From NCBI GenBank assembly GCA_030613055.1, contig JAUWMR010000033.1, forward strand, positions 1 through 41,755: a stretch of 41,755 nucleotides of DNA, read 5' to 3'. The notes beneath the pieces are model-generated. The model saw only the letters and a program-made list of their open reading frames with translations, searched no databases and was not told the origin of the DNA. Numbering within the stretch: position 1 is the stretch's first letter; each line of letters begins with the position of its first letter. A program made the position numbers and the translations under genes. Positions 1 through 41,755 of the stretch are shown here, piece by piece. The DNA comes from Desulfobacteraceae bacterium. GTDB lineage: Bacteria; Desulfobacterota; DSM-4660; Desulfatiglandales; Desulfatiglandaceae.

Positions 1-21
1 GATCATGCAGGGGACACCTGA

Positions 22-1329
22 ATGTTAAAGAGATTCAGCCTCTATGGCTTTCTGAAAAACCAGCAATATTACGATTATTTTTTGATTCTCGCCTTCAGGC
101 AGATGGGGCTTTCCTATTTTATGATCGGGATGATAATTGCATTCCGCGAGATCATGGTCAACATCATGGAAATACCCAGCGGTGCAATCGCTGATCTCTG
201 GGGCCGGCGAAAATCAATGATATTCAGCTTTGCAGCCTATATCATAAGTTTTGCCATGTTCGGCCTAACGGGAATTGCGGCATTAGAGGGAAAACTCGCA
301 CAACATACCCTTATACCTCTACTATTTTCGGCGATGTTTTTTTTCGCCATCGGCGACGCGTTTCGGACCGGTACCCACAAGGCAATGATCTTCACATGGC
401 TGAGAATACAGGGACGAACCGAAGAACGGACAAAGGTATACGGATACACCCGCTCCTGGAGTAAAACCGGTTCGGCGGTATCGGTAATCCTGGCATGTTT
501 CTTTGTTTATTTGACGAGCAATTTTATATATGTCTTTTTCTTTTCAATTATCCCATACATATTTAATATCATTAACTTTATAGGCTACCCTAAGGAGCTC
601 GACGGCCAAACAGAGGGTAAAACCTCTGTCCTTGAAGTAGCCAGGCATCTCAAGGAAACACTGACGTACTCAATGAAGCAGGCGGGTCTTAGAAGACTTA
701 TGTTAGAGTCCATGGGCTTTGAGGGTTTTTTTAAGGCGTCTAAGGATTACCTCCAGCCTATCCTGAAGGCTGCGGCAGTACCATTAACGGCATATTTGTT
801 TTCAGGCATCCAGTTCACTGATGAACAGAAGTCGGTAGTCCTTATAGGGCCGGTTTTTTTTGTGCTCTTTATTCTTTCTGCAGTCGCCAGCCGCAATGCC
901 CATCGATTGGTCCCTGGGCCAGGACAGGAGGACAGTACGGCACGATCGCTCTGGGGCATGAGCGTTGTTATCTTTCTTATGCTTCTCCCGGCTATGTACT
1001 TCGGAGCCCACTGGGTCATAATAGCAGGGTTTGTGATGCTCTATGTCATGCAAAACCTCTGGAGGCCGGTCCTGATCAGCCGTTTCGATGCACACAGTGA
1101 CGAGGCCAGGGGTGCGACCGTTCTGTCAATCGAGTCCCAGGCAAAGAGTTCCTCCACCATGCTTATAGCGCCTGCGTTGGGGCTGGTGATTGACCTTGTG
1201 AGGGATCACGGTATCGGTGCGAGCGAGTTCTGGCCGGTAGGTATCTTTGGCGCTGTGATTGCTCTCGGGTTTTTCCTGACGGCCAGGAACAAGGCGCAAA
1301 TAGATGAACTCCCTGACCGGCCTGAATGA
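22..1329 (+). CDS. MFS transporter
   Basis: This is a 435-residue polytopic membrane protein of the major facilitator superfamily. Residues 54-65 (GAIADLWGRRKS) match MFS motif A, which lies in the loop after the second helix. Hydrophobic segments follow at about 66-88, 97-115, 148-187 and 272-290, with several more towards the C terminus. The length fits a 12-helix transporter. The ATG is preceded by AGGGGAC at a suitable distance. The gene ends 5 bp before the 3' end of the convergent WbqC-family gene, with no terminator hairpin between them. The substrate cannot be told from sequence; drug or metabolite efflux is only a guess. The upstream context lies outside the window. Confidence 0.88.
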   Translation: MLKRFSLYGFLKNQQYYDYFLILAFRQMGLSYFMIGMIIAFREIMVNIMEIPSGAIADLWGRRKSMIFSFAAYIISFAMFGLTGIAALEGKLAQHTLIPLLFSAMFFFAIGDAFRTGTHKAMIFTWLRIQGRTEERTKVYGYTRSWSKTGSAVSVILACFFVYLTSNFIYVFFFSIIPYIFNIINFIGYPKELDGQTEGKTSVLEVARHLKETLTYSMKQAGLRRLMLESMGFEGFFKASKDYLQPILKAAAVPLTAYLFSGIQFTDEQKSVVLIGPVFFVLFILSAVASRNAHRLVPGPGQEDSTARSLWGMSVVIFLMLLPAMYFGAHWVIIAGFVMLYVMQNLWRPVLISRFDAHSDEARGATVLSIESQAKSSSTMLIAPALGLVIDLVRDHGIGASEFWPVGIFGAVIALGFFLTARNKAQIDELPDRPE

Positions 1330-1334
1330 TTTTT

Positions 1335-2021
1335 TTACAATTCTTTGATAATGGCATGTGCTTTGGGGCCGCAGTTAAAAACAAGGTCAAATGCGGAAAG
1401 ATTAGAGATAAAAGGCCCCCAGAGTTGAGGGTAAACCGGAGGGCGGGGCGTGAAGAACTTAAGTTCAATGCCTGCCTCTTGAAAAGCCTGTTTGTCGAGA
1501 TACTTTTTAGCCCCGGCTTGAGCTAAAAAGTGAGAAGCACCTAATTCCTTACATATCTCCACGGAAAGCCGCGGCTCTTGCGTCTCAATGCCTAATTCCG
1601 AAAGTAAAAGCAACCTGGTTGTAATCTGCATACACTCCATAAGGTGCCGTATAATTCGTATGTTTAGTTCTATGAGGTTTTCAAATTTAGCAGAAAAGAC
1701 CTCTTCTAAAAAAGCAAGATGATCCTCAAAAAATGGGGCCTTTGCATAGGCGGTCTTCAAACTCAAAAGGTGTTTTCTTGCCCTGCCGCCTTCATGGCAG
1801 ATACTGACCTCATTGATTTTTTGAAGACCAAGGCCCTTTTTCCACACCGGTATGGTCATCCAAAGGGTCCCTTGATCATTTTTGAATCGATTCCTGGTCA
1901 ACCAGGTTGTGCCCTGAGGGAATTGGACCGCATCCATCAGGACAAGGATGTCAGAACGGAGGGCCTTTACGAAAAAGCCGGGGAAAGGCGCAAAATAAGG
2001 TTGGTAAGCAGATACAATCAT
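1335..2021 (-). CDS. WbqC family protein
   Basis: The 228-residue protein has the start typical of the WbqC-like family: an AYQPYFAPFPGFF stretch at residues 5-17, then MDAVQF at 29-34, TRNRFK at 42-47 and a WMTIPVW segment. WbqC proteins are found in O-antigen and other surface-glycan clusters, and their biochemical role is not settled. The ATG lies at the right end of the feature on the minus strand. The Shine-Dalgarno is weak (GGCGG about 10 bases upstream), so the start is fairly but not fully certain. No other glycan genes are visible here, so the gene stands apart from its usual context. It is convergent with the MFS gene. Confidence 0.82.
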   Translation of the reverse strand: MIVSAYQPYFAPFPGFFVKALRSDILVLMDAVQFPQGTTWLTRNRFKNDQGTLWMTIPVWKKGLGLQKINEVSICHEGGRARKHLLSLKTAYAKAPFFEDHLAFLEEVFSAKFENLIELNIRIIRHLMECMQITTRLLLLSELGIETQEPRLSVEICKELGASHFLAQAGAKKYLDKQAFQEAGIELKFFTPRPPVYPQLWGPFISNLSAFDLVFNCGPKAHAIIKEL

Positions 2022-2180
2022 AGTTTTAATCCGCCAAAGGCGGGATTAGGCACTTTTTTCTTCATAGCGCTTTAACTCCTTCCAGGGGCAAATCAAGTCC
2101 ACGTCCTCCCCCGCATAGCGGGATTTTCGATGGGCGTGGATTCTTTATTCTTTTTATCCTATCAGGAACTTGAACAGATA

Positions 2181-2834
2181 CTATTCGCGGACAAGTTTAA
2201 TTATCCCCCGTGAAGTGTATTCCGCCACGTCGGCCAAACCGTCAGGCGGCATAAAGGTTAAGGCGTTGGCGGAAAAAAGACAGGTGGCAGATGCCGGAAA
2301 CTCATCATCCGGAAGATAGAAGATATAACAGAGCGCGATTTTTGGAAGAGGATGCAGGACGAAAGAAAAATCCCCCGTGATATCCGGTGGGCCATCCTGA
2401 CCGGTGTAAACCCTTCTGATATTTTTCAGTTGTTCCATTATCATAAGGACATAAGTTAAAAGCACTTTTTCGCTGTTGGCGCTGAAGGCTGTGTGATATG
2501 GCATGCTGTCAGGGAAGTCTTTGAATGATCTAAGGGGCTCAAGCTTCAGGGGCGCGGGACTGGCATGGACGGCATAGAGAGAAATTAGAATCCCCCTCGG
2601 ATCGTAAACAGGTTTGCCTGACAGGCTGAGCATTTCGGGGCTCAGACGGCAATCCTCACCAAAGGCCCTGAAATAATAAGTGTCCCCCTTTTTTTCGGCT
2701 CCCAATGATTTTTCCACGTCACCTGACAATTGTGAGAAGAATGTGGAAAGATTATCATGAATAATTTTTTCATAATTTGTTCTCACAAAAAATATCGCCT
2801 CGTTATGGCCTTCATATTCCCTGCCAACTGCCAT
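2181..2834 (-). CDS. DUF3786 family protein
   Basis: The 217-residue soluble protein is recognised by its C-terminal segment LPDDEFPASATCLFSANAL, which matches the (D)EEFPAS...LF core of DUF3786, a family common in Desulfobacterota and other anaerobes. The length fits the family. The function is unknown; some DUF3786 genes sit beside corrinoid or Fe-S protein genes, which is not the case here. The start has no strong Shine-Dalgarno, and an in-frame start a few codons downstream is possible. It is transcribed divergently from the kinase gene at 2984, with about 150 bp between them. The gap to the WbqC-family gene (2022-2180) holds two short GC hairpins (around 2031-2042 and 2110-2122) and no gene. 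Confidence 0.75.
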   Translation of the reverse strand: MAVGREYEGHNEAIFFVRTNYEKIIHDNLSTFFSQLSGDVEKSLGAEKKGDTYYFRAFGEDCRLSPEMLSLSGKPVYDPRGILISLYAVHASPAPLKLEPLRSFKDFPDSMPYHTAFSANSEKVLLTYVLMIMEQLKNIRRVYTGQDGPPDITGDFSFVLHPLPKIALCYIFYLPDDEFPASATCLFSANALTFMPPDGLADVAEYTSRGIIKLVRE

Positions 2835-2983
2835 TTTCTAAGGATACGGGTTTGACCGATTTTTTGCAATACAATACCAGAGAGATCCTCCCAATTTTAG
2901 TTGCCGATTCCATCTTGAGGTGATAAATATACGTCTCGTAAATTCTAAAAACTATTAAAAGTAAAGACCGAGGAGTGCTAAGG

Positions 2984-4456
2984 ATGTGGAATCGAATAAG
3001 CCTGCGCGCCAGGATTTATTCAATTTTGGCTTCATTAGTGTTGATCACCTTATCAGCCGGTATTATTATGGTGTGGTATACCTATCGCATGGAAGGGCTT
3101 TTTAATTATGTGATTGAGAAACACGTTGCAGCCTTTCAGGTAGCGGAAGCCCTGGAAAACGCCCTTGTAAATCAGAAAGGATTCGTTTCTTATTATTTTT
3201 TAGACGGTAATCCGGAGTGGTTGAGACAATTGGGAGAGTACCGCCAGGTCTTTAAAGGACGGCTTAATGAGGCGTGTTCCCTTATTAACACCGAACAACA
3301 AAAGGAAGTAATTAATCGTATTGAAAGCGAATATTCCCGGTATTCAGCTTCAAGAGACCGGGTGATCGCATACTACAAATCAGGAGAGAGGGAGGCTGGT
3401 GCAAAGCTCCATCAGGAAGTGCGTGATCGTTTTTTTAAAACACTTGAACTTTGTGACGATTACAAAAAAATCTACACTGAACGCATCATGCTGGCCAGGG
3501 AAAGAAGCCATTTCAGGGCCAGAAATCTAAGGATAATAGCGGTTACGGCTATAATAGGTGTTTTTTTCCTGGCCTCTCTTTTGACGCTTATCTTGATAAC
3601 GTATATTTTGACTCCCATCCGGAAGCTGGCCCTGGAGACGGATCCGAAAGGTGGAGTTCGCAAATCCCCAAACGAAGTCAAAGCGCTCAGCAAGAGTGTT
3701 CGCGGCCTGATTGAAGATGTTGATCAGACCTATTTTGAACTTGAAAAAAGCCGCGAAACACTTTTACAGGCGGAAAAAATGGCATTGGTGGGAAAATTAG
3801 CCGCAGGTATGGCCCACAGTATTCGTAATCCTCTTACCTCTGTAAAAATGCGTCTTTTTTCATTAGGAAGGACCCTTGATCTGTCTGATTACCAGAAAGA
3901 CGACTTTGAAGTGATCTCCGATGAGATTCGTCACGTGGATAAAATTGTTGAAAATTTCCTTGAGTTTTCGCGACCCCCTAAGCTCAAGATGCAGAGAATG
4001 AGTTCCTCAGATGTAGTGGATCTGGTTATTCAATTGTTACAGCACCGCCTTAAATATTATGATGTGGACGTGAAAGTTCATCGCGGACACACACTTCCGG
4101 AGATTCAGGGCGATCCCGAGCAGTTAAAGGAGGTGCTGGTTAATCTTATAATGAATGCGTGTGAGGCCATGGAGGGTGGTGGCGCAATAGACATTTATGA
4201 GGAACAAAGTCTTGTGGAGCCTTTGGGCCAGGCAATAGTAATTCGTGTGGCCGATGATGGGCCGGGGATCAGGAAATCTATCCAGGCCAAAATCTTTCAG
4301 CCCTTTTTTACTACCAAGGAAGAGGGTACGGGTCTGGGTCTGAGTATCGCCGCCCGTATAGTGGACAATCACGGGGGGCGGCTGGATCTCACATCCAAAG
4401 AGGGAGAGGGAAGCACGTTCATCATAGCCCTCCCTGTTAAGGGGATAGAGCCTTGA
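2984..4456 (+). CDS. membrane sensor histidine kinase (partner of the sigma54 activator)
   Basis: This is a 490-residue kinase. A transmembrane helix at about 9-30 is followed by a helical periplasmic sensor of about 150 residues resembling a four-helix-bundle (4HB/MCP) module, a second helix at about 183-209, a coiled linker, HisKA and HATPase_c. The phosphoacceptor His278 lies in MAHSIRNPLTS. The N box (NLIMNACEAM), G1 (DDGPGI) and G2 (TGLGLS) are intact. The usual acidic residue after the histidine is Ser here. The ATG at 2984 was chosen because GGAG lies 8 bases before it; a GTG at 2975 overlaps that site. Its stop overlaps the start of the activator gene by 4 bp, so the two are almost certainly co-translated and form a pair. 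Confidence 0.9.
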   Translation: MWNRISLRARIYSILASLVLITLSAGIIMVWYTYRMEGLFNYVIEKHVAAFQVAEALENALVNQKGFVSYYFLDGNPEWLRQLGEYRQVFKGRLNEACSLINTEQQKEVINRIESEYSRYSASRDRVIAYYKSGEREAGAKLHQEVRDRFFKTLELCDDYKKIYTERIMLARERSHFRARNLRIIAVTAIIGVFFLASLLTLILITYILTPIRKLALETDPKGGVRKSPNEVKALSKSVRGLIEDVDQTYFELEKSRETLLQAEKMALVGKLAAGMAHSIRNPLTSVKMRLFSLGRTLDLSDYQKDDFEVISDEIRHVDKIVENFLEFSRPPKLKMQRMSSSDVVDLVIQLLQHRLKYYDVDVKVHRGHTLPEIQGDPEQLKEVLVNLIMNACEAMEGGGAIDIYEEQSLVEPLGQAIVIRVADDGPGIRKSIQAKIFQPFFTTKEEGTGLGLSIAARIVDNHGGRLDLTSKEGEGSTFIIALPVKGIEP

Positions 4457-5883
4457 GTACTATCTTGATCATTGATGACGACGACCAGTTGAGGAAAAGC
4501 TTTGATAAGCTACTGATCGAGGAAGGCTATATTGTCGAAAGCGCACCTTCCGGTGAAGTGGGACTCAATATTGTCCGGGATAAAGTGCCTGATGTGGTTA
4601 TCCTTGATATGCGTTTGCCAGGAATGAACGGGTTTGAGGCGTTTCAGGCCATGCATAAAATCGAGCCAAAGCTTCCTGTAATTATAATGACCGCTTACGG
4701 TACCACGGAAACGGCAATAGAGGCCACCAAAATGGGTGCCTTTGATTATGTTCTCAAGCCCTTTGAAATCCCTGACATGTTAGGTGTGATTGGGCAAGCG
4801 TTAGAGGCGGGCCGCTTTATGAGATCGCCCGTGGCCATGAATGCCATTCCTGATGAAACCTCCAGCGAGGCAATCATTGGCCGGAGCAAAGCCATGCAGG
4901 ATGTTTACAAGGAGATCGGTCGGGTGTCGCCTACCGATGCCACGGCCCTTATCCGGGGCGAGACAGGGACCGGCAAGGAACTTGTTGCCCGTGCCATATA
5001 TCAACACAGCCTCAGGGCAGATAAGCCGTTTCTTGTCATTAATTGCGTGGCAATTCCGGAGAATTTACTTGAAAGCGAGTTGTTTGGATACGAAAAAGGG
5101 GCCTTTACCGGGGCGTCTCATCGCCGTGTGGGGAAGATTGAACAGGCCAGCGGGGGGACTGTTTTTTTAGATGAGATCGGTGATATGCCCTCCAGTATCC
5201 AGGCAAAGATTTTGAGGTTGCTCCAGGAAAAGAGCATTGAGCGTTTAGGGGGCAGAGAAACCATCCCCGTAGACGTGCGAATTATTGCCGCCACTAACCG
5301 TAACCTGGAGGAGGCCCTCGCCAGAGGCCGATTCCGTGAAGACCTGTATTATCGTCTTAAGGTTGTTACAATCCGGCTTCCTCCGCTTTGCAACAGGACA
5401 GATGATATTCCTCTCCTTACGGTATATTTTCTTGGCAGGTATGCGGCAGAAATGGGCGTGGATAATCCAGGGGTTTCAGAGGAGGCAATGGGAATACTGA
5501 AGGATTATTCATGGCCGGGTAATGTCCGCGAGCTTGCTAATACCATACAGAAGATATTGATTTTCAACCGTGGCGCGCCTATACGCCCTGAGAACATTTT
5601 CCAGGCCATTAGTGGTAAAGGCATTAGCAAACTGGAGGGGGCCGAAGGCGGTGAGGAGATGATCCTCAAATGGATGCGAAAGACTTTAGCCTCTGAGACG
5701 AAGGAAAACATGTTCGATTTCTGCATGGACAGATTCGCAGGCATGATTGTCAGCGAAGCTTTGAAACTTACTGGTGGAAACCGGTCCCAGGCAGCCAAAC
5801 TCCTTGGCCTGTCAAGGCCCACGCTTCATTCCAAGATTGAGAAATATAATCTAAAGATAGAGACATCCGTTAAAAGAGATTGA
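4453..5883 (+). CDS. sigma54-dependent response regulator (NtrC family)
   Basis: This is a complete 476-residue enhancer-binding protein. The receiver spans about 1-118 (Asp8-Asp11 cluster, phosphoacceptor Asp52, Thr80, Lys102). The AAA+ domain spans about 138-370, with Walker A GETGTGKE at 169-176, the sigma54-contact loop GAFTGA at 216-221 and Walker B VFLDEIGD near 237-244. A Fis-type helix-turn-helix lies at the C terminus (GGNRSQAAKLLGLSRPTLHS). It starts with TTG overlapping the kinase stop; AAGGGGAT gives a Shine-Dalgarno. It is the only DNA-binding output regulator in the window. A perfect palindrome starts one base after its stop codon and is a candidate binding site for it. Confidence 0.95.
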   Translation: MSTILIIDDDDQLRKSFDKLLIEEGYIVESAPSGEVGLNIVRDKVPDVVILDMRLPGMNGFEAFQAMHKIEPKLPVIIMTAYGTTETAIEATKMGAFDYVLKPFEIPDMLGVIGQALEAGRFMRSPVAMNAIPDETSSEAIIGRSKAMQDVYKEIGRVSPTDATALIRGETGTGKELVARAIYQHSLRADKPFLVINCVAIPENLLESELFGYEKGAFTGASHRRVGKIEQASGGTVFLDEIGDMPSSIQAKILRLLQEKSIERLGGRETIPVDVRIIAATNRNLEEALARGRFREDLYYRLKVVTIRLPPLCNRTDDIPLLTVYFLGRYAAEMGVDNPGVSEEAMGILKDYSWPGNVRELANTIQKILIFNRGAPIRPENIFQAISGKGISKLEGAEGGEEMILKWMRKTLASETKENMFDFCMDRFAGMIVSEALKLTGGNRSQAAKLLGLSRPTLHSKIEKYNLKIETSVKRD

Positions 5884-5900
5884 TTTTACAAATTGTAAAA
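5884..5900. promoter_or_regulatory. candidate activator-binding palindrome (UAS 1)
   Basis: The sequence is TTTTACA-AAT-TGTAAAA, a perfect 7-3-7 inverted repeat. Its centre (5892) lies 119 bp before the GG of the -24/-12 promoter at 6010-6025. The same 7-3-7 repeat occurs at 24608-24624, 116 bp before the other -24/-12 promoter. That position suits an enhancer-binding protein, and the adjacent NtrC-family gene is the obvious candidate. The site is read directly from sequence; binding is inferred. Confidence 0.65.
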
Positions 5901-6009
5901 AAATCCGACATCAAAACGGTTCAAATATGCTGGCCCCTAACCTTGCCTTTTTAAAATAATATCTGTTGTATCAAACACTTCCGCTACATTTCCCGTTTAT
6001 CTCCCATCT

Positions 6010-6025
6010 TGGCACACGGGTTGCT
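6010..6025 (+). promoter_or_regulatory. sigma54 (-24/-12) promoter
   Basis: TGGCACACGGGTTGCT matches the RpoN consensus TGGCAC-N5-TTGCW exactly, with 10 bases between the GG and GC dinucleotides. Transcription would start near 6036 and read into the 6205-7667 operon, leaving a leader of about 170 nt that contains a copy of the repeated intergenic unit. It lies just downstream of a sigma54-activator gene and its candidate enhancer site. Confidence 0.8.
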
Positions 6026-6040
6026 CTAATAAAATACGTA

Positions 6041-6138
6041 GTAACAGTTTAGCTCTTTAAAAAAATCGATCACGCATTGTAAGGACATGGGGGATCTCTT
6101 TTTTAAAAGCCGCATATGCTTACATCATTACATGGCAC
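6041..6138 (+). repeat. repeated intergenic unit, copy 1 (uninterrupted)
   Basis: This copy begins GTAACAGTTTAGCTCTTT and continues, after a variable stretch, with ACATGGGGGATCTCTTTTTT and AAAAGCCGCAT, ending in ATCATTACATGGCAC. Matching blocks occur at 10181-10243, 18235-18306, 24565-24597 and 30931-30993. It is the only long copy without the MITE-like insertion and appears to preserve the empty site (around 6124-6135). It lies in the leader downstream of the -24/-12 promoter. Its function is unknown. Confidence 0.6.
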
Positions 6139-6204
6139 GATTATGTCGGATTATTGCGATATCTGGATTTGGATCATCACAGCCTTCCATAGTGAGGATG
6201 CAGA

Positions 6205-6480
6205 TTGAACCCTTTCATGAGAGCTTTAATAGATAGACTGGCAGCAAAGGGAATGGAACTCGACGACGTTGCTTCATTTATCGGGAGTCTGGCGAACAAC
6301 ATATCGTTTGATTCTCATATTACCATTGAGGAAGCAAACAGGCGCTTACGCGCTTCAGGTTGGGCCGGCATCGAGCTTGATGAACACACCTTCCAATTAG
6401 CTGTTTCATGTTTTGAAGTTGAGGGTTTGACGGGATCCAAACAGGACAGCGGGGCGGACACAGAAAAATATATTGATTAA
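6205..6480 (+). CDS. small protein of unknown function
   Basis: The 91-residue protein is soluble and acidic, with no motif I recognise. It is predicted mostly helical (for example MRALIDRLAAKGMELDDVAS near the N terminus). It starts at a TTG, chosen because GAGGA lies 6 bases before it; the next ATG (6217) is too far from any ribosome-binding site. It is the first gene after the sigma54-type promoter and lies 82 bp before the CBS-ACT gene, so it should be co-transcribed with it. A link to the transport regulation nearby is inferred from position only. Confidence 0.6.
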   Translation: MNPFMRALIDRLAAKGMELDDVASFIGSLANNISFDSHITIEEANRRLRASGWAGIELDEHTFQLAVSCFEVEGLTGSKQDSGADTEKYID

Positions 6481-6562
6481 ACCTGAACTACAGTAATTGA
6501 GGGGGAGAATTTTAGACGGGGTAATCCCCGGATAAAACCTTTAGCCATAAGGAGGTATCACC

Positions 6563-7240
6563 ATGTTAGCCAAAAATTGGATGAGCAAGACGGTTATTAC
6601 TGTGGATGTCAACGACTCCATGCACGATGCCATGAAGTTGTTGAAAGAGCATAACATCCGTATGCTCCCGGTCATGAAGGATGGTGAACTCGTCGGTATC
6701 GTTACGGACCGGGACATAAAAAGGGCCTCTGCCTCTGATGCTACCGCATTAGAGATCCATGAACTTACTTTTTTGATGTTGAAGATTAAGGTTATTAGTA
6801 TCATGAACAAAAACCCTGTCACGGTTCGTTTCGATCATACTGTGGAAGAGACGGCAGAGATCCTTTTGAGTAACAAGATATCCGGGGTCCCTGTAGTCGA
6901 CGACAAAGGTCTGGTCGTGGGAACAATTACCCAGACCGATCTTTTCAGGGCCTTGATTTCCCTGACTGGTGTCGGAAAAAGGGGCATTCAGTTTGCCTTT
7001 CAATTGGAGGACCGTCCGGGGTCAATTAAAGATGTCTGCGACATTATCCGAAAATACGGCGGTCGATTGGTAAGCATTCTCAGCACCTACGAAGGAGTTC
7101 CTGATGGGTATCGCAAGGTCTATATCCGAAACTACGGCATAGATCGCACAAAACTCCAGCAACTTAAAGATGAGTTTAAGGAAGATGTCACCATGCTTTA
7201 TATGGTAGATCACGTTGAAAACAAAAGAGAGATATATTAG
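6563..7240 (+). CDS. CBS-pair and ACT domain protein (AcuB-like)
   Basis: The 225-residue protein carries two CBS motifs (about 1-58 and 75-130; note MLPVMKDGELVGIVTDRDI and SGVPVVDDKGLVVGTITQTD) followed by an ACT domain at about 140-215 (FAFQLEDRPGSIKDVCDIIR). This CBS-CBS-ACT order is that of AcuB-type proteins. CBS pairs usually bind adenine nucleotides and ACT domains bind small ligands such as amino acids, so the protein is probably an energy- or metabolite-sensing regulator. AAGGAGGT lies 9 bases before the ATG. It sits in the putative sigma54 operon between the 91-residue gene and the degenerate receiver. The effector and target are not visible. Confidence 0.85.
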   Translation: MLAKNWMSKTVITVDVNDSMHDAMKLLKEHNIRMLPVMKDGELVGIVTDRDIKRASASDATALEIHELTFLMLKIKVISIMNKNPVTVRFDHTVEETAEILLSNKISGVPVVDDKGLVVGTITQTDLFRALISLTGVGKRGIQFAFQLEDRPGSIKDVCDIIRKYGGRLVSILSTYEGVPDGYRKVYIRNYGIDRTKLQQLKDEFKEDVTMLYMVDHVENKREIY

Positions 7241-7253
7241 CTGAGGATGTTGG

Positions 7254-7667
7254 GTGGTAAAAAAATTTACAATCCTGATAGCGGACCGCAATCGCCACGT
7301 TAGAGAGTTTTTAAAGCGAGAGATGATAGCAGAGGGCTACCAGGTCAGGTTAGGGAGTAGTAGTCAGGAGGTATTGAAATGGGCATTCCATCATGAGCCT
7401 CTTGATCTTTTGATTCTGGACCCGGACTTGCTTGACGCGGAAGATGCAGCCCTCTTTGAGAAGCTCAATGATCGAATTCCCACTCTGCCGGTGGTTGTGC
7501 ATTCATTTGGCTCAGATTACTCCAGTCATCCGGGTTTGGCAGATGCTGCCGCCTTTGTCGAGAAAACGGGTAATAGCGTGGAACGTCTCAAGCAGGTAGT
7601 ATCTGAGGTGTTGCGGCAGTCCACTTTTAACAGCGCCGGTGCACCGGATGAGAAAAAAAGTCATTAA
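7254..7667 (+). CDS. degenerate receiver-domain protein
   Basis: The 137-residue protein is one receiver-like domain with no output. The Asp pair near the N terminus is reduced to one acid (IADRNRH, Asp11). A possible phosphoacceptor Asp56 lies in LLILDPDLLD, Ser84 replaces the usual Thr, and Lys104 is present. The missing second acid should weaken magnesium binding, so it may be a pseudo-receiver rather than a phosphorylated regulator. The GTG start follows GAGGA by 6 bases, 13 bp after the CBS-ACT gene, so the two are an operon. Confidence 0.75.
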   Translation: MVKKFTILIADRNRHVREFLKREMIAEGYQVRLGSSSQEVLKWAFHHEPLDLLILDPDLLDAEDAALFEKLNDRIPTLPVVVHSFGSDYSSHPGLADAAAFVEKTGNSVERLKQVVSEVLRQSTFNSAGAPDEKKSH

Positions 7668-8322
7668 AAGAACCCTGATACGGGGCAAAATTTCCAAATC
7701 TAGAGATAGTCAAATAGTTGAGTGGTTAAGTGGTTGAGTTGGAAAATTATTGTTTTAATTTCAATAAGTTACAAATACCAACATGGCAAATGTCTCCCGT
7801 CACGGAGGGAAAAAAACAAATATGCCCGTGAATTTAACCACTTAACTACTCAACTATTCGACCACTTAACGAGGTCTGAAATCAGTATAATTTATTATCA
7901 TTTGTTAAGAAGAAACAGGATGTTGACCGCAATTTTTGTAACTAATCAATATGTTGGGGCAACTAATATCCAATGTCCAATGACCAACAACCAATATCCA
8001 TCGAAAACTTGAGAATTATTTATTTTTTCCTCCATCACGCCAGCAATGGTCCAGGCCAGTGGGATCATTCCCCATCAATTCACAAGCTCCAGTCATAAAA
8101 TATCCACACACAAGGATAGATATATTTAGTTTTTTGCCATGAAATCCAGCAGTTGATTGGCGTTATGCAACCGTTTCGAGAAATCTGATAAAAGGCTTGC
8201 ATTAAGGTCAGTCTATAAGGTAAAAGACGTAGTAAATCAAAGCAATTGCAATGATTCTGCTGTTTTCAAATACATTTCCCAGACTATAGGGACATGCATG
8301 TCAGAAAGGAGGGTTTTTTTTG
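7668..8322. repeat. intergenic region with inverted repeat and AT-rich simple repeats
   Basis: No convincing gene is seen in this 655-bp gap. An inverted repeat with 22-bp arms (7714-7735 and 7836-7857, differing at one base) is built from GTTGAGTGGTTAAGTGG-like units; similar units recur before 30469. A run of CCAATGTCCAATGACC-like words lies at about 7968-8000. I found no -24/-12 promoter or TTTTACA palindrome before the transporter gene. Confidence 0.5.
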
Positions 8323-9930
8323 ATGAGCCATGAAATTGAACATGGTGCGGGGGGCGGTGGTATCCTGTCAAATAAGACATTATGGATCTGCATCGGGCTA
8401 AGTATTTTTATCCTGGTCGGGTTTATTTTGCCCACGCCGCAGAGTGTGCTTGATACTGTGGAAAAATACGGGTTTGCCAATAAGCTCATTGAATGGGAAG
8501 TAGCGCATGACGCGACTGAAGCGGCCCGTAAGACAATGATCGTACTTGGCATTATTCCCATGGCGGTCATCTTTTTTGCGACAGAGGCAATACCCATCGG
8601 ATTGACGGGTATCCTTATGCCGATTCTTGCCTACTTTCTCCACCTTCTTCCCCGCGGCATGATCGGTAAGACATTTGCAGGTGACGCTCCCATGTTCCTG
8701 TTAGGGGTCCTGGCCATGGGTGTAGCTGTTGTGGATGTGGGATTGCATAAACGGCTGGCCACATGGCTTCTGGGTTGGACCAGGGGGTTTTTTGTACCTA
8801 TCTTCGTTTTATGTATCAGTATGTCGGTTTTGGGTTCTTTTATATCTGCCCATGCCATGTGTGCCTTTATGACGCCTGTAATGATGGCGGTTTATTATGG
8901 GGCAGTAGAAGCCAGAAGTAGCGGCGGGGAGATTAAGCATGACCCGGCCCTGGCAAAATTTCTACTGTTCGCCCTTTGCTATGCGTTGAATGTAGGAGGC
9001 ATTGGATCGCCCGCGGCCGGTGGTCGTAATGTCATTATGATGGGGTTCTGGAATGAGTATAATATCCCGATGGACTTTTTTACATGGATGAAGTACGGGT
9101 TCCCCATGGTACCTATCTTAGGACTTATTGTAGCAATATATATGATTGTCATGTTTGGAAGGAAGATTAAGACAAAGGATCTTACTCCCGGCCTGAAAGC
9201 CATCAAGGAGGAGACCCGGAATATGGGCAAGATGTCCTATGCGGAATATGTTACCTTCGGGATGCTGCTGCTGATTTTGTTTCTCTGGATAACGGGCGGA
9301 GAAGAGCTCGGATTAGGCGGCCCCGCTCTTTTGGCGCTCTTGATCCCGGTTCTTTTCAAAACAACTGACTGGAGAAAAATCCTGGGAGGAATATCCTGGG
9401 ACGCGTGGTTTATGTACTGTGGTGCTTTGACCTTAGGTGCCCTGCTCAAGGAGAGCGGCGCGGCTCTCTGGCTGGCGCAGAGCTTTCTGAAGATTCTTGG
9501 AACTGTGGGTATTAGTCAGGGCTTCGGGCTATGGGTTGGGCTTTCCGGTCTGTCCGGTTTGATGACCAATTTTATGTCTGATGCAGGTACCACAGCCCTT
9601 CTCGGGCCGATTGCGATTCCTATGGGGATAATGACGGGCGTTCCAGGTGAGCCCTGGGCCGTAGGTCTTGCCGTGGCCTTTGCCACGTCTTTTGCTCATT
9701 TTCTTATAGTTGGCACACCCAATAATGCCATTGTTTACGGCCTGGGCATCTATCCGGATACAGGTGAGAGGGCGATTCACCCCCTCGATTTTCTGAAGTA
9801 CGGCTTTATACTTTTTCTCATTTCCATGATTGTGCTCTGGTTTATCGGGTTCCTTGTGATCTTTAACATTGTGGGATTTCCCGAGGGAATTTTAGAGACG
9901 GCCAGGGGTGTACTTGAAAGTGGCGTCTAA
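8323..9930 (+). CDS. SLC13/DASS family sodium:anion symporter (copy 1)
   Basis: This 535-residue inner-membrane transporter belongs to the divalent anion:sodium symporter family. It has a first helix at about 18-38, a long hydrophilic loop, then repeated hydrophobic segments. The two pseudo-symmetric substrate-site regions are visible as GIGSPAAGGRN (about 226-236) and TNFMSDAGTTALLGP (from about 415), followed by GTPNNAIVYG (about 464). DASS proteins carry sulfate, dicarboxylates or similar anions with sodium; in sulfate reducers sulfate uptake is a likely role, but the substrate cannot be read here. The ATG at 8323 was preferred over the adjoining TTG because AAAGGAGG lies 10 bases before it. 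It is most like the copy at 24847. Confidence 0.9.
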   Translation: MSHEIEHGAGGGGILSNKTLWICIGLSIFILVGFILPTPQSVLDTVEKYGFANKLIEWEVAHDATEAARKTMIVLGIIPMAVIFFATEAIPIGLTGILMPILAYFLHLLPRGMIGKTFAGDAPMFLLGVLAMGVAVVDVGLHKRLATWLLGWTRGFFVPIFVLCISMSVLGSFISAHAMCAFMTPVMMAVYYGAVEARSSGGEIKHDPALAKFLLFALCYALNVGGIGSPAAGGRNVIMMGFWNEYNIPMDFFTWMKYGFPMVPILGLIVAIYMIVMFGRKIKTKDLTPGLKAIKEETRNMGKMSYAEYVTFGMLLLILFLWITGGEELGLGGPALLALLIPVLFKTTDWRKILGGISWDAWFMYCGALTLGALLKESGAALWLAQSFLKILGTVGISQGFGLWVGLSGLSGLMTNFMSDAGTTALLGPIAIPMGIMTGVPGEPWAVGLAVAFATSFAHFLIVGTPNNAIVYGLGIYPDTGERAIHPLDFLKYGFILFLISMIVLWFIGFLVIFNIVGFPEGILETARGVLESGV

Positions 9931-10020
9931 TAACCGGAGTTGTACCGTATGAAAAAATACCCGGATATGCCAGCTTATATATGGGGCTGTCCGTTGCTTG
10001 AATTTCAGGTCCTAACTGCC

Positions 10021-10180
10021 GTTCCATGTAATGAGATGAGTGTAACCTTTTTGCGTGCATTCTCTCTCACCTGCCTACCGGCAGGCAGGTAGCGTAGCGC
10101 AGGGCTTTAGCCCTGCATCAAAATGGCAGAGCTAAAGCTCTGCGCTACAAAAAAAGGTTACACTCAAATGAGATCGCTTT
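10021..10180. mobile_element. MITE-like element with REP hairpins, copy A
   Basis: The ends GAGTGTAACCTTTTT (10038-10052) and AAAAAGGTTACACTC (10151-10165) are perfect 15-bp inverted repeats. ATGAGAT lies on both sides (10031-10037 and 10168-10174), consistent with a 7-bp target duplication. Inside are REP-type hairpins built from GCGCAGGGCTTTAGCCCTGC words. There is no coding capacity. A nearly identical element lies inverted at about 31010-31164. The element interrupts a copy of the repeated intergenic unit. Confidence 0.6.
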
Positions 10181-10243
10181 ATGCGGCTTTTAAAAAAGAG
10201 ATCCCCATGTCCCATTCCTGTTTTCAAAGGGCTAAAGTGTTAC
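10181..10243 (-). repeat. repeated intergenic unit, copy 2
   Basis: Read on the minus strand this has GTAACACTTTAGCCCTTTG, then GACATGGGGATCTCTTTTTT and AAAAGCCGCAT, matching copy 1 and copy 5. It ends 29 bp before the regulator gene at 10272 and continues into the MITE-like element on its other side. Confidence 0.6.
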
Positions 10244-10271
10244 AATAGTTAAAAAAGGAGGAAAATTTGCC

Positions 10272-10709
10272 ATGAAGACGCCGTTGGTAATGTTAGTCGA
10301 TGATGAAGTCCCTTTTGTAGAAACCATGGTCAAACGTCTGGAAAAAAGAAAGCTGACGGTTCTTACCGCCTTTACGGGTAATGAAGCCCTGGAAAAGCTT
10401 GGAAAGCATAGAAATACCGATGTTGTTATCCTGGATGTCAAAATGCCTGGTATGGACGGGATTGAAACACTTATGGAAATTAAAAAGGCATTTCCTTTGA
10501 TCGAGGTTATTATGCTGACCGGCCATGCTACGGTAGAGTCGGCTATCGAGGGTATGAAGTTAGGCGCGTATGATTACCTGATGAAACCCTGCGACATGGA
10601 GCAACTCATGGCTAAAGTGGATGAGGCCACAAGGAAAAGAAAGGACCACGAAGAAAAAATTAAGGAAGCCCGGGTCAGGGAAGCACTGTCAGAACACGGC
10701 CTGGAATAG
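10272..10709 (+). CDS. response regulator, receiver only with helical tail
   Basis: The 145-residue protein is a canonical receiver: Asp10-Asp11, phosphoacceptor Asp55 in VVILDVKMPG, Thr83 and Lys105. It is followed by a charged helical tail of about 25 residues (KRKDHEEKIKEAR) and no DNA-binding or enzymatic domain. AAGGAGG lies before the ATG. It precedes the Cache kinase gene at 10771 by about 60 bp and is probably its partner. Related tails are present on the other receiver-only proteins of the locus and form the linker in the REC-kinase fusion at 20263. Confidence 0.9.
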   Translation: MKTPLVMLVDDEVPFVETMVKRLEKRKLTVLTAFTGNEALEKLGKHRNTDVVILDVKMPGMDGIETLMEIKKAFPLIEVIMLTGHATVESAIEGMKLGAYDYLMKPCDMEQLMAKVDEATRKRKDHEEKIKEARVREALSEHGLE

Positions 10710-10770
10710 TATACTGATTTTTTACGTATATTGAATAGATAAACGCGGATATCACCCTGTAGTGCTAATT

Positions 10771-12459
10771 ATGGACAAGAGTAAAGAGACAAGAACCGCA
10801 GATTACCCTGCATTTTTTAAAAAAAGGTTTTTTACCGTTATTATTTTTTCCATCACACCCATGATATTGGTCAGTGGGATTATTCTGTACCAGTTTAAAA
10901 TGTCCTACCATGAAAAAGTCCACGCCCATCTCGCGGAGTTAGTCCTGAAACACAAGCAGAATGTCGATAGTTTTTTAGCGGAGAAGCTCGGTGACATCCG
11001 TGTCCTGGCCAGGACCTTTGGCTTTGAAGAACTGAGTGATGAATCCTTTTTGCGGGATAGATTGGAGACTCTTCAGAGAGGATACGGCCCTGTTTTTGTG
11101 GATTTAGGAGTAATCAACTCACAAGGGCTTCAAGTAGCCTACGCCGGACCCTTTAAATTAGGAAATGTTCTCTATTCAACCGCAAGCTGGTTTGAAAACG
11201 CCATGAAGAACGAGTATGTTATAAGTGACGTTTTTTTGGGGCTCCGCGGGCTTCCTCACTTTATTGTAACAGTAAGAGATAATTGGAAGGGGGAATCCTG
11301 GGTAATTAGGGCCACTATCGACTTTGTGGCATTCAATAATCTTGTAGGGAACATCCGCGTCGGAGAAACAGGATTTGCCTTTATCCTTAACAGGGAAGGA
11401 GAGTTACAGACTAAACCGCTTTTTGACGTCATTCCGGACAAAGGGCCGTATTTAGAATTCATGAAAACCAAACTGAAGGAAAAGGATGACGTCCAGATTG
11501 TGGAAAGGAGGGATGAGTTCGGAAATAAGAATATCTATGTAGCTGCGTTTCTGAAGGGGGGGGACTGGCTTTTAGTATACCAGCAGAGAGCTTCGGATGC
11601 CTTTTCGGATTTCCGAAGGGCACTAAAAATAGCCTTTGCCATTATCATATTAGGTGGCATTGCAATTGTGAATATGGCTTATGTCTTTTCCACAAGGATG
11701 GCCGGTCATGTGGCCAGGATGGAAAAAGAAAAGAAGATGATGGATGAACAGATGATTGAAACCGGTAAACTCGCATCAGTGGGGGAATTAGCCGCCGGCA
11801 TAGCCCATGAAATCAATAATCCGGTTGCCATTATGGTTGAAGAAGCAGGCTGGATCGAGGATTTGTTGGAGGAGGAGGATTTTAAGGAAGGAGAGAATCT
11901 GGATGAATTCCAAAGGGCATTGAAACAGATTCGTACCCAGGGAAAACGCTGCAAGGACATAACCTTTAAATTACTGAGCTTTGCCAGGAAGACCGATTCG
12001 AGGATCCAGGAAGTAGATATTAATGACATGCTTGAGGAATTAGTGGCAATCTCGGCCCAGAGGGCGAAATATAGCAACGTGACTATTAATTCAAATTTTC
12101 AAAATGATTTGCCCTTCATAAGGGTGTCCCAGTCGGAATTACAGCAGGTCTTTCTCAATTTGATCAATAACTCCCTGGATGCCATGGAAAAGACAGGAGG
12201 CACCATCGACATAGCGAGCAAAGTGGAAGGTGATTTTATTGTAGTAGGAGTGGCTGACACAGGCCCAGGCATTCCCAAGGCAAACCTGAACCGAATATTT
12301 GATCCATTTTTTACCACCAAGCAGGTGGGAAAGGGCACCGGGTTGGGGCTATCTATCTGTTATGGTATTATGAAAAAACTGGGAGGAGAGATAGAGGTTC
12401 GAAGCACTATGGATGTTGGGACTACATTCCGTGTCTTCATCCCTCTGACCGAGGAGTAA
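10771..12459 (+). CDS. Cache-domain membrane sensor histidine kinase
   Basis: The 562-residue kinase has a first helix at about 20-41, a periplasmic double-Cache-like sensor (about 45-285) with ISDVFLGLRGLPHFIV at about 151-166, a second helix at about 287-308, then HisKA with His346 in GIAHEINNPVAIM and an intact HATPase_c (LINNSLDAM, DTGPGI, GTGLGLS). The same sensor pattern occurs in the kinases at 21976, 26510 and 28723, so these are paralogues. Cache domains usually bind small organic or inorganic ligands outside the membrane. The ATG at 10771 was chosen; an upstream in-frame GTG (10762) adds three residues. It is followed at 17 bp by a receiver gene. Confidence 0.92.
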   Translation: MDKSKETRTADYPAFFKKRFFTVIIFSITPMILVSGIILYQFKMSYHEKVHAHLAELVLKHKQNVDSFLAEKLGDIRVLARTFGFEELSDESFLRDRLETLQRGYGPVFVDLGVINSQGLQVAYAGPFKLGNVLYSTASWFENAMKNEYVISDVFLGLRGLPHFIVTVRDNWKGESWVIRATIDFVAFNNLVGNIRVGETGFAFILNREGELQTKPLFDVIPDKGPYLEFMKTKLKEKDDVQIVERRDEFGNKNIYVAAFLKGGDWLLVYQQRASDAFSDFRRALKIAFAIIILGGIAIVNMAYVFSTRMAGHVARMEKEKKMMDEQMIETGKLASVGELAAGIAHEINNPVAIMVEEAGWIEDLLEEEDFKEGENLDEFQRALKQIRTQGKRCKDITFKLLSFARKTDSRIQEVDINDMLEELVAISAQRAKYSNVTINSNFQNDLPFIRVSQSELQQVFLNLINNSLDAMEKTGGTIDIASKVEGDFIVVGVADTGPGIPKANLNRIFDPFFTTKQVGKGTGLGLSICYGIMKKLGGEIEVRSTMDVGTTFRVFIPLTEE

Positions 12460-12475
12460 GAGAGGGAGAAAGATC

Positions 12476-12871
12476 ATGTCAAAAACCGATGTCGATGGTA
12501 CTGATCGGATTAAATTGCTTTTAGTGGATGATGAAATTGGTTATGTGAATGTCCTTTCCAATAGAATGGCCAAGAGAAATATTGATGTAACAAAGAGTCT
12601 TAGCGGTACCGAGGGCATACAGGCGCTCCGTAAGCAGGAGTTTGATGTGGCTATTTTGGATCTCAAGATGGAAGATATGAATGGCATTGAGGTTCTTAAG
12701 ATCTTTAAAAAAATGGATCCGGATTTGCCTGTTATTATGCTGACAGGTCACGGTTCCGAGCAGGCGGCTAAAGAAGGAATTGAATGCGGGGCGTTTGACT
12801 ATCTTATGAAGCCATGTGAATTAGAGGATCTAATTGAAAAGATCAGGGAAGCAGTGCGTTCCGGGAGGTGA
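12476..12871 (+). CDS. response regulator, receiver only
   Basis: The 131-residue protein is almost exactly one receiver: Asp18-Asp19, phosphoacceptor Asp62 in VAILDLKMEDMNG, Thr90 and Lys112. It lacks the long tail of its relatives. MKMEDMNG-type residues replace the usual MPGMDG loop, so it is the most divergent intact receiver here. GAGAGGGAG precedes the ATG. It lies 17 bp after the kinase and its stop is followed within 6 bp by the next receiver gene, so one kinase is followed by two receivers. Confidence 0.9.
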   Translation: MSKTDVDGTDRIKLLLVDDEIGYVNVLSNRMAKRNIDVTKSLSGTEGIQALRKQEFDVAILDLKMEDMNGIEVLKIFKKMDPDLPVIMLTGHGSEQAAKEGIECGAFDYLMKPCELEDLIEKIREAVRSGR

Positions 12872-12876
12872 TGGGG

Positions 12877-13296
12877 GTGGATGAGTTTCGTATTCTACTC
12901 GTCGATGACGAGGTGGAGTTTTTAGAAACGCTTGTTAAGCGCCTGAAAAAACGTGAAATGAATGTCAGCGCTGTCAAAAGCGGCGAAGAAGCCCTTATAT
13001 GGTTGGATCACGATCCTGTGGATGTTGTGGTACTGGATGTGCGAATGCCTGGAATGGATGGCATTCAGACGCTCAGAGAGATTAAGCGGCGCTATCCGTT
13101 GATAGAGGTGATCATGTTAACGGGTCATGCGAGCTTTGAGGTAGCCGTTGAAGGGATGGAGCTTGGGGCCTTTGACTATTTGATGAAACCAATAAATATC
13201 GATGATCTCATATACAAGGCACAGGATGCGAATAAGAAGAAGGCGATACAGAGAGAAAAAGTAAGATACATAGAGGAACTTAAATCAGAAGAATAA
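12877..13296 (+). CDS. response regulator, receiver only with helical tail
   Basis: The 139-residue receiver has Asp10-Asp11, phosphoacceptor Asp54 in VVVLDVRMPGM, and the Thr and Lys switch residues in MLTGHA and LMKPIN, followed by a charged tail (KKKAIQREKVRYIEEL). The GTG at 12877 is chosen because GGAGGTGAT, a near-perfect Shine-Dalgarno, ends just before it and gives 8 bases of spacing; upstream GTG and ATG codons (12868, 12871) overlap that site. It follows the previous receiver directly and precedes the TauE/SafE gene, so it may serve a relay controlling that permease. Confidence 0.88.
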   Translation: MDEFRILLVDDEVEFLETLVKRLKKREMNVSAVKSGEEALIWLDHDPVDVVVLDVRMPGMDGIQTLREIKRRYPLIEVIMLTGHASFEVAVEGMELGAFDYLMKPINIDDLIYKAQDANKKKAIQREKVRYIEELKSEE

Positions 13297-13323
13297 GAAT
13301 TTTATAATGATAGGGGGTAAATT

Positions 13324-13349
13324 TTTTACAGAAAAAAATAAATGTAAAA
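13324..13349. promoter_or_regulatory. inverted TTTTACA/TGTAAAA half sites over a ribosome-binding site
   Basis: The same 7-bp half sites as in the two candidate enhancer palindromes occur here, but 12 bases apart instead of 3. The right half runs into the AAGGAG Shine-Dalgarno of the TauE/SafE gene. It could be a weak operator or an RNA hairpin at the ribosome-binding site. It may also be chance in an AT-rich gap. Confidence 0.25.
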
Positions 13350-13364
13350 AGGAGCTGTATTGAA

Positions 13365-14708
13365 ATGAATTTTTTTAGACAGTGGGGCGAATTTATGATG
13401 ATGGGCGCAAGGGCCCATGCGAGGTGGGAAATTAACATTTCAAATACCATTCTTGGCGACAGGAAGAGGCTGATCATACTCGGTTTGCTTACGATTCCTG
13501 TTATTTTTGGAGGTATAGCATTCGCTGAACAGATTGGTGGAGCACTTCCTGAGCTATTAGGGGGTAAAAAGGCTTACAGCCCTGCCTTTTATTCGACAGG
13601 CATTTTTATCGTATCCATATTAATCGGACTTGGTGCCGGTCTGATCACAGGATGTATCGGTGCCGGCGGCGGTTTTGTTATTGCCCCTGCCCTGATGAGT
13701 GCGGGCATCAAAGGTATATTAGCGGTTGGAACAGACCTCTTCCATATCTTTGCAAAGGCCATCATGGGAAGTGTGATACACAGAAAGCTGGGAAATGTTT
13801 CTGTGCCTTTAGCCGCGGTCTTTTTGATCGGTGCCATCATAGGAGCGACAATGGGCGGTGTGATCAACCGCGTGCTTTATGAAATCAATCCTGTGTTGAG
13901 TGATGCCTTTATCACGACTATATATTCCCTTATGTTGGGTTTTTTGGGGACCTATGCCATGCTCGATTTTCTCAGGGCAAGGAAGTCGGAAGTAGAGGTT
14001 GCTGCCCCTCATGGCGGGGGTGATACCCTTGAAGATGAAGAATATCAGCCGGTTGAGGATGTTCATGGCGGAAAGATAGAAGGGGCGGATATGGGAAATC
14101 TGCCGAAAAAGCTTCAGTCCATGAAGATTCCCCCTATGGTCAAATTCGATTATGATTTTGTTCCTGGTGGACGGAGTATTTCGTGGGTGTTTCTGGTACT
14201 TAGTGGCGCGCTTGTCGGGCTCGCGGCCGGTATTATGGGGGTTGGGGGCGGTTTTCTGACCTTCCCAATATTTGTTTATATGTTAGGCGTGTCCTCGATG
14301 ACCACGGTGGGAACAGATATATTCCAGATTATTTTCACAGCGGGCTACGCAGCTATAAGCCAGTATGCAATCTATGGTTTTATTTTCTATACATTAGCCA
14401 TGGGCATGCTTTTGGGATCTCTGGTCGGGATCCAGATTGGCGCTATGGTCACCAAGGTAGTGCCTGGAATCACCATCCGTGGCTTTTACGCCATGGCTGT
14501 ATTAGCCGGTTTTGTCAACCGGATTTTTGCCCTGCCTGCAAAGTTAGGACAAATGGATGTAATCCCCATATCCAAACAGGCGGGTGCTGTCTTAGAGTAC
14601 ATAGGAGTGTGGGCATTTTTTATTGTTATAGGCGGATTCGGAATCTGGGTTATCGGTACATTCCTCAAAAATATCAAGGTTCTTAAGGGAGAGGAGGGGA
14701 TAGTATGA
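13365..14708 (+). CDS. TauE/SafE family anion permease
   Basis: The 447-residue membrane protein has the internally repeated TauE/SafE fold. The paired glycine motifs are GCIGAGGGFVIAP (about 97-109) and GIMGVGGGFLTFP in the second half, each followed by a GTDLF or GTDIF sequence. A cytosolic-looking acidic loop of about 70 residues separates the halves, and an extra N-terminal segment of about 70 residues includes one helix (about 38-54). TauE/SafE proteins move sulfite, sulfoacetate or related organosulfur anions, and in sulfate reducers they are candidate sulfate or sulfite permeases. AAGGAG precedes the ATG by 11 bases. It overlaps the next gene by 4 bp. Confidence 0.9.
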   Translation: MNFFRQWGEFMMMGARAHARWEINISNTILGDRKRLIILGLLTIPVIFGGIAFAEQIGGALPELLGGKKAYSPAFYSTGIFIVSILIGLGAGLITGCIGAGGGFVIAPALMSAGIKGILAVGTDLFHIFAKAIMGSVIHRKLGNVSVPLAAVFLIGAIIGATMGGVINRVLYEINPVLSDAFITTIYSLMLGFLGTYAMLDFLRARKSEVEVAAPHGGGDTLEDEEYQPVEDVHGGKIEGADMGNLPKKLQSMKIPPMVKFDYDFVPGGRSISWVFLVLSGALVGLAAGIMGVGGGFLTFPIFVYMLGVSSMTTVGTDIFQIIFTAGYAAISQYAIYGFIFYTLAMGMLLGSLVGIQIGAMVTKVVPGITIRGFYAMAVLAGFVNRIFALPAKLGQMDVIPISKQAGAVLEYIGVWAFFIVIGGFGIWVIGTFLKNIKVLKGEEGIV

Positions 14709-15391
14709 TTGCGCATAAAAAAGAATTTTATGGTGGCGCTGGAATGTTATTGGCCTTTGTGGTCGTGCTGATCATCTTGTTTTCGCCTGTTTTAAAAGGG
14801 CAAAACGTCCTGCAATACTTGGACTCCCTATATAATTCCATATCAAAGGGCTCAGCCTATTATATCCCAAAGGTCAAGGGAGAAACCGACAAGTTCATTG
14901 ATAAGGAAGTAAGCGCAACCCTGACCATGGCGGATATTGGCCAGGCACAACAAACAGCTTTGCTTTTTAAGAAAAGTGGCGCCAGAACGGCCGTAACAGG
15001 TTCCCAGTTGAAGGTAACCGGTAACCTGGGCAAAGTCCTGGCCAACTGTCTTGATGATGCTGATGCCATGTATCACAATGATGGGAAGAAGGTTTCAGAT
15101 AAATACGGATATAATGAGAGACAGGCGCTTTTTAACTGGTGGAAGGCATTTAAGGAGATGAATAAGGCCCTGAAAAATCAGAAAAAGTTCAAAGAGGCCA
15201 AGGTTGTTTCCCTGGTTGTGAAGAAGGCCGTGGAGTCATCTTATAACTATTACGAAATTGAGCCTCAAAAAATAACTGAGCGTTTGGGTATTGTCATATT
15301 TTCATTAATCTTTTATGTGGTTTACACACTGTGGTATGGCTTTGCCATTATGTTCATGTTTGAGGGATGGGGGCTTAGGCTTGGACATTGA
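14705..15391 (+). CDS. membrane protein of unknown function, partner of the TauE/SafE permease
   Basis: The 228-residue protein has one helix at about 12-30, a lysine-rich, probably helical extracytoplasmic domain of about 160 residues (about 31-195), and one or two helices at the C terminus (about 198-222). I recognise no family. It starts at an ATG that overlaps the permease stop (ATGA) and is preceded by GAGGAGGGGAT, so the two proteins are translationally coupled and likely form a complex. The strong terminator at 15484-15529 ends the unit. Confidence 0.75.
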   Translation: MIAHKKEFYGGAGMLLAFVVVLIILFSPVLKGQNVLQYLDSLYNSISKGSAYYIPKVKGETDKFIDKEVSATLTMADIGQAQQTALLFKKSGARTAVTGSQLKVTGNLGKVLANCLDDADAMYHNDGKKVSDKYGYNERQALFNWWKAFKEMNKALKNQKKFKEAKVVSLVVKKAVESSYNYYEIEPQKITERLGIVIFSLIFYVVYTLWYGFAIMFMFEGWGLRLGH

Positions 15392-15483
15392 TTGATTGAA
15401 GATTGAAGATTGGCGATTGAAGATTGGGTATTGAGAACAACATATCGAAAATAATCAATCAAAAATCGAAGATATTTCCTTTT

Positions 15484-15529
15484 AAAAGGCCAAAGGCAAA
15501 CTGCTTTCTCCGTGCCTTTGGCCTTTTTT
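15484..15529 (+). terminator. rho-independent terminator
   Basis: A 15-bp stem, AAAAGGCCAAAGGCA paired with TGCCTTTGGCCTTTT, encloses a 14-base loop and merges into a run of T. It is the clearest terminator in the window and ends the operon that includes the TauE/SafE gene. The 90 bp before it contains GATTGAAGATTGG-like simple repeats. Confidence 0.9.
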
Positions 15530-15582
15530 GATACAGTCCGTTTTTCTACTAATCCGTGAAGATCTTTTTATTTAGTGATGTT

Positions 15583-18189
15583 ATGGGCCTGATTTCAAAT
15601 ATCATAAAAAATCTTTTACAGAAGCGGGAAGTTAGGAAACCGTTGAACGTAGAAGAACTCCGCACTGATTTCAGAGCGCGTTACCACCAGTTCAAGCTGC
15701 TTTTGAATGCCAATAACAAGGCATTAGAGATCATGGCAGAGATGGAGGATGCTCTTAGGGGGACATGGCCTTTTGGTATGTCTTTTGTACGGTCCAGGAG
15801 CACAAGTGTTTCAACAAATGTCTTCCAGATCGTCAAACATTTAAACGAACTGAGCCCCGGAAAGTATAAAGCGCTTTATGAGCGATTTAGAGAAATCCAA
15901 AAGGAAATAAACCCATTCGTTTATCCCAGGACCGCGAAAAAAGAAGGCCCGTTAGTCCTTTCACTCAAGGATGTGGACAGGGATCTGGCGGATCAGGTGG
16001 GCAGCAAGATCGCAAATATCGGGGAGATTAGAAACCGAATTCATCTTAAAGTTCCTGACGGGTTTGTTATCACATCACAGGCATACCAGCAGTTTATGGA
16101 ACTGAACGACCTCCAGGCGGAAATAGACCAGCGTATTCAGGCGACTGACGTGGATAGGGTGGATAAGCTTTACCAGCTCAGCGTCGATATTCAGCAATTG
16201 ATCATCCGGTCGCCGGTTCCAGAAGATCTTAAAGCCGATATTCTGGAAAACTACAGGCTCCTGGAATCTGTAAATGGCAAAGGACCCACTCTTGCCATGC
16301 GCAGCAGCGCATTAGGCGAGGATACGGCAGGAACGTCTTTTGCAGGTCAGTATCGGTCAGAACTCAATGTGAGCGAAGAAAATATATTTGATTCTTACAA
16401 AGAGATCCTGGCCAGCAAATACGGCCTGCCAGCAATGACATACCGCCTGAACAGGGGTATTCGAGATGAAGACGTTGCTATGTGTGTCGGGTGTCTGTGC
16501 ATGGTTGATGCGATTTCGGGCGGCGTGCTTTATTCAAGAAATCCCATGAGAATCAGGGATGAAACAATCGTTATCAATTCAGTGTGGGGCCTCCCTAAAT
16601 CTGTTGTTGACGGCAGTACGACCCCGGATCTCTTTGTCATCTCAAGGGATGATCCCATGATGATTCTCCGAAAGGAGGTGCCTGTCAAAGAGCAAAAATT
16701 TGTGTGCTATCCCGATGAAGGTGTTTGTCGTGTGGATATGGCCGGGGAGGAAAGCAGTAAGGCCTCTTTGACCGATGAACAGGCCTTAGAACTTGCACAA
16801 TTAGCGGTGCAGGTGGAAGAGCACTACGGCGTGCAGCAGGATATCGAGTGGGCCTTAGATCCGGATAACAACATTGTTTTTCTTCAATGTCGACCCCTTA
16901 GGCAGACGGATATACAAGGGTTCCAGGATACTGAATCCGTTCGGCCTGAGGAAGCGGATTCCGTCATTCTCAGGGGAGGGGTAACGGCCAGTCCGGGTGT
17001 GGCCGCCGGTCCCGTCTTCATTGTCAAAAAAGACATGGATATCCTTCAATTTCCCGAAGGAGGCGTTCTGGTTACTGCCCAATCCCTGCCCCGCTGGGCC
17101 ACGCTCCTGAATCGAGCGGCCGCAGTGGTTACGGAACAGGGAAGTATTGCGGGACATCTTGGTAATGTGGCGAGAGAGTTCGGGGTGCCTGCACTTTTTG
17201 GCCTGAAAGAGGCCATAGATCAATTAGAGAACGGGCAAGTGGTCACTGTTGACGCTGACGGCCTCAGTATCTATGAGGGTCGTATCGATGATCTTTTAAA
17301 AAGGGAGGAGAAACCTAAGAATCTCATGGAAGGGAGTCCTGTTTTTGAGGCATTGCATGGGGCTTCCCGGCTTATCATCCCTTTGAATCTTTTAGATCCC
17401 AATGCACCCGAATTCAGACCTGATAATTGCAAAACATTCCATGACATTACTCGTTTTTGTCACGAAAAATCCGTTCATGAGATGTTTAGCTTTGGGAAAG
17501 AGCATCGTTTCCCTGAGCGTTCCAGCAAGCAATTGCTATGTAAAGTGCCAATGCAGTGGTGGGTCCTGAATTTAGATGATGGGTTTTATGAGGAGGTAGA
17601 GAGTAAATATGTAAACCTGGAAAATATCGCCTCTATTCCCATGTTAGCCCTTTGGGAGGGGATTACTGCCGTCCCCTGGGAAGGCCCGCCGCCGGTAGAC
17701 GGAAAGGGATTCATGTCGGTCATGTTCCAGGCAACCGCAAATACGGCATTAGTCCCAGGCGTGCGTTCACAATATGCCGATCGAAATTATTTTATGATTT
17801 CCAAAAATTATTGCAGCCTGAGTTCCAGGCTTGGGTTTCACTTTTCCACCGTAGAGACCCTGGTGAGTGATAGATCGAGTGAAAATTATATAAGTTTCCA
17901 GTTCAAGGGCGGGGCAGCAGATTATCAAAGGAAGAGAAAAAGGATCGTTTTTGTAATGGAATTATTAGAGGATTATGATTTCAGGGTAGACGTGAAGGAA
18001 GACAGCCTGATCGCACGGTTAGAGGATCGGGAAGAGGGGTTCATGAAAGAACGTCTGAAAATCTTAGGTTACCTGACCATGCATACAAGGCAGCTTGACA
18101 TGATTATGGCTAACAATTCCAAAGTGCGTTACTACCGGTCAAAAATTAAAAAAGATATTCAAAACATGATTGATTCCCAGCAGGGTTAA
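15583..18189 (+). CDS. PEP-synthase-like protein (ATP-binding and phosphohistidine domains, novel C-terminal region)
   Basis: The 868-residue protein has a helical N-terminal region of about 130 residues and a PPDK/PEP-synthase ATP-binding domain (about 130-440; AMRSSALGEDTAGTSFAGQY and QDIEWALDPDNNIVFLQCRP). A swivelling phosphohistidine domain (about 480-580) follows, with candidate catalytic His525 in GSIAGHLGNVAREFGVPALF. The PEP/pyruvate barrel of true PEP synthases is absent; about 280 residues of unrecognised sequence follow instead. It probably moves phosphate from ATP via the histidine to an unknown acceptor. The ATG at 15583 is preferred over a GTG at 15556; neither has a good Shine-Dalgarno. 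It stands alone after the terminator. Confidence 0.8.
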   Translation: MGLISNIIKNLLQKREVRKPLNVEELRTDFRARYHQFKLLLNANNKALEIMAEMEDALRGTWPFGMSFVRSRSTSVSTNVFQIVKHLNELSPGKYKALYERFREIQKEINPFVYPRTAKKEGPLVLSLKDVDRDLADQVGSKIANIGEIRNRIHLKVPDGFVITSQAYQQFMELNDLQAEIDQRIQATDVDRVDKLYQLSVDIQQLIIRSPVPEDLKADILENYRLLESVNGKGPTLAMRSSALGEDTAGTSFAGQYRSELNVSEENIFDSYKEILASKYGLPAMTYRLNRGIRDEDVAMCVGCLCMVDAISGGVLYSRNPMRIRDETIVINSVWGLPKSVVDGSTTPDLFVISRDDPMMILRKEVPVKEQKFVCYPDEGVCRVDMAGEESSKASLTDEQALELAQLAVQVEEHYGVQQDIEWALDPDNNIVFLQCRPLRQTDIQGFQDTESVRPEEADSVILRGGVTASPGVAAGPVFIVKKDMDILQFPEGGVLVTAQSLPRWATLLNRAAAVVTEQGSIAGHLGNVAREFGVPALFGLKEAIDQLENGQVVTVDADGLSIYEGRIDDLLKREEKPKNLMEGSPVFEALHGASRLIIPLNLLDPNAPEFRPDNCKTFHDITRFCHEKSVHEMFSFGKEHRFPERSSKQLLCKVPMQWWVLNLDDGFYEEVESKYVNLENIASIPMLALWEGITAVPWEGPPPVDGKGFMSVMFQATANTALVPGVRSQYADRNYFMISKNYCSLSSRLGFHFSTVETLVSDRSSENYISFQFKGGAADYQRKRKRIVFVMELLEDYDFRVDVKEDSLIARLEDREEGFMKERLKILGYLTMHTRQLDMIMANNSKVRYYRSKIKKDIQNMIDSQQG

Positions 18190-18234
18190 AATAAATCCGG
18201 ATAGTCTCCGCATTGTCAATAATTGATTTTGGGC

Positions 18235-18306
18235 AACACTTTAGCTTTTTGGAAAAAGAGATCCCCGCGACCCTTCCAGTCTTGTATTAAAAAGTTAAAG
18301 TATTAA
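18235..18306 (-). repeat. repeated intergenic unit, copy 3 (diverged)
   Basis: Read on the minus strand it has TAATACTTTAACTTTTT, a GGGTCGCGGGGATCTCTTTTT block and a final AGCTAAAGTGTT. The two ends are themselves an imperfect inverted repeat. It lies about 150 bp before the SLC13 gene at 18455. No -24/-12 promoter was found in the remaining gap. Confidence 0.45.
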
Positions 18307-18454
18307 GATTTAGGAAAAGAATAAGGCGAAAATATTTTTTATGGCACTTTGTGAAATAATGTACTATATGTTTTTCTCAACAGGTTGAAAATTTAAGTGA
18401 AATTGTATTGCGGATTGTGGCGATAACACGTTAAATCGTGAGTAAGGAGGGGAA

Positions 18455-20035
18455 ATGTTTTTCAAATCGACTTGGTTTCAGCTTTGTCTTGCATTTGCAC
18501 TTGGGATTATTGTTCTGCTCTTGCCCAGACCGGAAGGAACGAAGTTTAAGATAACAGGTGATGGCGGTCAGGAATTCTTCCAGCATATCAGCCAGCACTT
18601 CTCCCTGGTTTCTACCGAAAAAGAAAAGGCCGGAGCGTATATTGTTGAGGCAAAAAACCCCGGTAAAAAGGAATCAACTGCAGCATTTTTAGCAGACAAA
18701 GCAGCAGAATTGGGGATAGCTGGAGTGGGAGTGGGTTATGTGGATGGCCTCTCACCAAAGGCAAAGAGATTTTTAGCTGTCTTAGTGGTACTGATTTTTC
18801 TCTTTGTGGCAGAACCTATTCCTCTTGAGATTACGGCAATCTGCATTGCCGTGTTTTTGGTCCTTATGGGAGTTAGTGATGTTAAAACGGCCTGGGCCCC
18901 TTATATGCACCCTGTGGTTGTTTTTATCATGTGCTGCCTGATCTTTGCCATATCTCTGGAAAAGGCAGGGCTTACCAAGCGGCTTGGATATTTTATTATC
19001 AAGAAAGCCGGAAACAGCGTTGTGCGCTTTACCTTTGTTATATCCATGGGGCTCGGCATCTCTTCCGCCTTCATGCACGATGCGGCAGCAACCGCCATAG
19101 GCATTGTTACCATGCTCCCGTTAATGAGGGCCGTGGGCATTGATCCTCACACCAACACCGCCAAATTCATGATGCTATCATTACCCTTTGCCTGTTCCTG
19201 CGGTGGTATGGGATCGCTTGTGGGTGGTGGTCGGTGTATGGTAGCCGCGGCCTTCCTCAAGGAGTTTACAGGTATTGAAATTACCTTTTTTGAATGGATA
19301 AAGTATGCCATGCCGGCAGCAATCCTGACAGTGCCGGCGGCCGTTTTGATTGTCTATCTTGTATTCCGGCCTGACCCGAAGTTTAAGCTACCTGAGTTTG
19401 ACGAGGATATCGGCCCCTGGAGTCCCCTGGAAAAAAAGACCCTGATTATTATTGGTCTTTCGTTTCTATTATGGCTGACAAAGGGGTTCCATGGTATGCA
19501 TTACTCGGTAACCGGAATGTTGGGCGTGGCCGGCCTGATACTTTTTGGCATCCTGAAATGGGAGGATATCCACGAAAACCTTGAGTGGGGAACGGCCCTT
19601 TTTATCTTTGGCGGGGGCATTTCCCTGGGTCTCGCAATGGGCTACTCGGGTGCTGCTACTTATTTTGCCAACCTGTTTTTCCCTTATATTCAGGGTGGGG
19701 GCTGGCTCCTTCTGTTTGCAGGTGTTGGCCTTTTCGGGGCACTTGTAACTAATGCCATGGCCAATGTGGCTGCCGCGGCCCTGATTTTGCCCATCGTGAT
19801 TCCAATGGCCCAGTTGGAAGGTGTGGACCCCACTGTACTTGCCCTGTGCCTCGGGACAGCTACTTCCTTTGCCATGCTTTTGGTGATCGGTTGCCCGCCA
19901 AACGCCATTGCTTATAGCTACAGGTATTTTAAGGCGTCTGATATTACAAAAGTTGGCCTTATTGCTACCCCTGTCCTGTTAGGAATTTTAATACTGGTTG
20001 CGGCTGTATGGTGGAAGATTTTAGGGCTGGTGTGA
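18455..20035 (+). CDS. SLC13/DASS family sodium:anion symporter (copy 2, divergent)
   Basis: The 526-residue transporter has a first helix at about 6-24, then a hydrophilic, probably periplasmic insert of about 80 residues (about 26-105) before the main membrane domain. Substrate-site regions are GGMGSLVGGGRC in the first half, TNAMANVAAAALILP in the second, and GCPPNAIAYS. These differ from the GSPAAGGRN type of copies 1 and 3, which suggests a different substrate or affinity. AAGGAGGGG lies directly before the ATG. It is followed by the soluble REC-kinase fusion, a possible regulator. The substrate is unknown. Confidence 0.88.
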   Translation: MFFKSTWFQLCLAFALGIIVLLLPRPEGTKFKITGDGGQEFFQHISQHFSLVSTEKEKAGAYIVEAKNPGKKESTAAFLADKAAELGIAGVGVGYVDGLSPKAKRFLAVLVVLIFLFVAEPIPLEITAICIAVFLVLMGVSDVKTAWAPYMHPVVVFIMCCLIFAISLEKAGLTKRLGYFIIKKAGNSVVRFTFVISMGLGISSAFMHDAAATAIGIVTMLPLMRAVGIDPHTNTAKFMMLSLPFACSCGGMGSLVGGGRCMVAAAFLKEFTGIEITFFEWIKYAMPAAILTVPAAVLIVYLVFRPDPKFKLPEFDEDIGPWSPLEKKTLIIIGLSFLLWLTKGFHGMHYSVTGMLGVAGLILFGILKWEDIHENLEWGTALFIFGGGISLGLAMGYSGAATYFANLFFPYIQGGGWLLLFAGVGLFGALVTNAMANVAAAALILPIVIPMAQLEGVDPTVLALCLGTATSFAMLLVIGCPPNAIAYSYRYFKASDITKVGLIATPVLLGILILVAAVWWKILGLV

Positions 20036-20059
20036 TGTCGATTTTGGATTTTAGATTTT

Positions 20060-20160
20060 GACAGTCTCGTAAAAAGTCAAATTTACCGTCACTCCCGCGA
20101 AGGCGGGAGTCCAAAACTGCCTGAAATGACTGGATTCCCGCCTCCGCGGGAATGACAAAA
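20060..20160. repeat. REP-type inverted repeats
   Basis: GTCACTCCCGCGAAGGCGGG (from 20088) and a partner ending CCTCCGCGGGAATGAC (20131-20156) form two GC-rich hairpins facing each other. This is a dispersed repeat of a kind common in deltaproteobacterial genomes; similar words occur at 24160-24560 and 37100-37345. It lies just after the SLC13 gene. No gene lies in the gap. Confidence 0.7.
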
Positions 20161-20262
20161 AAAGAAAGATAAATACTTTTTATGAGTTTATCAGATTGCG
20201 GATTGCGGATTGTGGAATTATAAAAATGTAATAAGTAACCTGGATCAAGGAATGTGTTATTC

Positions 20263-21453
20263 ATGGAAGGTATAAGACTTCTTCTTGTTGACGATGAAGA
20301 AGAATTCCGGCGGACAATCGCAAAACGCATGACATTAAGGGGTATTTCCCCGGAACAGGCAGGGACAGGGGAAGAGTGCCTGTCCGTTCTTGAGAAGAAG
20401 CCTGTGGATGTAGTGGTATTGGACGTTAAAATGCCCGGCATGAGCGGGATTGAGGCCCTTTATCATATCAAGGAAAAATATCCGAAAACTGAGGTTATAC
20501 TTTTGACCGGCCATGCAGCAACACAGGATGGCGTTGAAGGCATCAAAGCGGGAGCCTTTGATTATCTCAGCAAGCCGATTGAACTTGATCATCTGTTAGG
20601 CAAGATCAAACAGGCATACGACAAGATCAGGCGGGAGGAAGAAAAACTCAGAGAGGCAGAATTCAGGGAAAAGATGGAGCAGCAGATGATCGCTACGGAG
20701 AGGCTGGCCTCCCTGGGGACCTTAGCTGCCGGTGTGGCTCATGAAATCAATAATCCCCTGGCTATTATCAAAGAATCGGCCGGATGGATGAAGCTTATCC
20801 TTAATAAAGAAGAATTCGCGGAAATACCCCGCAAACAGGATTTTGATATGGCCCTGGACAAGATTGAAAAGGGCGTTGAAAGGGCCAAGAGAATCACGCT
20901 TAAGCTTTTGGGTTTTGCAAGAAAAGGCGATTCTGTATTGGCTGAGGTAGACCTGAAAGAATTAGCTGGTGAGGCCATTCAGTTAGTAGGCAGGGAAGCG
21001 GCAAATAGGGAAATTGAAATTGTCCGGAAAATGGATGTTCCGGAAAACACCATATGGAGTGATCCCTATCAGTTAAGACAGGTCTTGCTTAATCTCATCA
21101 CAAACGCGATTCATGCTACAGAGTCCGGGGGGGAAATCACTATTAAACTCGAAGTGACAGGTGAGAACGTGGCCCTCATTGTGCAGGACACAGGACAGGG
21201 CATTCCCAAAGAAAATCTGGAAAAGATTTTCGAGCCTTTTTTTAGCACCAAATCACCCGGTGAAGGTACAGGTCTCGGGCTATTTGTTACAAGGGGCATT
21301 GTCGAGAAATTAGGGGGGACAATAGAGGTCGAGAGCCAGCTTGGTAACGGTACCAGCTTTTGTATTAAACTCCCGAAATATCTTGAGGTAAAAGAAGATT
21401 TAGAAGGAAATCATCATGCCGATTTGTTAGACAAAATTGTTAAGATGGGTTAA
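20263..21453 (+). CDS. soluble hybrid: receiver fused to histidine kinase
   Basis: The 396-residue cytoplasmic protein has a receiver at 1-118 (Asp9-Asp11 cluster, Asp54, Thr82, Lys104), a short charged coiled linker (KIRREEEKLREAEFREKMEQ at about 121-140), HisKA with His160 in [12 protein letters not shown], and an intact HATPase_c. There is no membrane segment. An N-terminal receiver on a kinase usually means it is controlled by another kinase, so it may relay signals within the locus. The linker resembles the tails of the receiver-only proteins nearby. The ATG at 20263 follows AAGGA; an in-frame GTG upstream (20254) is less likely. The regulator at 21495 follows closely. Confidence 0.9.
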   Translation: MEGIRLLLVDDEEEFRRTIAKRMTLRGISPEQAGTGEECLSVLEKKPVDVVVLDVKMPGMSGIEALYHIKEKYPKTEVILLTGHAATQDGVEGIKAGAFDYLSKPIELDHLLGKIKQAYDKIRREEEKLREAEFREKMEQQMIATERLASLGTLAAGVAHEINNPLAIIKESAGWMKLILNKEEFAEIPRKQDFDMALDKIEKGVERAKRITLKLLGFARKGDSVLAEVDLKELAGEAIQLVGREAANREIEIVRKMDVPENTIWSDPYQLRQVLLNLITNAIHATESGGEITIKLEVTGENVALIVQDTGQGIPKENLEKIFEPFFSTKSPGEGTGLGLFVTRGIVEKLGGTIEVESQLGNGTSFCIKLPKYLEVKEDLEGNHHADLLDKIVKMG

Positions 21454-21494
21454 CTGTTAATAACACCTGTAAAACTCCGGGGGAGAGAAGCGTC

Positions 21495-21935
21495 ATGATA
21501 AAAATACCAACCAGGGTACTGTTAGTGGACGATGAGAAAGATTTCGTGGAGATGCTTTCATTAAGATTAAAAGAGATGGGAGAAAAAGTAACACTTGCCT
21601 ACAACGGCCAGGAGTGCCTCGAAATCTTAGAAAAAGAGAATATCGATGTCGTGATATTAGACATCAAGATGCCGGGTATGGATGGCATCGAAACCTTGAC
21701 GGAAATAAAAAAGAGGTTCCCTATAGTTGAAGTTATCATGCTGACAGGACATGGGACAACAGAGACGGCTGTTGAAGGGATGAAATTAGGCGCTTTTGAT
21801 TATCTTATGAAGCCCGCGGATTTTGATGATTTGACGGTCAAAATGGAAGGTGCCAGAAAGAGGAAGGATGAGCAGGAGGAGCGCATCAGGAAGGCGGAGG
21901 CTACTTTTCTATTACGAAAAAGCGGTAATATTTGA
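21495..21935 (+). CDS. response regulator, receiver only with helical tail
   Basis: The 146-residue receiver has Asp12-Asp13, phosphoacceptor Asp56 in VVILDIKMPGMDG, Thr in MLTGHG and Lys in LMKPAD, then a charged tail (RKRKDEQEERIRKAE). GGGGGAG precedes the ATG. It sits between two kinases: the soluble hybrid 42 bp upstream and the Cache kinase 40 bp downstream, and could accept phosphate from either. There is no output domain. Confidence 0.9.
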   Translation: MIKIPTRVLLVDDEKDFVEMLSLRLKEMGEKVTLAYNGQECLEILEKENIDVVILDIKMPGMDGIETLTEIKKRFPIVEVIMLTGHGTTETAVEGMKLGAFDYLMKPADFDDLTVKMEGARKRKDEQEERIRKAEATFLLRKSGNI

Positions 21936-21975
21936 AAGAATTTTTTTAATCCGGAAAAAGGTGGTGTGATTTGCT

Positions 21976-23637
21976 ATGAAAAGCTCGGCTTACGCAAATC
22001 TCCAAAGAAAGATTATTACTGTTACATTGCTGGTTTCCTTTGCGCCACTTATCATACTTGGCGTGACCATGTATTACCAGGTTGCGCTAATGTGCAAGGA
22101 CAAGACCGAAGAACATATAAAATATCGCGCCAGGGCCCAGGCACAGGCTATTGATCTGTTTTTAAAAGAGCGTACCGCGATCCTCAGCGCAATGGCCGAT
22201 ACCCATAGTTTTAATGATATGATCGATGAGAAAAATCTTTCCCGCGTATTTGAGGTCATGAATTTGAGGGCAGGTGCCTTTGTTGACTTAGGTGTCATAG
22301 ACAGCGCGGGCCAGCATTTAGCCTACGTGGGACCTTATGATCTCAGTGGGCTGAATTATTATCAGGAGAGCTGGTTTGGCGAAGTTATGAGCAAGGGGGT
22401 CTACATAAGCGATGTGTATATGGGATTTCGGCAGTTACCCCATTTCATTATTGCTGTTCGCTGCTGGGAAGGCCAGCGTAGCTGGATTCTGAGGGCGACT
22501 ATTGATCCGAATATCTTCGGGGCAATCGTCCTGTCTGCACAGATTGGAAAAACAGGAGACGCCTACCTTGTAAACAAGGCCGGCATTTACCAGACCCATC
22601 CACGGTTTAGCGGCAAGATCCTGACAGAATTTAATTTAGATACTAAGATGTTTAGAGGAGGGACAACAGTTATAGAAGCGAGAGGCAGTCTTGGTAATAG
22701 ACTCCTGTATGCGGGAAGCTGGTCGAATAACAATAAGTGGCTTCTTGTAATCAGCCAGGAACCGGCCGAGTATATGAGAAGGCTGTTTGCATTGCGGAAT
22801 ACCGAAATTGCGATCATTATCTTTGGTATTTTTGCTATTATCATGACAACTATTTTCACAACCCGTCTTGCGGTCAATCATTTAAGAGATTCTGATGCCA
22901 AGATGAACGAACTCAATGCACAGCTTATTCAATCAGACAAGCTGGCAGCATTGGGCAAAATGGCAACAGGTGTGGCCCACGAGATAAATAATCCGTTGAA
23001 CATTATTATACAAAAGACCGGATGGATGGAAGACCTCCTGGCCGAAGAGGAGTTTCAGAACAGTGAAAATTATGGAGAATACAAGAAGTCCATTGAAAAA
23101 ATAGAATATCATGTGGAACGTGCCCGAAAGGTTGTCCACAATATGTTAGGCTATGCGCGGAAAATGGAACCTCATCTCGAGGATGTGGACCTGAACAGGA
23201 CGATCAACCGGACCATTGATATGTTAGAGAATTATGCAAGAGATAATAACATCGATATCCAGACTGATCTGAGTCCGGATATCCCGATTATCGCCAGCGA
23301 TGAGGCCCAGCTCCAGCAGGTTTTTATGAACCTTATATCCAATAGTATTGATGCCATAGGTAAAGATGGTCTAATTCAGGTAAAAAGTTACAGGATTAAG
23401 GAAAATATAACTGTAAGCATAACAGACGACGGCCCGGGGATTCCGCGGGACCAGCAGAAAAAGGTCTTTGATCCCTTCTTTACCACAAAACAGACAGGCA
23501 AGGGCACCGGTCTTGGATTGTGGATTTGTTATAGCATAATCGAAAAATTGGGAGGGTCTTTAAGTTTTAGAAGTAAGGTAGGAGAAGGCACCACCTTTAC
23601 TATCAGCATCCCACTTATAGTACCGGAGAAGAAATGA
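21976..23637 (+). CDS. Cache-domain membrane sensor histidine kinase (duplicate A)
   Basis: The 553-residue kinase has a first helix at about 13-35, a double-Cache-like periplasmic sensor (about 37-275; [18 protein letters not shown] at 143-160), a second helix at about 278-298, HisKA with His335 in [12 protein letters not shown], and an intact HATPase_c. It has the same length as the kinase at 26510 and aligns with it without gaps through the first 340 residues by eye, so this is a recent duplicate. Differences cluster in the sensor (for example RCWEGQRS against RRQEGQNS), so ligand preference may differ. AAGGTGGT precedes the ATG. The receiver at 23689 is its partner. Confidence 0.93.
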
Positions 23638-23688
23638 ACTTTGAACCGATCTCTTAAAATTTAAAAATCTAAAATCATGGAGGTTTAC

Positions 23689-24117
23689 ATGGAATTCTTC
23701 AACGTTTTAGTGGTGGATGACGAGGAAGATTTTGTAGAGACCTTGGTCAATCGTCTAAATAAAAGAAAAGTGCCCGCAACAGGGGTTTTGAGTGGCGAAG
23801 AAGCCATTGAATTGATGAAAGAAAGGGAATTTGATGTGGTTATTTTAGACGTCAAAATGCCCGGGGGCATGGACGGTATTGAGACCTTAAGGGAGATTAA
23901 GAAGGTTCAACCTCTTGCCGAGGTCCTTTTACTTACCGGGCATGCTTCCGTGGAGACCAGTATCGAAGGCATGAAGTTAGGGGCCTTTGATTACGTCTTG
24001 AAACCGATTAAACTGGAAGACCTTTTTCCAAAGCTGGCCGAGGCATTTGAAAGAAAAGATGCCCATGATTCGAAGATTCGAGGCGCCAAAATCAAGAAGT
24101 TGCTCCGATACTGGTAA
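23689..24117 (+). CDS. response regulator, receiver only with helical tail (duplicate A)
   Basis: The 142-residue receiver has Asp9-Asp11, phosphoacceptor Asp54, and Thr and Lys in LLTGHA and VLKPIK. The loop after the phosphoacceptor reads MPGGMDG, with one glycine more than the usual MPGMDG; only this protein and its duplicate at 28223 have it. The tail is ERKDAHDSKIRGAKIKKLL. The ATG at 23689 was chosen because GGAGG lies 5 bases before it; an ATG at 23677 overlaps that site. The 50 bp before it are nearly identical to those before 28223. Confidence 0.9.
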   Translation: MEFFNVLVVDDEEDFVETLVNRLNKRKVPATGVLSGEEAIELMKEREFDVVILDVKMPGGMDGIETLREIKKVQPLAEVLLLTGHASVETSIEGMKLGAFDYVLKPIKLEDLFPKLAEAFERKDAHDSKIRGAKIKKLLRYW

Positions 24118-24159
24118 AAATTTCGCAATGGATACAAGTTTGATAAACCCGCATAAAGT

Positions 24160-24560
24160 CTCCAAGGCCGTCACTCCCGCCCCGCCTGTCGGAGTGAGGC
24201 GTAGATCCCGCTATCGGGGCCGCCCGGCGGGCAGGTCCGGAGGGCAGGTTTCGCCTGCCTGTGCAGGGATGGCAGACAGGCGGGTATGACAGCTCTCATA
24301 TCTGCTTGATATTAAATGCTTTAGTGTCATTCCGGCCCTGCATCAATTTGATAATTATTACATAAGCATGAACTCTGCGTAGCGCAGGGCTTTAGCCCTG
24401 CTTAGTCCATGGCATGGCTGAAGCCATGCGCTACATCTGTCAGGCATGGCTGAAGCCGTGCGCTACATCTGTCAGGCAGGGCTGAAGCCGTGGGCTACTT
24501 TATTGTCATTCCCGCCCTGCCTGCCGTATTGCGGGCAGGTTCGGCAGGCGGGCCTTATAA
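24160..24560. repeat. cluster of REP-type hairpins
   Basis: Several palindromic words follow one another: GTCACTCCCGCC and CTATCGGGG near 24170-24220, GCGCAGGGCTTTAGCCCTGC at about 24380-24400, and three tandem variants of CATGGCTGAAGCCATGCGCTAC with ATCTGTCAGGC spacers up to about 24500, then GTCATTCCCGCCCTGCC. They match the hairpins in the MITE-like elements. The transposase type that spreads REPs (RAYT) is encoded at the window end. No gene is seen. Confidence 0.7.
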
Positions 24561-24564
24561 TTCG

Positions 24565-24597
24565 TGATCGATTTTTTCAAAGAGCTAAAATGATACC
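24565..24597 (-). repeat. repeated intergenic unit, partial copy 4
   Basis: GTGATCGATTTTTTCAAAGA followed by GCTAAAATGATAC matches, on the minus strand, the first part of copy 1 (GTAACAGTTTAGCTCTTT followed by AAAAAAATCGATC). Only this end of the unit is present. It lies just upstream of the TTTTACA palindrome at 24608. Confidence 0.45.
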
Positions 24598-24607
24598 CCA
24601 TGCCTTG

Positions 24608-24624
24608 TTTTACAATCTGTAAAA
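24608..24624. promoter_or_regulatory. candidate activator-binding palindrome (UAS 2)
   Basis: TTTTACA-ATC-TGTAAAA is the same perfect 7-3-7 inverted repeat as at 5884-5900, differing only in the spacer. Its centre (24616) lies 116 bp before the GG of the -24/-12 promoter at 24731. The shared sequence and distance suggest that one sigma54 activator controls both promoters. Confidence 0.65.
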
Positions 24625-24730
24625 AATATTGACATATTGTTACCGCCGACAGGCGATACCGCAACGCTTGTCTTTTGGAAATCAGCTTTATTTTTGAATA
24701 GTTAGCTAAGGCTTCCGCCATCCTCATTTT

Positions 24731-24746
24731 TGGCATACCTATTGCC
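24731..24746 (+). promoter_or_regulatory. sigma54 (-24/-12) promoter
   Basis: TGGCATACCTATTGCC fits TGGCA-N6-TTGC with 10 bases between GG and GC. The predicted start near 24757 gives a leader of about 90 nt before the SLC13 gene at 24847. It is preceded by the enhancer-like palindrome. Confidence 0.75.
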
Positions 24747-24846
24747 TGTATTATTCTTCATTCATCCATACATAAAGCAACTACTCAGGTTATTTAGGGC
24801 GAAGCTTGACTATGTGAGTAGTCACATGAAATCTAAGGAGGAAAAT

Positions 24847-26502
24847 ATGGTCCATCACGCAACAGTTGATGCACAGCATAAGTTGAGTTTCTGGGCAAAT
24901 AAACCTGGTTACAAGCCTGTTTTATTATTAATGGCGGCGATTGTCTTTACCGGGCTGGTTGTTATTCCACCTCCACAGAGCATGATTGATCTGGCGGGAA
25001 AGATCAGTCCTGCCGGGTACAAACTGCCAACCGGGTGCAAGACTATTACCGACAGTATCAATAATAAGCACCACCCTGCCGCCTTTGAGGCGGCGAAAAA
25101 GGCCGATAAAAAGGCCCTCGCAAAGGCTAAACCTCTATTTACGGACAGAGACGCGGCCCAGTTGGCTAAGATTATGCTTGGCATATTCTTTTTAGTTGTT
25201 TTTTTATGGGCAACCGAGGCCCTGCCCCTTGGAGCAACCGATATCCTGGCGGGAGTGATGTTGTACCTTTTCTGCATCCTTCCTGTGAATGAGATCTCCC
25301 AGGCATATATGAAGGATGCCGTATTTTTTATCTTCGGCATTTTAGCGGTGGCAGTGGGCGTTGCCAAGACTGGACTCGATAAGCGGATTGGACTGATACT
25401 GCTAAGCCGTATAAAAAATGCAAAGGCATTTGCATTTATCTTTATTCCGGTATTGGGAATGTCGGCAAGTTTTCTGTCTGAACATGCCCTTGTGGCGCTC
25501 CTGATTCCGGTTCTTATGGGTATATACAAGGTTACATGCAGGATGCACGGGGTTGAAAAGGACAGGGCCTTAGCCGTCTTTCTCCTGTTAGGAGTATGTT
25601 TTGCCGCAAATCACGGCGGCCCGGGCTCTCCTGCGGCCGGTGGACGAAACGCCATCATGGTGGGATATCTTATGGAATATGGTATGCCCATCTCCTTTTT
25701 AGACTGGATGAAATACGGCATGCCGTTTGTCCCCTTAATGGGCGTGGTCATAGGCGCTTATATGTATATTCGCCTGAAGCCCAAGTTTAAGGTCCAGGAT
25801 GTCAACCCGAGTGAAGTTGTCAAGGCAGAAGTCGCCAGGATGCCCAAGTTTGGAGGAAAAGAGGCCATGATGGCAGTTATCCTGGTCGTACTGGTCGCTG
25901 CATGGATTATTCTGAGCGAACATTACGGATTGGGAGGACCCACGCTTTACGCGGTTATGGCCATGTTTCTCTGCCGTATTATCACATGGGATGATATCCA
26001 GGAGGGTGTGGCATTGGATGTGGTGGGATTATACGCTGCCGCCTGCGCCATGGGCCTTGGCCTGAAATTCACAGGCGGAGCGCTCTGGTTAGCCAATACC
26101 TTTGTGGCGATGCTTCCCGATTTTATTGCCCACGGAGATAGCCTGGCCATAGGGATCAGCGTGCTTACCGGGACCATGACCAATTTTATGAGTGACGGGG
26201 CGACAGTTGCGGCCCTTGGGCCTATTGTCCTGCCCATGGCCGAGCTTGCCAATGTCCATGTGTGGAAACTGGGCCTGGCCTGTGCCTTTTCCTCTTCTTT
26301 TGCAAACTTTTTGGTTGTTGGGACCCCGAACAATGCTATTGCCTTTGGCATGGGCAAGGATCCCGAGACAGGGGAAAGGCTGTTGAGCGTCTTTGATTTT
26401 GTGAAGTATGGATTACCTGTAACCATCCTTGCATGGCTTGTACTGTGGTTCTGGGCAATATTAGGGTACTGGCGATTCCTTGACTGGCCAGCGCTGGGGT
26501 GA
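24847..26502 (+). CDS. SLC13/DASS family sodium:anion symporter (copy 3)
   Basis: The 551-residue transporter has a first helix at about 22-40, a hydrophilic Lys/Ala-rich loop (about 45-105), then the main membrane domain. Substrate-site regions are GGPGSPAAGGRN (about 257-268), TNFMSDGATVAALGP (from about 445) and GTPNNAIAFG, closest to copy 1. The start is fixed by TAAGGAGG before ATG 24847; earlier in-frame codons lie inside the -24/-12 promoter or its early leader. It is the first gene of a likely sigma54-controlled operon with the kinase at 26510, the receiver at 28223 and the kinase at 28723. Sulfate or another small anion is the likely substrate by family and context. Confidence 0.92.
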   Translation: MVHHATVDAQHKLSFWANKPGYKPVLLLMAAIVFTGLVVIPPPQSMIDLAGKISPAGYKLPTGCKTITDSINNKHHPAAFEAAKKADKKALAKAKPLFTDRDAAQLAKIMLGIFFLVVFLWATEALPLGATDILAGVMLYLFCILPVNEISQAYMKDAVFFIFGILAVAVGVAKTGLDKRIGLILLSRIKNAKAFAFIFIPVLGMSASFLSEHALVALLIPVLMGIYKVTCRMHGVEKDRALAVFLLLGVCFAANHGGPGSPAAGGRNAIMVGYLMEYGMPISFLDWMKYGMPFVPLMGVVIGAYMYIRLKPKFKVQDVNPSEVVKAEVARMPKFGGKEAMMAVILVVLVAAWIILSEHYGLGGPTLYAVMAMFLCRIITWDDIQEGVALDVVGLYAAACAMGLGLKFTGGALWLANTFVAMLPDFIAHGDSLAIGISVLTGTMTNFMSDGATVAALGPIVLPMAELANVHVWKLGLACAFSSSFANFLVVGTPNNAIAFGMGKDPETGERLLSVFDFVKYGLPVTILAWLVLWFWAILGYWRFLDWPALG

Positions 26503-26509
26503 TTTTATT

Positions 26510-28171
26510 ATGAAAACATCACTTTATTCAAATCTCCAGAGAAATATTATTGCCGTCACCCTGCTGGTGTCCCTTGCCCCGCTTATTCTTCTTGGCGTAA
26601 CCATGTATTATCAGTTTTCCAGGACCTGCAGGGATAAGATCGAAGAGCAGATAAGATATAGAGCCGGGGCGCAGGCAGAGGCCGTGGACCTGTTTTTAAA
26701 GGAACGCACGGCCATTCTTGGGGCAATGGCTGCCAGTCACAGCCTTAGTGAAATGATCCTGGGAAAGAATCTTTCCAGGGTATTTGAGGTCATGAATCAA
26801 TGGGCAGGGGCATTTGTGGATTTGGGAGTCATAGATAATGCCGGTCAACATCTGGCCTACGTGGGGCCTTATGATTTAAAGGGGCTTAATTACTATCAGC
26901 AGCCCTGGTTTGCCGAGGTTATGAGCAAGGGCATATACATCAGTGATGTATATACGGGCTTTCGGCAGTTGCCCCATTTCATTATTGCCGTTCGACGCCA
27001 GGAAGGCCAGAACAGCTGGATCCTGAGGGCAACCATTGACCCGGACATCTTCGGGGGAATAGTGCGATCCGCCCAGATTGGAAAGACAGGAGATGCCTAC
27101 CTCATCAACAGGGACGGTTTTTTTCAAACCAATCCACGGTTCGACGGACGTATATTAGCCGAATCAAAGCTTAATACGAGGCTGTTTGGTGGCAGGACAA
27201 CGGTTATTGAGCAGGAAAATAGACACGGCAGGAAACTCCTTTATGCCGGAAGCTGGCTCAAAAATGACAAATGGCTGCTTGTTATCAGCCAGGATCCGCA
27301 TGAGCAAATGAGCGGTCTATTTATGGCCCGGAACGTGGAAATCGTGATCATTATTTCCGGGATCCTCGCAATCATCCTGGCAACCATATTTACAACCCGT
27401 CTGACAGTCAGCCGGTTAAGACAGTCAGACTCGAGGATGAATGAACTCAACGCGGAACTGATCCAGTCGGACAAATTGGCTGCCATAGGCAAAATGGCGG
27501 CAGGTGTGGCCCATGAAATCAACAACCCATTAGCTGTCATTCTACAGAAAACCGGATGGATGGAAGATCTCCTGTATGATGAGAATTTTCAAAACGCCAA
27601 AAGCCTTGAAGAATATAAGGAGTCCATTAAAATCATAGAGGAATATGTAGAGCGCGCGCGAAAGGTCGTGCATAATATGCTTGGCTATGCGCGCAAGATG
27701 GAGCCTCATTTAGAGGATGTGGATGTGAATGGAACTATCAATCAGACCATCGACATGTTAGAGAATTACGCAAGAACCAATAGTATTGATATTCAAACAG
27801 AACTGGATCCGGATCTCCCGATTATTGCCGGAAACGAGGCCCAGCTCCAGCAGGTTTTTATGAACCTGATATCAAATGCTATTGACGCAATCGGCAAAAA
27901 CGGCCTGATTAAGGTGAAAAGCGGCCGTACGGGCTCAGACATAGCAGTCAGCATAATAGACGATGGCCCTGGCATACCCCGGGATCAGCAGAAAAAGGTC
28001 TTTGACCCGTTTTTTACGACAAAGGAGGCAGGCAAGGGCACGGGCCTCGGGTTGTGGGTCATTTATGAAATAATAAAAAGCATGGGGGGCTCTATTACCA
28101 TAAAAAGCGAGGTGGAAAAAGGCACTACTTTTGTGGTAAACATTCCCATAGTAGTTCCGGAGAAAAAATGA
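26510..28171 (+). CDS. Cache-domain membrane sensor histidine kinase (duplicate B)
   Basis: The 553-residue kinase is the close duplicate of the one at 21976, with the same layout: helices at about 13-35 and 278-298, double-Cache-like sensor with [18 protein letters not shown], His335 in [12 protein letters not shown], and complete N, G1 and G2 boxes. ATG 26510 is chosen because its start (MKTSLYSNLQ) aligns with [10 protein letters not shown] of the duplicate. It begins 7 bp after the SLC13 gene, so transporter and sensor are made together and may interact or respond to the same anion. Confidence 0.92.
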   Translation: MKTSLYSNLQRNIIAVTLLVSLAPLILLGVTMYYQFSRTCRDKIEEQIRYRAGAQAEAVDLFLKERTAILGAMAASHSLSEMILGKNLSRVFEVMNQWAGAFVDLGVIDNAGQHLAYVGPYDLKGLNYYQQPWFAEVMSKGIYISDVYTGFRQLPHFIIAVRRQEGQNSWILRATIDPDIFGGIVRSAQIGKTGDAYLINRDGFFQTNPRFDGRILAESKLNTRLFGGRTTVIEQENRHGRKLLYAGSWLKNDKWLLVISQDPHEQMSGLFMARNVEIVIIISGILAIILATIFTTRLTVSRLRQSDSRMNELNAELIQSDKLAAIGKMAAGVAHEINNPLAVILQKTGWMEDLLYDENFQNAKSLEEYKESIKIIEEYVERARKVVHNMLGYARKMEPHLEDVDVNGTINQTIDMLENYARTNSIDIQTELDPDLPIIAGNEAQLQQVFMNLISNAIDAIGKNGLIKVKSGRTGSDIAVSIIDDGPGIPRDQQKKVFDPFFTTKEAGKGTGLGLWVIYEIIKSMGGSITIKSEVEKGTTFVVNIPIVVPEKK

Positions 28172-28222
28172 ACTTTGAACCGATCTCTTAAGATTTAAAA
28201 ATTTAAAATAATGGAGGTTTTT

Positions 28223-28684
28223 ATGGATTATTTTAGAGTTCTAATTGTGGATGACGAGAAACCCTTTGTAGATACTTTGGTTAATCGATTCAACAAGAGA
28301 AATATAGATACGACAGGGGTCCTCAGTGGTGAGGAGGCATTGGAATTGATGAAGGAAAAACTCTTTGACGTGGTTATCCTTGACATAAAAATGCCCGGGG
28401 GAATGGATGGGATCGAGACTCTGAGAGAGATCAAGAAGGTTCAACCCCTTTCCGAGATTATACTCCTTACAGGACACGGGTCGGTTGAGACAAGTATTGA
28501 AGGGATGAAATTGGGCGCCTTTGATTACGTTTTAAAACCTGTGAAATTAGAAGATCTTCTCGTAAAGATGGCTGAAGCCTTTGAAAAAAAGGACGCCCAT
28601 GACCAGAAGATCCGGAGCGCTAAGATAAGGGAATTGATCCGCTTTCCGGGACGGGTGCTTGAGCAGGAAAAAGAGGAAAAATAG
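28223..28684 (+). CDS. response regulator, receiver only with helical tail (duplicate B)
   Basis: The 153-residue receiver is a duplicate of the one at 23689: Asp54 phosphoacceptor, the MPGGMDG loop with the extra glycine, and tail KKDAHDQKIRSAKIRELI followed by a longer charged end (LEQEKEEK). GGAGG lies 5 bases before ATG 28223. It is preceded by the same short intergenic sequence as its duplicate, so kinase, spacer and receiver were copied as one block. Confidence 0.9.
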   Translation: MDYFRVLIVDDEKPFVDTLVNRFNKRNIDTTGVLSGEEALELMKEKLFDVVILDIKMPGGMDGIETLREIKKVQPLSEIILLTGHGSVETSIEGMKLGAFDYVLKPVKLEDLLVKMAEAFEKKDAHDQKIRSAKIRELIRFPGRVLEQEKEEK

Positions 28685-28722
28685 GATTTTATAATTTGTT
28701 TTTGTTTTTGGGTGTCAGAGCC

Positions 28723-30408
28723 ATGAAAGAACATCGCTATGCGGGTTTGAGAAGAAGTATCCTGGGCAGTATGATCCTGGTGCCGCTCGTTCCCTTTATT
28801 CTTATTCTGGGTATCGGTTATTATTATTTTACAACGTCCATACAGACCAGCACCATCGCGAGCATGAAACGAATCGTTGGCGATCATCGCCAGATGATCG
28901 AATCGTTTTTAACGGAACGCAAGGCAAATCTTGAGTATATTCTCTATTCCTACAGTTTTGATGAATTAGCTGAACCCCAGAAGCTCTATGATATATTCTG
29001 CCAGTTACAAAAAGAATCTAATGCATTTTTGGATCTTGGCCTGTTTAATGAAGAAGGCATCCATGTGAATTACCAGGGACCCTACAAATTGGCTGGCAGG
29101 GATTATGGGAAAGAAGACTGGTTTAAGGAAGTCATGAAGGAGGGTCATTATATCAGCGATATTTTCTTAGGCTACCGGCGCATACCTCATTTTGTTATTG
29201 CCACTAAAAGAGAAGAGGCAGGGAGAAAATGGATAATCAGGGCCACAATCGATACATACATGTTCAATGATCTGGTCAAAAAGGTCCGAATCGGCAGAAC
29301 CGGCGAGGCATATATCCTCAATAAGGATGGCGTATTCCAGACAGAGAGGCGATCTGGCGGAAATCTAATGGAAATAGATCCTGAAAAAGTCAGATACCCA
29401 TCATCTCAGAGCGGAATTATAAACTTCATTCATAAAGATGAAAGGGGTGAGACGTATTGCTATACTACGACCTGGCTTAAGGATAAGGACTGGCTCCTTG
29501 TTGTCAGGCAAGAAAAGGCGGATGCATTCAAGGCATTCCGATCTGCCGCCTACCTGATTATCCTTATCAGTTTAATCGGTGGCGGAGTTATTATCGGCCT
29601 CGCGTTTTATATGACGGATCGAATTATCAGGCGGATGAAAAGAATAGACATTGAAAAAGAGCAATTGGGCGATCAGCTCATCAGGGCGAGCAGGTTAGCG
29701 GAGATTGGGGAAATGGCAACAGGTATTGCCCATGAAATCAACAATCCCCTCCAGATCATGAATAGCGAACATGGGCTTATAGAGGTTCTCCTTTCTGATC
29801 TGAAGGAGCATGGAGATCTAAAGGAATCGGAAGATTTGAAAGAACTCGAGGATTCCATTGACCAAATAAAGATTCAAATTGGCCGTTGTTCAAAAATTAC
29901 GCACGCTGTTCTTAAGTTCGGCAGGCAAAGCGATGTCGTTTCTACGGATATCGACCTTGGTGGTTTTATCCCCGAGGTTATCGGTCTGGTTGAAAATAAG
30001 GCAAGCGTCGAAGGGATCACCGTAAAACAGGATATATCGGAAGACACGCCCTTGATCCAGGGTGATCCGGGACAACTGCAGCAGGTATTGATTAATCTTT
30101 TTAATAATGCAATTGATGCGATTGTTGAAAGGCACGGTTCTGAGGGGGGCGAACTGGTTATTGCAAGTCATATTGGGGAAGATGGGAAGGTTGAAATCTC
30201 TGTAAAAGATAATGGGGGCGGTATCAGTCCTGATAATTTGAAAAAAGTTTTTCAACCTTTTTTTACAACAAAACCGGTGGGGAAGGGAACGGGATTGGGG
30301 CTTTCCGTCTGTTACGGCATTATAGACCACATGGGCGGTATCATGGAGGTCAGCAGTCAAAAAGGCGTTGGAACTACCTTTTTTATACGTCTCCCGGTTG
30401 CGACTTAG
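28723..30408 (+). CDS. Cache-domain membrane sensor histidine kinase
   Basis: The 561-residue kinase has helices at about 15-37 and 276-298 and a double-Cache-like sensor between them (YISDIFLGYRRIPHFVIA at 143-160), then HisKA with His337 in [12 protein letters not shown], an acidic insertion between the HisKA helices (repeats of LKE.EDLKE), and an intact HATPase_c. It is more distant from the two duplicates than they are from each other. ATG 28723 is preferred; an upstream TTG (28696) has no Shine-Dalgarno. It is followed at 60 bp by the receiver at 30469, its likely partner. Confidence 0.9.
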   Translation: MKEHRYAGLRRSILGSMILVPLVPFILILGIGYYYFTTSIQTSTIASMKRIVGDHRQMIESFLTERKANLEYILYSYSFDELAEPQKLYDIFCQLQKESNAFLDLGLFNEEGIHVNYQGPYKLAGRDYGKEDWFKEVMKEGHYISDIFLGYRRIPHFVIATKREEAGRKWIIRATIDTYMFNDLVKKVRIGRTGEAYILNKDGVFQTERRSGGNLMEIDPEKVRYPSSQSGIINFIHKDERGETYCYTTTWLKDKDWLLVVRQEKADAFKAFRSAAYLIILISLIGGGVIIGLAFYMTDRIIRRMKRIDIEKEQLGDQLIRASRLAEIGEMATGIAHEINNPLQIMNSEHGLIEVLLSDLKEHGDLKESEDLKELEDSIDQIKIQIGRCSKITHAVLKFGRQSDVVSTDIDLGGFIPEVIGLVENKASVEGITVKQDISEDTPLIQGDPGQLQQVLINLFNNAIDAIVERHGSEGGELVIASHIGEDGKVEISVKDNGGGISPDNLKKVFQPFFTTKPVGKGTGLGLSVCYGIIDHMGGIMEVSSQKGVGTTFFIRLPVAT

Positions 30409-30468
30409 AGTTTAAACACTTAACTACTCAACTACTCAACCATTTGAACAGGTTATAGGGGGCAAAGC

Positions 30469-30918
30469 ATGGAAAAAATGAAGATGATGCTTGTAGATGA
30501 TGAAGAAAGATTTCTTTCTACTACCAAAAAGTTGCTTTTGAAAAAGGGATACGATGTCCTCACGGCTGTGAGTGGGTCAGAGGCATTGGAAAAATTGAGA
30601 ACCCATAATATCCACGTTGTGATATTAGACGTTAAAATGCCCGGAATGGATGGCATTGAAACACTAAAAGCAATTAAAAAGCTTTTTCCTATGGTCGAGG
30701 TCATAATGCTGACCGGGCACGCCACGGCAGAGTCTGCCGTTCAGGGTTTAAAGTCAGGGGCCACGGATTATCTTATGAAACCCACGGATGTAAACGACCT
30801 TATTGAAAAGGCAGAAGAGGCGTTCGATAAAAGGCAGAGGCTGGAAGAAAAGATCCGCGTGGCCCAGACCCGGAGCTTTATGAAGTCCCCGAGACAAATC
30901 ATCAGAGACACTGAGTAA
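30469..30918 (+). CDS. response regulator, receiver only with helical tail
   Basis: The 149-residue receiver has Asp9-Asp11, Asp54 in VVILDVKMPGMDG, and Thr and Lys in MLTGHA and LMKPTD, then a tail (DKRQRLEEKIRVAQTRSFM) like that of its relatives. TAGGGGG precedes the ATG. The 60 bp before it contain CTTAACTACTCAACTACTC simple repeats related to those at 7714-7857. It probably pairs with the kinase just upstream. There is no output domain. Confidence 0.9.
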   Translation: MEKMKMMLVDDEERFLSTTKKLLLKKGYDVLTAVSGSEALEKLRTHNIHVVILDVKMPGMDGIETLKAIKKLFPMVEVIMLTGHATAESAVQGLKSGATDYLMKPTDVNDLIEKAEEAFDKRQRLEEKIRVAQTRSFMKSPRQIIRDTE

Positions 30919-30930
30919 CCTTGATCTGGA

Positions 30931-31164
30931 GTAACACTTTAGACCTTTGAAAACAGTACCGAGACATGGGGGTCTCTTTTTTAAAAGCCGCATAAAACGA
31001 TCTTATTTGAGAGCAACCTTTTTTTGTAGCGCAGAGCTTTAGTCCCGCTTTAGCGGGACCATTTTGATGCAGGGCTAAAGCCCTGCGCTACGCTACCTGC
31101 CTGCCGGTAGGCAGGTGAGAGAGAATGCACGCAAAAAGGTTACACTCATCTCATTTTATGGAAT
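30931..31164. mobile_element. repeated intergenic unit copy 5 with MITE-like insertion, copy B
   Basis: The unit reads GTAACACTTTAGACCTTTG, GAGACATGGGGGTCTCTTTTTT and AAAAGCCGCAT (30931-30993). It is followed by the MITE-like element in inverted orientation relative to copy A: the intact end AAAAAGGTTACACTC lies at about 31132-31146, the other end (near 31010) is decayed. One internal hairpin is replaced by GTCCCGCTTTAGCGGGAC. The GAGAC/GTCTC hairpin with its T run could end the 30469 transcript. No gene lies here. Confidence 0.6.
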
Positions 31165-31227
31165 GCTCATCAGGTTTCCCGAAAAGACAAGTGATAGATA
31201 ACCAGAAGAAAAAGTGAGGTTTGAAAA

Positions 31228-33078
31228 ATGGCTAAACCTGAAAAAAAGGCCACTGGATATGACAAATATGTGGACTGGAAGCTCTTTGTTATACCTGTCG
31301 TTTTATTCTTTGCTGTCCTGATCCTTCCTACGCCTTACGGTATGAAGGACGTGGGTACCGAAGTCAGGGTAGGTCCAAAGGCCGTTGTAAATCTTATAAC
31401 AAAGGAGCTGTTTAATATAAAGAGCTCAGATGTGGGTCAATGGGAGCTTCTAACCGCCCAGATGATGGAAAGAAACATGAGGATGGGGGCGCTTTCCAAA
31501 GACCGGTTTCTTAAAAGAGAACTAAAATGGTGCAAAAAATACAAAATCCAGGCAGATGACGAAAATCTGAAGAGGGCCCGCAAATACGTCGAGGAAAATA
31601 TCAGCGATAAGGCATTCCTTGAAATCATGGAAAAATCCATGAAACTCAGAAAGGACGGGCTTAAGTACGAGGATCTTTCTCCCAGGGACAAAAAAGCCGC
31701 CGATAAAGGTGCCTGGCATATCAAGGTTGCGATAGCAATGATGGTCTTTGTCGTTTTCTGCTTTATGACGGAATGTATTCCGCTTCCGGGTGTCGCCTTT
31801 TGTATCGGTCTCATTCTTGTGTTCACCGGCGTTGTTACAAGGAAACAGGTGGCCATGCTCTACTGGAGCGACGCGTGCTGGTTTATTATGGGAAGTCTAA
31901 TGTTTGCGGCCGCCTTTGTGAAAACCGGAGTTGATAAGAGGATGTGCCTTGCAATGTTTAAAAAATTGGCCGTGCCCAATATTAAATGGGTAACTCTTGT
32001 CTTTTTTATCATTATTGCTCCTCTCGCGGCCTTTATCTCCGACCATGCATTGGCTGCCATGTTCCTTCCCATAGGGATGCTTCTCTATCAAAACAGCCTG
32101 ACGGATGAGGTTCCCGAGGACAAAGAATTAGCCAAGATGCTCATGATAGCGATTGCCATGGCCTGTAACATAGGAGGCCCCGGGGCACCCTCTGGTGGGG
32201 CGAGAAACGTGATAATGATGACCTACTTAAATGACATGTTCGGTTTTGATATCGGCTATTTTCAATGGGTCACCTATTGTTTCCCGTTTATCATTTTCAT
32301 GATTCCTGCGACGTGGTTTGTGGTAAACTGGCGCTTTAAGCCCAAAATTACTTCCCTTGCCCCTGCCATGAATCATCTTCAAAGAGAGATAGGGAAGATG
32401 GGGGGCTGGAACAGACAGCAGATATCGGCGCTTATTATTTTCTTTGTCATGGTGTTTGGCTGGTTCACGGAAAAGGTCTTCTATAATATGGGTATTTATC
32501 CCGTTCGTCTCGGGATTGGCGTAATAGCAGTTGGAGGCGCAATGGCCTATCTCCTGGCCGGCGTTGTCAACTGGAGAGACTACCAGGAAAAGGTGGACTG
32601 GGGTGTGGTCTGGCTATATGCCGGCGCCATAATATTTGGCCGCACCCTGGACAGCACCGGGGCTGCCTACTGGCTGGCAAGATCGGTCATTGATGTTCTC
32701 GGGCCCCTTGGAATGGATTCAGGGCTCCCTCTTTTGGCGACTTCAAACGGTCTTACTGCCGTGTTGACCAATCTTATGGCCGATGGCCCCGCGGCAGCGG
32801 CCGTGGGCCCCATCGCCCTGAACATGGCAGGCCTTGTTCATCCTGGCACCACTTATCTGCCCTTTATGGCCATGGCCACAGCAATATCATCTTCCTTTGC
32901 ATATTGTTTGATTATAGGAACACCTCCGAACGCCATTGTTTATGCAAGCGGCTACCTTGAGCCAAAGGATTATCTCAGGGTTGGGATACCCATGTGGTTT
33001 ATCGCGAACGTACTTATTGTTTTGCTTACGGCGGTCTACTGGAGTTTCAGGGGGTTTGGCGGGTTGCCCGGATTTTAG
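31228..33078 (+). CDS. SLC13/DASS family sodium:anion symporter (copy 4, with large insert)
   Basis: The 616-residue transporter has a first helix at about 15-33, then a charged, mostly helical insert of about 125 residues (about 35-160), longer than in the other copies, before the main membrane domain. Substrate-site regions are GGPGAPSGGARN, TNLMADGPAAAAVGP and GTPPNAIVYA, different again from the other copies. GAGG precedes the ATG. The next genes (52-residue membrane protein, YIP1-family protein, REC-CBS regulator, PAS kinase) follow on the same strand and may form one unit with it. Confidence 0.9.
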   Translation: MAKPEKKATGYDKYVDWKLFVIPVVLFFAVLILPTPYGMKDVGTEVRVGPKAVVNLITKELFNIKSSDVGQWELLTAQMMERNMRMGALSKDRFLKRELKWCKKYKIQADDENLKRARKYVEENISDKAFLEIMEKSMKLRKDGLKYEDLSPRDKKAADKGAWHIKVAIAMMVFVVFCFMTECIPLPGVAFCIGLILVFTGVVTRKQVAMLYWSDACWFIMGSLMFAAAFVKTGVDKRMCLAMFKKLAVPNIKWVTLVFFIIIAPLAAFISDHALAAMFLPIGMLLYQNSLTDEVPEDKELAKMLMIAIAMACNIGGPGAPSGGARNVIMMTYLNDMFGFDIGYFQWVTYCFPFIIFMIPATWFVVNWRFKPKITSLAPAMNHLQREIGKMGGWNRQQISALIIFFVMVFGWFTEKVFYNMGIYPVRLGIGVIAVGGAMAYLLAGVVNWRDYQEKVDWGVVWLYAGAIIFGRTLDSTGAAYWLARSVIDVLGPLGMDSGLPLLATSNGLTAVLTNLMADGPAAAAVGPIALNMAGLVHPGTTYLPFMAMATAISSSFAYCLIIGTPPNAIVYASGYLEPKDYLRVGIPMWFIANVLIVLLTAVYWSFRGFGGLPGF

Positions 33079-33137
33079 GTTAGTGAAAACCGTAAAAATC
33101 CGCAATGCAGAATCAAATATAGGCCAGAGGCTGAACC

Positions 33138-33296
33138 ATGAAGAACAGTGATCAGGAAATAGTCATAAATCCGAAGAAGACCTTTTTTCACTCAAAAGGG
33201 GTTACCTATTTTAACAAAAAAACAGAGCGGGCCTTTTTTTTCATACTGACAATAGCGATGCTTTTATGGGGAATTTTTGAAAAAATTGGTTTTTAG
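33138..33296 (+). CDS. 52-residue single-pass membrane protein
   Basis: This small gene encodes a basic N-terminal half (KKTFFHSKGVTYFNKKTER at about 13-31) followed by one hydrophobic helix (about 32-47, AFFFILTIAMLLWGIF). It lies between the SLC13 gene (60 bp upstream) and the YIP1-family gene (12 bp downstream), in the same direction, so it is probably a real member of the unit. GAGG lies about 10 bases before the ATG. It may be a small partner of the transporter. No family is recognised. Confidence 0.6.
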   Translation: MKNSDQEIVINPKKTFFHSKGVTYFNKKTERAFFFILTIAMLLWGIFEKIGF

Positions 33297-33308
33297 CAAG
33301 GAATATCA

Positions 33309-33857
33309 ATGACAGAGTCCATTACACTAACAAATAATGACAGGTTAACCATTGGGTCATACTTTCAGGCTTTGACAAGGATATTAGGCTCACCCGCTCA
33401 GTTTTTTGGTGAATTCCCCGGGGAAGTTGGTTTTCGACAACCTTTTGGGTTTCTAATTGTATCCGGTCTCTTTTATACCGGGGCGAGTCTCACCTGCATC
33501 CATGAGAGCCCCGTTATCATGGCCGGGATACTCTTAGTGAATGCCATAGCCATGCCTTTTATCTTAGCGGGCATCAGTTATATGGTCATGACCATGAGCA
33601 TCGGCAAACGGGTGACGTTTGCAAGGCTCTTTGCAGTGTATGCCTTTGCCACGGGGGTCACCCTGCTCGCGTCCTGGATCCCTCTGTTTATCTGGCTCAC
33701 CGAGCCATGGAAATGGTTGCTCATCGGCATCGGCATGGTCAAAGGATGTGGATTGAATGGGAAGCAAGCAATTCTGATTATCGGGGTTTCCATATTCATC
33801 GTAGTTTTGTTCTTCTGGTCTCTCGCGCCAGTGGTTACTTACATAAAAGGGTTTTAA
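33309..33857 (+). CDS. YIP1 family membrane protein
   Basis: The 182-residue protein has a short soluble start (SYFQALTRILGSPAQFFGEF at about 17-36) followed by about five hydrophobic segments (about 47-64, 70-98, 105-125, 132-145 and 155-178), the pattern of bacterial Yip1-domain proteins. Their role in bacteria is not known. AGGA lies before the ATG. It is 12 bp after the small membrane protein gene and 60 bp before the REC-CBS gene, so it belongs to the transporter 4 unit. Confidence 0.7.
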   Translation: MTESITLTNNDRLTIGSYFQALTRILGSPAQFFGEFPGEVGFRQPFGFLIVSGLFYTGASLTCIHESPVIMAGILLVNAIAMPFILAGISYMVMTMSIGKRVTFARLFAVYAFATGVTLLASWIPLFIWLTEPWKWLLIGIGMVKGCGLNGKQAILIIGVSIFIVVLFFWSLAPVVTYIKGF

Positions 33858-33917
33858 GAAATGAAAGTAAATAATTATACCTCGAAATATTGAATTGTTA
33901 CAGAGGAGGCATATAGA

Positions 33918-34820
33918 ATGAATGATATAATAAAAGTTCTTATGGTGGATGATGAAGATCAATTTCGCGCTACCACAAAGAAGATTCTCAATAGAAGGGG
34001 ATTCGAGACCATCCTGGCCGGCAGTGGTGAAGAGGCCATCGAGAAACTCAAAGAAAGTCCTGATGTTGTCATTCTGGATATTAAAATGCCCGGAATGGAC
34101 GGCCATCAGGCGTTAAGAGAGATCAAGGGCAGGTCTCCCGATCTCCCGGTAATCATGTTAACCGGACACGGGGCCATGCCCTCCGCACGGGAGGCCCTCG
34201 ATGAAGGCGCGTTTGATTATCTTTCAAAACCCTGTGATATGGATCTTTTGGCTTCCAAAATCACGGAGGCCTACCGGCACGGGAAACAGGAGGGGCCTCC
34301 TGAGGAGAAAAGCGTCCAGGATGTGATGATCCCTATTGAGGAGTATACTACACTAAAGGGGGAAACAACCATTGAAGAGGCCATTAAAAAGCTTAATGAA
34401 TCTTTTGGTTTAAAGTTATCCACCAGCAGGATTATGGAAACAGGGCATCGCTCCATCCTCGTATTCGACGACAGAGACAGGGTGAAGGGAATTCTGGCCA
34501 TTACAGACCTGCTTGAAGCGATCATGCCCGCATATCTTTCCGCGCCAAAGCCCTCTATGGCAGACAGTATCCAATACTCTCCAATGTTCTGGAAAGGCAT
34601 GTTTACGCGAGAGGTCAAAGGGTTAGCCAGAAAGAAGGTCAGGGATATCATGTCCCCGGCACCACTGAATATTGATGGAGATGCAAATCTTATGGAAGCC
34701 GCTGGTATGATGGTGGAAAACAGGGTCAGACGGTTGGCAGTTGTCAGATCAGGAGAAGTGGCAGGTGTGATTCGTGAGCAGGACCTGTTCTTTGAGATGG
34801 AGAAAATATTGAGAGAATAG
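33918..34820 (+). CDS. response regulator with CBS-pair output
   Basis: The 300-residue protein is a receiver (about 1-118; Asp10-Asp13 cluster, Asp54 in VVILDIKMPGMDG, Thr in MLTGHG, Lys in LSKPCD) joined to two CBS motifs (about 135-205 and 238-298; SILVFDDRDRVKGILAITD and RRLAVVRSGEVAGVIREQD). It should couple phosphorylation to adenine-nucleotide sensing or to protein binding rather than to DNA. GAGGAGG precedes the ATG. It is followed by the PAS kinase gene, its likely partner. The AcuB-like protein at 6563 brings a second CBS module to this locus. Confidence 0.88.
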   Translation: MNDIIKVLMVDDEDQFRATTKKILNRRGFETILAGSGEEAIEKLKESPDVVILDIKMPGMDGHQALREIKGRSPDLPVIMLTGHGAMPSAREALDEGAFDYLSKPCDMDLLASKITEAYRHGKQEGPPEEKSVQDVMIPIEEYTTLKGETTIEEAIKKLNESFGLKLSTSRIMETGHRSILVFDDRDRVKGILAITDLLEAIMPAYLSAPKPSMADSIQYSPMFWKGMFTREVKGLARKKVRDIMSPAPLNIDGDANLMEAAGMMVENRVRRLAVVRSGEVAGVIREQDLFFEMEKILRE

Positions 34821-34941
34821 GAGAAAGTTCGCCTCAAATAATTACTTCCAGAATTTGACCTACCACCGAGACCATGTCTTGAAATCTCAGGCTGCGGCCT
34901 GATATTCCAGGACGTGGCCTAACCCCTTAATCTGGATTAAA

Positions 34942-37068
34942 ATGAAATTTTCAGGAATAAGAAAAAGCATCTTTATTATTGTGTGCGCAACTGCCGTTAT
35001 TTTTTTAGCGGCAGGTGGTGTGTTAGGCCTGTGGTCTGCCGGTGAAATGAAAGAGCTTGTGGTAGAGCAATTCAACGAGCAACAATTAGTCATTGCCCGC
35101 AATGTCTCCAGCTTGATTGAACGGGAATTGAGCTTTTTAAAAAAAGAGATCCTTTTGCTGAAGGGAGATATATCTGCAAAGCCGTATAACCCTGATAAAC
35201 AGTACCAATATGTCCAGAAAAGTTTTTCCCGTGTCCTTGAAAGCGGCGTCTGGAGGATTGAAATAGTCGATCTGAAGGGTAGAAAGACGTGCATTTATAT
35301 GCCGCATAAACAGCAGTATGAACAGGAAATGTTGGAAACACGCCTGCAGGACCTGGCCTCTTTCAAGGTTCTTGACGATAACAGTGTCTGGATCTCCAAG
35401 CCACAGATCAAGGCTTCCGGAATAGGCCTGATATTGGCCATGCCTCTGACTAATGACTCCCAAAGGATTCTTGTCTTTGATGTCAAGGTCTCCTGGTTTT
35501 TAGTCCCTATCATAAGAAATATCCGTTCTGGTAAGACAGGCTATGCCTGGCTGATTGACGAAAAGGGGACTTTTCTTTCTCATCCAAGGGCCGATTTTGT
35601 CGGAAAGAGCGCCTTTAAGGCCCGGCACGAGAAATATTCCAGTGTCTCCTACGGAAGAATTAATTTTATCCAGAAAGAGAAGATGCTAAAAAATCAGGCG
35701 GGAACGGGATGGTATTATTCATTCTGGCATCGAGGGATTACAGGGAAGATTAAAAAGTTGATAGCCTACTGCCCTGTCAACATTTCTGAGAATCCGCCTC
35801 AAAAATGGTCGGTGGCCGTGGTGGCGCCTGTGTCCGAAATAGAAGAATCTGTTCACAGGGGATATTTGATGAATTTCCTGATGCAGGGACTGGTCATTAT
35901 GGTCATCCTTTTGGGGGCGTCTTCAATTGTATTTTTTGAACTGCGATGGACTCGAATCCTTGAAAAAAAGGTGGACAAAAGAACAGATGCACTGAAAAAA
36001 TCGGAAGAGAAATATCGCTCCCTGGTGGAGAGTGCCGAGGACTTTATCTTTACGGTCGATTCGGAAGGTAATTTTCAATCCGTGAACAGCTTTACGGCTA
36101 ATTTTTTCGGAGCTTCTCCGGACGAACTCATCGGTAGGGGTCTTTCAAGCATTTTCCCTGAGAAGGTGGCTGAAGAACAATTAAAATACGTCAGGCTGGT
36201 CTACAGACTGGGAAAAAGCACGCGCGATGAATTTGAGCTGAAAATTGGAGAACATGAGACCTGGATCAGCGCCAACTTTATGCCGATGAAAGATCAGGAA
36301 GGAATAGTTACAGGTGTCCTGTGTATTGCCCGGGATGTTACTGAAAACAAGAATCTGGAAAAACAGTTGATCAATGCGGAGAAACTGGCCTCCATGGGGA
36401 CACTTGCAGCGGGTGTTGCCCATGAAATTAATAACCCCTTAGGTGTCATGCTCGGTTTCTGTGATCTTTTGCTTAGAAAGACTGAAAAAGGGACTCAGGA
36501 TTTTGAAGATTTGAAGACAATTGAAAGACAGGGCCTCCATTGCAAACAGGTGGTGGAAAACCTGCTTAGCTTTGCGCGGCTTGGTGAGGGGGACTCTGAA
36601 TATTGTGATCTTAACCGGTGTCTTAGGGATATAATCAATGTTGTGAAGCACACCTTGGAGATGGAACATATTGAACTGGATCTCAGGTTGGCGGAAACTA
36701 TCCCAATGGTTCAAGGTGACTCGCGTCAGTTACAACAGGTCTTTATAAACCTTATCAACAACGCTATCGCAGCCATGAAAGACGGTGGTATATTAGCGGT
36801 TCATACATACATCGAAAGGTTTAGCCGGAAGGCCGTTATTCGATTTCAGGATAACGGCATTGGAATAAGACAGGAAGAAATGGACCATATCTTTGAACCG
36901 TTTTTTACTACAAAGCCGGAAGGAGAGGGGACCGGTCTTGGTTTATTTGTGAGTTATGGTATTATCACCAAGTACGGGGGCTCCATTAAGTGTGTCAGCA
37001 ATACGGTCGCTTCACCTGATAAGCAGGGTGGAACAACTTTTACTGTAAAGCTGCTCACCAAAATGTAG
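34942..37068 (+). CDS. Cache-PAS membrane sensor histidine kinase
   Basis: The 708-residue kinase has a helix at about 10-32, a double-Cache periplasmic sensor (about 35-305; [20 protein letters not shown] near 195-214), a second helix at about 310-332, a coil, a PAS domain (about 350-468; [19 protein letters not shown]), HisKA with His494 in [12 protein letters not shown], and an intact HATPase_c. The sensor is of a different subtype from the four other Cache kinases. The start has only a weak Shine-Dalgarno (CTGGA). The 120-bp gap before it holds a small palindrome, TCAGGCTGCGGCCTGA. It is the last gene of the signalling locus. Confidence 0.92.
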
Positions 37069-37099
37069 TGTCATGTCATCTACGTAATGCCGTAAAGAT

Positions 37100-37345
37100 G
37101 GACGTCATTCCCGCGGAAGCGGGAATCCAGAAGCGCTGAAGTAGCCAAAAATACTGGGTTCCCGCCTGCCATAGCTCATATCAGACCGTTTAATCTTATT
37201 TTAGGGTTTAATTCCCTTCGGCTTGCCGCGAGTCGTCATTCCGGCGAAAGCCGGAATCTAGAAATCTAAACTGGATGCCGGTCGCAGATCCCGTGATCAG
37301 CGGGGATCAGGTCCGGCATGACATCTGATACCCCGCTGCTCTGCG
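37100..37345. repeat. REP-type hairpins between the signalling locus and the cassette array
   Basis: Three hairpins can be read: GTCATTCCCGCGGAAGCGGG with its mate (37104-37129), GTCATTCCGGCGAAAGCCGG (from 37235), and TACCCCGC paired with GCGGGGTA around 37328-37352. They resemble the repeats at 20060 and 24160. The region from here to 37690 shows no convincing gene. Just beyond, GC-rich palindromic words run to about 37440. Confidence 0.65.
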
Positions 37346-37529
37346 GCGGGGTAGTCCTACACAGGCCGCCTGGCCTCCGGCTCCGCTTCCAGCCCGTAGG
37401 GCCTACAGGCCGGAGGGTAGAGCCTACGCCTCGGAGAGCCATTACCGGGAATCATCAGGTTTATCTGCAAACAGAAATTCAAAAGATGCTGGAAGGCGCA
37501 GGGCGAATAAGGATACAATTAGGGTAAAG

Positions 37530-37558
37530 AACGGGCACGGGGAATTTGTGCGTTATGC
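37530..37558 (+). other. possible recombination core at the left edge of the cassette array
   Basis: GTGCGTTATGC (around 37548-37558) resembles the right-hand core of an integron site and of the attC at 38747-38822 (GTCGTTATGTG). AACGGGCAC (37530-37538) could pair with GTGCGTT across a short loop. It lacks the size of a full attC. It marks the point where sequence becomes AT-rich. It may be a decayed attC or attI, or chance. Confidence 0.25.
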
Positions 37559-37689
37559 TTTTAACATTTTTCCATGAACCTTGTGTAATTATTCAAATGG
37601 TGTATATTATTACTTTTATCATCTTATACAGCTTAGAGAATGATTTTTCAAGCTTTTTTTGCAACTTCCATTGATATTTTTTCGCCATC

Positions 37690-38751
37690 ATGCAATTTAT
37701 TAAGGAGTTATACAGAAAACTATATACTAACTGGTTATGGCCTCAAAATATGAATAATAGATTCGTCTATAATTATCCAATTGATCAATGCGATATCCTC
37801 GATAAAGGTAAAGGGGAAGCATTTCGAAAAATGCGAATGAAATGGATCGAGTGGCTGCATGGTGAAGATCCTCACTCGATATCCCGGCAGATATCCTCAA
37901 TTCTTTGGGATTATGCACTATTTTTAACTGTCAATGAGTTAAGAAGGATTGCAGATACAGAGCCTGAAAAAGAAGTGGGTTTCAACGAGCCGGTTATTCG
38001 CCTATTTAATGCTGGTTTCGCCACAACCCAAGCAGTAGCGATAAGACGGCTCATTGAAAAACCAAAAAGAGATCCAAAATGGGCTGTTATTTCGCTAAGG
38101 CGAGTTCTAAATGAAATTGAACAAAATTTGGATCTGATGACTCGCGAGAACCATGTTTGCTATGATGGCCTACCTTATGATTACGATTTAGTGTACCAGA
38201 AGTGGCAAACTTCCCGACCTGTAGGAGAGCATTCGGGCACTTATCCGATTTATGGGCCTTATGGTTTCTCAATGTCTGAAAGTGTTCATAAAAATTTCGA
38301 TATGTTGGCGCAAATACATCCGAAAAAGCGATCAAGAAAAGATCGGATAAAAATTGAAGTTCTGGAGCATTTAGAATCTGAAATTAAAAAATGCGAAAAT
38401 ATTAAGAAGTATGTTGACAAATTCATCGCCCATGCTGCCGCTCCCGAAACAAGAACATCCTTTTCGGAGGAAGAGAAAGGCATAACTTTAGAACGTTTGG
38501 AAACATGTCATAAGACTATCTATCAAGTTGCTTCTTTTATCTCTGGACGACTCCTTTGGGAATCCAATCTTGGAGGATTACCTGTTCCCCAATACGAACA
38601 TCTCAAAAACCTTGATAAGAGATGGACAACTCCAAAAAATATGAAGAAGGCCCATAAAAAATGGAATGAATATGAAAAGGTAGTCTTAAAGTGGGATTCA
38701 ACTTCACTTTGGCCTCCTGGTTTTAGGATGGATTGGGAAAATGCGCCATAA
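37690..38751 (+). CDS. cassette gene, unknown function, C-terminal HEPN/AbiU2-like stretch
   Basis: The 353-residue soluble protein is rich in charged and aromatic residues. I recognise no firm family. The segment KKYVDKFIAHAAAPE and the following helices resemble the (R/K)xK.IAHA region of AbiU2-type HEPN proteins, which occur in phage-defence and toxin systems; this is a weak resemblance and the usual Arg is missing. Base composition is more AT-rich than the genes to the left. Its TAA stop lies inside the left arm of the attC-like site at 38747, as is common for integron cassette genes. The ATG has no clear Shine-Dalgarno. Confidence 0.65.
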   Translation: MQFIKELYRKLYTNWLWPQNMNNRFVYNYPIDQCDILDKGKGEAFRKMRMKWIEWLHGEDPHSISRQISSILWDYALFLTVNELRRIADTEPEKEVGFNEPVIRLFNAGFATTQAVAIRRLIEKPKRDPKWAVISLRRVLNEIEQNLDLMTRENHVCYDGLPYDYDLVYQKWQTSRPVGEHSGTYPIYGPYGFSMSESVHKNFDMLAQIHPKKRSRKDRIKIEVLEHLESEIKKCENIKKYVDKFIAHAAAPETRTSFSEEEKGITLERLETCHKTIYQVASFISGRLLWESNLGGLPVPQYEHLKNLDKRWTTPKNMKKAHKKWNEYEKVVLKWDSTSLWPPGFRMDWENAP

Positions 38752-38822
38752 CCAGCGGCTTCACTAGGACCGGGCTTAACTCGCTGCGCTCGTTCGCCAG
38801 CCTCTCACCCGTGTCGTTATGT
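38747..38822 (+). other. attC-like site 1 (long, degenerate)
   Basis: CATAAC (38747-38752) faces GTTATG (38816-38821) as complementary ends. Internal blocks CGG/CCG, AGG/CCT and a GCTGCGCTCG-rich tip can also pair. The left arm CATAACCAGCGG is shared with attC-like site 2. Cassette joining would occur after the G of GTTATG. Pairing of the inner arms is poor, so it is either a divergent or a decayed site. Confidence 0.5.
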
Positions 38823-38903
38823 GTGGAATAAATATCTCCATACAATAGGGATCACCCTGGCGGATAGACAACCAAGGATGAAATAAACTATGAGATTAGA
38901 ATA

Positions 38904-39380
38904 ATGAAGACTATCGCAATTGAGATTCTGACCAGTCCTGCTTTCCCTCTCACAACATTGTTGCTCGGCTTTTTAGTAGGTCATCGCCTGAGCATAGGCC
39001 GAGATAAAAGACAGGAGTTTAACAATGCAGCCTCTCTCTTTCGGGATGCTTTTCTCCCTGAAATCACTTTCCTGAAACACAATGCCAACATCGGAAGCCT
39101 TGGAAGTAGCAGCGACCTTGGTGAATGTTTGCAGTTCGGATACATTCACCGCCACTTGAAAGCCTTGGAGGTATTCAAACCCTACTTGTCTCCCAAAAAT
39201 AGGATAGGCATTGATAGGGCATGGAAAGAGTATTGTTGTCATCCCGATAACCCAAATATTCTTTTTTTTGAGAAGTATTCTTGGAAAGTTGCTAACAAGG
39301 GAAGAGATTACGAAAAACAGCTTAAAGTTATAGCCCTTGATCGTGTTGAAAAGATACTTGGATTTGCTAAACCAAAATGA
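38904..39380 (+). CDS. cassette gene, membrane-anchored protein of unknown function
   Basis: The 158-residue protein starts with a hydrophobic helix (about 11-27, SPAFPLTTLLLGFLVGH) and continues as a soluble domain (RDKRQEFNNAASLFRDAFLP and a Trp/Tyr-rich C-terminal half). No family is recognised. It is the only gene between attC-like sites 1 and 2, which fits one gene per cassette. The ribosome-binding site is weak (GATTAG). Confidence 0.65.
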   Translation: MKTIAIEILTSPAFPLTTLLLGFLVGHRLSIGRDKRQEFNNAASLFRDAFLPEITFLKHNANIGSLGSSSDLGECLQFGYIHRHLKALEVFKPYLSPKNRIGIDRAWKEYCCHPDNPNILFFEKYSWKVANKGRDYEKQLKVIALDRVEKILGFAKPK

Positions 39381-39397
39381 AAGCATAATAAAAACCT

Positions 39398-39456
39398 CAT
39401 AACCAGCGGGTGAACTTGACGGCTAAAAACGCCGCAAGTTACCCTTGGCGTTCACG
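39398..39456 (+). other. attC site 2
   Basis: AAC (39401-39403) and GTT (39450-39452) bound the site. Inside, GGGTGAACTTG (39408-39418) pairs with CAAGTTACCC (39435-39444) leaving one unpaired G, the extrahelical base typical of attC. The spacers CAGC and TTGGC do not pair, and the tip is a small hairpin (ACGGC/GCCG around TAAAAA). Size and layout fit an integron attC well. Confidence 0.8.
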
Positions 39457-39609
39457 GCGGCTTCGCCGCCGTGAATCGCGGTGCTGACTGCGTCCAGCCC
39501 CTTGTCCCGGCGCTACGCGCCAGAACAAGGGGCTGGACCGGACACCGTGAACTGTACAATCAAGCTGCTCTTGCTTGCACAGCCCACGGAGCCGGTCAGC
39601 ACCGCGATT
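39451..39609. other. highly structured region with nested perfect inverted repeats
   Basis: Hairpin 1 is TTCACGGCGGC-TTC-GCCGCCGTGAA (39451-39475). An outer repeat AATCGCGGTGCTGAC (39474-39488) pairs with GTCAGCACCGCGATT (39595-39609). Nested inside is a hairpin with a 14-bp stem GTCCAGCCCCTTGT/ACAAGGGGCTGGAC (39492-39538) capped by GGCGC/GCGCC. TTCACGG can pair alternatively with CCGTGAA at 39545-39551. The region ends 19 bp before a gene start. It may be a structured RNA, a leader or a mobile-element end. Confidence 0.6.
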
Positions 39610-39628
39610 ACCATAAGGAGAGACATCC

Positions 39629-40147
39629 ATGAATTTTATGAATAAGATTTTCGGTTATAGATGGAGTCTTTACATCGTAAAAAATGGGAAAGAACTTGTA
39701 TATGCTTTGCATGATAACGATTGGTTTAGAATAATTATTTCTATACACAAATATTTTGAAAAAGGTTTGAAACCAGTTCATCCGTGGAGTCTTCATCTTA
39801 ATTTCAACAAAAAGCATAAAAATTTTATCCTTCTTCCAGAACATTTCACTTCAGAAGATAATAACTATTATACAGATTTGTTTATACAAGAACTCAATAA
39901 AATTGATCCAAAATGGAAAACCTCTGGACGCAACTCCAAAGTGGAGCCAATATTTGTTGAAGCAGCAACTAAAAAAGAAATTAAAATTAGTCATGTACCA
40001 ACTGGAGGTTTTAGTTCATTGATAGGAGCTGATGGTGATACAAGTAAGTTTTATGAACACATGGACGCTCTAATGAACCAGAAAGATAAAGAACCAACAT
40101 TTTATGATATCATGGATGATGTTTTTGGAAAACCAGCGAGTCAATAA
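39629..40147 (+). CDS. cassette gene, soluble protein of unknown function
   Basis: The 172-residue protein is rich in Lys, Asn, Phe and Tyr, with no signal or helix. The C-terminal part is acidic (FYEHMDALMNQKDKEPTFYD). No family is recognised. AAGGAG lies 8 bases before the ATG, just after the structured region at 39451-39609, which would form its 5' leader. It is AT-rich, unlike the chromosomal genes to the left. It shares the interval between attC sites 2 and 3 with the next gene. Confidence 0.65.
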   Translation: MNFMNKIFGYRWSLYIVKNGKELVYALHDNDWFRIIISIHKYFEKGLKPVHPWSLHLNFNKKHKNFILLPEHFTSEDNNYYTDLFIQELNKIDPKWKTSGRNSKVEPIFVEAATKKEIKISHVPTGGFSSLIGADGDTSKFYEHMDALMNQKDKEPTFYDIMDDVFGKPASQ

Positions 40148-40228
40148 TATTGGAAATAGCACTATACAAAATCATTGTGGCCTAGATGTGACTCTGTTTA
40201 TTAGACAGTCTGCAACGGGAAAAATATT

Positions 40229-40639
40229 ATGGATATCTCTAAATTAATTTTCTATTCTATCATATTAGGCGCTGTTATATTTCTACCCTCATTTGCCCTT
40301 TCAGGCTCATCTCAAAAGGAAAGTGCAAAATACTTTAGCTTGTCTATAACAGCAAATAATCAGGCGACTATCCTCCAAAACGGCAATGGCTCACTTTCTG
40401 AAATAATGAAATATAGAAAGCAAGCCTATGATTACTCAAATATGGTAAAAATAGATGATCTCAACAAAAGGTTACCAGGATTAGGTTATAAATATTTTTC
40501 GCTTTTCAACGCTGGATTAAATCTTCAAATTGAGGGCTATTTGGCCGAGGATAATGATAAACTGATAAGGGGACAACTATTAGTTTCTCGATGGGGACAA
40601 TGGTTCATGGAGCATATTGATGAAATAAGGAAAAAATAG
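40229..40639 (+). CDS. cassette gene, exported or anchored protein of unknown function
   Basis: The 136-residue protein starts with a hydrophobic segment (about 5-25, KLIFYSIILGAVIFLPSFALS) that looks like a signal peptide or anchor, followed by a helical, charged domain ending in EHIDEIRKK. No family is recognised. The gene lies 82 bp after the previous one with no attC-like fold between, so both may have moved as one two-gene cassette. It has no strong Shine-Dalgarno (GGGAAAA). It is AT-rich. Confidence 0.6.
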   Translation: MDISKLIFYSIILGAVIFLPSFALSGSSQKESAKYFSLSITANNQATILQNGNGSLSEIMKYRKQAYDYSNMVKIDDLNKRLPGLGYKYFSLFNAGLNLQIEGYLAEDNDKLIRGQLLVSRWGQWFMEHIDEIRKK

Positions 40640-40746
40640 CCATATTCCAATTTTGCATCGTTCTCTTTCTTCGAATAAACGATAGGAAGGTCCTTTGGCA
40701 ATAATAGGGAACATTCACCGTTTTTTTTTAGAAGTGTTAGGTTAAG

Positions 40747-40820
40747 CTGCTAACATCAGCTTTGAGGAGGATGCTCATTTCGCTGCGCTTCATTCGCACC
40801 TCTCAAGCTGGGCGTTATTT
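40747..40820 (+). other. attC site 3
   Basis: AAC (40752-40754) and GTT (40814-40816) bound the site. AGCTTTGAGGAGG (40758-40770) pairs with CCTCTCAAGCT (40799-40809), leaving one T and one G unpaired on the left arm; two such extrahelical bases are a hallmark of attC. Spacers ATC and GGGC do not pair. The middle contains CGCTGCGCTTC as at site 1. It follows the 40229 gene by about 110 bp. Confidence 0.8.
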
Positions 40821-40867
40821 GCTCAACTGAAATGTATCGATAATAAATAATGATTGGGGGAGGAATC

Positions 40868-41143
40868 ATGGATAAATATACACAAATTGTTTTAACAATA
40901 ATAGCCGTTTGCCTTATTGCAATTGTGATAAAACTTTGGGAAACTGCTCCCGCATATAGCGGTTTTTTGGATAAAGGTTCTACAATTGGCGATTTGATGG
41001 ATCTACGGAAATTGAAAGGTAAGGCAAGAGAAAAAGAAAGGATAAAATTTATTAGAAACATACCTCTAGTTAGGGTTCATGGAAGTGTTGATGTTGAAGT
41101 CGAAAATACTGTAGATATTTCTGGGTCTGTGGACTGTAACTAA
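40868..41143 (+). CDS. cassette gene, small membrane-anchored protein
   Basis: The 91-residue protein begins with a hydrophobic helix (about 6-24, QIVLTIIAVCLIAIVIKLW), then a charged helical region, and ends in a beta-like stretch (VRVHGSVDVEVENTVDISGS). No family is recognised. ATG 40868 is chosen because GGGGGAGGA ends 4 bases before it; an in-frame ATG at 40850 lies before that site. It directly follows attC site 3, as expected for the next cassette. I see no clear attC after it. Confidence 0.65.
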   Translation: MDKYTQIVLTIIAVCLIAIVIKLWETAPAYSGFLDKGSTIGDLMDLRKLKGKAREKERIKFIRNIPLVRVHGSVDVEVENTVDISGSVDCN

Positions 41144-41420
41144 CAAATATATTTAAAGATGAAAATTACATTCACCACTTAGGCGGCCAAAGAGGAATTT
41201 TTAACTATTATCCAAGGCTGGTAAGGTACTGTCAATTTTTTTGTGTAAATTTATTATCTGTTAATTTCCTGAAGAAAGGTAGATTTTTTCGTACTTTTCC
41301 TATAGGGCTTGTCCGCCAATGGACTTCCATCTTCAGGCTAATGAAAGCCAGTAAGGGGGTCAATAAGGGGGTCAAATCTTTGATTGACTTACCTGTAGTA
41401 ATCTGCTAGATTTACAAATC
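41144..41420. other. intergenic region before the RAYT gene
   Basis: No gene is seen. GTACTGTCAATTTTTTTGTG (from about 41226) resembles an insertion-sequence end, possibly of the IS256 type, but no partner end is visible. Further on, AGGGGGTCAATAAGGGGGTC (41352-41373) is a tandem word, followed by the palindrome TCAAATCTTTGA; such elements are usual just before RAYT transposase genes and may be its promoter or recognition repeats. Confidence 0.35.
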
Positions 41421-41755
41421 ATGTCCAGACCACTTAGGATAGAATTCCCAGATGCATGGTATCATGTTATGAATCGTGCCAGGCTTGGGCAGGAGGCCTT
41501 TCCCGCCAGGGATGATTATTTAGGCTTTATTGATCTTCTCATGGATGCATCTGAAATGTTCAACATGCGGGTTGCGGCTTATTGCCTGATTGCCAACCAT
41601 TATCACCTTCTAATTCAAACCCCCGATGCCAATCTTTCCAGGTGTATGAGGCATATTAATGGAATATACACACAGCGATATAATGCAAGAAACGGGTGTG
41701 ATGGTACATTATTCAGGGGAAGATACAAAGCCATTCTTGTTGATGAAGACTCGTA
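41421..41755 (+). CDS. REP-associated tyrosine transposase (RAYT), partial at window end
   Basis: The first 111 residues of a Y1-type single-strand transposase are visible. MSRPLRIEFPDAWYHVMNR is the typical RAYT start, NHYHLLIQTP (about 74-83) carries the two-histidine metal-binding motif, and the GTLFRGRYKAILVDED region follows near the end of the window. RAYT enzymes act on REP palindromes, many of which occur in this window. The ATG lies at 41421; no strong Shine-Dalgarno is seen. The catalytic tyrosine region should lie beyond the window, so I cannot tell if the gene is intact. Confidence 0.9.
   Translation, partial: MSRPLRIEFPDAWYHVMNRARLGQEAFPARDDYLGFIDLLMDASEMFNMRVAAYCLIANHYHLLIQTPDANLSRCMRHINGIYTQRYNARNGCDGTLFRGRYKAILVDEDS

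Follow-up and report, generated by a model that had tools for sequence, protein, structure and literature searches.

We report that positions 24608–24746 of the window, the whole 41,755-nt stretch of DNA analysed here, hold an operator-promoter module that, judged from its sequence and conservation, is very probably one of two copies in the window regulating a two-component sigma54 regulon of a DASS transporter cluster. In the full mechanism that we propose, a histidine kinase (2975–4456) would phosphorylate an NtrC-type activator (4453–5883), and the activator would bind a three-half-site operator, TTTACA-N3-TGTAAA-N7-GACA, ~120 nt upstream of a −24/−12 promoter. The DNA between operator and promoter would be bent, probably by IHF, and the looped activator would contact and open the sigma54 polymerase. 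Copy 2 of the module would activate the genes for a DASS anion symporter, two Cache kinases and two receivers. A second enhancer and sigma54 promoter ahead of an SLC13 (DASS) operon had been proposed in the initial annotation, and the sequence supports this proposal.

Both elements are present where they had been placed. The palindrome at 24608–24624, TTTTACAATCTGTAAAA, is a perfect 7-3-7 inverted repeat, and the predicted sigma54 promoter at 24731–24746, TGGCATACCTATTGCC, contains GG-N10-GC, has one mismatch to TGGCAYRN4TTGCW and has its predicted start near 24757, on the forward strand. The copy near 6 kb comprises the palindrome TTTTACAAATTGTAAAA at 5884–5900, starting directly after the stop codon of the activator gene, and the predicted promoter of operon 1, TGGCACACGGGTTGCT, at 6010–6025 on the same strand, with no mismatches to TGGCAYRN4TTGCW. 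Start-to-start spacing between palindrome and promoter is 123 nt in copy 2 and 126 nt in copy 1, bearing out the earlier claim that the arrangement is repeated with almost equal spacing; both palindromes lie ~107–110 nt 5′ of a −24/−12 box. The sequence TTTTACA-N3-TGTAAAA occurs at exactly two sites in the whole genome (4,260,235 bases), both inside the window, compared with a chance expectation for the perfect palindrome of ~0.04 per genome (from base composition, 45% GC) and no match to the reversed control pattern across the whole 4.26 Mb. The −24/−12 pattern alone, allowing up to two mismatches, was found 24 times against 21 expected, which is not significant; significance rests on the fixed combination of palindrome and promoter, not on the −24/−12 box singly. 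A phage search with the 6-kb copy of the module returned no match. A third palindrome-like site at 28530–28546 was dropped, as it lies inside a receiver coding sequence and has neither GACA nor a promoter. The gap before the module holds, at 24411–24506, three tandem 32-nt units (GGCATGGCTGAAGCC...) that are internally symmetric.

We searched related genomes with a combined pattern consisting of the palindrome core, the gap and GGC-N8-TGC. This pattern was found in 29 of the 46 genomes of the family, where the reversed control gave no matches, and in 38 of the 85 genomes of the order, with ~90 matches against none for the control. Alignment of 75 sites revealed GACA seven bases past the palindrome core, its letters kept in 68 (G), 74 (A), 73 (C) and 71 (A) of them; GACA was outside the search pattern. 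We therefore take the candidate operator to include this third half-site, at 24609–24634 in copy 2 (TTTACA 24609–24614, TGTAAA 24618–24623, GACA 24631–24634) and at 5885–5910 in copy 1 (TTTACA, TGTAAA, GACA 5907–5910), both on the forward strand. The palindrome described in the initial annotation is exact, but the candidate operator is larger. The distance to the −24 box was 118–126 nt in 69 of the 75 sites and 111–114 nt in the other 6, about one helical turn shorter, as would be expected if a fixed face of the helix is kept. The predicted sigma54 promoters have the candidate activator site within roughly 80–150 nt upstream, and this is kept in relatives.

The activator gene (4453–5883, forward strand) encodes a receiver, a sigma54-activating AAA+ domain with GAFTGA and a Fis-type helix-turn-helix, and is the only response regulator of the cluster in the window with a recognised DNA-binding domain. 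Conservation across 26 orthologs covers GAFTGA, Asp52 of the receiver and the helix-turn-helix. Its NCBIfam ntrC score of 483.5 falls below the cut-off of 558.6, and no equivalog among the matches listed reaches its cut-off; the protein is therefore of NtrC type but not NtrC itself. The adjacent histidine kinase gene (2975–4456, forward strand; 4HB_MCP sensor, HisKA, HATPase) overlaps the activator gene by 4 nt, which makes the two a likely pair and the kinase the presumed cognate one. Recognition of copy 2 by a DNA-binding regulator encoded 20 kb away had been suggested; the activator near 5 kb is the most likely recogniser, although the distance between its gene and copy 2 is 18.7 kb. Activator orthologs share 69–80% identity, with the next paralogs at 48% or less, and more distant orthologs are found in Desulfobacter vibrioformis (63%) and a Desulfobacterium MAG (64%). 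The MAG carries the module with one mismatch and D. vibrioformis has no module under a relaxed pattern; the operator has therefore drifted or is absent in these genomes.

The genes behind copy 2 lie on the forward strand. The first, preceded by aaggaggaaaat, encodes SLC13/DASS symporter copy 3 (24847–26502, 551 aa), and it is followed by a dCache histidine kinase identified by Pfam domain search (26480–28171), a receiver-only response regulator (28211–28684), a second dCache histidine kinase (28696–30408), orthologs of which in other genomes often have a module copy to themselves, and a second receiver-only response regulator (30469–30918). The operon had been described as this symporter, two Cache kinases and a receiver; symporter and kinases stand, but there are two receivers rather than one. 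SLC13/DASS symporter copy 4 (31228–33078, forward strand), which follows a 309-nt gap and for which the window holds no separate module, is possibly the distal end of this operon. The genes behind copy 1 include those for a CBS protein, a receiver and SLC13 copy 1. Symporter copy 3 has Na_sulph_symp/CitMHS domains (Pfam, 135 bits against a cut-off of 27) and scores 192.3 bits against NCBIfam dass, just under the cut-off of 198.6; its best solved relatives include dicarboxylate, citrate and sulfate carriers, and VcINDY is among them.

Comparison of the gap in relatives had been put forward as a check, with loss of the palindrome in close relatives despite a retained operon counting against the module; the outcome does not refute it. 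Amongst 19 orthologs of SLC13 copy 3 with 72% or more identity and readable upstream DNA, 16 have the module upstream, 14 of them in full and two (G014 and G032) as a perfect operator with a box at 122 nt whose −12 element reads TTGA. The three without it are from G024 and G082, both of which also lack the activator, and from G078, which has it. Other recurrent first genes after the module encode the second Cache kinase of the copy 2 operon, CBS proteins and universal stress proteins.

The signalling genes of the copy 2 operon look like outputs of the activator rather than inputs, with feedback conceivable. An unlikely but not negligible alternative is that the Cache kinases converge on the activator, directly or, as the initial annotation had it, via receiver-only relays. 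The signalling genes do stand under the activator's predicted promoters, and identity to the activator's receiver is roughly one third to two fifths for most receivers in the cluster, so that some kinases could phosphorylate the activator directly, which we consider possible. However, the activator has its own adjacent, overlapping kinase gene, and Pfam searches found no output domain in the receiver-only proteins of the cluster and no HPt domain in the scanned window proteins. A receiver-to-receiver relay to the activator is therefore unsupported, and relay without HPt is unlikely in itself. A degenerate receiver at 7254–7667, in which ADRN replaces the usual acidic pair and whose Pfam score is just over the cut-off, turns up in many relatives close to CBS proteins or the activator and is perhaps a phosphorylation-independent partner.

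The assignment of the operator to the NtrC-type activator draws on their joint distribution. Of the 85 genomes, 30 carried activator and motif together, 5 had just the activator, 8 had just the motif and 42 lacked both (Fisher P = 9 × 10−11), and within the family the corresponding numbers were 23, 4, 6 and 13 (P = 4 × 10−4), P values that overstate independence because the genomes share ancestry. Module and activator gene are no more than 1.5 kb apart in many genera. It is improbable, more so than convergence of the kinases, that the palindrome instead serves as operator for some other regulator, such as one of CRP/FNR or TetR type, and happens to lie near a sigma54 promoter used by another activator. 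The symmetric TTTACA-N3-TGTAAA would suit a generic dimeric repressor or activator, and in the eight motif-only genomes no activator ortholog was detected. Five of these are less than 90% complete, while G004, G057 and G080 are not; in G004, the homologue of the G036 site is degraded in its third half-site, from GACA to TACG. Among the five genomes with the activator but no strict motif, the transporter of G078 retains the sigma54 box while the operator is gone. Against a different regulator stand the two fixed spacing classes and their helical phase, the adjacency to the activator gene and the co-occurrence with it, all of which are predicted for an enhancer of this activator, as well as the TGT-N11-ACA half-sites, which match a motif group of Fis-type activators in Desulfovibrio vulgaris (PMC4641369).

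Both the cluster and the promoter type are known; in the papers searched, we found neither a connection of the two nor this operator or regulon. DctB/DctD pairs a dCache kinase with an NtrC-type regulator at the sigma54 promoter of a dicarboxylate carrier; there too, a secondary anion transporter is controlled by a two-component system and sigma54. In the window, by contrast, the kinase neighbouring the activator has a 4HB_MCP sensor, the Cache kinases with receiver-only partners are targets, and the transporter is a DASS protein rather than DctA. In D. vulgaris, Fis-type activators are encoded beside their target promoters and recognise TGT/ACA half-sites 9, 11 or 12 bp apart, and a three-half-site operator has been described for DVU2956 (PMC4641369). 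The present system resembles these two-component sigma54 regulons in activator adjacency, half-sites and three-half-site operator, and TGT-N11-ACA within the operator has the spacing of one activator motif group; none of the regulons listed there is described as a sulfate-transporter regulon, however, and the main text does not mention DASS or SLC13 (PMC4641369).

A close match in gene content is a cluster of ~30 kb in Desulfosarcina variabilis and relatives, 26 sulfate-reducing species in all, which holds DASS symporters, Cache histidine kinases, response regulators and CBS proteins (PMC11887813). Its DASS sulfate transporters are formed constitutively. The authors consider that sulfate may be sensed by the Cache kinases, and they propose WalR-type regulators with a CBS level of control; unlike in the window, no NtrC-type activator, enhancer or sigma54 promoter is named for the cluster in that text (PMC11887813). 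The model for Desulfosarcina, from the proteogenomics of six Desulfobacteraceae, has WalR-type response regulators of the cluster binding to the DASS promoters (PMC11887813). For the window this seems very unlikely, since its receivers (131–157 aa) have no DNA-binding domain. Finally, an origin by chance of two palindromes and two weak promoter matches in one window, for which one could cite a −24/−12 pattern as frequent as in shuffled sequence, is already refuted by the genome-wide rarity of the palindrome, the order-wide search and the third half-site conserved outside the search pattern, and we give it virtually no weight. For sigma54 control of a DASS sulfate-transporter cluster, we found no report in the open-licence literature, and a report elsewhere may have been missed.

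We next consider the DNA between operator and promoter. An IHF-like site at 5969–5981 (forward strand), TATCAAACACTTC, lies between operator 1 and its promoter and matches WATCAANNNNTTR strongly, at 8 of 9 positions, whereas copy 2 has a weak match (6 of 9). Over the 75 sites, the match to the IHF-like consensus is enriched at one constant position, averaging 5.05 of 9 at offset −39 compared with about 3 elsewhere, and scores of 8 or 9 occur in 26 of the 75 operator-promoter regions compared with 9.6 in mononucleotide shuffles. Sigma54 promoters of the D. vulgaris orp operons are reported to need IHF (PMC3897727), which would be a likeness in another sulfate reducer; at the present module, by comparison, the enriched consensus match is what suggests a role for IHF.

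Sulfate uptake is the most likely function of the DASS symporter operon, since the similar Desulfosarcina cluster carries DASS sulfate transporters and aprA is present in the lineage of the window. The signal may be sulfate or energy status, which we judge about evenly poised. DASS transporters of Desulfobacterium autotrophicum respond in opposite ways to sulfate level (PMC5840216), and the direction of a sulfate response is therefore not predictable. For the control of sulfate uptake in sulfate reducers, a 2025 proteogenomic study could only propose a model (PMC11887813). A module recurring across an order of sulfate reducers offers a concrete, testable answer as to how this control may work: it comes with a named activator, an operator defined letter by letter, a promoter geometry and an order-wide list of targets, so that each step can be tested in a cultured relative.

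The candidate targets extend beyond transport in some genomes. In four of them, the module precedes sat or aprBA by ~410–640 nt, and in a fifth, G004, which has no activator, a decayed copy is found (loci L070, L083, L094, L104 and L108); this suggests control of sulfate activation in some species. The sat-aprBA-qmo operon was dropped as a general target: 30 further aprA upstream regions, some shortened by contig ends, had no module except for one poor match (G027), and sat/aprBA control is therefore a side branch. Upstream of the divergent aprA in the window's own genome there is no module, and the sat-aprBA-qmo upstream region of G035 has a conserved TTGACA/TATAAT-like stretch closer to the gene. 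Other genes preceded by the module are a CBS gene with a NiFe hydrogenase after it and genes for ADP-forming acyl-CoA ligases. As a tentative idea, which we think rather doubtful, the activator could be the order's master regulator of sulfate respiration, covering DASS importers, Cache kinases, CBS and universal stress proteins, sat/aprBA, hydrogenase and ligases; if true, sulfate uptake would be induced jointly with the first reduction steps.

Further copies and neighbours were noted along the way. A third strong module copy in the window's genome (L063:2744; G000 contig C6:65743) lies 631 nt ahead of the TRAP-transporter genes DctQ and DctM, with no ORF of 70 aa or more between them, and a weaker fourth (L064:2309; G000 contig C77:92808), with GACA shifted by two bases, lies ahead of Cache kinase and receiver genes. 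Near the window end, a HEPN/AbiU2-like gene (37690–38751) is possibly defence-related. An 877-aa protein (15556–18189) with PEP-synthase ATP-binding and mobile domains, below NCBIfam cut-offs, is encoded next to TauE and is conserved in the cluster in other genera.
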